Source: Dehalogenimonas lykanthroporepellens BL-DC-9
GTDB taxonomy: Bacteria; Chloroflexota; Dehalococcoidia; Dehalococcoidales; Dehalococcoidaceae
Length of the DNA: 64,000 bases
Assembly: GCA_000143165.1 (NCBI GenBank)
Contig: CP002084.1
Span: forward strand, 62,001-126,000
Direction of reading: 5' to 3'
Shown here: piece after piece, positions 1 through 64,000 of the stretch
Numbering within the stretch: position 1 is the first letter of the stretch
Layout: every line of letters starts with the position of its first letter
The notes under the pieces: generated by a model
What the model saw: the letters and a program-made list of their open reading frames with translations, nothing else
Told to the model about the DNA's origin: nothing
Database searches by the model: none
Made by a program: the position numbers and the translations under genes

Positions 1-1260
1 GAAAGCCATTCTCATACTGGTCAGAAACTCGACATGCACCTCGGCAGAAATCTGGACATTGCCCACGATCAGGGAGAAAAGAAGCATGACGATACCCAGC
101 GACAGCATCTGGCCGACCAGACGCATGGTGGAGAGAGTTGCCGAAGCTATGCCGTAATGGTGCCGGGGAACCGAGCCCATGATCGCCGCCGAATTAGGCG
201 AGGAAAAAAGGCCGAAACCGATACCCAGTACCGCCAGGGCGGTGATGATATAGGCCATCGGTGATTGTTCCGTCAGGAAAATCAGCATGGCCAGGCCGGT
301 GGCCGATACCGCCATACCGACGGTGGCCAGAAACCTGGGATCACGACGGTCGGCCAGTCGTCCGGCGAAAGGTGAGATAAGCGCCATCAGCACCGGCTGG
401 GCTACCAGAATGAGTCCAGCCTCCACCGGGGAAAAACCCTTAACGAACTGAAGATACAGTGACAGTAAAAAACCGGTCGCGAAGGTGGCGGCGTAATTGA
501 TGAGGGTAGCGGCGTTGGACAGGGCGAAAACCTGATTGTACCGGAACAGGGCGAGGGACAGGATGGGGTGCGGCGTGCGTGCTTCCAGCGCCAGAAAACC
601 GGCCATGCCGGCCACGCCCAGACCGGTCAGAATGAAACCGCCGGCGGCCGGCAATTCCGAAAAGCCCAGCATCAGCCCGGTCAGGGCTAAACCGTAAATT
701 ACGGCTCCTTTCAAATCGAACTGTTCCCTGCTGGCTTCCTGCCATTCCATTTTCAGCCGGGTTACGATGAAATACAAGGCCACAGCGGCGATGCCGGCGG
801 TGATGAAAAAGATACTCCGCCAGCCAATTGATGAGGTCAGCAGGCCGCCGATGGTGGGGCCGAGTGACAAACCGATGTAGACGGCGGCGGCGTTCAAACC
901 CAGCACCCGGCCTCTTTCGGCCGGGGGATAGACCGACGTCAGGATGGCGATGCCGGTGCCGAAGAGCATCGCCGCGGCGACACCCTGAGCGCCCCGCAGG
1001 GCGATGAGGACAACGCCGTCCGGGGTGAAACCGATGGCGACCGAAACCAGGATGTACAACGAGAGGCCGGTGATGAAGATCCGGCGACGGCCTTTGATAT
1101 CGGCCAGCCGGCCGAATGGCAGGAGAAACACCGCCGCCGCCAGAATATAGATGGTGGCCACCCAGCTCAGGGATACGGCGTCCAACCCGAATTCGTGACC
1201 GATGACCGGCAGGGCGATGTTGACCGATGAGCCCATGAACGGCGTCAGAAAGGAAGCCAT
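1..1260 (-). CDS. MFS drug-type exporter, DHA2/EmrB-QacA-like (3' end outside window)
   Basis: Polytopic inner-membrane proton-antiport exporter of the 14-helix DHA2 type. The frame is open from the ATG at 1260 to the window edge. The N-terminus reads MASFLTPFMGSSVNIALP, the usual first helix with the N-x-ALP motif, followed by a loop containing GRLADIKGRRRIF (MFS motif A) and AERGRVLGL. The last visible residues (NVQISAEVHVEFLTSM) fit the loop before the final helices of EmrB-like proteins. No ATG, GTG or TTG lies in frame between the upstream stop and the chosen ATG, although the resulting N-terminus is short. It lies 74 bp downstream of pyrD on the same strand. The substrate cannot be told from sequence. 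Confidence 0.85.
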   Translation of the reverse strand, partial: MASFLTPFMGSSVNIALPVIGHEFGLDAVSLSWVATIYILAAAVFLLPFGRLADIKGRRRIFITGLSLYILVSVAIGFTPDGVVLIALRGAQGVAAAMLFGTGIAILTSVYPPAERGRVLGLNAAAVYIGLSLGPTIGGLLTSSIGWRSIFFITAGIAAVALYFIVTRLKMEWQEASREQFDLKGAVIYGLALTGLMLGFSELPAAGGFILTGLGVAGMAGFLALEARTPHPILSLALFRYNQVFALSNAATLINYAATFATGFLLSLYLQFVKGFSPVEAGLILVAQPVLMALISPFAGRLADRRDPRFLATVGMAVSATGLAMLIFLTEQSPMAYIITALAVLGIGFGLFSSPNSAAIMGSVPRHHYGIASATLSTMRLVGQMLSLGIVMLLFSLIVGNVQISAEVHVEFLTSMRMAF

Positions 1261-1334
1261 GATGGCCGCGGCCAGGGTTGCCCGGCGTGTCGCCGAAGCA
1301 TCTCGGCCGGCAGGGAGTTGCGGCGAGTCCAGGA

Positions 1335-2246
1335 TTACCTCGCTGTGCCGACCAGGTCGGTCACAGAATCAATGTTATTGCGAGTCAGCCAGCTTCGGAG
1401 GCCGCGCACAATAGCGGCCGGGGCCTGGGGGTCTACCAGAGCGGCGGTGCCGACTTCAACGGCCCTGGCGCCAGCCATGATGAACTCCAGGGCGTCTTCT
1501 GCCGAGGTGATGCCGCCGCCGCCGATGATGGGAATGTCCACTGCCGCGGCTGTCTGCCAGACCATGGCCAGGGCCACCGGTTTAATGGCCGGACCGGACA
1601 GTCCGCCGGTGACGTTGGCCAGCACCGGGCGTCGTTTTCTGATATCTATGGCCATGCCGCGCAGGGTATTGATGAGGGATATGGCATCGGCGCCGGCTGA
1701 GGCGACACCCCTGGCCAGGGCGGCGATATCGCCGGTATTGGGAGTCAGTTTGACGATAACCGGCAGGCTGGTGGCATTCCGGACGGCGGCGGTAACGGTA
1801 GCCGCTGACTCCGGGGTGGCGCCGAACTCCAGACAACCGGCTTTGACATTGGGACAGGAGATATTGACCTCCAGGGCGGCAATGCCGGGAACGCCGTTCA
1901 GGCGGCGGGCGATGCTGGCGTAGTCTTCGGCGGAATCGCCGGCGATATTGACGATAACCGGTATCGGCCAGCTGGCCCAGAGGGGTGAATATTTGGCGAT
2001 AACCGCTTCCACCCCCGGATTCTGCAGGCCGATGGCGTTAAGCATGCCGCAGGGAGTTTCCATGATACGTGGTTGGGGATTGCCCGGCCGCGGTTTCAGC
2101 GTGGTTCCCTTGCAGATGAAAGCGCCCAGTTCGGCGATGTCGTAGCCTCGGTCCGGTTCGTCGCCGTAACCGGCGGTGCCGGAAGCGGCGATAACAGGGT
2201 TGGCGAGTTTCAAGCCGGGAAGCAGGTCAACTGTCAGGTCAGGCAT
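1335..2246 (-). CDS. pyrD: Dihydroorotate dehydrogenase, class 1B catalytic subunit
   Basis: Oxidises dihydroorotate to orotate in pyrimidine synthesis; cytoplasmic FMN enzyme of 303 aa. Visible family signatures are NPVIAASGTAGYG near the N-terminus, KGTTLKPRPGNPQPR, the loop NISCPNV carrying the catalytic cysteine of class 1 enzymes, IVKLTPN, and the C-terminal phosphate-binding IIGGGGI. Cysteine as the base and the overall pattern point to class 1B, which normally pairs with the electron-transfer subunit PyrK; no pyrK is in this window. The start MPDLTVDL was preferred over an upstream in-frame ATG at 2342 because the extra 32 residues match no family sequence and cover the rdhA1 terminator. 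Confidence 0.93.
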   Translation of the reverse strand: MPDLTVDLLPGLKLANPVIAASGTAGYGDEPDRGYDIAELGAFICKGTTLKPRPGNPQPRIMETPCGMLNAIGLQNPGVEAVIAKYSPLWASWPIPVIVNIAGDSAEDYASIARRLNGVPGIAALEVNISCPNVKAGCLEFGATPESAATVTAAVRNATSLPVIVKLTPNTGDIAALARGVASAGADAISLINTLRGMAIDIRKRRPVLANVTGGLSGPAIKPVALAMVWQTAAAVDIPIIGGGGITSAEDALEFIMAGARAVEVGTAALVDPQAPAAIVRGLRSWLTRNNIDSVTDLVGTAR

Positions 2247-2290
2247 GGCTTGATTATAGACCGGGGTCAGGGGGTGGGGCAAACCATAAC

Positions 2291-2326
2291 AAAACCGGAG
2301 CCGGAGGCAGTTGCCTCCGGCTCCGG
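2291..2326 (-). terminator. Rho-independent terminator of rdhA1
   Basis: A perfect 15-bp stem (CCGGAGCCGGAGGCA and its complement) around a 2-nt loop at 2295-2326. On the minus strand it is followed by TTTTG. It sits 40 bp after the rdhA1 stop codon. Confidence 0.8.
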
Positions 2327-2365
2327 AAGTCAGGGACATCAAGATTCATGGTGATGAGGGTAAAT

Positions 2366-3748
2366 TTAGTAGTTCTCGAGTCCGACGGATCCTTCGACGC
2401 CGAATATCGGTACCGGCTGCTCCCAGAAAGTGGCCGGGTCCTTGAGGCCGTCGCCGTAGAAGACGTCGTCCATGTTCTTGAAGAAGCCGTTGAAGAGCGG
2501 GGTAGTGGAGGTAACGCTTTTGACTACCTGGTGGATAGAAGCCTTCTCATACTTGGTGAAGGTACAGACGGACAGACAGCGGCCGGCATTGCAAGTGCCG
2601 GGGAGCATTTTCCAGGCGCGGCATTTACGGGAATCCTCGAACCACTCCTTGTGGCCGGGATTGTTCCACGGGCCGGAAATATCCCAGGTTGGTTCTTTCT
2701 CATGAGAGATAGCCCCTTCGCCACAGCCTTCGGCGCACTTCATGCAGGTTTTGCAGAAGCGCATGAAACCGGCATCAATGGGTTTCTCGTCAGGCAGGGG
2801 CAGGTCGGTGACATAACGGAAGATGCCTACAGTGGGGCCCCACTCGGTGGAAATCATGCGGTTCATTCTGCCCATTTCGCCCAGACCGGCCATGACGCCG
2901 AACGCGGGAGCGATACCGGTGCCGTTGCCGCCTTCGGACAGGCAGTTATAACCGAGAGAACGCATGAAGCCCTGGAAGAGGGACTGAATCCACTGGCCGC
3001 GGGGGTAACGAATCTGTACCTGCAGTTCGGTAGGATTGCGTTTCCAGAGTTCCTGGCTTTCCTGATTGACCACAGTGATGACCCACTTGCATTTACGGGG
3101 ATAAATCTGCTCGGTGGCGGTTTCGGAGGGTTCGTCGACATCGGCGAAGGTGTACTTCTGGCGGTTGGAAGGGCCGTACTCGTACATGAGCTTCATGGTG
3201 GTATCTTCGTGAAGTTCGGTGAAGCCGACGGCCATCATGCCGTGGAAGCGGAGGAAGGTGCGAACCATGGCGGCGTTCTCTTCCTTGGTACCTTCCCATC
3301 GGGGAACCCCCATTTCTTCAGGGGTGTCCGACATGGGTCCCATGAAGGAGTTTGGCTCGAGTCCGTTGCGGGCGTTACCGGCGAAAGCATAGTCCCGGGT
3401 GGTGTAACCGGGTTTCTTTTCAGCCTTCCAGGCGCCTTCGGTAGCATCTTTTTCAGCGGCCCGACGATCTTGTTCGGCCTGGTCGATGTAAGTGGGCATG
3501 TAAGTGCGACGCGAACCTCTCATGGAATTGCCTTCGCTGAACTTCTTCATCTGGGCCCAGTCAACTTCGGAAGTGGGATTATCGACGGTGCGGGCCCACC
3601 AGGGGCGGGTGACGTTGCCACGGGATATGGCATCATCGAGGTCTTTAAAGGCAGGGGATGCCAGGGCGGCGCCACCGACACCGGCGGATGTCAGGCCGAG
3701 GACTTTCATGAAATCTCTGCGGGATATGGTGCTGTGGAATTTGGACAT
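2366..3748 (-). CDS. rdhA: Reductive dehalogenase catalytic subunit, intact (rdhA1)
   Basis: Corrinoid and Fe-S enzyme expected to remove halogen from organohalides as the terminal electron acceptor reaction at the outer face of the membrane. The 460-aa product starts with a Tat signal (SRRDFMK at residues 9-15, then a hydrophobic segment). Ferredoxin-type cysteines lie at 332, 335, 338 and 342 (CX2CX2CX3C); a second set at 376, 386, 391 and 395 has the unusual spacing CX9CX4CX3C. The start has an AAAGGAG ribosome site 8 nt upstream. No rdhB membrane anchor gene is adjacent. Its C-terminal 300 residues differ from rdhA3 at only 9 positions by eye. The substrate cannot be inferred. Confidence 0.95.
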   Translation of the reverse strand: MSKFHSTISRRDFMKVLGLTSAGVGGAALASPAFKDLDDAISRGNVTRPWWARTVDNPTSEVDWAQMKKFSEGNSMRGSRRTYMPTYIDQAEQDRRAAEKDATEGAWKAEKKPGYTTRDYAFAGNARNGLEPNSFMGPMSDTPEEMGVPRWEGTKEENAAMVRTFLRFHGMMAVGFTELHEDTTMKLMYEYGPSNRQKYTFADVDEPSETATEQIYPRKCKWVITVVNQESQELWKRNPTELQVQIRYPRGQWIQSLFQGFMRSLGYNCLSEGGNGTGIAPAFGVMAGLGEMGRMNRMISTEWGPTVGIFRYVTDLPLPDEKPIDAGFMRFCKTCMKCAEGCGEGAISHEKEPTWDISGPWNNPGHKEWFEDSRKCRAWKMLPGTCNAGRCLSVCTFTKYEKASIHQVVKSVTSTTPLFNGFFKNMDDVFYGDGLKDPATFWEQPVPIFGVEGSVGLENY

Positions 3749-3779
3749 GGTAATTCTCCTTTGATAGTTGATGGATTAC

Positions 3780-3818
3780 GGGCTTTCCCATTGTCATCCG
3801 GTCTCTCCCGGAGGTCAG
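3780..3818 (-). promoter_or_regulatory. Twin-hairpin leader upstream of rdhA1
   Basis: Read in the sense of rdhA1, this leader holds two adjacent hairpins 32-70 nt before the ATG. The first has the stem TCCGG/CCGGA (3797-3801 with 3808-3812) with loop GAGAGA. The second is GGG-AAAG-CCC (3780-3789). The same arrangement precedes rdhA2 and rdhA3. The second stem differs in sequence from the other two loci but keeps pairing and the AAAG loop, which favours a conserved RNA structure over a DNA site. Confidence 0.55.
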
Positions 3819-3891
3819 GTATCATTTAATCCCCCATTAACTTAATATAATTAACTACACTAATCAGGGTAACACAGGAAAAATCAGAAAA

Positions 3892-3923
3892 CATCGTCCA
3901 AAAGGACTAGAGGCTCTAGGCAT
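3892..3923. promoter_or_regulatory. Conserved palindromic element upstream of rdhA1
   Basis: A 32-bp block found in almost identical form (31 of 32 positions) upstream of rdhA2 at 6950-6981. It contains two adjoining palindromes: GTCCAAAAGGAC (3896-3907) and CTAGAGGCTCTAG (3907-3919). It lies 144-175 bp upstream of the rdhA1 start, where an activator or repressor site is likely. The protein that binds is unknown. An ACTAAAGT motif (complement of 3957-3964) lies farther upstream, as at rdhA2 and rdhA4. Confidence 0.5.
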
Positions 3924-3977
3924 TTCGGGTATGGCGGTAAGTACAATAATTAAGAAACTTTAGTCATGAAACCATAG

Positions 3978-4011
3978 AAAAAAGCCCCGGCTGTTTGGCC
4001 GGGGCTTTTTT
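3978..4011 (-). terminator. Terminator downstream of rdhA2, possibly bidirectional
   Basis: Stem GCCCCGGC/GCCGGGGC with a 6-nt loop, bordered by a run of A on one side and T on the other, so it could stop transcription in both directions. It follows the rdhA2 stop codon by 18 bp. Confidence 0.85.
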
Positions 4012-4028
4012 CAAGTAACGATGAAGTA

Positions 4029-5360
4029 TTAGTGATATTTCTGAGCGACATCGGAGCGGAGGCCGCCGATGGGCTGAGGGGTGTGCCAGAACTCGTCCGG
4101 GTCGCGCAGGCCGTAACCCATGAGTTCGTCCATCTGGCGGAAGAAGCCGTTGAAGATGGAGGTGGTGGAGGAGACCATCTTGACCGTATCGTGGACGATG
4201 GCATCGGTGTACTTGGTGAAGGTACAGACACCGAGACAGCGACCGGCGACACAGGCGTCGGCGTCCATCTTCCAGGCGCGGCACTTGCGGGAATCCTCGA
4301 ACCAGGCCTCATGGCCGGGGTTGTTCCAGGGACCTACGGTGTCCCAGGTGGGTTCGGTTTCATGGGAGAGGGCGCCTTCGCCGCAGTGGTCGGCGCAGAG
4401 TTTGCAGGTGTAGCAGAAGCGGCGCATGCCGGCATCGATGGGTTTGTCGTTGGGAACCGGGAGGTTGGTGTAGTAGCGGAAGATACCGACGGTGGGGCCG
4501 TATTCCGGGGTTATCATACGGTTCATTCTGCCCATTTCGCCGAGGCCGGCGACGCCGCCGAAGCCGCAGGCGTTACCGGTGTCGTTGTGTCCCTTGGCCA
4601 GGCACCAGTAGCCGAGGGTGCGGACGAAGCCCTGGGTGCGTTCCTGGATATTGGCGGCGCGACCATAGCGGATCTGGGACATGAGCCAGGTGGGGTTGTA
4701 TTTGAAGAGGTCCTGGGATTCCATGTTGGCCTGGGTGATGACGTTCATGCAGTCCTTGGGGTGGACCTGTTTGTCAACAGTCTCATAGGGGGCGTCGACA
4801 TCTTCCCAGACGAGTTGCTGGCGGTTGTTGGGGCCCCAGGAGTAGGTGAGTTTGAAGGTGGTGGCGGGGTCCATCTGGGTGAAGCCGACGGACATGGAAC
4901 CGAAGAAGCGCATGGCGGTGCGGAGCAGGGCGGCGTTCTCTTCGGGGGTGCCGTTCCAGCGGGGGATACCCAGGGATTCGGGAGTATCGGTGTTGGGGCC
5001 GATGAAGGTGTTGGATACCGAACCGCGGTTAACGTTACGGTTAAAAGCCTTGTCCGGCAGGGTGTAGCCGGCAATGTTCTGGGAGTTGTAGCCGGCTTCA
5101 ATTTCGGCTTTTCTGGCTTTGCGGGCATTTTGATCCTCTACCGAGATATAGGTGGGCATGTAGGTACCGGCACTGCCGCGCATGGTGTCGCCTTCGCGGA
5201 AGCGCTTGTACTGGGCCCAGTCGACCTCGTTGGTGGTCTTATCGACGGATTTGACCCACCAGGGGCGGTTGAAGGAGCCGGCCTGAATCATTTCGTCGAG
5301 GTCGTTGAATTTGGGGGCGACGAGGGAAGCGGCCCCGAGGCCGGCGCCGGCAAAGCCGAG
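4029..5360 (-). pseudogene. rdhA: rdhA2 main part, reductive dehalogenase cut off from its Tat signal by an IS
   Basis: Residues 17 to the end of a reductive dehalogenase. Joining it to the 16 codons at 6744-6791 gives a 459-aa protein of normal family length (MKA-LGFAGAGLG across the join). It keeps the first ferredoxin motif CYTCKLCADHC and a second set CX9CX4CX3C ending in CLGVCTF. The present frame can start inside the IS end (MMNLHHLTGHYL), but that product lacks the Tat motif and would stay in the cytoplasm. No other stop or frameshift is visible, so the disruption looks recent. The protein is clearly diverged from rdhA1 and rdhA3. Confidence 0.9.
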
Positions 5361-6733
5361 GTAGTGTCCCGTCAAGTGGTGTAAATTCATCATTGGTGGT
5401 TTCCCGAATAATCAAGCTGGTAAAGCCATGATCAGGGGTTCCTCCTGCGCCCCTTCCAGCGTTTTCTTCATTGAATCCAAAGAAAAGTAGCGTCGTCCGG
5501 CCTCCCACTCGTCCTGCTGTTCCATTAACACCGCCCCAATCAGCCTGATTACCGATTGGCTGTTGGGAAAGATGCCGACCACATTACTGCGGCGCTTGAT
5601 TTCCTTATTCAGTCTCTCCAGGGGATTGGTAGAGTACAGTTGCCGCCAGTGTTCCCGGGGGAAAGCGGTATAGGCCAGGATATCCGGTTCTGCCTCTTCC
5701 AGTTGGTCGGCAACAGGACCGAATCGGAGTCTGAGGTTATCGGCTACCCGGCGGAGCTGGCTGCAAGCGCTGTCGCGGTCAGGTTGAGCGAAGATGGTCC
5801 GGATAGCGGCAGATACCATAGCCTGGGCGCCCCGTGGCACTCTGGCCAGCGCATTGCGCATGAAGTGCACCCGGCAACGTTGCCACGATACCCCGGTGAG
5901 TACCGTGCTGATGGCTTCCTTCAGCCCCAGATGAGCATCACTGATTACCAGCATCACCCCGCTCAAACCACGGCTAACCAGCCCCCGCAGAAACTCTTTC
6001 CAGAATACACCGTCTTCACTGGGGCCGACCTCAAGCCCGATGATCTCGCGTTCTCCGGTTTCCCGGACGCCGTAGGCGATAATTACCGCCTGACTGACCA
6101 CCCGCCCGGTATCCCTGACCTTGACGTAGGTCGCGTCCAGCCACAGATAGGGATAACGCCATAACAAAGGCCGGTGACGCCATCGTTCCACTTCATCGTC
6201 CAGAGCCCCGCATATTCGCGATACCTCGCTCTTACTGACCCCGTTAAGACCCAGTGACTGAACCAGAGATTCCACCTTGCGGGTGCTGATGCCCAACACA
6301 TAGGCTTCCTGGATTACCGCCAGCAAGGCATGTTCCGCCCGGCGCCGGGGCTCGAGTAAGCTGGGAAAATAACTGCCGTCCCGCAACCGGGGAATCGCCA
6401 AGGGTATCGTGCCGGCCCGGGTGTCCCAGATACGCCCCCGGTAGCCGTTACGGTAGGTTAAACGACCGTCACTGCGCTCATGTTTCTCAGCTCCGGTCTT
6501 CTGCTTAACCTCAAGCTCCATGACCGCTTCGGCCAGCATCTTCACCCCTTCTCTCAGAAAATCAAGATCACCGTCGCTTCCTGACTTGCGTAGCAGTTCC
6601 AAAAGTGTCATCCTGTCTTTGGCCATTGTTGTGGTTACCTCCTGAAAGTCTTTGTTGTTATTTTCTTTCAAGAAACCACACAATGGCCTGCTTTTTCAAT
6701 TCCAGGAATTTACACCACGTACGGGGATTCTAC
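5361..6733 (-). mobile_element. IS256-family insertion sequence inside rdhA2
   Basis: A 1,373-bp element. Its ends are imperfect inverted repeats of about 28 bp, both beginning GTAG and ending GTGGTGTAAATTC when read inward. The flanks carry near-identical copies of the rdhA2 target: CTCGGCTTTG at the left and CTCGCTTTGG at the right, i.e. a target duplication of about 9 bp with one G lost in the right copy. One transposase gene fills the element. Confidence 0.9.
5412..6626 (-). CDS. IS256-family (mutator-type) DDE transposase
   Basis: Cut-and-paste or copy-out transposase of 404 aa for the surrounding IS. The DDE residues of the family are visible: WLDATYVKV, VISDAHLGL and the C-terminal TNPLERLNKEIKRR with the following NVVGIFPN block. 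The start MAKDRMTLLELL has a strong AGGAGGT site about 10 nt upstream; an upstream in-frame ATG at 6683 lacks one. The gene is full length and without visible lesion, so it is probably functional. A relic end of the same element lies at 12073-12121. Confidence 0.93.
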   Translation of the reverse strand: MAKDRMTLLELLRKSGSDGDLDFLREGVKMLAEAVMELEVKQKTGAEKHERSDGRLTYRNGYRGRIWDTRAGTIPLAIPRLRDGSYFPSLLEPRRRAEHALLAVIQEAYVLGISTRKVESLVQSLGLNGVSKSEVSRICGALDDEVERWRHRPLLWRYPYLWLDATYVKVRDTGRVVSQAVIIAYGVRETGEREIIGLEVGPSEDGVFWKEFLRGLVSRGLSGVMLVISDAHLGLKEAISTVLTGVSWQRCRVHFMRNALARVPRGAQAMVSAAIRTIFAQPDRDSACSQLRRVADNLRLRFGPVADQLEEAEPDILAYTAFPREHWRQLYSTNPLERLNKEIKRRSNVVGIFPNSQSVIRLIGAVLMEQQDEWEAGRRYFSLDSMKKTLEGAQEEPLIMALPA

Positions 6734-6743
6734 CCAAAGCGAG

Positions 6744-6791
6744 GGCCTTCATGAAGTCTCTGCGGGACAGGGTGCTGTGGAATCTGGACAT
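6744..6791 (-). pseudogene. rdhA: rdhA2 5' fragment with start codon and Tat motif
   Basis: The first 16 codons of rdhA2, reading MSRFHSTLSRRDFMKA, with GGAGAAAG just upstream. The frame then runs CTCGCTTTGG into the IS end and stops at once. It keeps the rdhA2 promoter and leader, so any transcript from here now runs into the IS256 element. Confidence 0.9.
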
Positions 6792-6835
6792 TTCTTTCTC
6801 CTTATTGTTGTTCCTTGAATACGATAATGTTTCCT

Positions 6836-6876
6836 GCGGTCTTTGCCGCCGTCATCCGGTCTTTCCCGGAGGTCAG
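6836..6876 (-). promoter_or_regulatory. Twin-hairpin leader upstream of rdhA2
   Basis: Same two-hairpin arrangement as at rdhA1, 45-85 nt before the rdhA2 ATG. Hairpin one is TCCGG-GAAAGA-CCGGA; hairpin two is GCGG-CAAAGA-CCGC (6836-6849). The loops of both hairpins are purine-rich and similar. The block GACCTCCGGGARAGACCGGA is shared by all three loci. The rest of the 306-bp stretch 6791-7096 holds the palindromic element and repeats listed separately; no gene is visible in it. Confidence 0.55.
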
Positions 6877-6949
6877 GGTCATCAATACCTCCATTAAAAG
6901 TTTATGATATTAATACTGATATTATTATATAGCGCGGACGATGGATTGT

Positions 6950-6981
6950 CATCGTCCAAAAGGACTAGAGGCTCTAAGCAT
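6950..6981. promoter_or_regulatory. Conserved palindromic element upstream of rdhA2
   Basis: Second copy of the 32-bp block seen at 3892-3923, differing at one base. It has GTCCAAAAGGAC (6954-6965) and CTAGAGGCTCTAA (6965-6977), 159-190 bp upstream of the rdhA2 start. Confidence 0.5.
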
Positions 6982-6992
6982 TATGGCTATAT

Positions 6993-7027
6993 ACTAAAGT
7001 ATAATACCAAGGAAACTAAAGTATAAT
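6993..7027. repeat. Direct repeat ACTAAAGTATAAT upstream of rdhA2
   Basis: Two exact 13-bp copies at 6993-7005 and 7015-7027, 22 bp apart start to start, i.e. on about the same helix face. The core ACTAAAGT also occurs upstream of rdhA1 (complement of 3957-3964) and rdhA4 (53039-53046). It may be a regulator site. Confidence 0.45.
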
Positions 7028-7096
7028 TAAACTTTGGTAATAACGAAAGGATGTTGTTAGCCGGGTGACGCCGGTGGGGAACTGTGGCCGGGAAGG

Positions 7097-7882
7097 TCAG
7101 GGTGACCGGTCGTGTTCGTGACTATGGCCGCATTCGAGTACGGTAACGGCGGAAGGGCTGTCGGCGATAATTATACCGAAGGTTTCCATGAGATTTTGCG
7201 GGGTGATGACCTCCGCTGGTTTTCCCAACGCCACTACCCGGTGGGCTAACAACATGACCTGATGGCACATGGAGGCTTCTTCATGGATGTCATGGGTGGC
7301 GATGACCACAGCGGTGCCGCGGCGGAGTTCATCCCTGACGGCTTTCAGGTAGAGTTCCCTGCCGGCGGCATCCAGTCCTGAAGTCGGCTCGTCCAACAGT
7401 AGCAGGTCGGCGCGGTGTGCCAGTACCTGGGCCAGGTACACCCGTTGTTGTTGGCCGCCGGAGAGGGATCGAAGCGGAGCATCGGCCAGACTTTCGATAC
7501 CCATGGTTTTCAGGGCTTCGATGACCAACTCTTCATCTTTGCCGGTCAGGCGACCCAACAGGCCGTGATGAGGGAATCTCCCCATGCGCACCACATCTAT
7601 CACTCGCAACGGCAGGACGAAACCAGAAGCGTGAAACTGCCCCAGATAAGCTACTCTTTTAGGTTGTCGGCCGGGTGGCTGGGCGAAGACCCGAATTTCA
7701 CCCTTGACGGGTGTCAGCAAGCCGGCGATGGTTTTCAACAGGGTGGATTTACCGGAACCGTTAGTGCCGATCAGGGCAACACCCTGTCCCGTTGTCAGTT
7801 GGAAGGATATATCCGGTACAACAATCGATTTGTCGTAACCGACCGCCAGGTTCCGGGAGATGATGACGGAGTCAGGCACCAT
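7097..7882 (-). CDS. Metal (Zn/Mn/Fe-type) ABC transporter ATP-binding protein
   Basis: ATPase of a high-affinity divalent metal importer of the ZnuC/MntB group, 261 aa. Walker A is GTNGSGKST near residue 38, the signature is LSGGQQQR, Walker B is LLLLDEPTSGLD and the switch histidine is in ATHD. The C-terminus ends CGHSHEHDRSP, a likely metal-binding tail. The start overlaps the end of the permease gene by 11 bp, so the two are co-translated. No periplasmic binding-protein gene is present on either side. Which metal is moved cannot be read from the sequence. Confidence 0.9.
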   Translation of the reverse strand: MVPDSVIISRNLAVGYDKSIVVPDISFQLTTGQGVALIGTNGSGKSTLLKTIAGLLTPVKGEIRVFAQPPGRQPKRVAYLGQFHASGFVLPLRVIDVVRMGRFPHHGLLGRLTGKDEELVIEALKTMGIESLADAPLRSLSGGQQQRVYLAQVLAHRADLLLLDEPTSGLDAAGRELYLKAVRDELRRGTAVVIATHDIHEEASMCHQVMLLAHRVVALGKPAEVITPQNLMETFGIIIADSPSAVTVLECGHSHEHDRSP

Positions 7883-8729
7883 GCCCCCCGTGACTGACTG
7901 GTGTCGAAGGTTGGAACCGGAGGTTTTTCAGGGCGAAAACCACGAAAAATATTACAGTGGCGGTCAGGATGACCGAAGCTCCTGCCGCCAGATTATAATG
8001 GTAGCTCATTAAAAGCCCCAGGTACATGGACAGAGACCCGAACAGCACCGCCCAGGCAATCATGGCACTCACCCGCCGGGCGATCAGGGCCCCGGCACCG
8101 GCCGGAGCCAGAAGCATACCGAAAACCAGCAGGGTACCTACTGTTTGAAAAGAGATGATGATGGTGGCGGCTATCATGACCAGCATGATGTTGTGGTAAA
8201 GCCCGGCGGAAAATCCGGCTATTTGGGCTTGATCCGGGTCGAATGCCAGCAGAAGAAAAGGCCGGGCGCAGACGAAGGCGGTGATGCCGATGACGATGGT
8301 GGCCGCCAGCTGGAGCAAGATATCGTTCCAGCCGGTGCCCAGCAGTTCGCCGAACAGGATGCGTGTCAGGTCACCGGAAAAAGAGGACGAACCGGATACG
8401 ATGACCACCCCCAGAGCCAGCATGCCGACGAACAGCAGACCGATGGCGGTGTCCGAAGATAAACGGGAGCGCCGGGTGATCAGGCTGACACCGCCGATCA
8501 TGGCCGCGGCGCCGATGGCCGCGCCCAGAATACCGGAAAAACCCATGATGACCGCCAGCGCGATGCCGGGCAGGACGCCGTGGGCCAGCGCGTCGCCGAT
8601 AAAGGCCAGACCGCGCAGGACGATGAAGGTACCGGCGATGGCGCAGGCAATGGAAACAAGAATCCCGGCCAGCAGGGCCTGGGTCATGAACTGATTTTCG
8701 GCGAAAGGGGCAATCAGCGTTTCGTACAA
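7872..8729 (-). CDS. Metal ABC transporter permease (ZnuB/MntC family)
   Basis: Membrane subunit partner of the ATPase immediately downstream, 285 aa with about eight hydrophobic helices. Family features are AIAGTFIVLRGLAFIGDALAHG near the N-terminus and the region FQTVGTLLVFGMLLAPAG in the second half. The C-terminal HGGHGA may bind metal. The chosen start is a TTG, since the reading frame has no ATG before the first helix; a start at the internal MTQALL (residue 15) is possible. The Fur/DtxR genes of this genome are far away at 59-62 kb. Confidence 0.88.
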   Translation of the reverse strand: MYETLIAPFAENQFMTQALLAGILVSIACAIAGTFIVLRGLAFIGDALAHGVLPGIALAVIMGFSGILGAAIGAAAMIGGVSLITRRSRLSSDTAIGLLFVGMLALGVVIVSGSSSFSGDLTRILFGELLGTGWNDILLQLAATIVIGITAFVCARPFLLLAFDPDQAQIAGFSAGLYHNIMLVMIAATIIISFQTVGTLLVFGMLLAPAGAGALIARRVSAMIAWAVLFGSLSMYLGLLMSYHYNLAAGASVILTATVIFFVVFALKNLRFQPSTPVSHGGHGA

Positions 8730-8808
8730 TGGTCTGTTCCCGCCGGCCGTCGATATTTAGGTATTGTTATCATGGCTTGTGGCTCATTATAAACAGACCC
8801 GGCCCGGC

Positions 8809-11640
8809 TTACAATACCCGGCGGTTTCGGACGCTGACCACCAGGGCAACCAGCAGGAGAACAACGGCGCCACCGGCCCCGGCCAAAGTCATTATCAACC
8901 ATTCCGGAAGAGGCATATTCAGATCGGCGGCAATGGTGGTGGTCAATGTCGGGGATTCGCTGGTCGTGGTCGGCGCCGCAGGTGTTTCGGTGGCGAAACC
9001 GGAAGCGGCGCTCCATGCTGAAACGCTGGATTCACTGACGGCCCGTACCTTCCAGAAGTAGGTCTGTCCGGCTTCCAGCGACAGAGGTGGTCGCCAGGCA
9101 GTGGAGGACAAAGTTGCCTCATTGATGATGAGATTGCTAAAAGAGGCATCGGTCGATACCAAAAGTTCGTATCTGTCGGCTCCGGCTACCGGCCGCCACT
9201 GGAAAAACGGCCGGATATCGGTGGCGGTTGCCCCGGGTAGCGGCGTAACCAGTTCCGGTACGGTGGCGACGCCGCCAAGCGCGGTGGTGAAAGACCTTTT
9301 TTCCGACCACGGGCCGGGGACCGGGGTGACAGCCCGTACTCGCCAGTAATAGGTGGTTCCGGGGAAGAGTGATTCCAGGGTGACGCTCCTGGCACTGGTG
9401 GTTCCATCCAGAAGCGGATTCGACATGCCGGAATTGTCGGCTACCTGCCATTCGTAGCCGGTAGCCCCGCTTCTGCCGTTCCATTCAATGCGGATATTAT
9501 CGGTTTTGCCCTCAACGAAGGTGCCGAGTCCCCCGGCGCCGGCCGGAGGCGAAGCCAGGGCGACCGGTTCGGCCAGGCTGTCGTTCCAGGTCATGATGCG
9601 GTTGTTGGTAGTGTCCAGTGCCCACAGACGGCTGTCGGAAGATACCAGGTCGGTCATTGATGCGTTTGTCGGCAAGCCCTGACCGGCGATATACCAGATG
9701 GTATCGGCGGCCAACGCCCGTATCAGGCCACCGGTATCATGGGTACGGCTGGTCGCATAAATGATGCCATCGGCGGAAACTGCCAGCCCGGCGGGCAGAG
9801 TACCGGCAGGCAGACCGGAGTCAATTCTTTCCCATTCGGCCTGACCGACGGTCAGCCGGAAAATACCGGAGTCGGCCTGTTCGCCGGTAGCGTAAATTCG
9901 AGCGCTGGCGGCAAAGTGCGGGTCGAAAGACAGGCGGACGCTCCCGGTCACGGCCAGTGACGGCAGTTCGGTTAGTGACCGGCCGCCGTCCACCGATATG
10001 AAAACCCGCCCGTCGACAGCAACCGTTACCAGTGTGCTGTCACCGGTGAAGTCGGGCGATAGCTCCAGAGCGGTCAGCCGAACATCACCGGCCGGCACTG
10101 AAGCAAACAGCGGCGAGTCCGGTTCACTGCGCCAGAGGCGAGCCTGGTTGCCGTCGAAAGTGGTGAAAAACAGTTCATCCGGCCCGGCGGCGGCGAAACC
10201 ATTCAGAGAATCCGCCATAGCCGGCAGGGGCTTAACCTGAAACGAAAGCCCCCGGTCGGCGGAAAACAGGCACAGGCCGGTGCCCTCGGTATCGATCGCC
10301 GTTACCAGCAGACCATTGTCGGTTGCGGTGATATGCTCGATGGTCGCAATATTGAAGTCGCCGGCGCCCAGCAGTCGCCGCCACGAGAGGCCGTCATCGC
10401 CGGTGCCCCACAGGACATGACCGTTGTCGAATGACAGAAGATAAAGGGTATTATCGGTTTCATAGTTCGCTGACGGCAGGATTTCGACCAGGGAACCGAC
10501 GGCGACCTGGTCGATGAATAAAGCCGGTTGCCAGGTCAGACCGCGGTCGGTGGAGCGGAAAAGACCGCCGCCGGTCCCGGTTGAAGCGACGAACTGATCG
10601 GTACCGAGGTCGACGATATCGACGACGCGGGAACCGCCGGGGTGGCGAGAGGCCGGAGTCCATTCAAGACCGGTGGCGCCGGCGGTGTGGATTTCTCCAG
10701 CGGCAGTGCCGGCAGTCAAAATGTTCTCACCGATACTGAATGAAGTGTAGTTGCCGGGTTCGGCGGGCAGGGGGTAAGCTATCGGTTCCGGGACGGAAGT
10801 CTGGGCGAACACCAGCCAGATGCCGCCGGAATCAGGAGTGTTTCCTTCCATTGTGACATAGAATGGGGAAGACGATAAAGTCTCCCCGGCCGGCAGGTAG
10901 ATACTTCCGGTTTGTGCCGATACAGGTGTGTCATCGGGCAGGCGCAGTTCTGTCGGATGCCAGTTGCTGGTGGTAAATTTCAGGATATAGGTGCCCTGAT
11001 CATCGGTAGCCAGTGCTAAAAGTGTCCGGTCAACTTCGAAATCGGGCGAAAATCTGACGGCCAAGGCTTCGTAGGTTCCCAGTCCGGCATCCTGCCAGGC
11101 GCCGAAAAACTGACTCTCATCGTAAAGATAAATCCCGCCGGTACCCGGCGCGTCTCCGGCAACCGCGGTGATGACGAGGTCTCCCCGTGGTGTGGCCTGG
11201 ATATCCATGTCGATGATACTGTTGCCGGCGCCGCCGGGAACGCCGGCCAGGAGTTGAAAGGTGTTGCCGCCATCGAGGGAACGGAAAATGGCGGCTTCGG
11301 TGGCGAAGTAGATTCTGTTGTCGCCGGTGATCGTCAGTACCACCGGCACCGCGTCCGAAGGGTAAAGTCTGGTGAACCTGGCAATAGCTTCATCGGAGCG
11401 GAACAACCCGCCGTCGTCACCGGTCAGCCAGGCGTAGAGTCTGCCCTGACTGTCAGCCTCCAACTGAACAATATCGGTGTCGGGCGTCAGCATCCAGTCG
11501 CCGGCGGAGCCGGTTCGGGGAAGGGGAATCTCCGACCAGCGGGCATCGGCGGCGTCAAGGGGGCGAGGTTGGGGAAGTATCAGAAGGGAGAGTAACAACA
11601 ACAGAGACAGGCTGAGGCGGAAAGGGTGGGGCCATTTCAT
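8809..11640 (-). CDS. Large secreted, membrane-anchored protein with Asp-box propeller and two FN3-like domains
   Basis: About 943 aa. Order: N-terminal signal peptide (LSLSLLLLLSLLILP), roughly 650 residues of repeated Asp-box/BNR-like blades (IFRSLDGGNTF, LFRSTDRGLTW, LFSADRGLSF, VFISVDGGRSL), two fibronectin-III-like domains (GTTYYWRVRAV and GQTYFWKVRAV mark their last strands), a Ser/Thr/Pro-rich linker, and one C-terminal membrane helix followed by RNRR. It is therefore predicted to sit on the outer face with its body exposed. The function is unknown: no sialidase active-site set was recognised. The ATG at 11640 is preferred to in-frame starts at 11649 and 11658, which fall in a perfect hairpin. 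Confidence 0.8.
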   Translation of the reverse strand: MKWPHPFRLSLSLLLLLSLLILPQPRPLDAADARWSEIPLPRTGSAGDWMLTPDTDIVQLEADSQGRLYAWLTGDDGGLFRSDEAIARFTRLYPSDAVPVVLTITGDNRIYFATEAAIFRSLDGGNTFQLLAGVPGGAGNSIIDMDIQATPRGDLVITAVAGDAPGTGGIYLYDESQFFGAWQDAGLGTYEALAVRFSPDFEVDRTLLALATDDQGTYILKFTTSNWHPTELRLPDDTPVSAQTGSIYLPAGETLSSSPFYVTMEGNTPDSGGIWLVFAQTSVPEPIAYPLPAEPGNYTSFSIGENILTAGTAAGEIHTAGATGLEWTPASRHPGGSRVVDIVDLGTDQFVASTGTGGGLFRSTDRGLTWQPALFIDQVAVGSLVEILPSANYETDNTLYLLSFDNGHVLWGTGDDGLSWRRLLGAGDFNIATIEHITATDNGLLVTAIDTEGTGLCLFSADRGLSFQVKPLPAMADSLNGFAAAGPDELFFTTFDGNQARLWRSEPDSPLFASVPAGDVRLTALELSPDFTGDSTLVTVAVDGRVFISVDGGRSLTELPSLAVTGSVRLSFDPHFAASARIYATGEQADSGIFRLTVGQAEWERIDSGLPAGTLPAGLAVSADGIIYATSRTHDTGGLIRALAADTIWYIAGQGLPTNASMTDLVSSDSRLWALDTTNNRIMTWNDSLAEPVALASPPAGAGGLGTFVEGKTDNIRIEWNGRSGATGYEWQVADNSGMSNPLLDGTTSARSVTLESLFPGTTYYWRVRAVTPVPGPWSEKRSFTTALGGVATVPELVTPLPGATATDIRPFFQWRPVAGADRYELLVSTDASFSNLIINEATLSSTAWRPPLSLEAGQTYFWKVRAVSESSVSAWSAASGFATETPAAPTTTSESPTLTTTIAADLNMPLPEWLIMTLAGAGGAVVLLLVALVVSVRNRRVL

Positions 11641-11643
11641 GGA

Positions 11644-11665
11644 GCGCATTTTAGCCAAAATGCGC
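11644..11665. promoter_or_regulatory. Perfect inverted repeat at the start of the secreted-protein gene
   Basis: GCGCATTTT and its exact complement with a 4-nt loop, directly before the ATG at 11640. It may be an operator or an RNA hairpin that limits translation. No T-run follows it on the minus strand, so a terminator role there is unlikely. Confidence 0.4.
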
Positions 11666-11729
11666 CGGTTTAGTCAATCAACAGCCGGTTGCCTCAAGTC
11701 GGGAGTGGCTCAATATTAACCGTTCCGGT

Positions 11730-12014
11730 TCATTCCGGCATTTCAGCCCCGCTATTCCGTGAATTGGAGTCGTCGAATTTTTCTATCTCTATGGTGCATT
11801 CAGTTACCAGGGCGGCGAAGGCACCGACCGCCGCCAGCAGTGGCGCGGCCAGGATGCCGACCGCGGCCGCCGGCGCGCCGATGGACAGGGGAATGTCAAT
11901 AATCGGGCGGCCTTCGTGAATCAAACGAACCCGGCGGACATTACCCTGCTGAATGATTTCCTTCACCTTAGCTAGAAGCCTGTCACCGGAAACGGTGTAT
12001 TTTTCCGTAGTCAT
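11730..12014 (-). CDS. DUF4342 domain protein
   Basis: Small protein of 94 aa. It opens with YTVSGDRLLAKVKEIIQQGN, followed by VRRVRLIHEGRPIIDIPL and a hydrophobic glycine/alanine-rich stretch (GAPAAAVGILAAPLLAAVGA) typical of DUF4342, ending in a charged tail. The role of the family is unknown; the hydrophobic half suggests membrane contact. The ATG has a GGAGGTAAT ribosome site at ideal distance. It is a single gene between the secreted-protein gene and the IS relic. Confidence 0.8.
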   Translation of the reverse strand: MTTEKYTVSGDRLLAKVKEIIQQGNVRRVRLIHEGRPIIDIPLSIGAPAAAVGILAAPLLAAVGAFAALVTECTIEIEKFDDSNSRNSGAEMPE

Positions 12015-12072
12015 GATTACCTCCTGGAATTGAGCTTATCACTACTATATCACCGAACCGGGCCGATAGAAA

Positions 12073-12121
12073 GGCCTAAGCTTTCAATTCCAGGAATTTA
12101 CACCACATACGGGGATTCTAC
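12073..12121. mobile_element. Solo end of the IS256-family element (relic)
   Basis: The last 39 bp (12083-12121) match the right end of the IS at 6695-6733 with one mismatch, and weaker similarity extends about 10 bp inward. No transposase or opposite end is present. It marks an earlier insertion followed by deletion, just downstream of rdhA3. Confidence 0.8.
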
Positions 12122-12145
12122 TTCCCTTCCTTAGTTGATGGAATT

Positions 12146-12176
12146 CAACAGGGAGAGCGATAAGCTCTCCCTGTTG
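12146..12176 (-). terminator. Hairpin downstream of rdhA3
   Basis: Perfect 13-bp stem (CAACAGGGAGAGC and complement) with a 5-nt loop, 20 bp past the rdhA3 stop. The T-run on the minus strand is weak, so termination strength is uncertain. Confidence 0.6.
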
Positions 12177-12196
12177 CCTGTAGTAGTGACGGATGA

Positions 12197-13174
12197 CTAG
12201 TAATTATCAAGCCCGATAGAGCCTTCGACGCCGAATATCGGTACCGGCTGTTCCCAGAAAGTGGCCGGATCCTTGAGGCCGTCGCCGTAGAAGACGTCGT
12301 CCATGTTCTTGAAGAAGCCGTTGAAGAGCGGGGTAGTGGAGGTAACGCTTTTGACTACCTGGTGGATAGAAGCCTTCTCATACTTGGTGAAGGTACAGAC
12401 GGAGAGACAGCGGCCGGCGTTACAGGTCCCGGGGAGCATCTTCCAGGCGCGGCATTTGCGGGAATCCTCGAACCACGCCTTGTGGCCGGGATTGTTCCAC
12501 GGGCCGGAAATATCCCAGGTTGGTTCTTTTTCGTAGGAGATAGCGCCTTCACCGCAACCTTCAGCGCATTTCATACAGGTTTTGCAGAAGCGCATGAAAC
12601 CGGCATCAATGGGTTTTTCATCGGGGAGCGGCAGGTCGGTGACGTAACGGAAGATACCGACGGTGGGGCCCCACTCGGTGGAAATCATGCGGTTCATTCT
12701 GCCCATTTCGCCCAGGCCGGCCATGACGCCGAAGGCGGGGGCGATACCGGTACCGTTACCACCCTCAGACAGGGCGTAGTAGCCGAGGGAAGTCATGAAG
12801 CCCTGGAAGAGGGACTGAATCCACTGGCCGCGGGGGTAGCGGATTTGTACCTGAAGGGGCGTAGGATTACGTTTCCAGAGTTCCTGGCTTTCCTGATTGA
12901 CCACAGTGATGACCCACTTGCATTTACGGGGATAAATCTGCTCGGTGGCGGTTTCAGAGGGTTCGTCTACATCGGCGAAGGTATACTTCTGACGGTTGGA
13001 TGGACCGTACTCATACATGAGTTTCATGGTGGTGTCTTCATGGAGTTCGGTGAAACCGACGGTCATCATACCGTGGAAGCGGAGGAAGGTGCGGACCATG
13101 GCGGCATTCTCTTCTTTGGTACCCTCCCACTTGGGGACGCCGTTTTTTTCCGGTGAGGTAGCGGGTGGTCCTAG
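12197..13174 (-). pseudogene. rdhA: rdhA3 C-terminal part, separated from its start by a composite transposon
   Basis: Codons 136 to stop of a reductive dehalogenase whose beginning lies at 20329-20733. Removing 13175-20324 and one copy of the CTAG target joins TTC to CTA in frame and gives 460 aa, the same length as rdhA1. The part here keeps CKTCMKCAEGC and the second cluster CX9CX4CX3C. Over its last 300 residues it differs from rdhA1 at 9 positions, while the N-terminal third is clearly more diverged. The part here has no start codon with a ribosome site and cannot make a functional enzyme. Confidence 0.93.
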
Positions 13175-14478
13175 CAGGGTGCTGAAAAAGTCGTCATTAA
13201 TCCGCGATTGGGGTAAAATATATCATCCCATTGACGGAGGCTGTAGATTGCGCGGCAAGGTAGAAAATCAATCCCTCATGCTCTGCTCGCTGACACCAGA
13301 TCAGCTTGTACCCCAGGGCCATCCTATCCGGCGAATCAAACCCCTTGTTGACCAAGCTCTCAAAGAACTCTCTCCCGTTTTCAACAAGATGTACGAAGAC
13401 TTTGGCCGGCCATCAATACCGCCGGAGCGTCTGCTCAAGGCGTCGTTGCTTATCGCTCTCTACTCGATCCGCAGTGAGCGGCAGTTCTGTGAACGGCTAC
13501 GGTATGATCTCCTGTTCAAGTGGTTTATGGATCTCAACATCACGGATCCAGGTTTTGACGCCTCGAGTTTCTCAAAGAACAGGCAGAGACTGATAGAGCA
13601 TCAGGTAGCACGTGAGTTTTTTGGCGCGGTGGTGAGTCAAGCGCGGCGGCAGAAGTTGCTATCGGATGACCATTTCACCGTGGACGGCACCTTGCTGGAA
13701 GCCTGGGCTTCGTTGAAGAGCTTTCGGCCGAAGGACGGTGGGGAACCGCCGAAAGGCGGCGGCAAGAATCCGAGTGTGGATTTCCACGGCGAACGCCGGG
13801 TCAATGCTACGCACCGGTCAACCACCGACCCAGAGGCCCGGCTGGCCAGAAAAGGGGCGGGCAAAGAAGCCAGATTGTGTTTTGCCGGACATGTCCTCAT
13901 GGAAAACCGCACCGGGCTGGTAGTGGACGTGGTGGTAAGCACGGCGACCGGGACAGCGGAAAGAGACACCGCACTTGAGATGCTGGAGAGGGTACCGGGG
14001 AAACATCGGATAACGGTGGGTGCGGACAAGGGCTACGACACAGAGGATTTTGTGACTACCTGCCGGGATTTCAACACCACACCACATGTAGCCTGTAAGA
14101 AGTGGTCGGCGATAGATGGACGTACCACCCGGCATGCCGGTTACAGTGTCAGCCAGAGGGTGCGCAAGCGCGTTGAGGAGATATTCGGTTGGGTCAAGAC
14201 AGTGGGAGGAGGTCGAAAGCTTAGGTACAAAGGTGTCAATCGCAACCAACTCTGGGCGGAATTGACGGTGGCGGCTTACAATCTGGTGCGGATGGCCAAA
14301 TTGGTGCCCGCCAGTCCGGCACAGGGGTGAAGTGTGTCCTTTCAGGGCTTACAGGATCAAAAATGGGGGTGCTAAAGCCCCGGGAGGGATAAAAATCATC
14401 TAAAATAGGCCGCAGAGTTTGGTTATACTGGCATTTGTTCCTGTATAATCGTTGCAAACGGCCTATTTCAGCACCCTG
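13175..14478 (+). mobile_element. IS copy A, IS5/IS1182-like, 1,304 bp
   Basis: Ends are 16-bp inverted repeats starting CAGGGTGCTGAAA, 15 of 16 identical. Flanked by CTAG on the outside and TTAG on the inside. It contains one transposase gene. Confidence 0.9.
13248..14330 (+). CDS. IS5/IS1182-like DDE transposase, copy A
   Basis: Transposase of 360 aa. The N-terminal half is the DUF772-type domain (LVPQGHPIRRIKPLVD, IPPERLLKASLLIALYSIRSE). The catalytic triad is visible as FTVDGTLLEAW, VGADKGYDTEDF and RVEEIFGW. The TTG start was chosen because GGAGG lies 7 nt upstream; a GTG at 13179 in the same frame falls in the terminal repeat. The frame also stays open upstream into rdhA3 sequence, which is accidental. 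Identical to copy B, so both are probably active. Confidence 0.9.
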   Translation: MRGKVENQSLMLCSLTPDQLVPQGHPIRRIKPLVDQALKELSPVFNKMYEDFGRPSIPPERLLKASLLIALYSIRSERQFCERLRYDLLFKWFMDLNITDPGFDASSFSKNRQRLIEHQVAREFFGAVVSQARRQKLLSDDHFTVDGTLLEAWASLKSFRPKDGGEPPKGGGKNPSVDFHGERRVNATHRSTTDPEARLARKGAGKEARLCFAGHVLMENRTGLVVDVVVSTATGTAERDTALEMLERVPGKHRITVGADKGYDTEDFVTTCRDFNTTPHVACKKWSAIDGRTTRHAGYSVSQRVRKRVEEIFGWVKTVGGGRKLRYKGVNRNQLWAELTVAAYNLVRMAKLVPASPAQG

Positions 14479-14595
14479 TTAGAGTACTAGGTAAGACTAA
14501 TACATCAAAATGATTGTTGCTTATCCTAGAGTTTTGAGTTGGGGAGAGACTCGACTAGATGCAGAAATACCATTGTAAACAGGCAGACTATGCTT

Positions 14596-15030
14596 TCACC
14601 ATAGACCGCCCATATCAATGTCGACATTCATGAGAATCCATCCTCTAAGAAGGGCAAAATCCATAGAGCCCGCGTCGACATCCAATTCCACCTTTACGAC
14701 TTCTGAGGGTTGAAAACGAGTTACAAGTCCATTTAGTTCAAGCAATTCTATAGCCGCCTCCATACCCGTGCGCTTGTTCGTGTCGTGGAAAGGGTGTCGT
14801 GTGATGATGTAGAGCGCAACAAATGCAGCTTTGTCGACCACTGTGGGGTAAAGGTCGATTCCACCCAAGGGGAATGTAATTGCGGCTAACAAATAATCTA
14901 GCCCAGGTCCGTCTGGGCGAAGATTGGGGTTGCTAACGAGAAAACCGCCGAATGACCTGATAAGGCTGGCATTAATATTAATGATGTCTTCGGCTGTTGG
15001 TAGTTCTATCGATCCGCCAAGGCTCGCCAC
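14596..15030 (-). CDS. Doc/Fic family protein (death-on-curing type)
   Basis: A 144-aa protein with the Fic signature HPFHDTNKRTG near residue 78, the form seen in Doc toxins, which modify translation factor EF-Tu. The region before it (ALYIITRHPF) and after it (AAIELLELNG) also fits Doc. It starts with GTG 25 bp inside the end of the preceding small gene, so the two are coupled. No Phd-type antitoxin is recognisable; the 88-aa neighbour may fill that place. It is the last gene of the cargo before IS copy A. Confidence 0.8.
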   Translation of the reverse strand: MASLGGSIELPTAEDIININASLIRSFGGFLVSNPNLRPDGPGLDYLLAAITFPLGGIDLYPTVVDKAAFVALYIITRHPFHDTNKRTGMEAAIELLELNGLVTRFQPSEVVKVELDVDAGSMDFALLRGWILMNVDIDMGGLW

Positions 15031-15272
15031 GCGTTGCCCAGCCTCTCGAAACTGCCCCGACGAATCTGAACCAATCGGGTTGCTCGGTCAGTAGCAGGTC
15101 GACTAGCAAACAGCACTAGTCCCGCTCCACTTGCAGTTTGATCCAGAGTAACCGAGACGGTAGCAGCAAGGCCGACTAATTGATTGGGGCTAGACAGACC
15201 TGGAGTGCCCCCCACGTATACCCCACTCCTAGTGGCAGACGCACCAGTAGTGTATAACTCGTTCGACTCCAT
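15006..15272 (-). CDS. Small protein of unknown function between the protease and Doc genes
   Basis: 88 aa, not recognised. The N-terminal half is rich in Gly, Ser and Thr (TTGASATRSGVYVGGTPG); the C-terminal half is basic (RATRLVQIRRGSFERL). No membrane helix, no clear DNA-binding motif. It overlaps the Doc gene by 25 bp and follows the protease gene by 13 bp, so the three form one transcription unit. By position it could be the Doc antitoxin or a substrate or adaptor of the protease; this is inference only. Confidence 0.6.
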   Translation of the reverse strand: MESNELYTTGASATRSGVYVGGTPGLSSPNQLVGLAATVSVTLDQTASGAGLVLFASRPATDRATRLVQIRRGSFERLGNAWRALADR

Positions 15273-15285
15273 GATTCTTCACCCC

Positions 15286-16338
15286 CTATAAGCTTTGATC
15301 GTTGACCCAACCCTCGAACGAAACCATCTCTTGATAACCGGCTACAGGAATAGGAACAGGTAAACCCTGTTGCTGAACCTGTATCCTTTGAACAGTCTTG
15401 GTTGTCCTAAAAACGTGAGTCAGGTCTACACTTTCAATTACAGCTCTGTTAAAATTTCCTGTCAATGTATTTTGTGTGCCGAGAAAACCCTCTGGGTTGT
15501 AAGGTTGCCTTAAAGATAATAGGTTTTGATACTCATTAAATAGAGCTAGTATTTTCTGATTCAGATCGTCCGAAACGTCGATGACATTCAATCCCATGCG
15601 CTCTTTTGCTTCTGTCCTGCCAATAAGATAGTCGTGCGATCCCAACTCTCTTGTGAGCATTGAAACAATCCGTTCCCGTTCTTTTTTCTTTCCATCACCT
15701 TTCATATGAAGTGATAAGAGGCGATCTGCAAGAGTCTGGATTTGCTCCCGAGATCGATATACGGCTCCTAGCGCTAGTGGGTGGACTTGAGAAGCGAGCC
15801 GATCGAAGATTGACAGAAGGGGTTCTTTTTCCTTGATGTCTGCGCTATTATTGGCCAAAGCGAAGAAGCCGGCAACATCTTCGACACTAATGGGTACAAC
15901 CCTGACTTGCCCAGGCTGAGCTTGTATCGTTGGGCCTAATGGTGAGGTGATAGACGGATCTATTGGGCTAAGATGCCCAAGTCGAGACATGATTATTTCG
16001 TTGGCAGAAAGTGTAAGCAATGTTGCCGCGCTTAAAGCTCTGTGAGGAATCAAGACTCCAACTTCATTGCAGTATTCTCTAAACAGATTCGCTAATCCCC
16101 ACGCAGCGAGCGTATGCCCTCCGGTGCTGTAGATGAGCACATCGATCTTATTGACCTTCCCCCATTTTTCGAGATGCTCGAAGACGATAGGATGAGAGTC
16201 AGGTGCTATTACAGTCTCAAGGCCGGGATTCCCGAGTTGACCTGGTCGGTCGCCCCAGATTGCTACCAACAAACGTGATTGGCGCTGTTGTTCTATTTCT
16301 CTTATGAGTTGTAGACGTTCATTTCGACCCATATCCAT
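15286..16338 (-). CDS. SDH-type Clp-fold serine protease (serine dehydrogenase proteinase family)
   Basis: About 350 aa. It resembles the SDH_sah family, Clp/crotonase-fold proteases that share the Ser-Asp-His arrangement of signal peptide peptidase A and ClpP. Visible are IDVLIYSTGGHTLAAWGLA (oxyanion-hole region), the nucleophile region HRALSAATLL with a conserved serine, and LSPIDPSI after it. A long alpha-helical C-terminal part follows. No signal peptide is seen, so it is cytoplasmic. Starts at 16338, 16332 or a TTG at 16362 are all possible. It heads the protease-small protein-Doc unit on the transposon. The target is unknown. Confidence 0.8.
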   Translation of the reverse strand: MDMGRNERLQLIREIEQQRQSRLLVAIWGDRPGQLGNPGLETVIAPDSHPIVFEHLEKWGKVNKIDVLIYSTGGHTLAAWGLANLFREYCNEVGVLIPHRALSAATLLTLSANEIIMSRLGHLSPIDPSITSPLGPTIQAQPGQVRVVPISVEDVAGFFALANNSADIKEKEPLLSIFDRLASQVHPLALGAVYRSREQIQTLADRLLSLHMKGDGKKKERERIVSMLTRELGSHDYLIGRTEAKERMGLNVIDVSDDLNQKILALFNEYQNLLSLRQPYNPEGFLGTQNTLTGNFNRAVIESVDLTHVFRTTKTVQRIQVQQQGLPVPIPVAGYQEMVSFEGWVNDQSL

Positions 16339-16470
16339 CCATCCTGGCCTACCAAGTTCCAAGAAACAAGTCTAAACTTTAAAGGAACAAAATAGCCCAA
16401 TTTTCATTATATCATGAGGAAGCAAGCAGGGGAAGTCTGATGCAACGAAGTTAGAGGAGCTTCAAATCCA

Positions 16471-17283
16471 TCATCCTATTTGTTCAGCTCTGTCGTAGAG
16501 GCTAGGCAGTTTATCTTGTCGCAGTCTAAACTTGGTTCCGTGATTGTGCCCAGTCCTTGCATCAAAGTCAACAAGTACATCACCCAACTCTAAGGCGCGT
16601 AGGAATTTATCAAGACTGAAACCTTCCAACTGTAGTATTCTCGAGTACCTAAAATATTCCACTCCCGCTTCTCTTTTAGAATCGGCAACGACGTAGAAAC
16701 AATTCAGCAGCTTAGTACCTGCCTTATGAAATAAATCATCAAATCCCCAATAAGGCTGCGGATTAAGCTCACCAAGCCCGATTTTTTCCTTAACTACCTC
16801 TTTCCATTCACTATGCCTGATGTCTACGGCATTGGCATCAAACGAGATGGTGACTTTCCGGTTATTCCTGTCTATAACAACCATGAAACCCCTGTCACTT
16901 CTGGATAACCCATGTATTGTCTGTCTGAAACTCATTTCACTAGAAGGGTATTCGATTCCCGCTAAATCATGTGGCCAACCGTACTTCGGTAGAAACACAT
17001 TGGGAACAAACCTTAAAGCCCTTGGTGATGGCTCCATATGAAAAAGCGTGGTTAATGAAGATGTCGAGGCACGCTGACACTTTAACTCCCATTCTGCAGC
17101 GTTGGGAATCGGTAAGTTATTCTCCTCTATTCCAAGAAGGTCTTCAAGCGTATTCCCAACACCACCAGCATTCCCCTGTCTGCCACTTGCAAGCCAGCCC
17201 CGATTACATATCTCACGTAACGCTTGTTTAAGCGAATCTTTAGTGTATACCTTCAATTCGCTTCCCTCTTTTTCCATTTCCAT
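16471..17283 (-). CDS. Type II restriction endonuclease, MvaI/BcnI family
   Basis: A 270-aa endonuclease. The N-terminal block GNAGGVGNTLEDLLGI, then NNLPIPNAAEWELKCQR, is the MvaI/BcnI catalytic region, with Glu in TLEDLL and the E-x-K pair in WELK. Known members are monomeric and cut CCWGG or CCSGG-type sites; the exact site here cannot be read from sequence. The gene overlaps the methyltransferase by 44 bp, so the pair is translated together. No controller gene was found. Codon use and base composition differ from the chromosome around it. Confidence 0.88.
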   Translation of the reverse strand: MEMEKEGSELKVYTKDSLKQALREICNRGWLASGRQGNAGGVGNTLEDLLGIEENNLPIPNAAEWELKCQRASTSSLTTLFHMEPSPRALRFVPNVFLPKYGWPHDLAGIEYPSSEMSFRQTIHGLSRSDRGFMVVIDRNNRKVTISFDANAVDIRHSEWKEVVKEKIGLGELNPQPYWGFDDLFHKAGTKLLNCFYVVADSKREAGVEYFRYSRILQLEGFSLDKFLRALELGDVLVDFDARTGHNHGTKFRLRQDKLPSLYDRAEQIG

Positions 17284-18220
17284 CTGAATTCTCTTCTGGG
17301 GGCCGCCAGAAGTCTAAAAGGTATTCAAACGTAGTTCCCATAGTAATGTAGTTGTTAGGCCAACCAAAAATCCCGATTTTATTAACTATGTTTGTTCTGT
17401 CCCAAATAATGATGTTCCTAAGCTCGTAACCCCGCTTTCTTAGTTCTTCAACCAGTGCTATATGTATCGTGATCCTTTTGTTTTCCCACCACATATCAGG
17501 GACATTTATTATGCAATGTCCCTTCGGTCTTAATAATTTAAGTAACGGTTCAAATATGTCACCCATTGCCTGGGAATATTGTTCAATATCCATCGTACCG
17601 AGATCTCTTGTGTCTTGGCTGTACTGCTCAACTTTTAAATACTGGTCGTTTTGCCTCGTATCCCCCCGCCGACTCTTATTTAGGCGTTTTCTATTTAATA
17701 GATTAGCATAAGGCGGTGAGGTGACGATCAGACTCACTGTTTCCGGTGCTAAATATTTATCTATATTTCTTGCGTCATCACATATCGCTAGCTGAGTGGT
17801 GCCGTGGTCAAGAGGTATCTGTAAAAGTCTAGATTCGCAAAGAGATACGTATTCCTGTTTTAAGTCGAAGCCTACGCTATTCCGATTCAAGTCTCTAGCT
17901 GCTATTAAAGTAGTTCCGCTTCCAACAAAAGGATCTAAAACTAGCTCACCTTCGTGAGTGAATAGAGATATACATTTCTTTGCTAGCGCAATTGGGAAAG
18001 TGGCTGGATGGGTTTTCTTGTCCCTAATATCTCTACCTTCATAAAAAAACTGCCAGACTCCTAGTTGCGACTTCATCCACTCTTTCGCTGGCATGCAATT
18101 TATATGGTTAGCCTCACACTGACAAGTGCGAGTATAACCTATATTGATAAGGTTGGGAGTATTGTTATCGCAACTCCCACCCTCAACCGATGTATTCAAC
18201 AATTCACTTGCTTTTTCCAT
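17240..18220 (-). CDS. DNA methyltransferase of the MvaI/BcnI-like system (N4-cytosine or N6-adenine type)
   Basis: A 326-aa amino-methyltransferase that would protect host DNA from the endonuclease encoded next. The SAM-binding motif DPFVGSGTTL lies near residue 94, preceded by the motif X region THPATFPIALAKKC; the catalytic motif TSPPYAN follows near residue 167. SPPY favours N4-cytosine methylation, as for known MvaI and BcnI enzymes. A helical region with a target-recognition role may lie after NVPDMWW. The N-terminus has a cysteine cluster (TCQCEANHINC). It is the first gene of the RM pair; 18221-18484 upstream shows no gene. Confidence 0.9.
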   Translation of the reverse strand: MEKASELLNTSVEGGSCDNNTPNLINIGYTRTCQCEANHINCMPAKEWMKSQLGVWQFFYEGRDIRDKKTHPATFPIALAKKCISLFTHEGELVLDPFVGSGTTLIAARDLNRNSVGFDLKQEYVSLCESRLLQIPLDHGTTQLAICDDARNIDKYLAPETVSLIVTSPPYANLLNRKRLNKSRRGDTRQNDQYLKVEQYSQDTRDLGTMDIEQYSQAMGDIFEPLLKLLRPKGHCIINVPDMWWENKRITIHIALVEELRKRGYELRNIIIWDRTNIVNKIGIFGWPNNYITMGTTFEYLLDFWRPPEENSDGNGKRGKRIEGIH

Positions 18221-18484
18221 GTTTTATCCTGAATTCAACTACAATTTATTAGGAAGTGCACCATATCTGATCCTTAGGCGCATTATACCATTGATACCCA
18301 GAGAAAGTCATTTTAAAAATGGTACCCCATCACTACATTGAGGATATCCCGACGTAACTGGCCGTTACATATCGTGTATTAGAAGAAAACTGTTTCTTGT
18401 GTCAGAATCAACCAGTATCTCACAGCTATTCACTAATCCTGCAATGGATTGTTTGTTCTACTTTACCATTTGCTTTGTTTGTTA

Positions 18485-18748
18485 TCACCTCCATATAAAA
18501 TCATGGATTATTTGCCTATCAATTAGCCACTGGCGGTACTTTTGTATTGCTTTTTGATGAGAATCCACCTTAGCTTTACGGTAACTTTCCTGGAGATAGT
18601 ACTCCCATTCCCAATCAGTCAGCTTCCTCCCCAGTTTTTCCTCAAGTTCAGGTGCTATCAACGGTCTGATCATAGAATTCAATCCCAAGAATACCAAAGC
18701 CGGAATTAAGTTCATACTTGTTTTGAAGCTATCTTGCCAGTTATCCAT
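18485..18748 (-). CDS. Small unknown cargo protein
   Basis: 87 aa, not recognised. It begins with a moderately hydrophobic stretch (MNLIPALVFLGLNSMIRPLI) and continues as a charged helix rich in Trp, Tyr, Lys and Glu (LTDWEWEYYLQESYRKAK). The start overlaps the preceding 80-aa gene by 8 bp, which supports both as real. It has an AT-rich composition like the rest of the cargo. It ends 264 bp upstream of the methyltransferase. Confidence 0.55.
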   Translation of the reverse strand: MDNWQDSFKTSMNLIPALVFLGLNSMIRPLIAPELEEKLGRKLTDWEWEYYLQESYRKAKVDSHQKAIQKYRQWLIDRQIIHDFIWR

Positions 18749-18983
18749 TAGATTCGCCCTCCTTTGTTACATGTTCTTTAACAGTCAAATTTAAGGATTT
18801 GCCACAGAAGGATACCGCAGAAGCAATACTTTTGGTAAATTCCGGAAGTGCATTTTCAGGTTTAACATTGCGTAGCTTCACTCTGAAAAAACCTTTTGCC
18901 GGGTCCACATCAATCAGCATCTCTCCAGCTGCACCCATTTGCCTAGCCTGTTCTTGAAAGTTGTTAATCATCGAATGCCTCAT
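18741..18983 (-). CDS. Small unknown cargo protein
   Basis: 80 aa, not recognised. It has a predicted alpha/beta pattern (EMLIDVDPAKGFFRVKLRNV) and no membrane segment. The start could be the first ATG or the fifth codon (MINNF). It is the gene nearest IS copy B and overlaps the next small gene by 8 bp, so the two form a pair. Confidence 0.55.
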   Translation of the reverse strand: MRHSMINNFQEQARQMGAAGEMLIDVDPAKGFFRVKLRNVKPENALPEFTKSIASAVSFCGKSLNLTVKEHVTKEGESNG

Positions 18984-19020
18984 CTATTTCATTTTTACTT
19001 GCCTGTTCAGTTCCCCCTAG

Positions 19021-20324
19021 CAGGGTGCTGAAAAAGTCGTCATTAATCCGCGATTGGGGTAAAATATATCATCCCATTGACGGAGGCTGTAGATTGCGCG
19101 GCAAGGTAGAAAATCAATCCCTCATGCTCTGCTCGCTGACACCAGATCAGCTTGTACCCCAGGGCCATCCTATCCGGCGAATCAAACCCCTTGTTGACCA
19201 AGCTCTCAAAGAACTCTCTCCCGTTTTCAACAAGATGTACGAAGACTTTGGCCGGCCATCAATACCGCCGGAGCGTCTGCTCAAGGCGTCGTTGCTTATC
19301 GCTCTCTACTCGATCCGCAGTGAGCGGCAGTTCTGTGAACGGCTACGGTATGATCTCCTGTTCAAGTGGTTTATGGATCTCAACATCACGGATCCAGGTT
19401 TTGACGCCTCGAGTTTCTCAAAGAACAGGCAGAGACTGATAGAGCATCAGGTAGCACGTGAGTTTTTTGGCGCGGTGGTGAGTCAAGCGCGGCGGCAGAA
19501 GTTGCTATCGGATGACCATTTCACCGTGGACGGCACCTTGCTGGAAGCCTGGGCTTCGTTGAAGAGCTTTCGGCCGAAGGACGGTGGGGAACCGCCGAAA
19601 GGCGGCGGCAAGAATCCGAGTGTGGATTTCCACGGCGAACGCCGGGTCAATGCTACGCACCGGTCAACCACCGACCCAGAGGCCCGGCTGGCCAGAAAAG
19701 GGGCGGGCAAAGAAGCCAGATTGTGTTTTGCCGGACATGTCCTCATGGAAAACCGCACCGGGCTGGTAGTGGACGTGGTGGTAAGCACGGCGACCGGGAC
19801 AGCGGAAAGAGACACCGCACTTGAGATGCTGGAGAGGGTACCGGGGAAACATCGGATAACGGTGGGTGCGGACAAGGGCTACGACACAGAGGATTTTGTG
19901 ACTACCTGCCGGGATTTCAACACCACACCACATGTAGCCTGTAAGAAGTGGTCGGCGATAGATGGACGTACCACCCGGCATGCCGGTTACAGTGTCAGCC
20001 AGAGGGTGCGCAAGCGCGTTGAGGAGATATTCGGTTGGGTCAAGACAGTGGGAGGAGGTCGAAAGCTTAGGTACAAAGGTGTCAATCGCAACCAACTCTG
20101 GGCGGAATTGACGGTGGCGGCTTACAATCTGGTGCGGATGGCCAAATTGGTGCCCGCCAGTCCGGCACAGGGGTGAAGTGTGTCCTTTCAGGGCTTACAG
20201 GATCAAAAATGGGGGTGCTAAAGCCCCGGGAGGGATAAAAATCATCTAAAATAGGCCGCAGAGTTTGGTTATACTGGCATTTGTTCCTGTATAATCGTTG
20301 CAAACGGCCTATTTCAGCACCCTG
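19021..20324 (+). mobile_element. IS copy B, IS5/IS1182-like, 1,304 bp
   Basis: Same length, end repeats and transposase frame as copy A, in the same orientation. Flanked by CTAG on both sides. Confidence 0.9.
19094..20176 (+). CDS. IS5/IS1182-like DDE transposase, copy B
   Basis: 360 aa, same protein as copy A, with the same TTG start and GGAGG site. Having two intact copies means either IS, or the whole 7-kb unit, could still move if the enzyme is expressed. Homologous recombination between the direct copies would also delete the cargo and leave one IS in rdhA3. Confidence 0.9.
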   Translation: MRGKVENQSLMLCSLTPDQLVPQGHPIRRIKPLVDQALKELSPVFNKMYEDFGRPSIPPERLLKASLLIALYSIRSERQFCERLRYDLLFKWFMDLNITDPGFDASSFSKNRQRLIEHQVAREFFGAVVSQARRQKLLSDDHFTVDGTLLEAWASLKSFRPKDGGEPPKGGGKNPSVDFHGERRVNATHRSTTDPEARLARKGAGKEARLCFAGHVLMENRTGLVVDVVVSTATGTAERDTALEMLERVPGKHRITVGADKGYDTEDFVTTCRDFNTTPHVACKKWSAIDGRTTRHAGYSVSQRVRKRVEEIFGWVKTVGGGRKLRYKGVNRNQLWAELTVAAYNLVRMAKLVPASPAQG

Positions 20325-20733
20325 CTAGGAAGGTATTGGAACTAAGCCCTTTGCTGGCGTTACCGGCGAAAGCATAGTCCCGGGTAGTGTAACCGGGTTT
20401 CTTTTCGGCTTTCCATGCGGTCTCAGTTTCTGACTTTTCGGCGCCTCGCCGTTTTTGTTCGTCGGCGTCAATATAAGTGGCCATATATTCAGAACCCTTG
20501 CCGCGCATGGTATTGCCTTCACTGAACTTTTTCATCTGGGTCCAGTCAACTTCGGAAGTGGGATTGTCAACAGTGCGGGCCCACCAGGGCCGGGAGATAT
20601 TACCCTGGGAGATCACGTCGTCCAGATCTTTGAATCCCGGGGCAATCAGGGCGGCCCCGCCGACACCGGCGGTGGCAAAGCCGAGCCCTTTCATAAAATC
20701 TCGGCGGGAAACGGTACTGTGAAATTTGGTCAT
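20325..20733 (-). pseudogene. rdhA: rdhA3 N-terminal part with Tat signal
   Basis: First 135 codons of rdhA3 (MTKFHSTVSRRDFMKGLGF, then the usual hydrophobic stretch), reading SNTFL into the CTAG target and then IS copy B, where it stops at 20314. It has a good ribosome site (AGAAGGAG). With the part at 12197-13174 it rebuilds an uninterrupted 460-aa enzyme. A truncated Tat-exported peptide of about 139 aa could still be made. Confidence 0.93.
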
Positions 20734-20759
20734 TGAGAATACTCCTTCTAAATTCTTTT

Positions 20760-20800
20760 GCGGTCTTTGCCGCCGTCATCCGGTCTCTCCCGGAGGTCAG
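20760..20800 (-). promoter_or_regulatory. Twin-hairpin leader upstream of rdhA3
   Basis: Third copy of the arrangement, 27-67 nt before the rdhA3 ATG: TCCGG-GAGAGA-CCGGA followed by GCGG-CAAAGA-CCGC (20760-20773). The 32-bp palindromic block of rdhA1 and rdhA2 is absent here. Confidence 0.55.
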
Positions 20801-20887
20801 TAGTAATAGATGACTCCTTTCCGCATTTATAATGCAAATTAAAAATACTGGTTAAAATTATCCTTGGTAAGAGTAAGAATGTAAATC

Positions 20888-20899
20888 CGCCAAATGGCG
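20888..20899. promoter_or_regulatory. Inverted repeat CGCCAAATGGCG upstream of rdhA3
   Basis: A 5-bp perfect dyad with 2-bp centre, 155 bp upstream of rdhA3 and in an AT-rich stretch. It may be the operator used at this locus in place of the shared block. The 342-bp stretch 20734-21075 has no gene; it holds this, the leader and the remA promoter. Confidence 0.35.
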
Positions 20900-21011
20900 T
20901 ATATATAATAATAATAAGGTAACCTAGAATAACAAAATATCCATATTTTCCGGAATCAAATCTGGGTCTTCCCAATTCTACTATAGGGTGATGTCAGACT
21001 ATTCAATATTG

Positions 21012-21041
21012 TTGCCTTTAACTCAGCTTTAGGGCTAAAAT
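21012..21041 (+). promoter_or_regulatory. Probable sigma-70 promoter of remA-gmk
   Basis: TTGCCT at 21012-21017 and TAAAAT at 21036-21041 with an 18-bp spacer, 35 bp before the remA start. Confidence 0.5.
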
Positions 21042-21075
21042 AGTGAACCGCATCCACCGAAAAAAGAGGAATAAT

Positions 21076-21363
21076 ATGGCTATCGAACTGGTACACATCG
21101 GGTTCGGCAATATCCTGGCGATGAACCGCTTGATTGCTATCGCGCCGCCGAATTCCGCGCCGATAAAGCGAGTCATTCAGGAGAGCCGCAGTAAGAACAT
21201 GCTTATCGATATGACCAACGGCCGTAAGACCAAGGCGGTACTTTTTACCGATTCCGGTCATGTGGTGCTGGCGGCGCTGGCCCCCGAGACCATTACCGGC
21301 CGGGTGACGGTCGGTCGGGGCTCGGCCAGGACCGAAGTCGCCGAGGTCCCGATTGACTTATAA
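21076..21363 (+). CDS. remA: RemA-like regulatory protein (DUF370)
   Basis: 95 aa. The sequence [40 protein letters not shown] and [17 protein letters not shown] is the core of the DUF370 family. In Bacillus, RemA is a ring-forming DNA-binding protein that activates biofilm matrix genes; in other phyla it is usually linked to gmk, as here, and its targets are unknown. AGAGGA precedes the ATG at 21076; an earlier in-frame ATG at 21043 would add an unconserved basic stretch. It overlaps gmk by 11 bp. Confidence 0.9.
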
Positions 21364-21964
21364 TCCGCCGGAGGCGCCTCCAGTGCTGGTTGTTCTGTCA
21401 GGCCCGTCCGGAGTCGGCAAGGACGCGGTTCTGGTTCGCATGAGAGAGCGGCGACTGCCGCTGGATTACATCATCACCGCCACCACCCGGTCGAAACGGG
21501 ACAGGGAAGTCGAAGGGCGGGATTATCATTTCTATACAAAAGAAGATTTCCGACAGCTGATAGAGCAGGATGAACTGCTGGAATGGGCTGAGGTTTACGG
21601 CAACTACTACGGCGTTCCCAAGGGACCGGTGAGGGAATCATTGAGCCGGGGTCGGGACGTCATGGTCAAGGTCGATGTTCAGGGCGCGGCCAGTATCAAG
21701 CGAATGGCGCCGGAAGCCGTTTTTATCTTCCTTCTGCCGCCTTCAATGGAAGAACTGACCCGGCGGTTGTCGCGTCGCCTGACCGAATCCCCGGAGGCAC
21801 TGAAGCGACGCCTGGATACGGCGCCCCGGGAGCTGGCCGAACTGAAGATGTTCGATTACTTCGTTGTCAACGAAGTGGGCGGGCTCGACCGGGCGGTTGA
21901 CCGGATTACCTCAATTATCTCGGCGGAAAAATCACGGGTACACAGCCGACAGGTGGAACTGTAA
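21353..21964 (+). CDS. gmk: Guanylate kinase
   Basis: Phosphorylates GMP to GDP with ATP; 203 aa, the usual length. The P-loop is SGPSGVGKD near residue 16. The GMP-binding part includes [19 protein letters not shown] and the phosphate and base contacts around [14 protein letters not shown] and C-terminal regions are complete. The start is a TTG lying inside the end of remA with GAGGT upstream, so translation is coupled to remA. Cytoplasmic, essential nucleotide metabolism. Confidence 0.95.
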
Positions 21965-21975
21965 ATTCCGGTTTA

Positions 21976-22974
21976 TCAAAACAGCTTCAAGACTGAAGCC
22001 ACAATGAACGCCAATGCCCCGCAGGCGGGAAAAGTCACCACCCAGGCGGTCAATATGTTGCCGGCCACACTCCATCTCACCGCTGAGAAACGCCGGGTGG
22101 CGCCGACGCCCATGATGGAAGCGCTCATTGAATGGGTGGTACTGACCGGAATACCGAGGTTAGAGGCCAGTTCGATAACCGAAGCGGCGCCGATCTGGGC
22201 TACAAAACCCTGAGCCGGCTTCAGATTGGTGACCCTGAAGGCCAGCGTTTTCATAACCCTACGGCCGCCGATGGCTGTTCCCAGACTGATGGCTGTCGCT
22301 GACACGATAATTACCCACCACGGGATACCGTCCCACAGCCCGGTATTGCCAGTGTAAATCACCAGCGCCATGGTGATGACGCCGATGGGCATCTGTCCGT
22401 CATTCTTACCGTGAGTGTAAGCCATGAAGGCCGCCGACAGAATCTGGCCGTTGGAAAAAATATGCCGGATGCGGGACGGCAGACTGTCCTTTAACAGCCA
22501 GAATACCGCCAGCATCAGGATAAAAGCCCCGATGAATCCCAGAGCCGGGGCGGTCACTACCGCGGCAACAATCTTCCCGAGCACCGCCAGGTTTACCGCT
22601 TCAAAACCACCCACAGCCAGACCAGCAAAGGCCAGCCCGGATACCAGCCCATGAGTCAGGCTGATTGGCAGGCCGAAAAAAGTGGCCAGTCCTCCCCAGA
22701 TGACAATGGCTAACAGGGCGGCGATGATGATGGTGAAATCGATGAATTCAGGGTGCAGGATGCCCTTGCCGATAGTGGCGGCTACGGCGGTGCCGGTGGC
22801 GGCGCCCAGCAGATTGGCAAAGGCGGCCATAATGATGGCCGCCCGCGGCGACAGCACTCGACTGCCGACAGTAGTGGCAATGGCGTTGGCGGCATCATTC
22901 ATGCCGTTGACAAAACCCAGACCGACAGCCAGAATGATGACAAAGATCAGAACGCCCAAGGCGGCTTCAGGCAT
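21976..22974 (-). CDS. pit: Inorganic phosphate transporter, PiT family
   Basis: A 332-aa membrane transporter that moves phosphate, probably as a metal-phosphate with a cation. The two inverted PiT repeats are recognisable by GFVNGMNDAANAIATTVGSR and TAIGGRRVMKTL, and by GLPISLTHGLVSG and GIPVSTTHSMSASIMGVG. About ten helices. Its start overlaps the upstream DUF47 gene by 8 bp, the common arrangement for Pit with its accessory protein. It converges on gmk with only 11 bp between. Confidence 0.93.
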   Translation of the reverse strand: MPEAALGVLIFVIILAVGLGFVNGMNDAANAIATTVGSRVLSPRAAIIMAAFANLLGAATGTAVAATIGKGILHPEFIDFTIIIAALLAIVIWGGLATFFGLPISLTHGLVSGLAFAGLAVGGFEAVNLAVLGKIVAAVVTAPALGFIGAFILMLAVFWLLKDSLPSRIRHIFSNGQILSAAFMAYTHGKNDGQMPIGVITMALVIYTGNTGLWDGIPWWVIIVSATAISLGTAIGGRRVMKTLAFRVTNLKPAQGFVAQIGAASVIELASNLGIPVSTTHSMSASIMGVGATRRFSAVRWSVAGNILTAWVVTFPACGALAFIVASVLKLF

Positions 22975-23593
22975 TCTTCAGGGCGACTCCTTCGAACACA
23001 TTGGCCACATCCTCGCATCGGTCAGTGGCGCTTTCCATGGCTTCGAATATCTCCCGCCATTTGATGATGTCGGCCATGTTCTGTTCATCGAACAGTTCTA
23101 CCAGCGCCGCGCGGAACTCCTGATCGGCCAGGTTCTCCAGCCGGTTGATTTCAATACAATGCTCGAACAGCTTCTTCATGGTGGCGGTCTTACGGAGTTT
23201 GGGCGCGGCCTCGGCAATTTCCCGGGCGGCGGCGACGATGATATTGGCCAGGCTCTGTACCCGGGGCCCCGGCGTGCCGACCCGGTAGAGAAGCATGTAG
23301 TCCGCTGAAGAATGAATCAAGTCGGTCACATCGTCCATCGAATGAGCCAGGAGGGCGATGTCTTCCCGGTCAAAGGGAGTGACGAAACTGCGGTGGAGCA
23401 GGGCGATGATCTGGTGGGTGACCGAGTCGCCGGCGTGTTCCAGATCGGCGATTCGGCCTACCTTTTCCGGAACGTCGCGCCAGTCATCTACCAGGTCCTT
23501 GAAAGCCCCCGCGATTTCGACGGTATTGGCCGCGGCGGCTTCGATAAGATCAAAGAACTTCTCCTCGCGGGGTATCAGCGACAGCTTGACCAA
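22967..23593 (-). CDS. DUF47 (PhoU-like) Pit accessory protein
   Basis: 208 aa, all-alpha, PhoU-like. Acidic metal-coordinating patterns are seen in IADLEHAGDSVTHQI and HSMDDVTDLIHSSADYM, as in PhoU and DUF47 members, which bind metal clusters and are thought to control the paired transporter. Soluble, no signal peptide. It is the first gene of a two-gene unit with pit. Confidence 0.92.
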   Translation of the reverse strand: MVKLSLIPREEKFFDLIEAAAANTVEIAGAFKDLVDDWRDVPEKVGRIADLEHAGDSVTHQIIALLHRSFVTPFDREDIALLAHSMDDVTDLIHSSADYMLLYRVGTPGPRVQSLANIIVAAAREIAEAAPKLRKTATMKKLFEHCIEINRLENLADQEFRAALVELFDEQNMADIIKWREIFEAMESATDRCEDVANVFEGVALKNA

Positions 23594-23691
23594 ACCAGGC
23601 CTCCAGACTTGAAAGATTAGACAAATGATTTATTGCTGTTATGATAATAGTATAAAGGTGAAAAAACAACATCGGATTGGCGAGGCCCGGC

Positions 23692-24642
23692 ATGCATCGG
23701 CATAGTCATTCCCATTCACCCGGTAGTCGTTTGAAACTGGGAATTATCATCTCCGGCGTCATCTTTGTCGCCGAGATAGTCGGCGGCATCGTCTCCAATT
23801 CGCTGGCGCTTTTATCCGATGCCGGGCATGTATTCACCGACATCGTGGCGCTGTCACTGTCGGCCTATGCCCTGCGACAGTCGCAACGCCCGGCTGACCA
23901 TGGTATGACCTTTGGTTACCACCGTCTGGGAGTCATCGTGGCGGTGGTTAACGGTCTGGCCATTCTGGGCATCGCCGCTTTTATTGTATATGAGGCCGTT
24001 CAGCGCCTTCAGGCGCCGCCGGAGGTGGACAGCCCGGTCATGCTCGGCGTAGCGGTCCTCGGCCTGACAGCTAATCTGGTGGTCGCTTTCTGGTTGCGTG
24101 AAGCACAGAAGGAATCCATTAACATTAAAAGCGCTTTCTGGCATGTTCTCGGCGATGCCCTGGCTTCCGTCGGCGTCATTGTCGGCGCGCTCATCATCAT
24201 GCTGACCGGTTTTACCGCCGCCGACGCCATTGTTTCGGCCGTTATTGCCGTCATCATTGCCGTTTCGGCGTGGGGGATTCTGTCGGAAGCGGTCAGGGTT
24301 CTTCTGGAGGCCACCCCGGCGCATGTTAAGCTGGACGAACTGGCCGGGCATATCAGACAGGTGCCGGGAGTGGATGATGTCCACGACCTTCACGTCTGGA
24401 GCTTAACGCCTCAGCTTCACGCCCTTTCGGCTCATGTGGTTATCGGCGACCGGCTGACCTCCGAATCGGCCATAGTTCGCGATGAAATCGAAAAGATGTT
24501 GTCCCGGCGTTACGGTATCACCCATACCACGCTTCAGGTGGAATGCCGATCCTGTTCTCCGGGTGGGCTGTTGTGCAGTCTGGAAAAAGGTAACTGCCCG
24601 TTGTCACCTCATGAGAAAGAATCGCCCGAGAACTTTGATTAA
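23692..24642 (+). CDS. Cation diffusion facilitator (CzcD/ZitB-type metal exporter)
   Basis: 316 aa. The N-terminus is histidine-rich (MHRHSHSHSP), then six helices. The transport-site motifs are LLSDAGHVFTD in helix 2 and FWHVLGDALASVG in helix 5, i.e. the HxxxD pair of zinc-type CDF proteins. The cytosolic C-terminal domain (VDDVHDLHVWSLTPQ) is typical. It ends with a cysteine-bearing tail (CRSCSPGGLLCSLEKGNC). The ATG was chosen over a TTG at 23677 because GAGG lies 6 nt before it. Likely exports Zn or a related divalent metal. Confidence 0.93.
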   Translation: MHRHSHSHSPGSRLKLGIIISGVIFVAEIVGGIVSNSLALLSDAGHVFTDIVALSLSAYALRQSQRPADHGMTFGYHRLGVIVAVVNGLAILGIAAFIVYEAVQRLQAPPEVDSPVMLGVAVLGLTANLVVAFWLREAQKESINIKSAFWHVLGDALASVGVIVGALIIMLTGFTAADAIVSAVIAVIIAVSAWGILSEAVRVLLEATPAHVKLDELAGHIRQVPGVDDVHDLHVWSLTPQLHALSAHVVIGDRLTSESAIVRDEIEKMLSRRYGITHTTLQVECRSCSPGGLLCSLEKGNCPLSPHEKESPENFD

Positions 24643-24683
24643 ATCACCTTCGACGGCGGAAAACGTGGGAGGGTTGCAGGGGG

Positions 24684-24712
24684 TTGACATCACCCTTTTT
24701 AAGGCATACAAT
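24684..24712 (+). promoter_or_regulatory. Strong sigma-70 promoter upstream of trkAH
   Basis: TTGACA (24684-24689), 17-bp spacer, TACAAT (24707-24712). It would give a leader of about 200 nt before trkA. The promoter was read from consensus only. Confidence 0.7.
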
Positions 24713-24761
24713 GCGCCTTCGGTTGGATATGCCGCCACAAGACAGTTCAAACGAGAGGGTT

Positions 24762-24917
24762 ATGAAAACAGCTTCACAGGAACCGGGATGCATCCAGTGT
24801 CTCCGTCCGGGTGACCGCGTCATCCGCGTTTCCCGCCGCCCGCAGGGCAAGATTTCGAACTTTATTCACTCTGTGGCGTCCCTGCTCCATCCCGGGAGAC
24901 TACCGAGGAACCGCTAA
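24762..24917 (+). CDS. Possible 51-aa leader ORF directly before trkA
   Basis: Starts with ATG after GAGAGGG and ends with TAA whose last base touches the GTG start of trkA. The product begins MKTASQEPGCIQCLRPGDRV and is basic toward its end. Not recognised. Its exact junction with trkA and the promoter upstream suggest a translated leader that couples to trkA, but it may be chance. Confidence 0.35.
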   Translation: MKTASQEPGCIQCLRPGDRVIRVSRRPQGKISNFIHSVASLLHPGRLPRNR

Positions 24918-26282
24918 GTGCGAATCATCATTGCCGGCGGTGGTGTCGTCGGTTCCAATATCGCTTCCCTCCTGTCGGTCGAAAACCACGACGTTGTGGT
25001 TATAGAAGAGTCTGCCGCAGCCGTTGAAGCTATCCGCCGTCAGTATGACGTGCTGGCCGTCAGGGGCAACGCCGCCACGCCACGGATACTGAGGGAAGTC
25101 GAAGCCCATCGGGCCGATCTGGTGCTGGCCGTTACCGACTCCGATGAAACCAACATGGTTATCTGTTTCATCGCCAAGGAAATGGGCGCCATCCGCACCG
25201 CCGCCCGTATCCGAAACCCGGAATATACCGGTTATTTTCAGTTGCCCGCCAAGAGCCCTGGTGCCACCCGTCGTATCGTCCGTCCCAGAAGCCTGGGTAT
25301 CGATATCTTCATCAATCCTGAGGCTGAGATGGCAGGAGAAATCCTGTCGATCCTGGCTGGTTTTTACTCCACTCCGGCTGAGCAGTTCGGTGACGGTGTC
25401 GTCCAGTTGCGCGAATTCAAGGTTGAAGACTCGTCACTCTTCGATAAAAAATTATCTGAAATCGCCGACCAGATACCTTTTCGCATCGTAGCTGTGGGCC
25501 ACAGTGACGGCGGCGTTATCGCTCGTCCCGACGTGGTGCTTCACGAGGGCGATACCATTTATATCGCCGCCTCAGGCGATCAGCTGGAGAGACTCAGCCG
25601 GATGTTTGCCGGTACGAAACGACCGACCCACAGAGTGGCGGTTATCGGCGGGGGCAGGATTGGCTGTCTGGTAGCCGAAGGTCTGGCCCGGCGCGGAGTC
25701 AGGGTCAAGCTGGTAGAGAAAGACCTGGAACTGGCCGAGGATATCGCCGCCAGGCTGGAGAACATAACCGTACTTCAGGGTGACCCGACTGACCGTGATT
25801 TCCTGGTTCAGCAGGGCATCGGCAGTATCGATGCCCTGGTCGCCGCCACTGAGAGCGATGAAATCAACATTCTGGCTTCCTTGCTGGCCAAGAACCTGGA
25901 AGTCAGCCGCACGCTGACGGTAATCAACAAGCCTGATTATATCCCGCTGGCCGAGGCCGCCGGAATCGACGTGGCCGGTTCACCCGCCATCATTACCGCC
26001 CGCAAGATAGCCCACTATGTATTGCGTGGCGGTGCCGTAGCCGCCTCGGTGCTGGAGCAGTCGACGCTGGAAGCTATCGAATTCGCGGTATCCCCGGCCG
26101 CCCGGCTGGCCGGCAAGACGCTGGCTGAAGTCAATATTCCGGAGGACGCGGTTATTGCCGCCATAATCCGCAACGGTCAACCGGTAGTGCCTCCGGATGA
26201 AGGAATCATCGAGTCCGGAGACCATGTGGTGGTCATCTCGACACTGGCGGCGATTCCTGACGTGGAAGCCCTGTTCAAGTAG
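24918..26282 (+). CDS. trkA: Trk potassium uptake regulatory subunit
   Basis: 454 aa, two tandem RCK units. Each has an NAD-binding Rossmann fold (IIIAGGGVVGSNIASLL at the start; VAVIGGGRIGCLVAEGL near residue 235) followed by a TrkA_C domain. It forms a ring on the cytoplasmic face of TrkH and gates K+ uptake in response to nucleotides. The GTG start abuts the end of a small upstream frame and has GAGGA upstream. It is followed after 7 bp by trkH. Confidence 0.95.
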   Translation: MRIIIAGGGVVGSNIASLLSVENHDVVVIEESAAAVEAIRRQYDVLAVRGNAATPRILREVEAHRADLVLAVTDSDETNMVICFIAKEMGAIRTAARIRNPEYTGYFQLPAKSPGATRRIVRPRSLGIDIFINPEAEMAGEILSILAGFYSTPAEQFGDGVVQLREFKVEDSSLFDKKLSEIADQIPFRIVAVGHSDGGVIARPDVVLHEGDTIYIAASGDQLERLSRMFAGTKRPTHRVAVIGGGRIGCLVAEGLARRGVRVKLVEKDLELAEDIAARLENITVLQGDPTDRDFLVQQGIGSIDALVAATESDEINILASLLAKNLEVSRTLTVINKPDYIPLAEAAGIDVAGSPAIITARKIAHYVLRGGAVAASVLEQSTLEAIEFAVSPAARLAGKTLAEVNIPEDAVIAAIIRNGQPVVPPDEGIIESGDHVVVISTLAAIPDVEALFK

Positions 26283-26289
26283 CACGGTT

Positions 26290-27744
26290 ATGAACCTGTT
26301 AACCATTGTACATTTTCTCGGTCTGCTGGTGTCTTTGCTGGGCGGCATCATGGCGGTGCCGGCCACCCTCAGTCTGATACAGGGAGAAAATGCCAGCGGC
26401 GCCATGTGGACGGCGACCGTCATTACTGTCGTTACTGGCGCCCTGATGTTCCTGCTTACCAGGTCGCAACGCCAGAAGCTGAACCAGCGCGAAGTGTTCT
26501 TATTGGTAGTGGCTTCATGGGTGGCCGCGACTGCTTTCGGAGCGTTGCCCTATTATTTTTCGGGGGCCCTGCCGAACTATCTGGATTCGTTCTTCGAGGC
26601 AATGAGCGGTTTCACCACTACCGGCGCTACGGTAATGACCAGTATCGGCGATCAGGCTCACGGCGTACTCCTGTGGCGTTCTTTGACTCAGTGGCTGGGC
26701 GGTATGGGCATCATCATGCTGTTCGTGGCCCTGTTCCCCTTGCTGGGCATCGGCGCCGCTCAGATGGCCGACGCTGAAATGAGCGGTGAATCGGGCGAAC
26801 GCATGACTTCCCGCATTCGTGAAACGGCTAAAGCTCTGTGGCTTATATATGTTGTCCTGACTTTGATCTGCTTCGGGGCTCTTGTTATTTCCGGCTTGCC
26901 GGTTTTTGACAGTCTGAATATCTCGCTGACGACAATGCCTACCGGGGGTTTTGCCCCGGTGGATTTCAGTATCGAAGAATATGGTCATGTGCCGGCGCAA
27001 CTGGTGGTGAACGTCTTCATGTATATCGGCGGCATCAACTTCGCTTTGCTGTATTTCATGTTCGTCAAGCGGCGCCCGGGGAAACTGTTCCGGAACCCGG
27101 AATTTCAGCTTTACAGCGGTATTCTGGCTCTGTCGGCGTTGTTCGTTACCTTCAACCTCATGTCCAACAATATCTATGACAACTTATCCGAAGCCCTGAG
27201 GGAAGGTGCCTTCTCAGTTACCACCATCATGACTTCTACCGGCTACACCGGCGCCAACTACGATGAATGGCCGGCATTCAGCCGGGCTCTGCTACTCATG
27301 TTGATGGTTGTCGGCGGTTCCGCCGGCTCGACCGCCGGTGGTTTGAAGGTTATCCGTCTGCTGGTTCTGATCAAATATTCCTACCGCCGCGTTATACTGG
27401 CCTTCAATCCGCATGCCGTCATCCCCTTGAAGGTCGGCGGTACGGTTCTGCCCGAAAAGACGGTTTCACGCATCATGAGTCTGACGGTGCTGTACCTGGC
27501 GGTTCTATGGAGTGGCTTCCTGATCATGAGCGCCTTGGGGCTGGATATCGATACGGCATTGTCTTCGGTGGTATCAGCTGTTTCCAATATCGGTCCGGGT
27601 CTGGGCGGGGTCGGTCCTTATGAAAACTTCGCCTGGATTCCGGATCTCGGCAAGGGTGTGCTGATAGTGATGATGCTGGCCGGGCGCCTGGAATTTTTCA
27701 CTCTGCTGGTGCTGTTCGTGCCGGCTTTCTGGCGCCGCTACTAA
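26290..27744 (+). CDS. trkH: Trk potassium transporter membrane subunit
   Basis: 484 aa with about ten to twelve helices. The four pore-loop repeats are marked by MSGFTTTGATVM, the TMPTGGFAP segment, MTSTGYTGANY and VSNIGPGLGG, with GGSAGSTAGGLKV after the third pore helix. It brings K+ in with TrkA as the gate. The ATG at 26290 was chosen because an earlier in-frame ATG lies in trkA and adds non-family residues. It overlaps the convergent CDF gene by 4 bp. Confidence 0.95.
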   Translation: MNLLTIVHFLGLLVSLLGGIMAVPATLSLIQGENASGAMWTATVITVVTGALMFLLTRSQRQKLNQREVFLLVVASWVAATAFGALPYYFSGALPNYLDSFFEAMSGFTTTGATVMTSIGDQAHGVLLWRSLTQWLGGMGIIMLFVALFPLLGIGAAQMADAEMSGESGERMTSRIRETAKALWLIYVVLTLICFGALVISGLPVFDSLNISLTTMPTGGFAPVDFSIEEYGHVPAQLVVNVFMYIGGINFALLYFMFVKRRPGKLFRNPEFQLYSGILALSALFVTFNLMSNNIYDNLSEALREGAFSVTTIMTSTGYTGANYDEWPAFSRALLLMLMVVGGSAGSTAGGLKVIRLLVLIKYSYRRVILAFNPHAVIPLKVGGTVLPEKTVSRIMSLTVLYLAVLWSGFLIMSALGLDIDTALSSVVSAVSNIGPGLGGVGPYENFAWIPDLGKGVLIVMMLAGRLEFFTLLVLFVPAFWRRY

Positions 27745-28676
27745 CGTTTGCGGTACGCAGTGTCCGGTGTCTGCCGGTGGGCGCAGGCCGGTACGGCGCA
27801 GATCGGACAATCATCGTCCTGGCACGGTTCGACGTGCAGGGTGATTTCCAGCCGGGGCAGTTTCTCCGCCAGGTCGGCTTCGAGATGGTCGCATAGCTGG
27901 TGAGCTTCATCCACAGATAAGTGCCGGGAAACCACCAGGTGCAGTTCAGCGAAGCGCTGTGAGCCGGCTTTGCGGGTGCGCAGGCTATGGAAACCGGCCA
28001 GGTTACGGCGATGAGCGTCAATGACCCCCGCAATGGCTTGGCGTTCTTCTTCCGGCAGGGCAGTATCGATGATGCCGCCGAATGATTTATGAAGGATATC
28101 CCAGGCGGCTTTGATAATTATCAGGGCAACGCCGATGGCGACCAGGGGATCCAGTAACTGCCAGCCGGTGATTTGTACCAGTCCCAGACCGACCATAACC
28201 CCGGCTGAAGTCATGACGTCTGTCCGGAGGTGTTGGCCGTCGGCCTCCAGCGCCAGTGAATCGGTCGCCCTGGCGACCTTGAACAGTCTTCGGCTGACCA
28301 GGGTGTTGGCGATGACTGAAACCGCCATGACAGCGATGCCCCAGCCAAGCATTTCCACCGCGGCGCCGTGAATAATGCGCTCGACGGCTTCGACGATAAT
28401 CCAGATGGCGGCGGCGAAAATAAGGATGGCCTCGATGGTGCCGGAAACGTTCTCCCATTTGCCATGCCCGAAGGCGTGTTCATGGTCAGCCGGCTGGTCG
28501 GCGGCGCGGACGCCAAAAAAAGCGATGACGGCCGCCACCAGATCGAGCCCGGAATGAATGGCTTCGGCCAGTATGCTGACGGCTCCGGTCATGATGCCGA
28601 CGACCACCTTGAGCATAATCAACATGCTGTTGGAGGCTATCGACAGGGCGGCGGTGCCGGTTTTGGAATAATTCAT
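27741..28676 (-). CDS. Cation diffusion facilitator (FieF-like)
   Basis: 311 aa, second CDF protein of the window but of a different subgroup. Helix 2 has AEAIHSGLDLV and helix 5 has DGQHLRTDVMTSAG, i.e. the HxxxD form. The C-terminal dimer domain is present (AGFHSLRTRKAGSQRFAELH). The last 30 residues carry five cysteines and a histidine (CQDDDCPICAVPACAH), an unusual extension that may bind metal. Expected to export Fe, Zn or Mn from the cytoplasm. Confidence 0.92.
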   Translation of the reverse strand: MNYSKTGTAALSIASNSMLIMLKVVVGIMTGAVSILAEAIHSGLDLVAAVIAFFGVRAADQPADHEHAFGHGKWENVSGTIEAILIFAAAIWIIVEAVERIIHGAAVEMLGWGIAVMAVSVIANTLVSRRLFKVARATDSLALEADGQHLRTDVMTSAGVMVGLGLVQITGWQLLDPLVAIGVALIIIKAAWDILHKSFGGIIDTALPEEERQAIAGVIDAHRRNLAGFHSLRTRKAGSQRFAELHLVVSRHLSVDEAHQLCDHLEADLAEKLPRLEITLHVEPCQDDDCPICAVPACAHRQTPDTAYRKR

Positions 28677-28823
28677 GGCTGTTTATCGTTTCGGAGAAAT
28701 CAGAACTTAAACTATCGGGCCATCGGGAAAAAATGTCAAGTCGCCGGAAAAATGGCGGAGGCTTGGAAGCCGTAGTGACATGGTTTATGATTACAGGGTA
28801 TTTTTGAAGGAGGTAATAATAAT

Positions 28824-29324
28824 ATGGGAAAGACCGAGCAAAATCTGGAAGCGGCTTTTGCTGGAGAGAGCCAGGCCAACCGGAAATACCTGTTTTTCGC
28901 CGAGCGGGCCGATGTCGAGGGCATGCCTCAGATAGCGCGCCTCTTCCGGGCCGCGGCTGAGGCGGAGACGGTTCATGCCCGAAATCACCTGCGGGTGGCC
29001 GGTGGAATTGAAGAGACCGCATCCAATCTCGAGGCGGCGGTAAACGGGGAGCAGTACGAATTCAGCAGTATGTATCCGGATTTCATCGAACAGGCCAGGA
29101 AAGACGGTCATAGCCAGGCGGTACGCTCCTTCGAGAGCGCCAATGCGGTGGAGAAAATCCATCATTCACTCTTCCAGAAAGCGTTGAACGATGTCGGGCT
29201 GGGTATCAAAACCGACGAAAAGCCCTATTTTGTCTGCCAGGTCTGCGGCAACACCGTTCTGGAAGTTCCTGACAACTGTCCCATCTGTAACGCGCCCAGA
29301 GAGTCTTTCAATAAGGTTGATTGA
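28824..29324 (+). CDS. Rubrerythrin
   Basis: 166 aa, non-haem di-iron peroxidase that protects anaerobes from hydrogen peroxide. The ferritin-like part has the ligand patterns GESQANRKY, AEAETVHARNHL and ESANAVEKIHH; the C-terminal rubredoxin part has CQVCGNTVLEVPDNCPIC. Ribosome site GGAGG lies 13 nt before the ATG. A single gene with its own promoter region upstream. Cytoplasmic. Confidence 0.96.
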   Translation: MGKTEQNLEAAFAGESQANRKYLFFAERADVEGMPQIARLFRAAAEAETVHARNHLRVAGGIEETASNLEAAVNGEQYEFSSMYPDFIEQARKDGHSQAVRSFESANAVEKIHHSLFQKALNDVGLGIKTDEKPYFVCQVCGNTVLEVPDNCPICNAPRESFNKVD

Positions 29325-29325
29325 A

Positions 29326-30579
29326 TCAGGACAGACCCCGGCGGGTCAGCCAGTCCCGGACATGGTGCTCCTCCGCCTGACGGCTGTCAATGGCACCATC
29401 AATGGTAAGGTCACGCAGTTCTTCCAGCAGGCGGCCGATGTCGGGGCCGCGGGGAACTCCCAGTTCGAGTAGATTTTCTCCGTTGAGCACAGGAGTGACC
29501 CGGCTCCATGTTGCCAGATACTGCTCGATGTTTTCTACCGACCGCCCGGGTTCCAGTGCCGCCCGGGCGGCAGACAGAACGTCGGTGTCCAGGCTACGAA
29601 GCAAAGAGGCTATGCGGCTGGGTGGCGCCTGGGAGGAATCAAGCAGGGACAAGCTGTCCCTGATAACGGTGCTTTCCTGCAGAACGCGATATTGCCGGCG
29701 GCTCAGTTTCAGTGTCCTGGCCAGTGAGTCTTTTTGTTCCGCGTCCAGTCGCCAGCAGAGTAGGGCCAGGTAGGCTGAGGGGGTGGCGGCCTGGATGGCC
29801 CGGAGCCGTCGGCAGGACTGCTTCAGCCATTCATCACCACTCAGGGCCGGATGCCACCGGTTCAGCAAGCCGAGTTCATCGGCGCGGCTGAACACAGTTT
29901 CCGGACGGGCTTCACTCAGGACACATTCCAGTTCATAGCGCTGGCGGTCAGGCGTGATATCGACGATACGGTTGATGTCACGCCGGAATATCTCCAGGGT
30001 ATGGGGTTCAATGGCAAAACCGAAACGCTGTTCATAACGAATTGCCCGCCACAGACGCGTGGCGTCATCGGTGAAGCTGGCCGCATGGAGTACCCGAATT
30101 AGCCCGGCTTCCAGGTCGCCCCGGCCGTCGTGCCGGTCGATCAGATTGCCGTAATCATCCCGATTCAGTGACAGGGCCATGGCGTTGACCGTAAAGTCCC
30201 GCCGGCCGAGGTCGTCTTCAATGGTTCCCGGCCGAACTGTCGGCAGGGATCCCGGGCGGGTGTAAGTTTCGCATCGGGTGCGGGCTATATCCAGGTGATA
30301 GCTGTCGAAGCCCACCCGCGCGGTATTGAAGCGGTGGTGAACGGTTATTCTTGCCCGGTCGGCGGACAGCGATCTGGCCAGTTCAATGGCGTCGCCTTCG
30401 ACAGCCAGGTCCAAATCGAAACCATTCCGTTCCAGCAGGATGTCCCGGACGACCCCGCCGACCAGGAACACGCGAAAGCCCAGCCGTTCCGCTGAGGTTG
30501 AAGCTTGACTGATGATCTGCAAAGCCTCGGCCGGTAATAAGCGGTTCATGTCCCCGGACAGATTGATGGGTTCTTTCAT
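29326..30579 (-). CDS. CCA tRNA nucleotidyltransferase / poly(A) polymerase family
   Basis: 417 aa class II nucleotidyltransferase. Motif A is VFLVGGVVRDILL followed by FDLDLAVEG (the two catalytic Asp), motif B is RRDFTVNAMAL, and motif D-E regions (DDATRLWRAIRYEQRFGF) follow. These enzymes add or repair the CCA end of tRNA. No C-terminal HD domain is seen. An internal start at MNRLLP is possible. It ends 1 bp from the rubrerythrin gene, convergent. Confidence 0.92.
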   Translation of the reverse strand: MKEPINLSGDMNRLLPAEALQIISQASTSAERLGFRVFLVGGVVRDILLERNGFDLDLAVEGDAIELARSLSADRARITVHHRFNTARVGFDSYHLDIARTRCETYTRPGSLPTVRPGTIEDDLGRRDFTVNAMALSLNRDDYGNLIDRHDGRGDLEAGLIRVLHAASFTDDATRLWRAIRYEQRFGFAIEPHTLEIFRRDINRIVDITPDRQRYELECVLSEARPETVFSRADELGLLNRWHPALSGDEWLKQSCRRLRAIQAATPSAYLALLCWRLDAEQKDSLARTLKLSRRQYRVLQESTVIRDSLSLLDSSQAPPSRIASLLRSLDTDVLSAARAALEPGRSVENIEQYLATWSRVTPVLNGENLLELGVPRGPDIGRLLEELRDLTIDGAIDSRQAEEHHVRDWLTRRGLS

Positions 30580-30735
30580 GAGTCAGGCCAATTATAGCAC
30601 GACGGCCCGTGGATCGCGGCCGGTCGGTCAATACTGTGTAATTCCGTGGAAATAATTAGGATATGCTTATAAATGCCTGAATTTTCTTGAATGGGGTCAA
30701 ATCCGGTGTTAAGATGACTCCCCGGAGTGAGTTAA

Positions 30736-31299
30736 TTGCGACTGAAACAGTACGATCCGCCGGGATCAATACCCTATACGCGAATTGTCGGGAATGTCGT
30801 CCGGCACTTCGGGGAAATCCGTGGCCATGACGATTTCGTCCGAATAGTCAGCCCGGAATGCCTGACCGAAGTCACCCATTTCCCGGAAATGGAAAGCGGG
30901 TCGGTCCGTCTCTACGACGGCGGTGACGAAAGAATGTACCAGTTCCGGGAATCCGATGACCGGGGCGGTACTCTTGAGGTTGTGTTTAACGGTAACCGGC
31001 TGGAAACCTTTAACGCCCGGCTGTATTTTTCCGGCATCTGGGGCAAAGCCCGAGCATCGGTCTATTCCGCGTTCGGTTTCGCCCGGCTGATTAACAGCCT
31101 GGTCGGCCGGGGTAATGTCAGATATGATGACGTCAGTCATCATTTCTATTGCTATCGTGATGGCCTGGCCATCTGTTATACCCACCGGATGGAGCTGGGC
31201 ACGCCTTCGATCAGTACGCGTATAACCGGTCGTCACGATTGTATCAATTGCGTAGCCGGCGAAGACCGGTTGCCACAGACCGCCTGCTCCATTTGCTGA
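30736..31299 (+). CDS. Hypothetical protein with C-terminal cysteine cluster
   Basis: 187 aa, not recognised. It appears soluble, mixed alpha/beta, with a basic patch at FSGIWGKARASVYSAFGFARLI and a C-terminal run with four cysteines (CINCVAGEDRLPQTACSIC) that could bind a metal. The start is a TTG with GGAGTGA 5 nt upstream. The frame has normal codon bias for the genome and sits in its own unit between cca and polA. Confidence 0.65.
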   Translation: MRLKQYDPPGSIPYTRIVGNVVRHFGEIRGHDDFVRIVSPECLTEVTHFPEMESGSVRLYDGGDERMYQFRESDDRGGTLEVVFNGNRLETFNARLYFSGIWGKARASVYSAFGFARLINSLVGRGNVRYDDVSHHFYCYRDGLAICYTHRMELGTPSISTRITGRHDCINCVAGEDRLPQTACSIC

Positions 31300-31350
31300 A
31301 CTGTAATCGGTCTATTGGTTTAAAAGTCTCCGACAATGGGGGCTTTCTGT

Positions 31351-31356
31351 TATAAT
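31351..31356 (+). promoter_or_regulatory. TATAAT box immediately before polA
   Basis: A consensus -10 hexamer ends 6 bp before the polA ATG; a weak -35 (CCGACA) lies 15 bp upstream. If used, transcription would begin at about the A of the ATG, giving a leaderless mRNA. No ribosome site precedes this ATG, which agrees. Confidence 0.4.
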
Positions 31357-31362
31357 CAGCCT

Positions 31363-34083
31363 ATGACAAAGCCGGTTATCGCTCTTTTCGATGCCTCAGC
31401 GCTGGTGCATCGCGCTTTTCACGCCTTCAAAACAGGGAATCCGCTGACGGTACGCAGAACGGGGGAGATAACCAGCGCCGTCTTCGGTTTCACCAACATT
31501 CTACTCAAGGTGCTGGCTGACCTGCGCCCAGAATACTATGCCATCGCCTTCGACCGCAAGGAAAAGACATTCCGGCACGAGTTGTCCGAAGCTTACAAGG
31601 CGCATCGACCGGAGACACCCCCGGAACTTATCGCTCAGATGAAACGGGTGCGGCAACTGGTAGACGCCTTCGGTATTCCCGTGTTCGAACTGCCCGGATA
31701 TGAAGCTGACGATCTTCTGGGTGTTCTGGCCCATCGCTCTGCCGGGGCTGGTGCGGCCGTGGTCATTGTCACCGGGGACGCCGACGCCATGCAACTGGTG
31801 GACGATGACATCAAGGTGCTGTATCCGAAAGCCGGCGGAACTTTTTCCGATACCCGGTTGTACGATGCCGACGCCGTTGTTGAGAAGTTCGGTGTTCCTC
31901 CCAGGCTGGTAGCTGACTTCAAAGCCCTGGTTGGTGATGCTTCCGACAATATCAAGGGCGTACCCGGCATCGGCCGGAAAACCGCGGTCAAACTGCTCAA
32001 TGAGTTCGGTGACATTGACGCCATTTATGAAAATATCGAACTGGTCAGACCGGAAAAATTACGCGAACTGTTGCGTCGGGAGGAAGCCGCCGCTAGGGAA
32101 AGTCTGAAGCTGGCGATCATCGTCACCGACCTGCCGGTAGATTTCGACCTGGAACGGTGCCATGTCGGACTTTTCGACCGCGAAAAGGTCATACCTTTGC
32201 TACAGGAACTGGAGTTCGGCTCACTGATCAATCGACTGCCGCAGAATGGCGCTCCGGTTCCGGCCGTTGTTGAGACGCGGAACCAGCTGGAATGCCGCTA
32301 CCGGCTGGTGACGACCGATGAAGAAATCAAAACACTGGCTGAACGGCTGGCCGGCGCCGGCCGGTTCGCCCTGGATACCGAAACCACCGGGCTTGATGCG
32401 CTCAGCGCAGACCTGGTAGGCCTGTCACTGGCACCGGCGGCGGGTGAGGGCTACTACCTGCCGGTGGGGCATTCGGGTGTCGAAGGCCGGCAGTGGACGA
32501 CTGATGAACTCAAGCGTTACCTGGGTCCGGTGCTGGCTGATGTTGGCATCGGGAAGATTGCCCACAATGCCAAGTACGACCTGCATATTCTGGCCGGGGC
32601 CGGATTACTGGTGGCCGGTCTGGATTTTGATACCATGCTGGCCGCCCACCTGTTGGGAGAATCGTCGCTGTCGCTGAAAGGTTTGGCCTTCAATCGGCTG
32701 GGTATTGAGATGACGCCGATTACCGCCCTCATCGGAGAGGGCCGGCACCAGAAGTGTATCTCGACCTGTGGTTTGAGGGAAACGGCGGATTACGCCTGCG
32801 CCGACGCTGACATGACGTTGAGACTTTATCAACTGCTGTTACCCGAATTAGAAAAGGAAAACCAGTCCCGCCTGTTCGATGAAGTGGAGATGCCGCTGGT
32901 GCCGGTCATCATGGACATGGAAGCCGCCGGTATTGCTGTCGATGTCACCATTCTGTCGGCCATGTCTGCCCGGCTGGGCAGACAACTTACCGAAATTGAA
33001 GCCGCCATCTACGAACAGGCGAATCGGCCGTTCAATATCGCTTCGCCGCGGCAACTTGGAGAGGTTTTGTTCGAAGAGTTGAAACTGCCGGTCGGCCGCA
33101 AGACACGCTCCGGGTACCGTACCGATGCCGCGGTGCTGGAAGGCCTGAAGGATGAGCATGAAATCGTCCGGCTTATTCTGGAATACCGGACGCTGGCCAA
33201 GCTGAAATCGACCTATGTCGATATCCTGCCGGCCATGGTATCGGCACGCGACGGGCGGCTGCATACCTCCTTCAACCAGGCGCGAACGGCCACCGGGCGG
33301 CTGTCGTCCAGCGACCCTAACCTGCAGAACATTCCCGTCCGCGGTCAGTACGGCCGGGAGATTCGTCAGGCCTTCGTCGCGCCGCCGGGACATTTTCTGC
33401 TGGCCGCAGACTATTCTCAGATAGACCTCCGGGCACTGGCACATCTATCAGGTGATTCAGCCCTGATTGCCGCCTTCAACGCAGAAGAGGATATTCATAC
33501 GGCTACGGCGATGAGCCTGTACGGCTTGCCCCGCGACGAAATTACTCCGGAAATGCGACGTTTCGCCAAGACGGTCAATTTTGGCGTGATTTACGGAATG
33601 AGCGGCTATGGCCTGGAGCAGGCGACTGAGATGAGCCGGGAGGAATCCACCAGATTCATTCAGACCTATTTCGAGCGATACCCCGGCGTTCGGGCTTACC
33701 TGAACCTGACCAAGGAACAGGCCAGGTCTCGCGGGTATGTCGAAACCATTCTGGGACGGCGGCGGTATATCCCCGATATCAATGCCGCCAACCGGCAGGT
33801 AAGGGAAGCCGCCGAACGGATGGCTATCAATATGCCGGTTCAGGGGACTTCGGCTGATATAATCAAGGTAGCCATGCTGGAAGTAAGGCGGGAGATGGAC
33901 AGCCAGGGACTTGAAAGCCGGTTGCTGTTACAGGTACATGATGAACTGATTTTCGAGGTGCCTCAGGCAGAGCTGATGTTCATGTCCGAACTGGCCAGTC
34001 GTCGGATGTCGGCGGCGGTCGAACTCAAGGTGCCGCTGAGAGTGGATATCAAATATGGGGCCAATTGGGGGGAGATGGAGTAA
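31363..34083 (+). CDS. polA: DNA polymerase I
   Basis: 906 aa, three-part enzyme for repair and Okazaki-fragment processing. N-terminal 5' nuclease (LFDASALVHRAFHAF, YEADDLLG, GDASDNIKGVPGIGRKTA). Central 3'-5' exonuclease with the proofreading acids in FALDTETTGLD, HNAKYDLHIL and CADADMTLRL, so proofreading looks intact. C-terminal polymerase with motif A ADYSQIDLRALAHLSGD, motif B RRFAKTVNFGVIYGMSGYG and motif C QVHDELIFE. The ATG at 31363 was chosen over one at 31336 because TATAAT lies between them and MTKPVIALFD matches the family start. Confidence 0.97.
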   Translation: MTKPVIALFDASALVHRAFHAFKTGNPLTVRRTGEITSAVFGFTNILLKVLADLRPEYYAIAFDRKEKTFRHELSEAYKAHRPETPPELIAQMKRVRQLVDAFGIPVFELPGYEADDLLGVLAHRSAGAGAAVVIVTGDADAMQLVDDDIKVLYPKAGGTFSDTRLYDADAVVEKFGVPPRLVADFKALVGDASDNIKGVPGIGRKTAVKLLNEFGDIDAIYENIELVRPEKLRELLRREEAAARESLKLAIIVTDLPVDFDLERCHVGLFDREKVIPLLQELEFGSLINRLPQNGAPVPAVVETRNQLECRYRLVTTDEEIKTLAERLAGAGRFALDTETTGLDALSADLVGLSLAPAAGEGYYLPVGHSGVEGRQWTTDELKRYLGPVLADVGIGKIAHNAKYDLHILAGAGLLVAGLDFDTMLAAHLLGESSLSLKGLAFNRLGIEMTPITALIGEGRHQKCISTCGLRETADYACADADMTLRLYQLLLPELEKENQSRLFDEVEMPLVPVIMDMEAAGIAVDVTILSAMSARLGRQLTEIEAAIYEQANRPFNIASPRQLGEVLFEELKLPVGRKTRSGYRTDAAVLEGLKDEHEIVRLILEYRTLAKLKSTYVDILPAMVSARDGRLHTSFNQARTATGRLSSSDPNLQNIPVRGQYGREIRQAFVAPPGHFLLAADYSQIDLRALAHLSGDSALIAAFNAEEDIHTATAMSLYGLPRDEITPEMRRFAKTVNFGVIYGMSGYGLEQATEMSREESTRFIQTYFERYPGVRAYLNLTKEQARSRGYVETILGRRRYIPDINAANRQVREAAERMAINMPVQGTSADIIKVAMLEVRREMDSQGLESRLLLQVHDELIFEVPQAELMFMSELASRRMSAAVELKVPLRVDIKYGANWGEME

Positions 34084-34085
34084 AG

Positions 34086-34709
34086 GTGCGGCCGTTCCCC
34101 TTTTTCCGGTACGGACTTCTGCTTTTTTCGCTGGTCGTGCTCAGCGGTCTGGCCGGTTTCGCGCCGCAGTCATTCGACACGGCATTACTGAGTCTGGCAG
34201 GGAGCGTCCTGACCTGGGCTGAGCCGCTGTTACAGGCCGCCGATTTTGCCGGTGAAACCTGGCCTTCATTTTTCCTGGCCGTAGCGGCGGTGACGGTGTT
34301 GTGGCTGAAGGGTTTCCGGTCGGCGGCTCTGGGGCTGGTCACTGCCCTGATTCTGGTATCGCTGGCCTCGGCGGGTATCAAGGTAATCATAGACCGGCCC
34401 CGCCCGGGTGGGGCCGATTTCAGCTTTGTGTCCGGCCATACCGCTTATTTCACCGTTTTGTGCGGGTTCCTGTTTCACCGGGCGGGTGAGTTGACCACCG
34501 GTCGGTACCGACTGCCGGTACTGCGGGGCCTGCTGATGGCGGCGCTGGCGCTGGTCGGGTTGTCCCGGCTTTATCTGGAAGCCCACTGGCCGAGCGATGT
34601 CCTGGGTGGATTGTTGCTGGGCGGCGCAGTATTGATTCCCGTTCTGTGGCGGCTTGACCGGGGGTCGCCGGTCAGTGGCGAATATACCGGAGAAGAAACC
34701 TATGCCTGA
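34086..34709 (+). CDS. PAP2-family membrane phosphatase
   Basis: 207 aa, about five helices. The acid phosphatase motifs are KVIIDRPRP, SGHTAYF and SRLYLEAHWPSDVLGG, which hold the catalytic Lys, His and Arg residues. It probably acts on undecaprenyl diphosphate or phosphatidate at the outer membrane face. The GTG start has GGAGTAAAG upstream and follows polA by 2 bp; it overlaps mutM by 8 bp, so polA-PAP2-mutM-EamA look like one unit. Confidence 0.88.
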   Translation: MRPFPFFRYGLLLFSLVVLSGLAGFAPQSFDTALLSLAGSVLTWAEPLLQAADFAGETWPSFFLAVAAVTVLWLKGFRSAALGLVTALILVSLASAGIKVIIDRPRPGGADFSFVSGHTAYFTVLCGFLFHRAGELTTGRYRLPVLRGLLMAALALVGLSRLYLEAHWPSDVLGGLLLGGAVLIPVLWRLDRGSPVSGEYTGEETYA

Positions 34710-35517
34710 ACTGCCTGAAGTGGAAACGGTTACCAATGAAATCAGGCCTTATGTCCAGGACAGGGTCATAACCGGGGTTGTCGTACACTGGCCGGGTACC
34801 GTCAGAGGCCATTCACCGGCTCAATTCAGCGCTGACCTGGAAGGACGGCGGGTAACCGGGGTATTCCGGCGGGGCAAGTATATCGTCTGGGAGCTCGACG
34901 ATGGAAACCGACTGCTGACCCATCTCAAGATGACCGGTTCACTCATCGCCCTGGGGCCGGATGACGACGACCCGCCGTATGTAAGAGTAGAAATCAGGCT
35001 GGATGACGGCAGACGGGTCATTTTCCGGGACCCGCGGAAATTCGGCCGCATGGCGTTGGTCGGTGAAGCTTCCGGCGTGCTGGCGGGACTGGGCCCGGAG
35101 CCGCTGGCCGACGAGTTTACTGCCGAAGTTTTCGAGTCGCTACTCAGAAAAAGGAAAAGTCCGGTCAAGACTGCCCTGCTGGACCAGACGCTGATGGCCG
35201 GTATCGGCAACATGTACGCCGATGAGGCATTGCACTCAGCGGGGATTCATCCCTTACGGCCGGCGGACAGCCTGGATACAGATGAATACCGGCGGCTGTA
35301 CCTGGCTATCCGCCGTATCCTGCGGTCGGCCATCGATGCCCGGGGCGCCAGTATTTCCAATTATATTCGGCCCGGCGGTGACCTGGGACACGCTCATTTC
35401 GCCTTCAAGGTGGCGCACAAACGCGGCGAGAATTGTCGGGGTTGCGGTACGCCCCTGGAGCGCATTGTTATCAGGGGGCGCGGCACCTATCTTTGCCCGG
35501 CCTGTCAGCGGTTATGA
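34702..35517 (+). CDS. mutM: Formamidopyrimidine-DNA glycosylase
   Basis: 271 aa, removes 8-oxoguanine and cuts the abasic site. The N-terminus PELPEVE supplies the catalytic Pro and Glu after Met removal; RRGKYIVWEL holds the conserved Lys; KTALLDQTLMAGIGNMYADE is the helix-two-turn-helix; the C-terminal zinc finger is CRGCGTPLERIVIRGRGTYLC with a final CPAC. The start is the ATG with the family N-terminus, not an upstream ATG in the PAP2 gene. Coupled to polA by position, which suits DNA repair. Confidence 0.96.
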   Translation: MPELPEVETVTNEIRPYVQDRVITGVVVHWPGTVRGHSPAQFSADLEGRRVTGVFRRGKYIVWELDDGNRLLTHLKMTGSLIALGPDDDDPPYVRVEIRLDDGRRVIFRDPRKFGRMALVGEASGVLAGLGPEPLADEFTAEVFESLLRKRKSPVKTALLDQTLMAGIGNMYADEALHSAGIHPLRPADSLDTDEYRRLYLAIRRILRSAIDARGASISNYIRPGGDLGHAHFAFKVAHKRGENCRGCGTPLERIVIRGRGTYLCPACQRL

Positions 35518-36419
35518 GCGACTGGGTGCCGGTGGCCGTTCTGGGTACAGTCACGTTGGGATTGGTCAATGTCATCGACAGCCACTTGATTGCCAGGCGT
35601 TTTCCTTCACTGCGTGCTTTCCTTCTGCCGGTCAGTGGCGTGGTGCTGGTCTGGACGCTGATAATCATGATACTGGAACCCTTGCCGGCCGGGGTCAGCG
35701 GGGGTGCTTTGGGCGCCGCGGTCGGTTCCGGGGTCATTCGGGCGGTGGCCATCGGTCTGTTATTGAATGCCTACCGGTCGGAAGAAGTTTCGCTGGCGGT
35801 ACCCCTGTATCACACCTATCCGGTTTTTGTCGTGCTGATGGCGGCGCCGCTGTTGGGGGAATCGCTGGCACCGACGCAGTGGCTGGCGGTAGCCGTCATC
35901 CTCGCCGGCACCCTGCTTATTGCCGTTCGCCGGGGGCCGGCCGGTTTCCGGTGGCGGATGAAGCCGCTGTTGCTGTTGTTGACCGCCGCGGCACTCAATG
36001 CCGGGGCGGATGTCGCCGGCAAGTATGCCCTGGGCGAGATTTCCTTCTGGAACATGTACTGGATAGGTTCCGCCTGTCTGGTGGTGATGTACTTAGCCTT
36101 CGCTCTGCGACGTCCGGTATTGCGGGAACTGGCCGCTCTGCCGAGCCCAGGCCGTCTGGGCGCGTTCATCATCTTCAATGAAACACTGGCGATGGTCGGC
36201 ATTCTGCTGGTCTATCAGGCGATGGCCTCCGGCCCGGTGTCCCTGGTTTCGGCCATTACCGGTGCCCGCCCCATATTTGTGTTACTGCTGGTACTGGTAG
36301 CCAACTGGTTGTTGCCGGGCGCGCTGTTGCGGGAAGAGACTTCCCGGCGGGCGATGATGTACCGGCTGGGAGCTACGGTGTTGATCGGCGGCGGAATAGC
36401 CCTGATCTATCTGTCATGA
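35514..36419 (+). CDS. EamA/DMT-family transporter
   Basis: 301 aa with about ten helices in two EamA-like halves. Features include the end of the first half YHTYPVFVVLMAAPLLGESLAPTQW and of the second VSAITGARPIFVLLLVL. Members export metabolites or act in nucleotide-sugar and amino-acid transport; the substrate here is unknown. The ATG overlaps the mutM stop (ATGA), so it is co-translated with mutM. Confidence 0.85.
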   Translation: MSDWVPVAVLGTVTLGLVNVIDSHLIARRFPSLRAFLLPVSGVVLVWTLIIMILEPLPAGVSGGALGAAVGSGVIRAVAIGLLLNAYRSEEVSLAVPLYHTYPVFVVLMAAPLLGESLAPTQWLAVAVILAGTLLIAVRRGPAGFRWRMKPLLLLLTAAALNAGADVAGKYALGEISFWNMYWIGSACLVVMYLAFALRRPVLRELAALPSPGRLGAFIIFNETLAMVGILLVYQAMASGPVSLVSAITGARPIFVLLLVLVANWLLPGALLREETSRRAMMYRLGATVLIGGGIALIYLS

Positions 36420-36548
36420 GCCGGAGAGGGTTTCAGCCGTTCTCAATGGCGTCCGGAACTTGACACGGACATCTTGAAAGTTCACAATTAAACTCTGTCA
36501 TCCGTTTCCGGGTGGCGTTTATTTCCAAACAGGAAGTAGGTGATTTTT

Positions 36549-36752
36549 TTGACCGAAGTCAGACCGGAAAACAACGAAAGCTTCGAGGGTATGCTTAAAC
36601 GCTTCAACCGCAAGGTTCAGCTGGACGGCATTATCCGTGAAGCTCGCCGCCGCGCTCGTTTCGAGAAGCCGCTCACCCGGCGTAAACGCAAGGAAACGGC
36701 TACCAGGCGGGCCGCCATCAAGGCCTCTCGGAAAGCCGCCGGCCGAAGGTAA
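36549..36752 (+). CDS. rpsU: 30S ribosomal protein S21
   Basis: 67 aa, basic. The sequence TEVRPENNESFEGMLKRFNR, then VQLDGIIREARRRARFEKPL and RRKRKETATRR is the S21 pattern. S21 helps the small subunit bind the initiation region. The start is taken as TTG at 36549 with GGTGAT, a good match to the 16S end, about 5 nt before it; a GTG at 36540 would lie too close to AGGAAG. No dnaG follows, unlike in enterobacteria. Confidence 0.92.
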   Translation: MTEVRPENNESFEGMLKRFNRKVQLDGIIREARRRARFEKPLTRRKRKETATRRAAIKASRKAAGRR

Positions 36753-36815
36753 ATACCGCAATCAGTAAACCCGCGTGTTATAATGACATTTCATTGAATT
36801 AAGGAAGAAATAATC

Positions 36816-36950
36816 ATGGCTAAACAGGCCGAAACTGCCAAACCGACCGGAGACCTCAAGACGTTTATCGAAAACGTCAACAAGAAAGATAAGGTGAGCG
36901 GTCATAAGATACGCTTCGCCTTTTGTAACCGCAAACGGCGCGGTGGATAG
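36816..36950 (+). CDS. 44-aa basic protein downstream of rpsU
   Basis: Starts at ATG with AAGGAAG 8 nt before it; the product begins MAKQAETAKPTGDLKTFIEN and is followed by VNKKDKVSGHKIRFAFCN and a basic RKRRGG end. Not recognised. The strong ribosome site, the rpsU neighbour and the terminator 22 bp after the stop support translation. A ribosome- or RNA-associated role is possible from its charge only. Confidence 0.6.
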   Translation: MAKQAETAKPTGDLKTFIENVNKKDKVSGHKIRFAFCNRKRRGG

Positions 36951-36971
36951 CCGCCGACTGCCTTGAAAGCG

Positions 36972-37005
36972 AAACCTCCAGCCGGAAACCCGGCTGGAGG
37001 TTTTA
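36972..37005 (+). terminator. Terminator after the rpsU unit
   Basis: AACCTCCAGCCGG pairs with CCGGCTGGAGGTT, followed by TTTTATT. The A-run on the other side allows it to serve the convergent radical SAM gene too. Confidence 0.88.
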
Positions 37006-37024
37006 TTATGGGAGCATTACGGTT

Positions 37025-38032
37025 TCAGCCTCTCTCGAACGGGTGGCCTTCACGTTCGAAATCAGGCAGGTAATACTCACGAGAACTGGCTTCCTGAAGC
37101 CAACCATTCTCCATTCCCAGCACTTCCAGCAGATTGATGACTCTCCGATACTCGGTGGCGTTGATACTTCGTGCCAGGAGCGGTACCTCCTTTGCCAGGT
37201 GGCGCGGTGTGTACTGAGCCATCAGGCTTATAGGGATGCTTGGCGAAAGCTCCGAAGCTATCCACTTGATAGTGGCCTCACTGCCGGCCAGGTCGTTGGG
37301 CAGGATGAGATGGCGGATGATAAGGCCGGAAACGGCAATATCGTCTTTATCCAGTTCCAGTTCACCGACCTGGCGATACATTTCCTTGATGGCGGCCCGG
37401 GCGGTCGGTACATAATGAGGTACATCCGACAGGCGGGCCGCCAGATTGGAATCGGCGTATTTGAGGTCGGGCAGGTAGATGCTGATGACACCGTCCAGCT
37501 CGGTCAGGGTATCCAGGTCGTCATAGGCGTTGGTATTGTACACCAGCGGCAGGTTCAAGCCGTTGGGGATGGCTTCCAGCAGGGCCCGCATGATCTGCGG
37601 AACATAATGCGAAGGTGACACCAGATTGATATTGTGGCACTCCAGGTCGTTCTGAATATGAAGCATCCGGTTGGCCAGCCAGGAGGTCGAAACCTGGTTG
37701 GAGCGCTGGCGTTCCGGATCCTGGGATATCTGGTGATTCTGGCAATAGACGCAACGCAGGTTGCAGTTACCGAAGAATATGGTGCCGGAGCCGCGGGTGC
37801 CGCTGAGTACGGGTTCCTCGCCGTGATGGGCGCAGACCGACGCGACGGCGACCAGTTTACCGGCATTGCAGGAGCCAAAGTCGTTCTTCAGACGCTCGGC
37901 GCCGCACCGGCGAGGACACAGGTCGCAGTTCTCCAGCCGTTTTTCCAGCCGTTCGACCCGTTTTTCCAGTTCACCGGTTTCGTAGAGCCGGATATAAGGA
38001 GGTTCCCAGGGTATGGTATTTTCCGCCATCAT
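37025..38032 (-). CDS. Radical SAM protein, PflX-like (pyruvate formate-lyase activase relative)
   Basis: 335 aa. The radical SAM loop is CNLRCVYC near residue 107 (CX3CX2C), preceded by an N-terminal cysteine pattern CDLCPRRCGAERLKNDFGSC that could hold a second cluster. This architecture fits the PflX/COG1313 group, whose targets are unknown. The start MMAEN follows the upstream 87-aa gene by 4 bp. With the next two genes and gltX it forms a row on the minus strand. Confidence 0.85.
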   Translation of the reverse strand: MMAENTIPWEPPYIRLYETGELEKRVERLEKRLENCDLCPRRCGAERLKNDFGSCNAGKLVAVASVCAHHGEEPVLSGTRGSGTIFFGNCNLRCVYCQNHQISQDPERQRSNQVSTSWLANRMLHIQNDLECHNINLVSPSHYVPQIMRALLEAIPNGLNLPLVYNTNAYDDLDTLTELDGVISIYLPDLKYADSNLAARLSDVPHYVPTARAAIKEMYRQVGELELDKDDIAVSGLIIRHLILPNDLAGSEATIKWIASELSPSIPISLMAQYTPRHLAKEVPLLARSINATEYRRVINLLEVLGMENGWLQEASSREYYLPDFEREGHPFERG

Positions 38033-38036
38033 CGGT

Positions 38037-38300
38037 TCAGACCAGCTTGCCCTGTTCACGCAGGAGGTGCTCTACATTGGAGCGCACGGTGGCGCACTCA
38101 GCTTCGGTTTTGATTCCCAGCAGTTTGACCACGCCCGGCCAGGCTTCCTCCTCCGCCTTACGGCTGATGAAGGCGACCGAGTCTTTTCTGACATCGGCCC
38201 GGCGGAACATGGCCTTGTTATCAATAGAGTCCCAGTAGGGAATGATACCGTACCTGACCAGCCAGGCCAGGGCATCCTGAGCAGTTAAAGAGCTTGGCAT
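38037..38300 (-). CDS. Hypothetical protein next to the radical SAM gene
   Basis: 87 aa, not recognised. A predicted helical protein with Trp and Tyr residues near the start (LAWLVRYGIIPYWDSID) and a charged C-terminal half, no membrane segment and no cysteine cluster apart from one Cys. It lies 4 bp from both neighbours, so it belongs to the same unit and is probably real. Confidence 0.6.
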   Translation of the reverse strand: MPSSLTAQDALAWLVRYGIIPYWDSIDNKAMFRRADVRKDSVAFISRKAEEEAWPGVVKLLGIKTEAECATVRSNVEHLLREQGKLV

Positions 38301-38304
38301 AGGG

Positions 38305-38895
38305 CTATTTGTTACCTTCCTTCTTCTGGTTTCTTAACTTTAACGTCAAACCCTTTTGTCCCGCAAGTCCGGTGAAGGCGCGGCGGAGGGCGGCGGCTCG
38401 CTGGCTCCGGTTCGCTTCGGTCAGGGCGTCGGCGTGCCGGCTCAGTTCCGCCTGGAGTTCATCAAGCGGCAGTAGCTGGACAGCCAGACAGTAAAAACCC
38501 TTACTGCGCCCGTCGTTATAATCCGTCAACAGTTCCCGGAGCAAGGTTATCCGGGCCGACATGGTCTCAACGGCTCCGGCGAGGCCCTTTTCACGTATCG
38601 TCCGGAGGTTGGCCGGAACCGGGGCGTATGAAATAAAGGAGTCGGCCCTGGCGGCGTCCTTTAACAGCTTTTCCAGCCGGGGACAGCCCTCGGCTTCCGG
38701 GCACTGGCCGCAACATTCCAGGCGGTGCTCCCGGACACAGCATTTCTGGATGGGGCAACCCCAGCCGCCGTAGCCGGTTCCGGCGCACCCGGGACACCGG
38801 GATTTACCGTTGGTGTGGTAGCGGGGGCACAGCCCGCAGTCCAGTCCGCAGGCGCCGATGGTGGGTTGTACCTTGACGAGGGTTTCGGCCATCAT
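38305..38895 (-). CDS. DUF3795-family cysteine-rich protein
   Basis: 196 aa. The N-terminal 75 residues hold about twelve cysteines (ACGLDCGLCPRYHTNGKSRC, CPGCAGTGYGGWGC, CCVREHRLECCGQC), the DUF3795 pattern, which suggests metal or Fe-S binding. The rest is helical and charged. The function is unknown. The ATG overlaps the gltX stop by 4 bp, so it is co-translated with gltX. Confidence 0.8.
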   Translation of the reverse strand: MMAETLVKVQPTIGACGLDCGLCPRYHTNGKSRCPGCAGTGYGGWGCPIQKCCVREHRLECCGQCPEAEGCPRLEKLLKDAARADSFISYAPVPANLRTIREKGLAGAVETMSARITLLRELLTDYNDGRSKGFYCLAVQLLPLDELQAELSRHADALTEANRSQRAAALRRAFTGLAGQKGLTLKLRNQKKEGNK

Positions 38896-40358
38896 ATCCC
38901 AGCCAGCCCTTGCGCCATTGTCGAAGCCTTTTCCAGACGACGCAGGGTACGTTCGCGGCCCAGAACAGCCATGGTTTCAAACAGCGGCGGCGAAACCGAC
39001 TGTCCGGTCACGGCAATCCGGAGACAGCCGAACAATTGTCCGGGTTTAAGACCGAGTTCCTCAGCCAATGAGCGAAGCGCTTTCTCCAGGTTTTCCACCG
39101 AAAACTCATCGACAGCGGCGACTCTGGACACGGCCGCCGCCAGGGCCGCGGCGCTGGCTGACGGGGTTATTTTTTTGCCGATCAGAGCTTCGGCTGAGTA
39201 TTCCAGATCGTCGGTAAAGAAAAAACGGGTCAGTTCCGGCTGGTCGCGGAATTCTCCCAGCTTTTTCACTCTTTCCTGAAGCAACGCCAGGGCCTTTTCC
39301 AGGTAAGGCCGGTCAAAGTTGGCAGTTTCCGGTACACCGGCTTGCAGGAAGGGTAGCGCCCGGTCGGTGAAATCGGCCAGGGACAGTTCCCGCAGATAGA
39401 CACCATTCATCCAGTCGAGTTTTTCTATATTGAAAATGGCCGCGGTTCTGGATACCCGGTCAAGGGTGAAACTGCGGATAATCTGCTCCGGGCGCATCAG
39501 TTCCGTCCTGTCGTCAAGCGACCAGCCAAGCAGGGACAGGAAGTTGACCATGGCTTCGGCCAGGTAGCCCTGATTACGGTATTCGGTGATGGAAACCGCT
39601 CCGTGTCGCTTGGAGAGTTTGGACCGGTCAGGTCCCAGTATCATCGGCAGGTGAGCCAGAGCCGGTGGGTGGTATCCCAGCGCCTGATACAGTAGCAGGT
39701 GACGCGGGGCGGAAGATATCCATTCCTCGCCGCGGATGACATGGCTGATGGCCATGTCGTGGTCATCAACGACGTTGGCCAGGTGGTAGGTGGGGTAACC
39801 GTCGCTTTTGAGCAGAACGAAATCATCCAGCAGGGGGTTGTCAAAGGACACATCCCCCCGGATGAGGTCGGTAAACGTGGTGGTTCCTTCCAGCGGCATC
39901 TTGAAGCGAACTACCGAGGCGACACCCTGGGCAACCGGCTCGGTGCGGTTGCGGCAACACCGGTCGTATCCCGGCGGCTTTTTGGCGGCGGTCTGTTCCG
40001 CCCTCATGGCCTCCAGTCGTCCCGGACTGCAGGTACAGCGATAGGCATACCCGGCGGTGATCAGCCTCTCGGCCGCCGCCCGGTATCTGTCCAGCCGATC
40101 TGACTGAAAATAGGGGCCGAAGGCGCCGCCTTTTTCCGGTCCTTCGTCCCAATCCAGCCCCAGCCAGCGGAGTCCATCCAGTATGGCGTCAACTGCGCCC
40201 TCGACATATCGACTGCGGTCGGTATCTTCGATGCGGACTATGAAACTACCGCCGTGGTGGCGGGCGAAAAGCCAGTTGAAGAGGGCGGCCCGGATATTGC
40301 CCACATGCGGGAAGCCGGTCGGCGACGGGGCATAACGCACCCTTATTCTGTCGTTCAT
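38892..40358 (-). CDS. gltX: Glutamyl-tRNA synthetase
   Basis: 488 aa class I synthetase that charges tRNA-Glu. The HIGH-type motif is YAPSPTGFPHVGN at the N-terminus and the KMSKS-type motif is DRSKLSKRHGA near residue 250. The zinc region carries CRCTCSPG-like cysteines with CC downstream. The C-terminal anticodon domain is complete. The start MNDRIRVRYAP was chosen over one ten codons upstream, which is not conserved. Whether it also serves tRNA-Gln cannot be told here. Confidence 0.96.
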   Translation of the reverse strand: MNDRIRVRYAPSPTGFPHVGNIRAALFNWLFARHHGGSFIVRIEDTDRSRYVEGAVDAILDGLRWLGLDWDEGPEKGGAFGPYFQSDRLDRYRAAAERLITAGYAYRCTCSPGRLEAMRAEQTAAKKPPGYDRCCRNRTEPVAQGVASVVRFKMPLEGTTTFTDLIRGDVSFDNPLLDDFVLLKSDGYPTYHLANVVDDHDMAISHVIRGEEWISSAPRHLLLYQALGYHPPALAHLPMILGPDRSKLSKRHGAVSITEYRNQGYLAEAMVNFLSLLGWSLDDRTELMRPEQIIRSFTLDRVSRTAAIFNIEKLDWMNGVYLRELSLADFTDRALPFLQAGVPETANFDRPYLEKALALLQERVKKLGEFRDQPELTRFFFTDDLEYSAEALIGKKITPSASAAALAAAVSRVAAVDEFSVENLEKALRSLAEELGLKPGQLFGCLRIAVTGQSVSPPLFETMAVLGRERTLRRLEKASTMAQGLAGI

Positions 40359-40391
40359 ATGACCTCTGTCTAAAATATTGATTGGCACTGT

Positions 40392-40919
40392 TCAGGCGCC
40401 GGCCGGTGGCGCGGCACTTTCACTTTCAGGTAACCGTGGCACTTTGACGACATATGTTGTGGCCAGCTTGTCGTGCCAGCCCTGGCGCCGCTCATCGAAA
40501 GCTATCCACAGCAGTCCCGCGAACAGGGGTAAGGCTGAAATCACCGAACCCAGCAGTCGGGTCAGGCTGTGTCCGGTATCGACCTCGGTGCCATCGGTTC
40601 TGATTAACCTGATGCCGGCAATCATCATGCCCAGGGTCTGACCCCGCCAGGCCCAGAGGGTGACGAAATAGACGGCGCTGAACATGGCCGATACCGGATT
40701 GGCCACGGCGACGAAGGGAATGACCAGCAACGGGAAATCGATGTAGCCGCTCAGGTCGAAAAAATTACCGAAGCCGAACCAGTGGAAGGGGGTCAGCAGG
40801 GAGGCCGCCGCTCCCAGCGCCGACAGGTCAATGATGAACGCTCCCAGACGCCGCCAGAAACCGGCGAATTCGAGGGCGATCGGCTCTTTTTTCTTCTCTC
40901 TGATCAATCCGGCTCCCAC
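40392..40919 (-). CDS. RDD-family membrane protein
   Basis: 175 aa with an N-terminal basic segment, then FAGFWRRLGAFIIDL (the R and D of the RDD name) and about four helices, including RGQTLGMMIAGIRLIRTDG, a typical RDD segment. The role is unknown; some members act in ion or solute movement. It starts with GTG. It lies between gltX and rluD on the same strand. Confidence 0.85.
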   Translation of the reverse strand: MGAGLIREKKKEPIALEFAGFWRRLGAFIIDLSALGAAASLLTPFHWFGFGNFFDLSGYIDFPLLVIPFVAVANPVSAMFSAVYFVTLWAWRGQTLGMMIAGIRLIRTDGTEVDTGHSLTRLLGSVISALPLFAGLLWIAFDERRQGWHDKLATTYVVKVPRLPESESAAPPAGA

Positions 40920-40970
40920 CTGCGGTTAAAGCGACCGGGGCTCATTATACATCCGGGGCTGTCTGCAGGG

Positions 40971-41876
40971 CTAGGTCAGGCGCTCCAGGGGGCCGGCCAG
41001 GTCCGCTGGCAGTTCCGAAGTAAACGACATCTTCCGACCGTCGGTCGGGTGACGGAAGCCCAGCCGATGGGCGTGCAGAAATTGCCGGGGAAAATCAGGC
41101 GATTCTGCCCCGTATGTAGCATCGCCGATGACCGGGTGACCGATGGCCGCCAGATGCACTCGGATCTGATGGGTCCGACCGGTGTAAATCCTGACCTCCA
41201 GCAAGGTGTGATTCCTGAACCGTCTGATCACCTTGAAGCGGCTCCGTGCTTCCCTTCCCTGTTCGCTGACGGTCATTTTCTTGCGCTGGGTGCGGTGCCG
41301 GCCGATGGCGGCTTCGATGATACCTTCCGCCGGTTCGACACATCCCCTGACCAGGGCCAGGTAGACCTTGGTTACCTCACGGTTTCGGAACTGGTCGGAG
41401 AGGCGGGCATGGGCCTGGCGCGAACGGGCGACCACCATCAGACCGGAGGTGTCCTTGTCCAGACGGTGCACGATTCCGGGGCGGTCCAGACCGGAATCTC
41501 TGAGTTCCGGAAAACGGGACAACAGCGCATTGAGCAGGGTGCCGGCCGGGTGTCCGGGGGCGGGATGGGTGGTCAGCCCGGCCGGTTTGTCGATGACCGC
41601 CAGATCCTCATCCTCATAGATGACTGTCAGCGGGATATCTTCAGCGGTAGCGGTTGTCGGAGCCGGTGGCGGCAGTTCTACCGTGACCCGGTCGCCGGGT
41701 TTGAGGGGGGAGGCCGGTCTGGCCGGTCGGCCGTTGACGGTTACGAAACCCTCGCGAATCAGTTCCTGGAGGCTGGCCCGAGACCTGTCCGGCAGTTTTT
41801 CAGCCAGATAGCGGTCCAGTCGCCAGCCTTCGCGGTCGGCCACGAGTTCCTGTCGGGGGTGGTTCTCAGCGGGCAT
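40971..41876 (-). CDS. rluD: RluD-family 23S rRNA pseudouridine synthase
   Basis: 301 aa. An S4 RNA-binding domain (residues about 15-70: LDRYLAEKLPDRSRASLQEL) precedes the catalytic domain with the aspartate in GIVHRLDKDTSGLMVVARS. GRTHQIRVHLAAIGHPVIGD is the further family motif. The exact uridines modified cannot be named from sequence, so the symbol is the family name. It overlaps the end of lspA by 11 bp, the common lspA-rluD pairing. Confidence 0.92.
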   Translation of the reverse strand: MPAENHPRQELVADREGWRLDRYLAEKLPDRSRASLQELIREGFVTVNGRPARPASPLKPGDRVTVELPPPAPTTATAEDIPLTVIYEDEDLAVIDKPAGLTTHPAPGHPAGTLLNALLSRFPELRDSGLDRPGIVHRLDKDTSGLMVVARSRQAHARLSDQFRNREVTKVYLALVRGCVEPAEGIIEAAIGRHRTQRKKMTVSEQGREARSRFKVIRRFRNHTLLEVRIYTGRTHQIRVHLAAIGHPVIGDATYGAESPDFPRQFLHAHRLGFRHPTDGRKMSFTSELPADLAGPLERLT

Positions 41877-42318
41877 CGGTTTGTTCCGACCGGAGATACA
41901 GCACGCCCAGCAGAATCATGCCGACCACCAGTGCCGAATCGGCGATGTTGAAATTAGGCCAGATGCCGGCGCTTATGAAATCAGTGACATAGCCGAAGGC
42001 GACCCGATCGATCAGGTTACCGGCGATACCGCCCCCGACCAGTCCCAGGGCGACCAGGCCCAAGGGTTGGTTCAGGAAGCCGATTCGCCGGGAAGCCAGT
42101 AGCCAGAATACCATCGACAGGGCGATAACGCTGACGGCTATCAGGAATGGCCGGCCGTCTTCCAGGATACCGAAGGCGGCACCGGTATTACGGACATAGA
42201 CCAGCCGGAAGAAACCCTCGGCGGGGATGGATTCACCCACCGTCATCAGGGTGCGTACCAGGTGTTTGGTCACCTGGTCCATGACCAGAATACCGGCGAA
42301 AACGCCGAAAGGTAGCAT
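41866..42318 (-). CDS. lspA: Lipoprotein signal peptidase (signal peptidase II)
   Basis: 150 aa, four helices. The catalytic aspartates of the family lie in the GGGIAGNLIDRVAFGYVTDF region and WPNFNIADSAL. VRNTGAAFG is the third conserved block. It cuts signal peptides from prolipoproteins at the membrane. The ATG at 42318 gives the normal length; an upstream start adds 47 non-family residues that overlap the zinc-finger gene. Confidence 0.94.
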   Translation of the reverse strand: MLPFGVFAGILVMDQVTKHLVRTLMTVGESIPAEGFFRLVYVRNTGAAFGILEDGRPFLIAVSVIALSMVFWLLASRRIGFLNQPLGLVALGLVGGGIAGNLIDRVAFGYVTDFISAGIWPNFNIADSALVVGMILLGVLYLRSEQTDAR

Positions 42319-42325
42319 TTTCAGG

Positions 42326-42697
42326 TCAGGCCGTTTTGCCCTGCTTGGATTTACAGGCGATACACAACCTGGCGTAGGGCAGGGCTTCCAGCCGGGCCGG
42401 CGCGATGGGCTGGCCGCATTTCTCACACTTGCCATAGGTGCCCTTTTCGAGTTTGGCAATGGCGGTTTCGACGTCGGCTATCTGATCCAGAACCCGTTTT
42501 TCAAGCGCCAGCCGGTTCTCCAGGTCGGCGGTTTCGGTGGCTTCCTCTTCACGCTTGCCGAAAGGTGACCCTTCCCGCCGGTCTTCCTGAGGCGCTGAGG
42601 CTTTCAGGGTTTCCATCTGTTCCTTCAGCTGTGCCAAGTCGCCCCGGAGGCGCTGGTTCAGTTCCTGGTACAGGGCGTTTTCTTTTTTCGTCGTCAT
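42326..42697 (-). CDS. DksA/TraR-type zinc-finger protein
   Basis: 123 aa. A charged coiled-coil region (ALYQELNQRLRGDLAQLKEQ and LENRLALEKRVLDQIADVET) is followed by the C4 finger CEKCGQPIAPARLEALPYAR with a closing CIAC. Members bind RNA polymerase through its secondary channel; the DksA acidic tip is not clear here. The ATG at 42697 has GAGG 7 nt upstream, whereas the earlier ATG at 42715 has none. It lies 7 bp before lspA. Confidence 0.88.
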   Translation of the reverse strand: MTTKKENALYQELNQRLRGDLAQLKEQMETLKASAPQEDRREGSPFGKREEEATETADLENRLALEKRVLDQIADVETAIAKLEKGTYGKCEKCGQPIAPARLEALPYARLCIACKSKQGKTA

Positions 42698-42801
42698 TTC
42701 GGGTCCTCTCGGCATTTTATGTGTGACCGGGTATGATGGAGTAGCAGGGGGGTTCGGTGGAAAGTCTCGACGCGCTGGGCAGGAGGTTCGGTTGATTATC
42801 T

Positions 42802-42829
42802 CTGCCGGACAGCGTGAGCGATCCGGCAG
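42802..42829. promoter_or_regulatory. Stable hairpin in the gap before argF
   Basis: CTGCCGGA and TCCGGCAG pair perfectly around a 12-nt loop, with an inner GC-GTGA-GC. A T6 run follows about 25 bp later on the plus strand. The 320-bp gap 42698-43017 has no gene; besides this hairpin it holds a TATACT box at 42980-42985 that may be the argF -10. It could be an attenuator or a small RNA. Confidence 0.35.
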
Positions 42830-43017
42830 GACATGGGTCTGGCCTCACGGTTTTTTCGGTTCAATTGACGGTTGTTCTTGAAATCACCGCACGTTCGTTT
42901 ACCGGACATTTCCCCATTAGTGTAGACCAAAACTCGGATTAAGGCAACAAGAAATGAAATATCGACTCTCCGGCTGTGATATACTAAGGACTAAATTCAA
43001 TTTGCGGTGGAATCGGA

Positions 43018-43953
43018 ATGAGATCCAAAGACCTTTTATCCATAACCGACCTTGAAAGCCACGAAATCAGGTTACTTTTATCCGACGCGGCGGCTCTTAA
43101 GGCCGAGCCGTACCAGAATACGCTGTCCGGAAAAACATTGGCGCTTGTGTTTGAGAAGCCATCTCTCCGTACCAGGGTCAGCTTCGAACTGGCGATGAAA
43201 CAACTGGGCGGCGATGCCATCTATCTGTCGCCGGCCGAGGTTGGTCTGGGCAAGCGGGAAAGCGTGGCCGATGTGGCCCGGGTGCTGTCCCGGTTCGTGG
43301 ATGTTCTGGCGGTCAGGACCTTCGCTCAGGAAAAGCTGGAAGAACTGGGCCAGTGGGCCAGTGTGCCGGTTATCAATGCGCTGTCAGATGCCGAACATCC
43401 CTGTCAGGCGCTGGCCGACCTTTTGACCATCTTCGAGCATAAGGGGGAGTTCCCCGGCTTGAAACTGACCTACGTCGGCGACGGCAATAACGTGGCCGTC
43501 AGTCTGGCGTTGGGGGCGGTTTCGGTGGGGCTTGATTTTACCATCGCCAGTCCCCGGGGTTATGAGATGCCGGCTCCGGTGGTACGGCGGGCGCTGGAAC
43601 TAGCCACAGCCAATAACTGCCGGTTCGATGCCCTGGAATCGCCTGAAGAAGCGGTCAAAGGGGCTGATGTGGTCTATACCGACGTCTGGACTTCAATGGG
43701 TCAGGAGGCCGAAAACGAAGCCAGACTCAAAGCCTTTGCCGGTTATCAGGTGAACGAAGCTCTGCTCCGGCTGGCCAAGCCCGATGTCATTGTGATGCAC
43801 CCCCTGCCGGCGCACTACGGTTATGAAGTGTCCGAGGGTCTTCTGGATCGGGCGCAATCGGTGGTTTTCGATCAGGCCGAGAACCGTTTGCATGCTCAGA
43901 AAGCACTGTTGGCCGACATACTCGGCGGCCTGCTGATGTCCTGGCCGGCCTGA
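43018..43953 (+). CDS. argF: Ornithine carbamoyltransferase
   Basis: 311 aa; makes citrulline from ornithine and carbamoyl phosphate in arginine synthesis. The carbamoyl phosphate loop is KPSLRTRVSF and the HPCQALADL motif is intact. The ornithine-binding motif, normally HCLP, reads MHPLPAHYG here, with Pro in place of Cys. SMGQE supports OTCase over aspartate carbamoyltransferase. Cytoplasmic trimer expected. It is a single gene ahead of der. Confidence 0.88.
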   Translation: MRSKDLLSITDLESHEIRLLLSDAAALKAEPYQNTLSGKTLALVFEKPSLRTRVSFELAMKQLGGDAIYLSPAEVGLGKRESVADVARVLSRFVDVLAVRTFAQEKLEELGQWASVPVINALSDAEHPCQALADLLTIFEHKGEFPGLKLTYVGDGNNVAVSLALGAVSVGLDFTIASPRGYEMPAPVVRRALELATANNCRFDALESPEEAVKGADVVYTDVWTSMGQEAENEARLKAFAGYQVNEALLRLAKPDVIVMHPLPAHYGYEVSEGLLDRAQSVVFDQAENRLHAQKALLADILGGLLMSWPA

Positions 43954-44037
43954 AAGGTTTGCCGGGGAGCCTGAATCCATGATATTAAAGGAAATCGACA
44001 GCCAGCCGGAACCCGGCCGGTTGTTGTATAAAAGCTG

Positions 44038-45357
44038 ATGACTAAATTACCCAGTGTTGCCATTGTCGGGCGGCAGAATGTCGGCAAATCCACACTACTC
44101 AATCGCCTGACCGGCCGTCGCCAGGCGATTACCCAGGACCTGCCGGGCACCACCCGAGACCGGATGTATGTGCCGGTGAGTCACTCCGGCCGGGAATTCC
44201 TGCTGGTGGATACCGGGGGCATGGCCGGTGGCGATACCGGTGATGTTTTCACTCCTGCCGTCAATGAGCAGGTGCGGATAGCCATGAGGGAAGCATCGGT
44301 GATAGTGTTTCTGACTGAGGCCAGGTTCGGATTGACGCCCCAGGACGAGGAAATCGCCGAAGAGGTGCGCCGCAGTTCCAAACCGGTGATTCTGGTTGTC
44401 AACAAGGTGGATAATGATCGCCAGGGTCATCACGCCATCGAATTTCACGCTCTGGGGATGGGGGAGCCGGTACCGGTTTCGGCCTATCACGGGCGCGGTA
44501 CGGATGCTCTGCTTGACCGGGTGGTCGAGTTGTTGCCGGCAGAAGAGGCGTTGCCGACCGAGCCGGAGCGATTACGCATCGCCATCGCCGGACGGGCCAA
44601 TGTCGGCAAGTCTTCACTGTTGAATACTTTGGTCGGCGAAGACCGCGCCATCGTCTCTCCGGTACCCGGTACAACCCGGGACGCTGTGGATACACCTATT
44701 GACTTTGGTACCGGTGGTGTGGTACTTATAGATACAGCTGGTATCAGGCGCCGGGGCCGAATTGAGCGCGGGGTTGAAGAATATTCCGTCATCCGTTCAC
44801 TGCACGCCATCGACCGCGCTGACGTGGTGCTGATAGTACTGGATGCCGGCGAACCGGCGACCGCTCAGGACACTCATATTGCCGGATACGCCCGGGAAAA
44901 ATGCCGGGGACTGATACTGGTGGTTAACAAGTCTGATCTGCTGAAAGAAGTGGATATGGCTGAATTCGATAAAAATATGGCATCCCGCTTCAAGTTCATC
45001 CCTTATGCCCGACAGATAAATGTGTCGGCGTTGTCCGGGGAAGGAGTGGATAAAATCATACCGGCCGCTTTTGAGGTCCAGCAGGAAAGAACGCGTCGGA
45101 TTCCGACCCCTGAGTTGAACAGCCTGGTGCGGCACGCACTGGCCCGTCACGCTCCTCCCAGTTCCGCCGGTCGCACCCTGAAGGTGTTGTACGCCACCCA
45201 GATCGGTGTCAGTCCGCCGGAGATCGTTTTCTTCGTCAATGACCCGGCACTGGTTCATTTTTCGTTCGAGCGGTTTCTGGAAAACCGTCTGCGGGAAGCC
45301 TATGGGTTCGAAGGTACGCCCATCAAGATTACCTTCAAAGGCAGAGGTGAAAAATAA
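44038..45357 (+). CDS. der: Ribosome-assembly GTPase Der (EngA)
   Basis: 439 aa with two tandem GTPase domains, unique to Der. The P-loops are GRQNVGKSTL near residue 10 and GRANVGKSSL near residue 185, with DTGG and DTAGI switch motifs and NKVD and NKSD base motifs. The C-terminal KH-like domain is complete. It acts in 50S assembly. The TAA stop overlaps the plsY ATG by one base. Confidence 0.97.
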   Translation: MTKLPSVAIVGRQNVGKSTLLNRLTGRRQAITQDLPGTTRDRMYVPVSHSGREFLLVDTGGMAGGDTGDVFTPAVNEQVRIAMREASVIVFLTEARFGLTPQDEEIAEEVRRSSKPVILVVNKVDNDRQGHHAIEFHALGMGEPVPVSAYHGRGTDALLDRVVELLPAEEALPTEPERLRIAIAGRANVGKSSLLNTLVGEDRAIVSPVPGTTRDAVDTPIDFGTGGVVLIDTAGIRRRGRIERGVEEYSVIRSLHAIDRADVVLIVLDAGEPATAQDTHIAGYAREKCRGLILVVNKSDLLKEVDMAEFDKNMASRFKFIPYARQINVSALSGEGVDKIIPAAFEVQQERTRRIPTPELNSLVRHALARHAPPSSAGRTLKVLYATQIGVSPPEIVFFVNDPALVHFSFERFLENRLREAYGFEGTPIKITFKGRGEK

Positions 45358-46007
45358 TGTTCGTTACCGAGTTCCTACTCGTTATCGTTGCTTCCTATCT
45401 TATCGGCAGTATTCCGGTAGGGTATCTAGTCGCTCGACGCCGGGCGAAGGTAGACATAACCACCCAGGGTAGCGGGCGTACCGGCGCTACCAACGTCATG
45501 CGGACGCTCGGCCGGAAGACGGCGGCACTGGTAGCCGTCATGGATATGCTCAAGGGTGTCGCCGCAGTCTGGCTGGCCGGGGCGCTCATCGGTCATGAGT
45601 ATATTCTCATCGGTGATTATCAACTCGGTCTGCTGATGGCCCAGGTCATGGCCGCCCTGGCGGCAGTGGCCGGACATATCTTTCCGGTCTTCAATCATTT
45701 CCGGGGCGGACGGGGTGTGGCCACCTTCTTTGGCGGGTTCATCGCCTTGTACCCTTTGGCCGCCATATTCGGCGGCGAGGTGTTCATCATCAGTATCGGA
45801 CTGACCGGCTTCGCTTCCCTCGGCAGTATCGCCGGGGTTACCGGCGCCTATGCCATCATGATTCCCCTGTCCCTGATGAGCGGCCTGCCGGTGGAATATC
45901 TGATTTATTCCATGGTCGGGGCGGTCGTCATCATCATCATGCACCGGGACAATATCCAGCGCCTGATCGCCGGAAAAGAGCGGAAGATTTCAGAGAAGAG
46001 TCGTTGA
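45357..46007 (+). CDS. plsY: Acyl-phosphate glycerol-3-phosphate acyltransferase
   Basis: 216 aa, multi-helix membrane enzyme that makes lysophosphatidate. Family motifs are GSIPVGYLVARR, GSGRTGATNVMRTLGRK and the third block HIFPVFNHFRGGRGVAT, which supply the catalytic Ser and His. A start sharing one base with the der stop implies coupling. The next gene is gpsA, which makes its glycerol-3-phosphate. Confidence 0.95.
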   Translation: MFVTEFLLVIVASYLIGSIPVGYLVARRRAKVDITTQGSGRTGATNVMRTLGRKTAALVAVMDMLKGVAAVWLAGALIGHEYILIGDYQLGLLMAQVMAALAAVAGHIFPVFNHFRGGRGVATFFGGFIALYPLAAIFGGEVFIISIGLTGFASLGSIAGVTGAYAIMIPLSLMSGLPVEYLIYSMVGAVVIIIMHRDNIQRLIAGKERKISEKSR

Positions 46008-46047
46008 TTGTTTTCCTTATGGTCAGCCTGTATAAGGCGGTAGTCCC

Positions 46048-47115
46048 ATGCCCAAGATAGCCGTTGTCGGCGCAACAACCTGGGGTATCACACTGGCTTC
46101 CGTTCTGGCCCGCAAGGAAGCCGAAATCCGCGTTCTGGCCCGTACCGAAGACGAAGCGCTACGGGTACGGCAGGGCGTTTTCAAGGCTTCAAAACTGCCG
46201 CCGGATTTCACTCTGCCACACGGTATCCGGGTGACGGCTGATCCTGAAGAAGCCCTCCACAATACCGATGCCGTCATCCTGGCGGTACCCTCACAGGCGA
46301 TGCGCGATAATGTCAAACAAGTTGCCGGGTATTTCAGCCGGCGGACGCTCATTGTATCCGCCGCCAAGGGTCTGGAAATCGCCACCGGCAAGAGAATGAG
46401 CCAGGTCATTCAAGACGAGATCCACAAGGATCACCATTCCAATATCTGCGTATTGTCCGGGCCCAACCTGGCCTGGGAGATACTGGCCAGCCGGCCGGCG
46501 GTGGCAGTGATTGCCGCCGACAAGGAGTCACGAGCCCGCCGGGGAGTCAAGCTGATTAATTCGCCTGACTTCTGCGCCTTCACCAATACCGATGTCGTTG
46601 GCGTCGAACTGGGTGGCGCGCTGAAGAATATCGTCGCCCTCGGCGCCGGCATTATTGACGGGCTGGGTTATGGCGACAACACCAAAGCGGCACTGATGAC
46701 TCGGGGGTTGACCGAAATCACGGCGCTGAGCACGGCGCTGGGCGCCAATCCGCTGACCCTGTCAGGGCTGGCCGGTCAGGGCGACCTGATTGCCACCTGC
46801 TCCAGCAAGCTGTCACGTAACCACCAGGTAGGGGAACGGCTGACCCGTGGAGAATCACTGCAGAGCATTGAAGCCCACATGACCGGGGTAGCCGAGGGTG
46901 TGGCCACTACCCTGGTTGCCTGGAACATGTCTCAGAAACTGGGTATAGAAATGCCCATAACTGAAAGGCTCTACCGGGTATTGTACCAGGGCGATGATGT
47001 TCGCGCGGCGGTCAAGGACCTGATGGCGGCAGTGGCCGGGCATGAACTGGCCGGGCGTCGGTGGAATCTGTTCAATCTGTTCCGGCGCCATAAGAAACCG
47101 GAGATTACCTTCTGA
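46048..47115 (+). CDS. gpsA: Glycerol-3-phosphate dehydrogenase [NAD(P)+]
   Basis: 355 aa. The N-terminal Rossmann motif reads VVGATTWGITLA, a variant of the usual GAGxxG. SGPNLAWEI, then GALKNIVALGAGIIDGLGYG with the catalytic Lys, and GLAGQGDLIATC are the conserved blocks. It reduces dihydroxyacetone phosphate for phospholipid synthesis, in line with plsY upstream. The C-terminus extends about 20 basic residues past the usual end. Confidence 0.95.
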   Translation: MPKIAVVGATTWGITLASVLARKEAEIRVLARTEDEALRVRQGVFKASKLPPDFTLPHGIRVTADPEEALHNTDAVILAVPSQAMRDNVKQVAGYFSRRTLIVSAAKGLEIATGKRMSQVIQDEIHKDHHSNICVLSGPNLAWEILASRPAVAVIAADKESRARRGVKLINSPDFCAFTNTDVVGVELGGALKNIVALGAGIIDGLGYGDNTKAALMTRGLTEITALSTALGANPLTLSGLAGQGDLIATCSSKLSRNHQVGERLTRGESLQSIEAHMTGVAEGVATTLVAWNMSQKLGIEMPITERLYRVLYQGDDVRAAVKDLMAAVAGHELAGRRWNLFNLFRRHKKPEITF

Positions 47116-47151
47116 CGAATAGCCGGTGCGTTTGAAACCGCTGTTTTTGAT

Positions 47152-47180
47152 TTGACATCGATGGCATTGAACCCTATTAT
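47152..47180 (+). promoter_or_regulatory. Strong sigma-70 promoter of the five-gene ring/prenyl cluster
   Basis: TTGACA (47152-47157), 17-bp spacer, TATTAT (47175-47180), about 120 nt before the first methyltransferase. Read from consensus. Confidence 0.65.
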
Positions 47181-47303
47181 TTAGTACGATTCTTAACCGT
47201 TTCTTCAATTTATATAACATAACGCTGACAATGCACTGTAACCCTGCAAGGTTCCAGCCCGCTTTTGTGCGTTTTTGAGTAAATAACGGAGCAAGGAGAG
47301 CTC

Positions 47304-48068
47304 ATGGAAACAATCGCGCCGGTCAAAGATCCGGGACTGGAATCCGAGGAAGCCCGGAAACGTAAGGAATACATGGTAGACCTGTTCGTGGTACAGGCTA
47401 AGAACTACGATTTTCACGACGACATCTATGGTTTGTACGCCCATCGGTTCTGGATTCGTACCATGGTCAGGATTGTCGAAAAGTTTATGAAGAACCGGGA
47501 GCGCGCCGACATGCTGGATATGGGGTGCGGCACCGGTTTCGTCACCTTCAATGTCGCCCGAAAGATGAAGAATATCGACATCGAATCCTTCGACCTGTCG
47601 CCGGATATGATCGCTGTGGCCAAGGAACGCTATGAGAAAGGCTTCAAGGGGCGGAATATCAAGTTCTGGGTTGCCGATGCTGAACAGCCGTTCGGTGAGA
47701 ACAAGTACGATATCGTCACTACCTCCTTTGCCTATCGTAATTTCGCCAACAAGAACCTGGCGACCAAAAACGTTTTCAATGCCCTGAAACCTGGCGGTAT
47801 CTTCATCATCCAGGACCTGACCAAGCCGGAGAAGCAGCCGATGAAAGGCCTTTATGCCTTCTACATGAAATACATCCTGCCGGTACTGGCCAGGATACTG
47901 GGGACAGAAAAGACGGCCGCCGGCTGGCTGAAGAAGAGTACCGACATGATGCCGTCCAACGCCCAGATTCAGAAAATTCTGGAAGAAGCCGGCATGGTCA
48001 ACTGTTATTATAAGAGTCTCTCCGCTGGTATTGCCTGTATCATCGTCGGGTTCAAACCGGAGGCATAG
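47304..48068 (+). CDS. UbiE-like SAM methyltransferase 1 of the cluster
   Basis: 254 aa class I methyltransferase. Motif I is LDMGCGTGFVTF near residue 72, motif II is IESFDLSPDMI, and the post-I region VADAEQPFGENKYDIVT and LKPGGIFIIQDLTKPEK resemble UbiE/MenG, which methylate quinone rings. The N-terminus (PGLESEEARKRKEYM) is shared with the next gene, so the pair is a tandem duplication. A GGAGAG site precedes the ATG. It is the first gene after a strong promoter. The methyl acceptor is unknown. Confidence 0.88.
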   Translation: METIAPVKDPGLESEEARKRKEYMVDLFVVQAKNYDFHDDIYGLYAHRFWIRTMVRIVEKFMKNRERADMLDMGCGTGFVTFNVARKMKNIDIESFDLSPDMIAVAKERYEKGFKGRNIKFWVADAEQPFGENKYDIVTTSFAYRNFANKNLATKNVFNALKPGGIFIIQDLTKPEKQPMKGLYAFYMKYILPVLARILGTEKTAAGWLKKSTDMMPSNAQIQKILEEAGMVNCYYKSLSAGIACIIVGFKPEA

Positions 48069-48069
48069 G

Positions 48070-48840
48070 ATGGAGCAAGCAACAACAGCGGAAAAACCTC
48101 TCCAGGACCCCGGCTTTGAGTCAGAAACCGCCCGGAAGCGCAAGGCCTACATGCTGGAGCTTTTTGGCTATCAGGCGCCGAAGTACGATCTGCATGACGA
48201 TATCGTCGGCATGGGTATTCATCGTCGTTGGGTGAAGGACGTACTAAAGATTATCGGCCACTACCGGCAGGGTAAGTCGGACTTGAAGATGCTGGACCTG
48301 GCCTGCGGCACCGGCTTCGTCACCTTCAATACCGCTCGGCATTTCCCTGACATTGAAATAGACGCCTTTGACCTGGTACCGGAGATGGTCGATGTGGCCA
48401 AAGGTCGCTACGAGAAAGGCTTCAAGGAGCGGAACATCAAGTTCTGGGTTGCTGATGCTGAACAGCCGTTCGGTGAGAACAAGTACGATATCATCGCTAC
48501 CTGCTTTGCTTTCCGCAATTTCGCCAACAAGAACCTGGCCGCCCAGAACGTCTTCAAGGCGCTTAAACCTGGCGGCATGTTCATTATTCAGGATATGACC
48601 AAACCGGAAAAACAACCGTTGCGAGGTTTATATCTGTTCGCCTTGAAATACCTTCTGCCCATTGCTGGTACCATACTCGGGACGGCCAAGGGCTCACCGC
48701 GTTACCTGTATCATTCGGTGATGCTGTTGCCCAGGAACACCGATATTGCCCGGATTCTGACCGACAACGGTTTCTCTGACGTGTGGCATAAATACCAGAG
48801 CGGCGGCATGGGGACAGTGGTGGTGGGATATAAGAAATGA
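48070..48840 (+). CDS. UbiE-like SAM methyltransferase 2 of the cluster
   Basis: 256 aa paralogue of the preceding gene, one base after it. Motif I is LDLACGTGFVTF. It shares long blocks with the first copy (RYEKGFK, RNIKFWVADAEQPFGENKYD, FANKNLA) but differs in the C-terminal third, so the two probably methylate different positions or intermediates. The ATG follows AGGCATAGG. Its stop overlaps the cyclase start (ATGA). Confidence 0.88.
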   Translation: MEQATTAEKPLQDPGFESETARKRKAYMLELFGYQAPKYDLHDDIVGMGIHRRWVKDVLKIIGHYRQGKSDLKMLDLACGTGFVTFNTARHFPDIEIDAFDLVPEMVDVAKGRYEKGFKERNIKFWVADAEQPFGENKYDIIATCFAFRNFANKNLAAQNVFKALKPGGMFIIQDMTKPEKQPLRGLYLFALKYLLPIAGTILGTAKGSPRYLYHSVMLLPRNTDIARILTDNGFSDVWHKYQSGGMGTVVVGYKK

Positions 48841-49943
48841 CGAGGCACATGGCTGAATTACAGGCGTTCAAGTATGATATTGGTAGCGGGCGTTACCGCC
48901 CCATTTACCTGGGCCGGGATATCCTGGACCGCCTGGCGGAATGTGTCCAGCCGCTTCAAGCCGACAAGTTTTTTATCATCACAGATGATAATGTGGCTGA
49001 CGCTTACCTGGAGCCGGTCAAGGCCGAGTTGTCCAAGGTGGCCGAAACCCACGCCTTCATTTTTCCGGCCGGTGAGCAGTCCAAGACGTTGTCCACCCTG
49101 GAAAAACTGGGCTCTCAGGTGCTGGATGCCAGGGCGACCAAGTCTTCGGTCATTGTCTGCCTGGGCGGCGGCGTAGTCGGCAATCTAGGCGGCCTGCTGG
49201 CAGCGCTGTTGTTCCGCGGCATTCGTTTCTTCCATGTGCCGACCACCATGGTCGCTCAGATTGATTCAGCCATCGGCCAGAAACAGGCGGTTAACTACAG
49301 CCGGGGCAAGAATCTGTTCGGTCAGTATTACCCGCCGGAGTTCGTCTTCATTGACTTCGGTTTCCTGAGGAAACTGCCGGAGCGGCAGATTCGCGCCGGT
49401 CTGGCCGAGTCGGTCAAGCACGGGTTGTGTCAGGAAGAGAGTTTCTTCGAGTATATCAAGGATAAAGCCCCGAATTTCTCGTGGGAAGACATCGAGTATA
49501 TTTCAGCTCATACCATCGAACTCAAACTGGAACTTCTGGTCATCGACCCGTATGAGGGCAAGCTTGACCCTCAGCTGGAACTGGGCCATACCATCGGTCA
49601 CGCTCTGGAAATCCGCAAGAACGGCCGGCTTCTTCACGGCGAGTCCATTGCCATCGGCATGACGGTTGAAGCCTGTATTTCAGCCGAGATGGGTTTCATG
49701 GAGCCGGAGCTGGCCGAAAGAATCAGGGCCATATTCGAAAAAATCGGTCTGCCGACCCGGATTCCGGCCGACATCACCGTCGACCAGATTCTGGAAACGC
49801 TGACCTTCGATAACAAGCGGCGCACCGCGATCAATGATTTTTTCCTCCTTGAAAAATTCGCCTGCTTCCACAAGGAGAACGGCAGGATTTCCTGCAAGGT
49901 TCCGGAGCCGCTGTTGAGGCAGGTTCTTGAGCGTTCGTACTAG
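48837..49943 (+). CDS. Sugar-phosphate cyclase, dehydroquinate-synthase-like but atypical
   Basis: 368 aa, NAD- and metal-dependent cyclase of the AroB superfamily. NAD-binding LGGGVVGNLGG, substrate loop QIDSAIGQK with AVN and GKN, GLAESVKHG and the metal-binding GHTIGHALE with LLHGESIAIGM are present. However, the region before GHT reads DPYEGKLDPQLELGHT, so the Arg and Asn that dehydroquinate synthases have there are Asp and Glu. This is expected of other members such as inosose or valiolone synthases rather than AroB itself. No shikimate genes are near. An ATG at 48849 is an alternative start. Confidence 0.8.
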   Translation: MTRHMAELQAFKYDIGSGRYRPIYLGRDILDRLAECVQPLQADKFFIITDDNVADAYLEPVKAELSKVAETHAFIFPAGEQSKTLSTLEKLGSQVLDARATKSSVIVCLGGGVVGNLGGLLAALLFRGIRFFHVPTTMVAQIDSAIGQKQAVNYSRGKNLFGQYYPPEFVFIDFGFLRKLPERQIRAGLAESVKHGLCQEESFFEYIKDKAPNFSWEDIEYISAHTIELKLELLVIDPYEGKLDPQLELGHTIGHALEIRKNGRLLHGESIAIGMTVEACISAEMGFMEPELAERIRAIFEKIGLPTRIPADITVDQILETLTFDNKRRTAINDFFLLEKFACFHKENGRISCKVPEPLLRQVLERSY

Positions 49944-50853
49944 CGCCGCCGGAGTGCCCTTCAACTACTGGGTTCAGGCCGCCCGGCTGAAGTTTCTGCC
50001 GCAGGGGGTTCTGCCGGTATTCATCGGTGGTGCCGCGGCTTTCGCTGACGGGGTTTTTCACGCCGGTTATTTTGCGCTGGCGTTTCTGGCGGCGGCCGCT
50101 GTTCAGGTCGGCCTGACCATGTTCAATGACACCCTGGACTTCCAGTATGGCACCGACCGTACCACTCCGGACGCCAAGAATCCGTTTTCTGGCGGGTCGG
50201 GCATCCTGGCTTCGGGGCGCATCGCGCCATCTCAGGCGATGCGGGCCATCGTCGGTTTATATGTCTTAGCCCTGGCGGTGGCGGTTTTTTTCGCCTTCGT
50301 CACCGGGCCGATAAGTCTGGGCATCGCCGCGGTCGGGGCGGCAATTTCCATTGTGTATTCCGCCAGGCCGTTCCGCCTGGCCTACCGCGGCCTGGGTGAG
50401 CTGTCGATGCTGGTCGGCTATGGGCCGGTCATCACCGGCTGGGCCTATTATGTCCACAGCGGTACCCTGACGGGTGATATTCTGCTGGCCGGCCTGGTGC
50501 CCGGGCTGTGCATGTGGACGATGATACTTATCAATGAAATTCCGGATTATGCCGAAGATCGGGCGGCAGGCAAGAAAAACCTGACCTACCGGCTGGGTCC
50601 GGCCGGTGCCAAGAATCTTTTCATCGGGTCCCTGGCCGGGATATACGCCTACTCCGGAATACTGATTGCCGTCGGTATCGTTCCGGTAGCTGCTGTGCTG
50701 ATATTCGCCGGGTTGCCGCTGGCCTTTGCGGCGGCGCGGTCAGCCGCCCGGTATTACCGGGATCCGCTCCGGGTGGCAGTAGCCAATAAATATATGGTGA
50801 TGGTCTATTCCGTCACCAATATCGGGCTGACTTTGGGATTTATTATCGGATGA
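49927..50853 (+). CDS. UbiA-family prenyltransferase (MenA-like)
   Basis: 308 aa, about eight to nine helices. The two Asp-rich motifs are NDTLDFQYGTD near residue 60 and NEIPDYAED near residue 200, which bind the prenyl diphosphate through Mg. AARLKFLPQGVLPVFIGG at the start resembles MenA. It would attach an isoprenoid chain to a ring made by the upstream genes. The TTG start lies 17 bp inside the cyclase gene with GAGGCAGG upstream, so it is coupled to the cyclase. Confidence 0.88.
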   Translation: MSVRTSAAGVPFNYWVQAARLKFLPQGVLPVFIGGAAAFADGVFHAGYFALAFLAAAAVQVGLTMFNDTLDFQYGTDRTTPDAKNPFSGGSGILASGRIAPSQAMRAIVGLYVLALAVAVFFAFVTGPISLGIAAVGAAISIVYSARPFRLAYRGLGELSMLVGYGPVITGWAYYVHSGTLTGDILLAGLVPGLCMWTMILINEIPDYAEDRAAGKKNLTYRLGPAGAKNLFIGSLAGIYAYSGILIAVGIVPVAAVLIFAGLPLAFAAARSAARYYRDPLRVAVANKYMVMVYSVTNIGLTLGFIIG

Positions 50854-50864
50854 GAGGTTGATAC

Positions 50865-51476
50865 ATGGTCGAACCACGGTTTTTTGAGAAAATTGCCCCT
50901 GCCTACGATTTCCTGACCCGACTGTTTATGGGCGGAACCTATGAAAGCATGCGTAAAAGGATGCTTGATGAGGATACCTCGCAGATGGATATCCTCGACC
51001 TGTGTTGCGGCACCGGCTACATCTGCAACACCATCGAAGCCCGGCGAATTGTCGGTCTGGACCAGTCCGATGCCATGCTGGCCCGCAACGCCAAAGTTCG
51101 GCGGGAGAACAAGACACTCATCAAGGGCAATGCCTACCAGATGGATTTCAAACCGGGCGAATTCGACCGCGTCTACAACTCCAGCGCTTCTCATGAGTTC
51201 AAGCTGTTTTCCCGACTGCTGACCAAGAGTTTCGAAATTCTGAAACCGGGCGGCAAGATCATCATCTTCGATATCTACCAGCCGAAGAATCCCGTACTGT
51301 CCTTTTTCATGAATACCTTCGTGCGTTATGTGGTGGAGCGGGGCATAATGTTCGTTCACACCAGGGAAGAATGGGAGAAGATGCTGACCGAGGCCGGCTT
51401 CATCATCGAGGAGTTGGACGTGGTACGCGGTCTGTATATTTTCGCCCGGGCGCGCAAACCTGAAGAAGCGTCGTAA
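50865..51476 (+). CDS. SAM methyltransferase 3 of the cluster
   Basis: 203 aa class I methyltransferase. Motif I is LDLCCGTGYIC near residue 44; IVGLDQSDAMLARN follows and LKPGGKIIIFDIYQPK is the later strand. It is only distantly like the two UbiE copies, closer to general Methyltransf_11 proteins. It follows the prenyltransferase by 11 bp with GAGAGGTTG upstream, so it is the last gene of the unit. It may act on the prenylated product. Confidence 0.85.
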   Translation: MVEPRFFEKIAPAYDFLTRLFMGGTYESMRKRMLDEDTSQMDILDLCCGTGYICNTIEARRIVGLDQSDAMLARNAKVRRENKTLIKGNAYQMDFKPGEFDRVYNSSASHEFKLFSRLLTKSFEILKPGGKIIIFDIYQPKNPVLSFFMNTFVRYVVERGIMFVHTREEWEKMLTEAGFIIEELDVVRGLYIFARARKPEEAS

Positions 51477-51541
51477 TTGTTAATTACCAGGGAAAAAGTG
51501 GTATAATGCCACTTCAGAGAAAAGGAGGGAACTATCAAATT

Positions 51542-51868
51542 ATGGGATTGACACTGGGTGAAGCCACACGTCACATTGTCAACAAAAACTATGCGATAGT
51601 GTCCGCCGACCTCTTTGAAGAGTGTCTGGGACGCAAGTACGAAGGTAAAGCCAATATCCCGGCCAGGGAAAAGACCACCTGGCCCATGAAGATCGAAGAG
51701 AAGCTCAAGACTGTCCATCAGGCCAAGCTGGAAGAGGGCGAGTTCAAATGGACCCGGCAGGATATCGGCTCCGACACCTATCTGGACGTCAAGCTCTGGC
51801 TGGAAGAAGAACTGGGTATTCCCCATTCGGAAGTGGATCGCGGTTTCAAACTGGGTGTCATCAACTGA
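51542..51868 (+). CDS. Hypothetical small acidic protein
   Basis: 108 aa, not recognised. Mixed helical with Trp, Lys and Glu richness (KTTWPMKIEEKLKTVHQAKL) and no membrane segment. AGGAGG lies 14 nt before the ATG at 51542, longer than usual; an upstream ATG at 51506 falls in the TATAAT box (51502-51507) of a likely promoter. A terminator follows, so it is a single-gene unit. Confidence 0.65.
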   Translation: MGLTLGEATRHIVNKNYAIVSADLFEECLGRKYEGKANIPAREKTTWPMKIEEKLKTVHQAKLEEGEFKWTRQDIGSDTYLDVKLWLEEELGIPHSEVDRGFKLGVIN

Positions 51869-51892
51869 CATATCTTTTCCACCGAGCAACAG

Positions 51893-51923
51893 CCAGCCGC
51901 CGAAAAGCGGCTGGTTTTCTTTT
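51893..51923 (+). terminator. Terminator
   Basis: CCAGCCGC/GCGGCTGG stem with CGAAAA loop, followed by TTTTCTTTT. It ends the 51542-51868 gene. Confidence 0.9.
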
Positions 51924-51996
51924 CAGCGGTTGGATTGACACCTGTCGTCAGCCTGCCTAGAATTGAATAAGAACAAAACGAAAAGGAAATTCGACG

Positions 51997-52443
51997 ATGA
52001 GTCTTAAGGAACAACTGTCCGTAGAACTGAAGGAAGCCCTGAGGGGCGGCGACAAAATTCGTCTGAATACCCTTCGGCTGATTATTTCGGCCATCAACTA
52101 CGCCGAAATTGAGCAACAGAAGGAACTGGATGACACCGGGGTTCATGTGGTCATCGGCAAAATGGCCAAACAGCGTCGGGAAAGTATCGAGGCGTTCAAA
52201 GCCGGCAATCGGGAAGATCTGGTGGCTCAGGAACAGGCGGAGCTGGATATTCTCGAAAGCTATCTGCCCCGGCAGATGACCCGAGAGGAAATCACCGTCG
52301 AGGCCAAAAAAGTCATCGCCGAAACCGGGGCTACCGGGCCGCGCGACATGGGCAAGGTGATGGGCAAGCTGACGCCGATGCTGCGGGGCAGGGCGGATGG
52401 TAAAGAAGTTGCCGCAGTAGTGACGGAGTTGCTGAAGGGGTAG
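51997..52443 (+). CDS. GatB/YqeY domain protein
   Basis: 148 aa YqeY-type protein. The start SLKEQLSVELKEALRGGDKIRLNTLRLI and the later blocks QEQAELDILESYLP and GPRDMGKVMGKLTP are the family pattern; the C-terminal half equals the tRNA-binding tail of GatB. The exact role is unknown, probably tRNA-related. AAAGGAAA lies before the ATG. No linked partner. Confidence 0.92.
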   Translation: MSLKEQLSVELKEALRGGDKIRLNTLRLIISAINYAEIEQQKELDDTGVHVVIGKMAKQRRESIEAFKAGNREDLVAQEQAELDILESYLPRQMTREEITVEAKKVIAETGATGPRDMGKVMGKLTPMLRGRADGKEVAAVVTELLKG

Positions 52444-52491
52444 GACTACAAAGTTTTAAGGAAATTAATAGCGCCAACTCACGCAATGTGA

Positions 52492-52968
52492 CTAAACCGC
52501 GACGACGCTGTCATGCGGATGTTTCCGTGAAGCTTGCAAAGATTTAATTTCAGACTTAATCAGTTTGTCCAAAATTGTTTGAAAAGCTGTTTGTTCCTCC
52601 GGGGTCAGGGAAGAAAAAACAGAAACAAAACAATCTGTCATTAGAACCGGGTCAAAAGCGTTTTTCCCTGCCTCGGTTATACTGATTATATGCTTGCGTG
52701 TTCCGGTGACAACCCGAGAGCTGACAAACCCCTTGTCTTTCAACCGGCCCACCAGGCGAATTATGGTGCTACGCTCTTTGAGCGTTATAGCCATCAAATC
52801 TTCAATCAGGTAGTCTTGGCCATCATATATGGCATGTAGCAATCCCCCTTGTTCCGGGGGCATGGATTTAACTTGGGCCATCTCTCTTATCAATATCCGG
52901 TCCATTAAAGTTTTTGCCTGAGCCAGCAAACAGCCCAAACCAATTTCTTTTTCGGGGTAACGGTCCAC
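52492..52968 (-). CDS. rdhR: MarR-family regulator divergent from rdhA4
   Basis: 158 aa winged-helix regulator. The DNA-binding part is LMAITLKERSTIIRLVGRL followed by the wing VVTGTRKHIISITEAG. The MarR type, lying divergent to an rdhA, is the arrangement known for RdhR of Dehalococcoides, where the regulator represses or controls the neighbour. The 146-bp gap holds two palindromic sites. The symbol is given by analogy. Confidence 0.88.
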   Translation of the reverse strand: MDRYPEKEIGLGCLLAQAKTLMDRILIREMAQVKSMPPEQGGLLHAIYDGQDYLIEDLMAITLKERSTIIRLVGRLKDKGFVSSRVVTGTRKHIISITEAGKNAFDPVLMTDCFVSVFSSLTPEEQTAFQTILDKLIKSEIKSLQASRKHPHDSVVAV

Positions 52969-53026
52969 TTTTGTACTCCTTATTCTTATCCCTGAGTTTT
53001 AATTATACACCATCATAAATTAAGCA

Positions 53027-53082
53027 TAAAGTACTAATACTAAAGTACGATGACAACAGGTATTAATCGATGTAATATTACA
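53027..53082. promoter_or_regulatory. Operator candidates between marR and rdhA4
   Basis: Two TAAAGTA repeats (53027-53033, 53041-53047) flank CTAATAC, giving an inner inverted repeat AGTA-N4-TACT. A perfect palindrome TGTAATATTACA lies at 53071-53082, 33 bp before the rdhA4 start. Spacing and symmetry suit MarR dimers, one site per promoter. Confidence 0.5.
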
Positions 53083-53114
53083 TGTAAGGATAAGTAATGA
53101 GAAGGGAGAAAGTA

Positions 53115-54524
53115 ATGACATCAAGGTTTCATTCAACGGTTTCAAGACGTGACTTTATGAAAGGGCTCGGGCTGGCCGGCACCGGGGTGGGTGTTGCGGC
53201 CGCCGCGGCTACCGGGTTTCATGACCTGGATGAATTAGCCGGTTCGTATGAGCAGAAACGTGATTGGTGGATTCGGGAGAGGGATTATGAGGATATTACC
53301 ACCGAGGTTGATTGGAATACGTATCAGGCGTATGACCCCCAAGCCCATCCTGGTGTTCCAGTTTCAGAGGCGGTGAGAGCTGCCACCCAGGCGCGTGTCG
53401 CCAACGACAAGGCTGAAGGCCTGGCCGGAAGATTGCCTGGTTACGACCGCCGCGGTATGGCCTGGTATGCCGCTTCAGGGCAATTTAATTTCAACGTGCC
53501 TTGGACCGGCGCAGACAGTTGCTGGAAACCATCCGAAGGTGATAACGCTTCACCATATAATGAAAGTCCGGAATATAACCTCCAGGTATTAAGAGCCGCC
53601 TTTCATTCATTCGGCACGCCTGCAGTAGGTGTAATTGAGTTGAATGAACACATGAAGAGGTTGTTTAATAAAGGGCTGTGCGTATGGGAGGATATTGAAG
53701 AGCCTTATCAGGATGAGCAAAGACTTTATCATATCCCCAACAAATGCAAATGGTTGGTGGTTTGGGAAAGTCAGATGACTCAAAATCAAGGCATTTTTGG
53801 TTATTCCAAAAATCCTGACACTCTTAGCGGTTATGGTTCATCTGTGCCCTTGGGCAGGATGGATATGCAAGGTTATGATTGGGCCGGTTCGGTATGGAAT
53901 CGTGCCACCTCATTTATTAAGGGTTTGGGCTATTATGCTCTCAGACCGGGCGGTATGATGCCGTCTCAAAACACCGCGTATGGCGTTTTTGCCGGGCTTT
54001 CCGAGCAAGGGCGCCCTAACTATCGCATGAGCCCCGGTTGGGGTCTTTGTAGCCGCTATGCTGACTCTGCGATTACGGATATGCCTTTAGCTCCGACCAA
54101 ACCGATTGATTTCGGCGGTCACCGCTTTTGTAATACCTGTAAACGTTGCGGTGAGGTCTGCCCCAGTCAGTCAATCGATATGAGTGATGAGCCGAGTTGG
54201 GACACCGTAGTTCCCCGCAATAATCCAGGTATCAAAGCCTTCTGGATGAATTGGGATACCTGTTCAGGTTTCGGCGCTCCGGTTCACTGCGGTATCTGCC
54301 AGCCTACCTGCCCCTTCAACCATCCGTCAGAGGCCATTATCCATCCGGTTGTTAGAGCCGTAGCCGGCACTACCGGTATTTTTAACGGCTTCTTTGCCAA
54401 TATGGACAGAGCCTTTGGTTATGGGGAAGTGCGTTCTGCGGATGACATAGAGGGCTGGTGGACGCGAGACCTCTCAACATACAAGGGCGATACTATTAAC
54501 GGTGCCGGCAAATTTAACTGGTAA
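53115..54524 (+). CDS. rdhA: Reductive dehalogenase catalytic subunit, intact (rdhA4)
   Basis: 469 aa, the most diverged of the four rdhA. Tat motif SRRDFMKGLGL at residues 9-19. First ferredoxin set C339, C342, C345, C349 (CNTCKRCGEVC) is followed by Pro as usual. The second set C383, C392, C395, C399 has CX2CX3C spacing (CGICQPTC), unlike rdhA1-3. GGGAGA precedes the chosen ATG; another ATG at 53097 is possible. It lacks the twin-hairpin leader, and its visible base composition is more AT-rich. No rdhB is adjacent. The substrate is unknown. Confidence 0.95.
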   Translation: MTSRFHSTVSRRDFMKGLGLAGTGVGVAAAAATGFHDLDELAGSYEQKRDWWIRERDYEDITTEVDWNTYQAYDPQAHPGVPVSEAVRAATQARVANDKAEGLAGRLPGYDRRGMAWYAASGQFNFNVPWTGADSCWKPSEGDNASPYNESPEYNLQVLRAAFHSFGTPAVGVIELNEHMKRLFNKGLCVWEDIEEPYQDEQRLYHIPNKCKWLVVWESQMTQNQGIFGYSKNPDTLSGYGSSVPLGRMDMQGYDWAGSVWNRATSFIKGLGYYALRPGGMMPSQNTAYGVFAGLSEQGRPNYRMSPGWGLCSRYADSAITDMPLAPTKPIDFGGHRFCNTCKRCGEVCPSQSIDMSDEPSWDTVVPRNNPGIKAFWMNWDTCSGFGAPVHCGICQPTCPFNHPSEAIIHPVVRAVAGTTGIFNGFFANMDRAFGYGEVRSADDIEGWWTRDLSTYKGDTINGAGKFNW

Positions 54525-54551
54525 TATCTGCCGTGGGATAAGCGGGCTTGG

Positions 54552-54586
54552 CGAAGGCGGGGGTAATAATCCCGCCTTCGTCTTTT
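54552..54586 (+). terminator. Terminator of rdhA4
   Basis: CGAAGGCGGG/CCCGCCTTCG stem with a 9-nt loop then TCTTTT, 28 bp after the stop. Confidence 0.88.
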
Positions 54587-54681
54587 GTGGATATTTTTAA
54601 ATTCTGCGGCAGATTGACCACCTTTACTCCACTCGCGGGATCGGTGAGTTACGGTACGGCTGGAGCGCTCGGAATAATGCT

Positions 54682-54936
54682 GTGTCAACGTTTTCAGAGA
54701 TAATTAATGATAAGCTGGTTACGGTAAATGCAGGGGCGCTGGGTGCCTTTATGATGGCACCATTTGAAAAGAACCCGGATATTATTCTTCAGGATTTGAG
54801 CGACAGTCTCTGGTTGACCGAAAATGGATTGAAGCTGGAGCAGAAGTTTAAGAATGGCCGCAATCAGTGTTATGCCTGTTATCTGTTTGAGCAGACATTC
54901 GGTTTGCCTGAGTTGGATTCTTTAATAGAGTTATGA
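54682..54936 (+). CDS. Hypothetical small protein after rdhA4
   Basis: 84 aa, not recognised. Starts with GTG. A soluble protein with one Cys-x-x-Cys (CYAC) in the C-terminal half and a helical beginning (TFSEIINDKLVTVNAGALGA). It is not an RdhB: no three-helix membrane pattern. It lies past the rdhA4 terminator, so it is likely a separate unit. No clear ribosome site was seen, hence moderate confidence. Confidence 0.45.
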   Translation: MSTFSEIINDKLVTVNAGALGAFMMAPFEKNPDIILQDLSDSLWLTENGLKLEQKFKNGRNQCYACYLFEQTFGLPELDSLIEL

Positions 54937-54948
54937 CTCCAGAACCAG

Positions 54949-56478
54949 TCACATCTCCACCATATTCCACGGCAACGGTTCGTTGTTGTCAAACCGCCGC
55001 TGGGCATAGTCCGCGGTGGAAAGGTCTTGTTGCTTCATGGCGCGTCGCCAACCCGCCAGGGAGCCCCGGTCTATCTGCTCAATAACCGGGGCCAGTCGCT
55101 CGTCACCGCGGGATAGGGCCGCCTGAACCAATCCCCAATCCACGTTATCCGGTTTGACCTTGATGCCATGAGGCGACAGTGTTCGGGTCAGCATTTCTAG
55201 GCGTTTTTCTATTTGAGAGGCATCGGCCATCGGTTGCCGTTCGAATGGTGTTTGAGGTTTGGGAATAAAGGCGGACACGTTCAGCGATAGAACCAGCCGG
55301 TATTTTTCAGCTTTGGCTTTACAGCGGAGCACCAGTTTCGCCAGCGAGGCGATGTCATCATCGCTTTCCCCGGGCAGTCCGGCCATGGCGTACAGCGTCA
55401 ACTGTCGGATGCCTGAAGCCCCGACCAGTTCGACGGCCTCGACCACTTCGTCATCGGAGAAAGACTTGCCCAGGCTTTTCCGCAGAGGCGCGTTGCCGGC
55501 TTCCGGCGCAATGCTCAGGCTTTTGACGCCGCCGGCGACCAGTTCGGCCAGCACTTCGGGCGACAGCGGTTTGACCCTCATGGAACTCATCGACAGGCCG
55601 TAACCCATTTGCCGCAGACCGCGCAGAAGGGCCACGATATCGGGATGCTCGCTGACCACCGGGCCGACCAGGGCTACCCTCTCTCGATAGCGCCGGCCGG
55701 CCGCCGCCTGTTTCAGGAGCGAAGCTGTCGAGCGCCAGCGAAACGGGCAGAAGGCCCGCGCCACCAGGCAGAAACGACAGGCGAAACGACAACCCCGTTG
55801 CACTTCCAGCAGAAGGCTGTCGCCGAACTCGGTATCGGTGGTAAAAACAGCGGTGCTGACCGGGAATTCATCCAGTTCGGCGGGGTGGACCCTCGGCACC
55901 GGCCGGGTGCTTATGCCCGGAACATACAAGCCGGGCAAATCAGCCAGGATTTCAAGCTGTGCCGTCCGGTTCAGCCCGGTCAGACCCGGGAGAACCCGGG
56001 TGAGCGCCGGCAGAATGGCTTCGGCTTCACCGATGGCTATGGCATCGAAGAACGAGGCTACCGGTGCCGGGTTGGCAGTCAGCGGCGCGCCGCCGCCGAT
56101 AACCAGCGGCTGGGATTCGTCGCGTTCCGACGCCCGGGGCGGCAGGCCGGCGGCTTTCAACATGCGGGGCAGGTTCAGGTAATCCAATTCCCAGGAAACC
56201 GAGAAGGCCAGCAGGCTGAAGTCGGTCAGCGGGCGGCGGCTCTCGATGGACAGACTGCCTGATGACGATAATTCCGCCTCGTCCCAGAAGACACGTTCGG
56301 CCAGAAAGTCATTACGGCCGTTCAACCAGGCATAAAGGGCATGGACTCCCAGGTTGGACATGCCGATGCGGTAGCTGTTGGGATAAACGACGGCTACCGG
56401 GAACCGGCCGCCCCAGTCCCGTCGTATCGTTCCGGACTCGGCTTCCAGGCGGTCATTTAGTTGCTTGTTCCAGACCAT
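54949..56478 (-). CDS. Radical SAM protein with B12-binding-like N-terminal domain
   Basis: 509 aa. The N-terminal part (VAVVYPNSYRIGMSNLGVHAL, VIGGGAPLTANPAPVASFFD) resembles the cobalamin-binding/Elp3-like arrangement of YgiQ-type proteins. The radical SAM loop is CRFACRFC near residue 232. MAGLPGESDDDI is a typical later block. Members of this group act in RNA or small-molecule methylation; the substrate here is unknown. It follows the NYN gene by 12 bp. Confidence 0.85.
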   Translation of the reverse strand: MVWNKQLNDRLEAESGTIRRDWGGRFPVAVVYPNSYRIGMSNLGVHALYAWLNGRNDFLAERVFWDEAELSSSGSLSIESRRPLTDFSLLAFSVSWELDYLNLPRMLKAAGLPPRASERDESQPLVIGGGAPLTANPAPVASFFDAIAIGEAEAILPALTRVLPGLTGLNRTAQLEILADLPGLYVPGISTRPVPRVHPAELDEFPVSTAVFTTDTEFGDSLLLEVQRGCRFACRFCLVARAFCPFRWRSTASLLKQAAAGRRYRERVALVGPVVSEHPDIVALLRGLRQMGYGLSMSSMRVKPLSPEVLAELVAGGVKSLSIAPEAGNAPLRKSLGKSFSDDEVVEAVELVGASGIRQLTLYAMAGLPGESDDDIASLAKLVLRCKAKAEKYRLVLSLNVSAFIPKPQTPFERQPMADASQIEKRLEMLTRTLSPHGIKVKPDNVDWGLVQAALSRGDERLAPVIEQIDRGSLAGWRRAMKQQDLSTADYAQRRFDNNEPLPWNMVEM

Positions 56479-56490
56479 GGGGCTTCGGAA

Positions 56491-57174
56491 TCAGGCTGTC
56501 GGCGCCGTCTGCTCGGTCGGCCCGCTCTCACCGGCGGTTGGAGGAGCAACGGGATTACCGTTGCCGTCCTTGTTGGCAGGCTTCTGCGCAGAACGGGGAC
56601 GCCGGGGGCGGCGGGAACGTTGGGAGACCGTTCCTTTCCAGACTCCTTTCAACAGATTCTTGTCGATATCATGAACCACATCGGCGACCTTGCGCAGGGG
56701 CACCGATGTACCCTCCTCACCGAACAGGGCGACTTCGACGTGCTTGCCGTAATCCTTGACCGCCTGCAGGGCGCCGACGAAATCGGCATCGCCGGCCACC
56801 AGGATGGCGGTATTGTAATTATTCTTGAAACAATGGGTCAGCATATCGGTGGCCAGCATCACATCCACGCCCTTTTCAAAGGGCGGAGTATTGGGCCAGC
56901 CGCTGGTATAGACCAGCCGCCCCAGGCGGAGTTCGGTGTAAGGCATGGCTTCGACGCTGTCGAAGAATACTTTTTGATCCTTATAGCGCTCCGGTTCCTC
57001 CCGCTGGCCGACTTCCACATTATAATAATAGATGCGTATCAGCCGGCGCTCGCCAACCAGCTTGGCACAGAACTTGGACAGGTCGATGTCGGAGCGGTGC
57101 CAATGAGCTTTGAGGGAATGGTACATATTGGACCCGTCGATGAATATCATGACGCGGTCATCGCGTTCGGCCAC
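56491..57174 (-). CDS. NYN-domain protein (LabA/DUF88-like nuclease fold)
   Basis: 227 aa. PIN-like fold with acids in VMIFIDGSNMYHSL, GVDVMLATDM and ILVAGDADFVGAL, the NYN pattern for metal-dependent RNA cleavage. The C-terminal 60 residues are low-complexity and basic (RSRRPRRPRSAQKPANK), a likely RNA-binding tail. Cytoplasmic. It starts divergently to the zinc-ribbon gene. Confidence 0.9.
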   Translation of the reverse strand: MAERDDRVMIFIDGSNMYHSLKAHWHRSDIDLSKFCAKLVGERRLIRIYYYNVEVGQREEPERYKDQKVFFDSVEAMPYTELRLGRLVYTSGWPNTPPFEKGVDVMLATDMLTHCFKNNYNTAILVAGDADFVGALQAVKDYGKHVEVALFGEEGTSVPLRKVADVVHDIDKNLLKGVWKGTVSQRSRRPRRPRSAQKPANKDGNGNPVAPPTAGESGPTEQTAPTA

Positions 57175-57285
57175 AATCTACCTCCTGTAGAAACTGATGC
57201 CATTATAGGACGTTGTACCGTCAATTGCTAACTTCCTGGTTGTCGGGAATTGTAATATCCGGCCGAATCCCCGTACAATAACCAT

Positions 57286-57978
57286 ATGAGTCAGGTCAAA
57301 CGGCTGTTTCTGCTTCAGGAAACCGACATCGCCATCGATGAATGCCGGGAAAGGATGACCGGCATCCGGCGGGAACTGGCGGCCGACCCTCTGGCGGCCG
57401 AATCGGCGGCGCTGGAGCGCCAGAAGGCTAAACTGGAGGGGCTACGGCATGAACAGGGGGAAGAAGCGGCCGCGGCCGAAGACCTGACCGAGCGTATCAA
57501 GCACCATGAACAGCAGTTGTATTCCGGCCGGATTACCAATCCCAAAGAACTGGCGGCTCTGCAGAAGGATATTGAACTGCTGAAAGGACATCGGGCGCCT
57601 CACGAAGAACGGGAACTGGAACTGCTGGAAACCATGGAAGGTCTCGAAGCCGCCATTGACGAAGCCGAAATAGCCTTACAACGCGCCCGGGAAAAGCTGG
57701 CTCGCCGCCGTCAGGAACTGGAACAGACAATGACCGGCGAACAACAGCGGCTTGGTGAACTGGAGGGCCGACGCGCCGGTCTGGTTGCCGACATCGACCC
57801 GGTGGCAGTAGCACAATATGATAGACTAAAAGCCCAGAAGGGCCGGGCGGTCGCCCGGGTGGAGCAGGGCATCTGCCGGGCTTGCGGCATTGCCGTGACC
57901 GTGGCCTGGCTTCATCGCGCCCGGGCCGGCGAGACCGCCGGCTGTCCCTCCTGCGGCCGAATCATGTATCTGGAGTAA
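57286..57978 (+). CDS. Coiled-coil C4 zinc-ribbon protein (DUF164 type)
   Basis: 230 aa. A long coiled coil of about 170 residues (RMTGIRRELAADPLAAESAA through LARRRQELEQTM) leads to a C4 ribbon CRACGIAV and CPSCGRIM at the C-terminus, the DUF164/zf-RING_7 layout. Members bind nucleic acid or take part in cell division and RNA metabolism; the role is not fixed. It is followed 4 bp later by an RNase H gene, the common pairing. Confidence 0.88.
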   Translation: MSQVKRLFLLQETDIAIDECRERMTGIRRELAADPLAAESAALERQKAKLEGLRHEQGEEAAAAEDLTERIKHHEQQLYSGRITNPKELAALQKDIELLKGHRAPHEERELELLETMEGLEAAIDEAEIALQRAREKLARRRQELEQTMTGEQQRLGELEGRRAGLVADIDPVAVAQYDRLKAQKGRAVARVEQGICRACGIAVTVAWLHRARAGETAGCPSCGRIMYLE

Positions 57979-57982
57979 TTAT

Positions 57983-58384
57983 TTGAAACAGTTAATCGCC
58001 CATACCGACGGCGCCAGCCGCGGCAACCCCGGCGCCGCCGCGCTGGGGGTTATCATCAAGTCCGGTCAAGGTGAGGTGGTCAAAGAAATCTCCCTTTGTC
58101 TGGGACGGCTGACCAATAATCAGGCAGAGTACCGGGCGGTCATCGCCGCCCTGGAAGAGTCCGGCCGGCAGGGTGCCACTCACCTGAGAATCAACGCCGA
58201 TTCCGAACTGGTGGTCAAGCAGTTGAACGGTATCTACCGGGTCAAGAATCCCGGCCTGGCGCCGCTGGCACTCCGGGTAAAAGAGCTGGAAAAGCGTTTC
58301 GAAAAAGTCATCTACTGCCATGTGCCGCGGGAACGTAACCGGGAAGCCGATGCCCTGGCCAACCGGGCGCTGGACGGGAAATAA
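57983..58384 (+). CDS. RNase H family protein (reverse-transcriptase-like RNase HI)
   Basis: 133 aa. The RNase H core has the acids in AHTDGASRGNPG, NNQAEYRAVIAAL, NADSELVVKQLNG and READALANRA, a complete D-E-D-D set. It cuts RNA in RNA/DNA hybrids. It belongs to the type without the basic handle. The start is TTG, 4 bp after the zinc-ribbon gene. Confidence 0.92.
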   Translation: MKQLIAHTDGASRGNPGAAALGVIIKSGQGEVVKEISLCLGRLTNNQAEYRAVIAALEESGRQGATHLRINADSELVVKQLNGIYRVKNPGLAPLALRVKELEKRFEKVIYCHVPRERNREADALANRALDGK

Positions 58385-58399
58385 TTACCCTCATCCCTC

Positions 58400-58430
58400 T
58401 TGACTATGACGTAACGTCATAGTCTATACT
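58400..58430 (+). promoter_or_regulatory. MerR-type promoter with perfect operator palindrome
   Basis: TTGACT (58400-58405) and TATACT (58425-58430) are 19 bp apart, the long spacer used by MerR activators. The spacer region holds an 11-bp arm GACTATGACGT and its exact complement around one base (58402-58424). The regulator gene downstream is decayed; see the next entry. Confidence 0.8.
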
Positions 58431-58585
58431 CCTTTTGTTCATCGATGAAACGAACACAGGGACGATGGTCTGAATCATTGCGGCAGACGGGGGCAGACAG
58501 CGAAGCCCGGGTGTGATGGCCATGGGGAAGAAGAAATGACCGCAGTCCAGGCCGTCATTGAGCGCTGGGGGCGCTGATGGGATAG

Positions 58586-58741
58586 TTTACCCACTATTCC
58601 GATGAGATGATCATGGGTCTGGGACAGACTTATATTGCCGATGAACGCTTTGCCGCGTTCTACCGTAAATATCACCCGGAAATGCCGGAGTTTATGAACC
58701 GGGCCATCCAAGCGCATGTGGCGCGACGAACGGCGCGGTAA
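58586..58741 (+). pseudogene. Remnant of a TipA-type MerR regulator (TipAS domain end)
   Basis: The frame reads THYSDEMIMGLGQTYIADER, then FAAFYRKYHPEMPEFMNRAI, and stops. It resembles the end of the TipAS ligand-binding domain. A stop lies just upstream, and earlier pieces (TGADSEARV in another frame) look like further TipAS parts after frameshifts. The N-terminal helix-turn-helix is missing. The 393-bp stretch 58385-58777 therefore holds the promoter and this relic, with no intact gene. Confidence 0.65.
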
Positions 58742-58777
58742 CGATAATACCGGAGGCCGGAAAGGTCCACGGTTTAT

Positions 58778-59428
58778 TCATCCTGAATTTTCGGTCAGCC
58801 GGACATAGATGGCATCACCGATTTCCCGGTCGGTGGCGAACTGGCTGTTGCCGGCTTGAAATACATAAGAAGGGAAAGTCTGCACCAGAGTGATGGGCGC
58901 TCCCGGCAGGATGCCCATGGCCATCAGCTTTTGCAGTTTGTCCGCCTGCGGGGCGTACAGATAGGCGACCACTCCCTGCTGGCCCGGTTTCAGTTCGGAT
59001 AGTGGCGACACCAGTTTGTGGGGTTTGGTCAGCTCCTGCTGACAGCACCGGCCGGGGGGTATCGGCTTGTTGTGGGGACAGACTTTGGGATGACCCAGCA
59101 GGACACAGATATTCTCGTCCAGCCCCTTATCCAGCAGGTGCTCGAACTTACAGGCCTTGTTGTGCATGACCCGGTCGCGGGTGCCCAGGACATCGTAAAG
59201 CAGTCTTTCAGCCAGGCGGTGCCGTCTGACCACACTGCGGGCTTCAGGCAGGCCGCGGTCGGTCAGCGACAGAGCACCGTCGCCGGCGGACACCACCAGG
59301 TCGAGTTCGATTAGATGAGCCAGCGCCTGGCGGCCCCGGAATTCCTCAGCGTTGACCGGCGTGTTTTCTTCACGGGTCTTTATCCACAGGGCTTCCAGTA
59401 TTTCCTCGCCATGTTCGTCGATGTTCAT
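58778..59428 (-). CDS. DtxR/MntR-family metal-dependent repressor with FeoA-like C-terminal domain
   Basis: 216 aa. A winged helix (LTDRGLPEARSVVRRHRLAE marks its end) and dimer part with metal ligands in HNKACKFEHLLDKGLDENI precede a cysteine-bearing linker and a C-terminal SH3-like FeoA domain (LMAMGILPGAPITLVQ). The recognition helix is in a short N-terminal domain. It probably senses Fe or Mn and controls uptake genes. The ATG has CAGGAG upstream; it overlaps the zinc-ribbon gene by 4 bp, making it the last gene of the feo unit. Confidence 0.88.
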   Translation of the reverse strand: MNIDEHGEEILEALWIKTREENTPVNAEEFRGRQALAHLIELDLVVSAGDGALSLTDRGLPEARSVVRRHRLAERLLYDVLGTRDRVMHNKACKFEHLLDKGLDENICVLLGHPKVCPHNKPIPPGRCCQQELTKPHKLVSPLSELKPGQQGVVAYLYAPQADKLQKLMAMGILPGAPITLVQTFPSYVFQAGNSQFATDREIGDAIYVRLTENSG

Positions 59429-59628
59429 GGTTTTCTCCTGAGCTTTCTTATTGTCGAAATCAGTTTCGGTTCGGCCGGTGTTTCGTAGGCGCAGTTGGGA
59501 CAGCGCACCAGACGGCAGTTTTTGCCGACCGGGCAGGCCCCGCAGAAGGCGGTTCCGGCGTCCACGTCGAACCGATGGCCGCACAACGGGCATTGTATCA
59601 GGTCTTTTTCAGAGTTGTTATCAGTCAC
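59425..59628 (-). CDS. Small zinc-ribbon protein between feoB and dtxR
   Basis: 67 aa. Six cysteines in CPLCGHRFDVDAGTAFCGAC and CRLVRCPNC suggest one or two metal sites; the tail is basic (STIRKLRRKP). Not a recognised FeoC, but it occupies the place of a small Feo accessory gene. It overlaps feoB and dtxR by 4 bp each, so its expression is tied to iron uptake. Confidence 0.75.
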   Translation of the reverse strand: MTDNNSEKDLIQCPLCGHRFDVDAGTAFCGACPVGKNCRLVRCPNCAYETPAEPKLISTIRKLRRKP

Positions 59629-61655
59629 AGGGTAACTCCGAGGGCTTTAAGCAGTCTGTCCAGTGCCAACCCCACCAGGAAGGCGAAGGGGAAGATGAAG
59701 CCGGCAATGGCTAATGCCGTCTTCCAGCCGCGTTCCTTGATCATGACCATGAACTGGGCGATGCAGGGTACGAACAGGGTCATAACCACCGCTGAAACCA
59801 GCAGGGCGTTGCCGAAGAGTATCCCTTCCGATGCCAGGTCGTAAAGGCCGGCGGCGCCGAAGTCACGGCGGAAGAAACCGATGATGAAAGCCACCGCCGC
59901 TTCGGCCGGGATGCCGACAAATTCGATGAACGGCTTGAGGCCGTTGATGAGGATGTCCAGCAGGCCAACTGCGTCACCGGCCCATAAAACCAGGGAAGCC
60001 AGCAGGAAGAAAGGGATAACTTCCTTCAGGTACCATTCCAGCCGCGCGTAGGTCTTGGACAGAACGTTGGAAACACGGGGCAGGCGCAGGGGAGGGATTT
60101 CCATGTAAAAGCTGGCTCGGCGTCCAGGCAGGATTTTGGAAGCGAGGTAGCCGACCAGTAGAAATACCAGCAATACCACGCCCAGCCAGGTCAATAACAT
60201 CCCGGTCGAAACTGACAGGATACCGAAAATGACCCCCAGTTGGGCCGAGCAGGGGATGGCCAGCGCCAGCAGAAGGGTGGTGATGACTCTTTCCCGGCGG
60301 GTTTCCTGGGTACGGGTGACAATGGTGGCCATGGTGTCACAACCCAGACCCAGGACAATGGGAATGACAGCCCGGCCGTTCAGTCCGATGAACTTGAACA
60401 TCCGGTCGACCAGCATGGCCAGCCGGGGCAGATAGCCGGAGTCTTCTATCATCGAGAAAATGATGAAGAAGATGGTGACGATGGGCAGAATGATACCGAT
60501 GGCGTATGTCAGGCCGAGGGTTATCAAGCCATAATCGCCGACGAACAGGTCATAGACAAGCTGAACCGGTATCAGGTCCTGAAACGTGGTCTGGAGCCAG
60601 GGGTTGATGTATTCGCCGAAGACCGTTTCCTCCAGCCAGCCTACCAGCGTGCCGGCGCCGAAAACTCCGACGAAGTAATACATGGCGGCCAGGACTCCGG
60701 CCAGAATCAAACTGCCGGACAACGGGCGCATCATGGCGCGGGAGAGCCTTTCCCGGAATGACGGTTTGGTCGACCGCCGCTGGGAAACAGTTTCACCGGT
60801 CAGTCGGCTGGCCGCCTGTTGCTGGGCAACGGCCAGTATATAGGCCGGGGTCTGGCTGGCTTCGACCATCGTCCGGGAGATGATGCTGTCAATGGCCGGC
60901 ATGTCAGCCCCGTCGGCCTTCAGCAGTTGCCTGATTTCGGTGTCGTCCCGCAGTAACAGCAGGGCGACCGCCCGGTCGGCAAGGAGACTGACCGAAGTTC
61001 TATCCCTGACCAGCGGCAGTAGTTCGGCCACAGCCTTCTCGATGTAATCTTCATAGAATACCGGCAGGCCGAGGTCCACCGATTGATAGCTGGCGATGGC
61101 TTTTTTAAGTTCGGTTATGCCCCGGTCGAGGCTGGCGGAGGTGGTGACCACCGGTATGCCCAGGACGGAGGACAGGCGGCCGACCTCGATGTCGATACCC
61201 AGTGCTTCCGTTTCATCCATCATGTTCAGCACCAGGAGTACCGGCAAGCCGCCTTCGATCAACTGGTAGGTGAGCGGTAACATTCGTTCCAGATTCTTGG
61301 CGTCCACCACATGGAGAATCACGTCCGGCTTCTCCTTGAGCAGTATGGCCCGGGCTACCCGTTCCTCTTCGGTGATGGAGTGGAGGGAGTACATGCCCGG
61401 CGTGTCCACCACCTCCGCCTGACGTCCCTGGATGACCGCCTGGCCACGGAAGACATCCACGGTGGTGCCGGGGTAATTGGAGATGATGACCCGGCGGCCG
61501 GTAAGCCGATGGAACAGGGAGCTCTTGCCGACATTGGGACTGCCGACCAGGGCGATTTTCAATTCCGGGTCATGTTGATGTCCGTGCCTGTGGCGATGTT
61601 GTTGCGGCGACTGATGGCAACTTCCACCTGTTTTGGCGCAGTATGATTTTGACAT
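59625..61655 (-). CDS. feoB: Ferrous iron transporter FeoB
   Basis: 676 aa. Histidine-rich N-terminal leader (HRHRHGHQHDPE), then the GTPase with G1 GSPNVGKSS near residue 38, DTPGMYSL (G3) and LNMMDE (G4). The membrane half has two Gate segments (VIPIVLGLGCDTMATIVTRT and the late IGFFRRDFGAAGLYD) with the conserved cysteine. It imports Fe2+ under GTP control. The ATG shares a base with the fur stop, so the two are coupled. FeoA is not a separate gene here but a domain of the DtxR protein. Confidence 0.96.
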   Translation of the reverse strand: MSKSYCAKTGGSCHQSPQQHRHRHGHQHDPELKIALVGSPNVGKSSLFHRLTGRRVIISNYPGTTVDVFRGQAVIQGRQAEVVDTPGMYSLHSITEEERVARAILLKEKPDVILHVVDAKNLERMLPLTYQLIEGGLPVLLVLNMMDETEALGIDIEVGRLSSVLGIPVVTTSASLDRGITELKKAIASYQSVDLGLPVFYEDYIEKAVAELLPLVRDRTSVSLLADRAVALLLLRDDTEIRQLLKADGADMPAIDSIISRTMVEASQTPAYILAVAQQQAASRLTGETVSQRRSTKPSFRERLSRAMMRPLSGSLILAGVLAAMYYFVGVFGAGTLVGWLEETVFGEYINPWLQTTFQDLIPVQLVYDLFVGDYGLITLGLTYAIGIILPIVTIFFIIFSMIEDSGYLPRLAMLVDRMFKFIGLNGRAVIPIVLGLGCDTMATIVTRTQETRRERVITTLLLALAIPCSAQLGVIFGILSVSTGMLLTWLGVVLLVFLLVGYLASKILPGRRASFYMEIPPLRLPRVSNVLSKTYARLEWYLKEVIPFFLLASLVLWAGDAVGLLDILINGLKPFIEFVGIPAEAAVAFIIGFFRRDFGAAGLYDLASEGILFGNALLVSAVVMTLFVPCIAQFMVMIKERGWKTALAIAGFIFPFAFLVGLALDRLLKALGVTL

Positions 61656-62074
61656 TATTGTTGCAGGGCTTTCTGTCGGCAATCCGGGCAACGCCCGGTC
61701 AGATTCATTTCGCAGTTATTGATGGTGAAACCGGCGGCTTCGGGCACTCGCCCGGCGACCAGGTCGGCTACCGGTAGATTGAATTCGACAACCCGGCCAC
61801 AGACGGTACAGATGAGATGATGGTGTTCGTCACGACGGGATATCTCGTAATGGTGGTGGTTTTCATCCAGGTGGCGTTCTTCGACCAGTCCGTTTTCCTT
61901 GAATTTCTGCAAAGCCCGGTATACCGTAGACAGCGACAGCCGGGGCAGGCGGTGCCGCGCCCGCTGGTAGATCTCATCGGCGTCCAGGTGGCCGCCGCCC
62001 TGGCGGATGATATCCAGGATTACCGCGCGCTGGCCGGTGGTTTTCAATCCGGTCGTACCTATCGGGGCCATCAT
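61655..62074 (-). CDS. fur: Fur-family metal-responsive repressor
   Basis: 139 aa. Winged helix with recognition part LSLSTVYRALQKFKENGLV, then the sensory HHHYEISRRDEHHHLIC and two CXXC pairs (CTVC, CPDC) for structural zinc. It heads the fur-feoB-ribbon-dtxR unit, so it probably represses its own operon with Fe2+. Whether it senses Fe, Zn or peroxide cannot be fixed. AAGGG precedes the ATG pair. Confidence 0.93.
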   Translation of the reverse strand: MMAPIGTTGLKTTGQRAVILDIIRQGGGHLDADEIYQRARHRLPRLSLSTVYRALQKFKENGLVEERHLDENHHHYEISRRDEHHHLICTVCGRVVEFNLPVADLVAGRVPEAAGFTINNCEMNLTGRCPDCRQKALQQ

Positions 62075-62108
62075 ATCGTCATCCCTTTGGTTTCAGTTCT
62101 ATAGCAAA

Positions 62109-62155
62109 TGCTAATCATTAGCAACTATTATAAGATGACAATAGAATGGAGTCAA
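62109..62155 (-). promoter_or_regulatory. Promoter and Fur box of the fur-feoB operon
   Basis: On the minus strand TTGACT (62155-62150), 17-bp spacer and TATAAT (62132-62127). The palindrome TGCTAATCATTAGCA (62109-62123), a 7-1-7 Fur-box pattern, lies just after the -10 at the start point, where a bound repressor would block RNA polymerase. Confidence 0.8.
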
Positions 62156-62236
62156 ATCCCGGGATTTGGATTCAGCCGTGGCGGGTGGTACAGACAGGAC
62201 GCCTCACGCATTGAAGTAAGGAAAAACGGGCTTTAT

Positions 62237-62971
62237 TCAGATACCGCCGCCGGCGTCGAATTCGCCGTCATTGAATTCCTTCTCAATCTCCCGGCGCTTG
62301 TCGCGTAACTCGTCGGCCGGAGTGGCGATGCCGCCCAGTTTCTCCAGTGCTTCGCAACGTTTCTCAATCTTGGCCTGTTCCGCCAGGATGTAGCGCACAG
62401 CTTCGGCCACCGGGTCGGGCAGTTTGCCGTGCTCCAGGTCGGCGACCGTCTGCGGTTTGTACTCTTCGACAATTCGGCCGGGAATACCTACCACCGTAGC
62501 TCCGGCCGGGACGTTTTTGACTACCACCGACCCGGCACCGACCCGGGCTCCCTCACCGATGAGAATATTACCCAGTACGGTGGCGTTGGAGCCGATGACC
62601 ACATTGTTGGCCAGCGTGGGGTGGCGTTTGCCTTTGGACAGGCTGGTTCCGCCCAGAACCACTCCCTTGTAGATGAGGACGTCATCACCGATTTCCGTCG
62701 TTTCACCGATGACTACCCCCATGCCGTGGTCGATGAAGAAACGACGACCGATGGTGGCTCCGGGGTGAATTTCGATTCCGGTCAGGAACCGGGCGACATG
62801 GGACAGCCAGCGTCCCAGAAAGTGCCATTTTATCTGCCAGAACCAGTGAGCCAGGCGGTAGCCCCACAGCGCGTGAAGCCCGGGATAGGTGAAGATAACC
62901 TCCCAGAACCCCCTGGCCGCCGGGTCCTTGGCATACACGTTGCGGATATCTTCTCTGAGCGTTCTGAACAT
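62237..62971 (-). CDS. cysE: Serine O-acetyltransferase
   Basis: 244 aa. Left-handed beta-helix hexapeptide enzyme: [36 protein letters not shown] and [16 protein letters not shown] carry the catalytic His and Asp of CysE. It makes O-acetylserine for cysteine synthesis. The C-terminal 60 residues are an extra charged helix. The start [10 protein letters not shown] was chosen because the upstream frame overlaps cutA. cysK is not in the window. Confidence 0.93.
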
Positions 62972-62981
62972 GGGAAAATCC

Positions 62982-63332
62982 TTACCGGTCGTTTTCCGAG
63001 CTATCTTCGGAAGACACTGACTCTTCCAGCCACTCCAGGTATTCGCCACTACCGCCGATGACGGGCAGGGCGATTATCTCCGGCGTTTCGTAGCTGTGAA
63101 CTTCCCGTACCGTTTCGATGACCGCCTCCAGCATGGAGGCGGTAGTTTTGATGACGAGCAGGCTTTCGGTTTCCGTCTCCAGCCGGTCCTGCCACCGGAA
63201 CAGGGAATTCACCCCGCTGACGATATTGACACAGGCCGCTTTCCGTTGTTCCAGTAGAATGCCGGCAATGAGCCGGGCTTCCTCTTCGTCACCGGCAGTA
63301 ACCAGTACCACTATATGATTAAAGCTGTTCAT
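62982..63332 (-). CDS. cutA: CutA1 divalent-ion tolerance protein
   Basis: 116 aa. [17 protein letters not shown], then [19 protein letters not shown] and [16 protein letters not shown] are the CutA1 pattern. A trimeric protein linked to metal tolerance; its biochemical role is unclear. It follows nadA by 10 bp and precedes cysE by 10 bp, in one unit. The start MNSFNHIVV is chosen over an upstream start lying in nadA. Confidence 0.95.
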
Positions 63333-63342
63333 AGCTGTCTTT

Positions 63343-64000
63343 TCAGGCGCCGACGGCCAGCATCTTCTCAATGGTGCTCCTGGCTCGGTCGGCGATATCC
63401 TCCGGCACGGTTACCTCGTGAGATTCGGTTTCCAGGGCCCACAGCACCTTGTCCAGGGTGATGAGTTTCATGTTAGGGCAAACGGCTTGCTCCGATACCG
63501 GGTAAAAACGCTTGCCCGGATTCTCCCGGCGCAGACGGTGGATGATGCCCATCTCGGTGCCGACAATCAGTTCCTTTACTTCATCCCGGCGGGCATAGCG
63601 TATCATACCGCCGGTGGACAGTACGGCATCGGCCACGGCGGTTACCTCGGGCCGGCATTCCGGGTGGACAACAGCCGGCGCCTCCGGATACTGGGCCTTG
63701 AGTTCCATGATATGCTGAGGCAGGATGCGGGCATGGGTCGGGCAGTAACCCGGCCAGAAATGGATGTGTTTGCCGGTCTTCTGCTGGGTATAATAGGCCA
63801 GGTACTGATCCGGGACGAAGATGATCTCGTCGTCGGGCAGGCTCTCGACCACCTTGACGGCGTTGGCTGAGGTACAGCAGATATCGCTTTCGGCTTTGAC
63901 TTCGGCAGTAGAATTGACATAACAGACTACCGGGCGGCCGGGTAATTCCTCTTTCATCCTTCGGAGACCGGCTGAATCGACCATATCGGCCATGGGGCAA
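63343..64000 (-). CDS. nadA: Quinolinate synthase (5' end outside window)
   Basis: Fe-S enzyme that makes quinolinate from iminoaspartate and dihydroxyacetone phosphate for NAD. The frame continues past the window edge: the last codons read CPM before ADMVDS, the usual NadA block with its first cluster cysteine. VHPECRPEV gives the second cysteine and EQAVCPNMK the third. CYVNSTAEVKAESD and FWPGYCPTHARI are typical. The true start is outside, so the length cannot be given. Confidence 0.95.
   Translation of the reverse strand, partial: CPMADMVDSAGLRRMKEELPGRPVVCYVNSTAEVKAESDICCTSANAVKVVESLPDDEIIFVPDQYLAYYTQQKTGKHIHFWPGYCPTHARILPQHIMELKAQYPEAPAVVHPECRPEVTAVADAVLSTGGMIRYARRDEVKELIVGTEMGIIHRLRRENPGKRFYPVSEQAVCPNMKLITLDKVLWALETESHEVTVPEDIADRARSTIEKMLAVGA

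Follow-up and report, generated by a model that had tools for sequence, protein, structure and literature searches.

Gene organization of the locus

The window, that is, the whole 64-kb stretch of Dehalogenimonas lykanthroporepellens BL-DC-9 DNA analyzed here, contains five ORFs at 47304-51476 that run in one direction, overlapping or tightly spaced, in the order MT1-MT2-cyclase-UbiA-MT3. Their place and families agree with the five-gene cluster described in an earlier note on this DNA. The features of the locus are as follows:

47152..47180, + strand: sigma-70-type promoter-like site, TTGACA-17-TATTAT, with 11/12 consensus matches; such sites occur in the region at chance level
47304..48068, + strand: MT1, UbiE/COQ5-type methyltransferase of the UbiE family, 254 aa, with the RNF Arg (R145) kept
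48070..48840, + strand: MT2, second UbiE/COQ5-type methyltransferase, 256 aa, 57% identity to MT1, with the RNF Arg kept
48837..49943, + strand: predicted 2-deoxy-scyllo-inosose synthase (DOIS)-type sugar-phosphate cyclase, 368 aa, with K149, E248, N116, Q150 and N326 and metal ligands E191/H251/H267
49927..50853, + strand: MenA-like UbiA-superfamily prenyltransferase, 308 aa, with the motifs NDTLDFQYGTD and NEIPDYAED
50865..51476, + strand: MT3, class I SAM methyltransferase, 203 aa, with a conserved SASHEFK motif and without the RNF Arg
51506..51868, + strand: small conserved ORF, 120 aa, family not assigned, probably co-transcribed as a sixth gene
51891..51916, + strand: intrinsic-terminator-like hairpin in the sequence, 10-bp stem with a T-rich tail

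The 120-aa ORF adjoins MT3 in the Dehalogenimonas genomes examined, and the transcription unit likely extends past MT3 through this ORF to the terminator at 51891-51916. The single strong promoter claimed earlier for the cluster stands as a site, but its strength is plausible only, because sites of the same general kind were found in the region at chance frequency (4 found against 4.0 expected). Rfam and tRNA scans of the 64-kb window were empty.

Distribution and selection

The genes of the cluster are kept together far more than expected by chance. All five genes are intact and in the same order in 11/11 sampled Dehalogenimonas/Dehalococcoides genomes, and the cluster is also present in three further Dehalococcoidales MAGs. 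Contig ends interrupt it in two of these; MT3 is incomplete in one MAG and lies beyond the contig in another. Loss of the unit, which the earlier note had named as a possible refutation, was thus not observed; however, the conservation does not extend across Dehalococcoidia, as the cluster occurs in 14 of the 156 Dehalococcoidales genomes searched (all Dehalococcoidaceae and the three MAGs) and was not found in the other 142. RdhA is encoded in 13/14 of the cluster-bearing genomes against 21/142 of those lacking the cluster, in counts that ignore shared ancestry. The genes flanking the cluster differ between genomes, and the pairwise dN/dS of the cluster genes, for the computable pairs, is 0.02-0.12, a constraint equal to that of housekeeping genes; therefore, the cluster is not a relic.

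Class and predicted substrate of the cyclase

The cyclase (PF01761 and DHQS_C domains) is atypical, as proposed earlier, and is a second copy, since the genome has a separate canonical AroB within a complete shikimate operon; the possibility that it is the sole AroB, raised beforehand as a potential refutation, was accordingly rejected. It carries 8/14 of the DOIS-specific columns, against 1/11 for DHQS, 0/74 for amino-DHQS, 2/15 for S7P cyclases and 0/51 for EboD, in a comparison where DOIS is represented by one biochemically characterized reference, BtrC, and annotated relatives. Like BtrC of butirosin biosynthesis (PDB 2gru/2d2x), it has the NAD-binding fold, the conserved metal ligands E191, H251 and H267, the motifs GGGxxGN, KQAVN and DNKR, and the equivalents of Lys141 (Lys149) and Glu243 (Glu248), the latter being Glu in all cluster cyclases examined. 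The differences from DOIS are an identity of 32-38%, a clade of its own, Gly at position 147 as in DHQS in place of the Ser of DOIS, and a neighborhood of prenyltransferase and methyltransferases without the aminotransferase and glycosyltransferase of an aminoglycoside pathway.

In the phylogeny of the cyclase, the cluster cyclases, DOIS and one Ktedonobacteria-like enzyme (L156) fall on one side with a support of 100/96, while the exact clade of cluster cyclases and DOIS alone has a support of 68/23. Because of the DOIS-specific residues, including the BtrC Glu243 equivalent, and the position on the DOIS side of the tree, the cyclase is predicted from its sequence to be of the DOIS type and to act on glucose-6-phosphate. 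Among the substrates suggested earlier, glucose-6-phosphate is therefore the one indicated by the residues, whereas an enzyme for DAHP or sedoheptulose-7-phosphate is not; identification as EboD or a sedoheptulose-phosphate enzyme was rejected by the tree and the class-specific columns. Other candidates for related cyclases were also set aside: the weaker matches in Dehalococcoidales (L177-L190) are AroBs, and of the next two Chloroflexota matches by rank, L157 is an AroB with aroK as its neighbor and L156 represents a separate cyclase lineage whose neighbors include neither UbiA nor UbiE.

Prenyltransferase, methyltransferases and head-group genes

UbiE-type enzymes methylate aromatic quinols, and UbiA enzymes can prenylate non-aromatic acceptors too. 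MT1 scores just above the TIGR01934 cut-off (158.6 bits, cut-off 158.35) and MT2 below it (144.7 bits). The best solved-structure relative of MT1 is the ubiquinone enzyme COQ5, whose Arg in the RNF motif, the catalytic base, is kept in MT1 and MT2. The cluster UbiA (PF01040) is the only UbiA protein in the genome, and its top-ranked models are MenA, all below cut-off. The single trans-polyprenyl synthase of the genome (PF00348) ranks with heptaprenyl and solanesyl synthases, i.e., long-chain types; in both D. mccartyi 195 and the MAG G684, the distance between it and the cluster is some 7 kb. A PGI/PMI-family isomerase is also present.

The cluster resembles menaquinone maturation by MenA and UbiE/MenG, but it has a DOIS-type cyclase in place of naphthoate genes. 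In line with the absence of men and ubi pathway genes given in the earlier note, the genome has no MenD over cut-off (matches of 72-78 bits, cut-off 244), and searches of it found neither MqnA/D nor UbiD. The methyl-plastoquinone (mPQ) pathway of Nitrospirota is likewise a recently discovered, lineage-specific quinone route built from UQ/PQ/MK homologs in seemingly quinone-free genomes; however, MT1 and MT2 reach only 118.2 and 111.4 bits to MpqE (cut-off 335).

Proposed pathway and alternative explanations

Here it is proposed, with slightly better than even confidence, that the operon encodes a pathway to a polyprenylated, repeatedly methylated six-membered-ring lipid acting as a benzoquinol-like redox carrier or radical quencher. 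In the proposed order of steps, the DOIS-type cyclase would convert glucose-6-phosphate to 2-deoxy-scyllo-inosose or another, closely related polyhydroxycyclohexanone. Dehydration, catalyzed either by the cyclase variant or by enzymes encoded elsewhere, would then take the ring towards a di- or trihydroxybenzene. The MenA-like UbiA would then add a long polyprenyl chain supplied by the trans-polyprenyl-diphosphate synthase, and C-methylation by MT1 and MT2 and, probably, O-methylation by MT3 would complete the head group. Neither menaquinone nor ubiquinone precursors derived from chorismate would be needed for this membrane lipid. The likeliest prediction is a sugar-derived, polyprenylated, methylated ring, which is plausibly a quinone. 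Of the cyclitol- or quinone-like head made from sugar that the earlier note had put forward, cyclization, prenylation and methylation stand as the best reading, whereas aromatization and the product itself are unproven; a new lipid carrier or protectant, as suggested there, may be the result.

An unlikely though serious alternative is that the product is a prenylated, methylated, non-aromatic cyclitol (a polyhydroxycyclohexane or cyclohexenone ring), redox-inactive and serving as a membrane stabilizer or protectant, as proposed for the ebo operon. The operon contains no ring-aromatizing gene, either dehydratase or oxidoreductase, and D. mccartyi is reported to be quinone-free, to grow without quinones and not to be inhibited by HQNO (PMC10772276), both of which count against a quinone-like product. 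The ebo operon (EboA-F) offers a precedent, having a sugar-phosphate cyclase (EboD) and a UbiA-like protein (EboC) in one conserved operon that is read as an isoprenoid-cyclitol route (PMC5133447). However, EboD groups with the S7P cyclases in another clade and carries Asp where the cluster cyclase has Glu248; EboC and the cluster UbiA share only a short, weak similarity in a pairwise test (97 columns, 28%, E 8e-4); EboA, EboB, EboE and EboF are absent among the five cluster genes and their direct neighbors; and ebo has no UbiE genes. A non-aromatic product also sits poorly with the tools for quinol maturation present, namely, the UbiE/COQ5-type MT1 and MT2, which retain the RNF Arg, a MenA-like UbiA and a long-chain-type polyprenyl synthase.

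It is improbable that the cyclase is instead a diverged DHQ or amino-DHQ synthase that provides the prenyltransferase with a C7 ring of the shikimate type. Its overall identity is 34% to DHQS and 34% to DOIS, its best NCBIfam model is aroB (TIGR01357; 284.2 bits, below the equivalog cut-off of 305), and the fold is the same, with the predicted structure giving Z 44.5 to 2gru and Z 49.7 to a DHQS in a search that does not separate the two classes. However, the cluster cyclases have Glu, Asn (GN) and DNK where AroB has the Asn of LNxGHT, GGGxxGD and DKK, in an alignment where all AroB and DHQS rows carry the canonical residues, and the cyclase lacks the Arg that DHQS and amino-DHQS conserve shortly before the GH motif. 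DOIS-specific residues are carried instead, a clade of the cluster cyclases with DHQS/amino-DHQS is rejected (p-AU 0.01), and the genome already has its AroB.

Loss of quinone respiration in this lineage could have left behind part of a menaquinone pathway, in decay or put to another use. Such a remnant would explain why MenA-like and UbiE-like genes occur in the absence of MenD and MqnA/D, and why the quinone pathways of Dehalococcoides are described as incomplete (PMC2930330), but it is largely refuted, and very improbable, given the strong purifying selection and the strict co-conservation with a cyclase used by no known menaquinone pathway.

Implications for organohalide-respiring bacteria

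The operon may bear on the question of how these bacteria, which detoxify chlorinated solvents, generate a proton gradient in the absence of quinones. OmeB, one of the subunits of the organohalide-respiration complex, is predicted to contain a quinone pocket and has no known quinone (PMC10772276), and a survey of 26,264 genomes counted Chloroflexota as one of the major lineages that lack quinone pathways, noting that undiscovered quinones may exist (PMC13386864). More tentatively than the pathway itself, and as less likely than not, it is suggested that in Dehalococcoides and Dehalogenimonas a new respiratory quinone, with a benzoid ring made from glucose-6-phosphate via the DOIS-type cyclase, could fill this pocket. 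A literature search for DOI together with hydroquinone found no paper. Dechlorinating bacteria thought to respire without quinones keep genes apparently for a quinone-like membrane lipid with a ring from glucose phosphate, and the operon is a concrete, testable candidate for an undiscovered quinone pathway. If this is true, lipid metabolism would gain a type of cyclase familiar from aminoglycoside antibiotics, and quinone head groups would have a new origin beside the chorismate-derived and tyrosine-derived rings.

Organization and conservation of the cluster

The D. lykanthroporepellens BL-DC-9 genome consists of one contig of 1,686,510 bp, and the window covers its bases 62001-126000. The five-gene group described in the earlier note is present there, with the gene families it named, as five plus-strand genes across 47304-51476 that overlap or stand a few bases apart.

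47152, promoter-like site, 11/12 consensus match
47304-48068, +, MT1, UbiE/COQ5-type methyltransferase
48070-48840, +, MT2, UbiE/COQ5-type methyltransferase
48837-49943, +, cyclase, dehydroquinate-synthase superfamily protein
49927-50853, +, UbiA-superfamily prenyltransferase
50865-51476, +, MT3, third methyltransferase
51506-51868, small sixth ORF (120 aa), stopping just short of the terminator
51891, terminator-like hairpin, 3' of the sixth ORF

The "one strong promoter" claimed for the group is reduced to a plausible one upstream of MT1 at 47152, because promoter-like sites as a class occur at chance-level frequency in the region. The 120-aa ORF has no Pfam or NCBIfam match. Each Dehalogenimonas genome examined has it next to the cluster, whereas Dehalococcoides does not.

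A comparison of 197 genomes from the class confines the cyclase to Dehalogenimonas and its sister genus (10/10), the remaining matches listed having at most 39% identity. In the order it is found in 14/156 genomes, namely 11/11 Dehalococcoidaceae and three MAGs from two other families (G606, G607 and G684), so that the neighbourhood conservation which the earlier note proposed to check across Dehalococcoidia holds for these Dehalococcoidales and not class-wide. The order MT1-MT2-cyclase-UbiA-MT3 is intact, as a unit, in the 11 Dehalococcoidaceae and G684; a contig end cuts MT3 in G606, and the contig stops within UbiA in G607. The contigs of the three MAGs correspond to loci L044-L046 of another genome collection, and in L044 (2560-4093) the tree pairs MT1 with MT2 of the same MAG. 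This differs from the other genomes and looks like the overwriting of one copy by its neighbour. The genes engA, plsY and gpsA lie beside the cluster in some Dehalogenimonas only, while D. mccartyi and G684 have a common alternative site with thiL, tsaE, tsaB and ndk on one side and ksgA, ispE and rubrerythrin on the other (names assigned by reading the sequences). Pairwise dN/dS of the cluster genes, for pairs with unsaturated synonymous sites, is 0.02-0.12, comparable to engA/gpsA or below, which rules out a remnant; judged by these ratios, the cluster is under selection. It is real and conserved, and functional-looking.

The cyclase

As the earlier note supposed, the cyclase is atypical, and the refuting case that it named, a cyclase serving as the genome's only AroB, did not arise. 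The second superfamily member, AroB (identified by search), lies elsewhere within a complete shikimate operon, whose other genes (DAHP synthase, AroD, AroE, AroK, AroA, AroC, prephenate dehydratase and prephenate dehydrogenase) were named by reading their sequences. The cluster cyclase scores under the aroB model cut-off and lacks the Asn, GD and DKK found in all AroB/3-dehydroquinate synthase (DHQS) rows of the diagnostic alignment; with the separate AroB, this rejects it as AroB, and by its residues the DHQS label is wrong.

In the PDB it comes closest in sequence to two enzymes, a DHQS from a plant and BtrC, the 2-deoxy-scyllo-inosose synthase (DOIS) of the butirosin pathway. Lys149 and Glu248 align opposite BtrC Lys141 and Glu243, the active-site Lys and the Glu distinguishing DOIS from DHQS, in which Asn takes its place. 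All cluster cyclases compared have the Glu248-type Glu, GGGxxGN, KQ-(A)-(V/I)-N and DNKR, and share 8/14 DOIS-specific alignment columns, against 1/11 specific to DHQS, 0/74 to amino-DHQS, 2/15 to sedoheptulose-7-phosphate (S7P) cyclases and 0/51 to EboD, the sugar-phosphate cyclase of the ebo operon. In the tree, DHQS form a clade of their own; with amino-DHQS, S7P cyclases and EboD included, the cluster cyclases, DOIS and one Ktedonobacteria-like enzyme split off at 100/96, although the exact cluster-DOIS sister grouping has support of just 68/23. A grouping of the cluster with DHQS and amino-DHQS was rejected (p-AU 0.01). The predicted structure (pLDDT 91) matches DHQS and DOIS equally well; therefore, the case for DOIS rests on residues and tree. 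Support for a head step of the DOIS type is good.

Other cyclases were also observed. The sugar-phosphate cyclase at L156 (7332-8495), from a Chloroflexota genome, has Gln at the DOIS Glu position and its own long branch on the DOIS side. In a Clostridia MAG, a DOIS-like cyclase immediately follows two NRPS genes (L047, 7917-9056), which suggests an unexplored aminocyclitol-containing peptide. A Streptomyces plasmid (L131, 5854-10494) has a DOIS-like gene, annotated as hypothetical, whose neighbours encode an inosamine-phosphate amidinotransferase and an aminotransferase; together they may form an aminoglycoside-like cluster.

Proposed prenylation and methylation

The cluster UbiA is the sole PF01040 protein of the genome, as it is in D. 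mccartyi 195 (presumably G098, 1,469,720 bp); it ranks with MenA models, retains both Asp-rich motifs, and is similar to EboC, the UbiA-like ebo protein, weakly and over part of its length. Each of the two genomes has one trans-polyprenyl synthase ranking with heptaprenyl/solanesyl synthases; in D. mccartyi 195, as in G684, the synthase gene and the cluster are about 7 kb apart. The trans-prenyl synthases of D. lykanthroporepellens and D. mccartyi (L125 and L124, both 1399-2373), apparently the only one in each, are ranked by the models as long-chain enzymes. Among solved structures, MT1 is most closely related to yeast COQ5, and the Arg of the COQ5 RNF motif is kept in MT1 and MT2 and absent in MT3. 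The absence of men/ubi head-group genes was borne out, as no MqnA/D or UbiD was found in the genome and no MenD match exceeded the cut-off. The UbiA, polyprenyl synthase and methyltransferases point to quinol-type tailoring.

Proposed pathway and product

At the sequence level, there is one conserved operon that combines a cyclase of DOIS type with a MenA-like prenyltransferase and three methyltransferases, two of them UbiE-type. The genome encodes a PGI/PMI-family isomerase, and therefore glucose-6-phosphate is probably available; it would be cyclised to 2-deoxy-scyllo-inosose (DOI) or a relative, and the ring then dehydrated to a hydroxylated benzene. Chemical aromatisation of DOI is feasible, and the cluster contains no enzyme for this step. 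UbiA would attach a polyprenyl chain and the methyltransferases would complete the ring, giving a benzoquinone-like lipid with a head not derived from chorismate. If no aromatisation occurs, the product would be a cyclitol carrying a prenyl chain, like the one suggested for the ebo operon (PMC5133447).

Dehalococcoides and Dehalogenimonas have been termed quinone-independent in reviews and experiments (PMC10772276, PMC5736913, PMC10624902). In contrast, a 2005 paper cited in PMC2930330 and PMC10772276 reported, by its title, ubiquinone-8 in Dehalococcoides, and a quinone pocket is predicted in OmeB (PMC10772276). Downstream of the cluster, an ORF at 53097-54524 resembles the catalytic subunit of reductive dehalogenases, with a Tat-like start (RRDFMKG) and Fe-S cysteines, and has no obvious rdhB membrane-anchor ORF after it and a MarR-like regulator (52492-52968, minus strand) between it and the cluster. 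Reductive dehalogenase genes occur in 13/14 cluster-bearing genomes vs 21/142 others in the order (Fisher p 4e-9 over 156 genomes, uncorrected for ancestry). For the organisms carrying this cluster, a quinone with a ring made from sugar is a good hypothesis for the product, though an unproven one.
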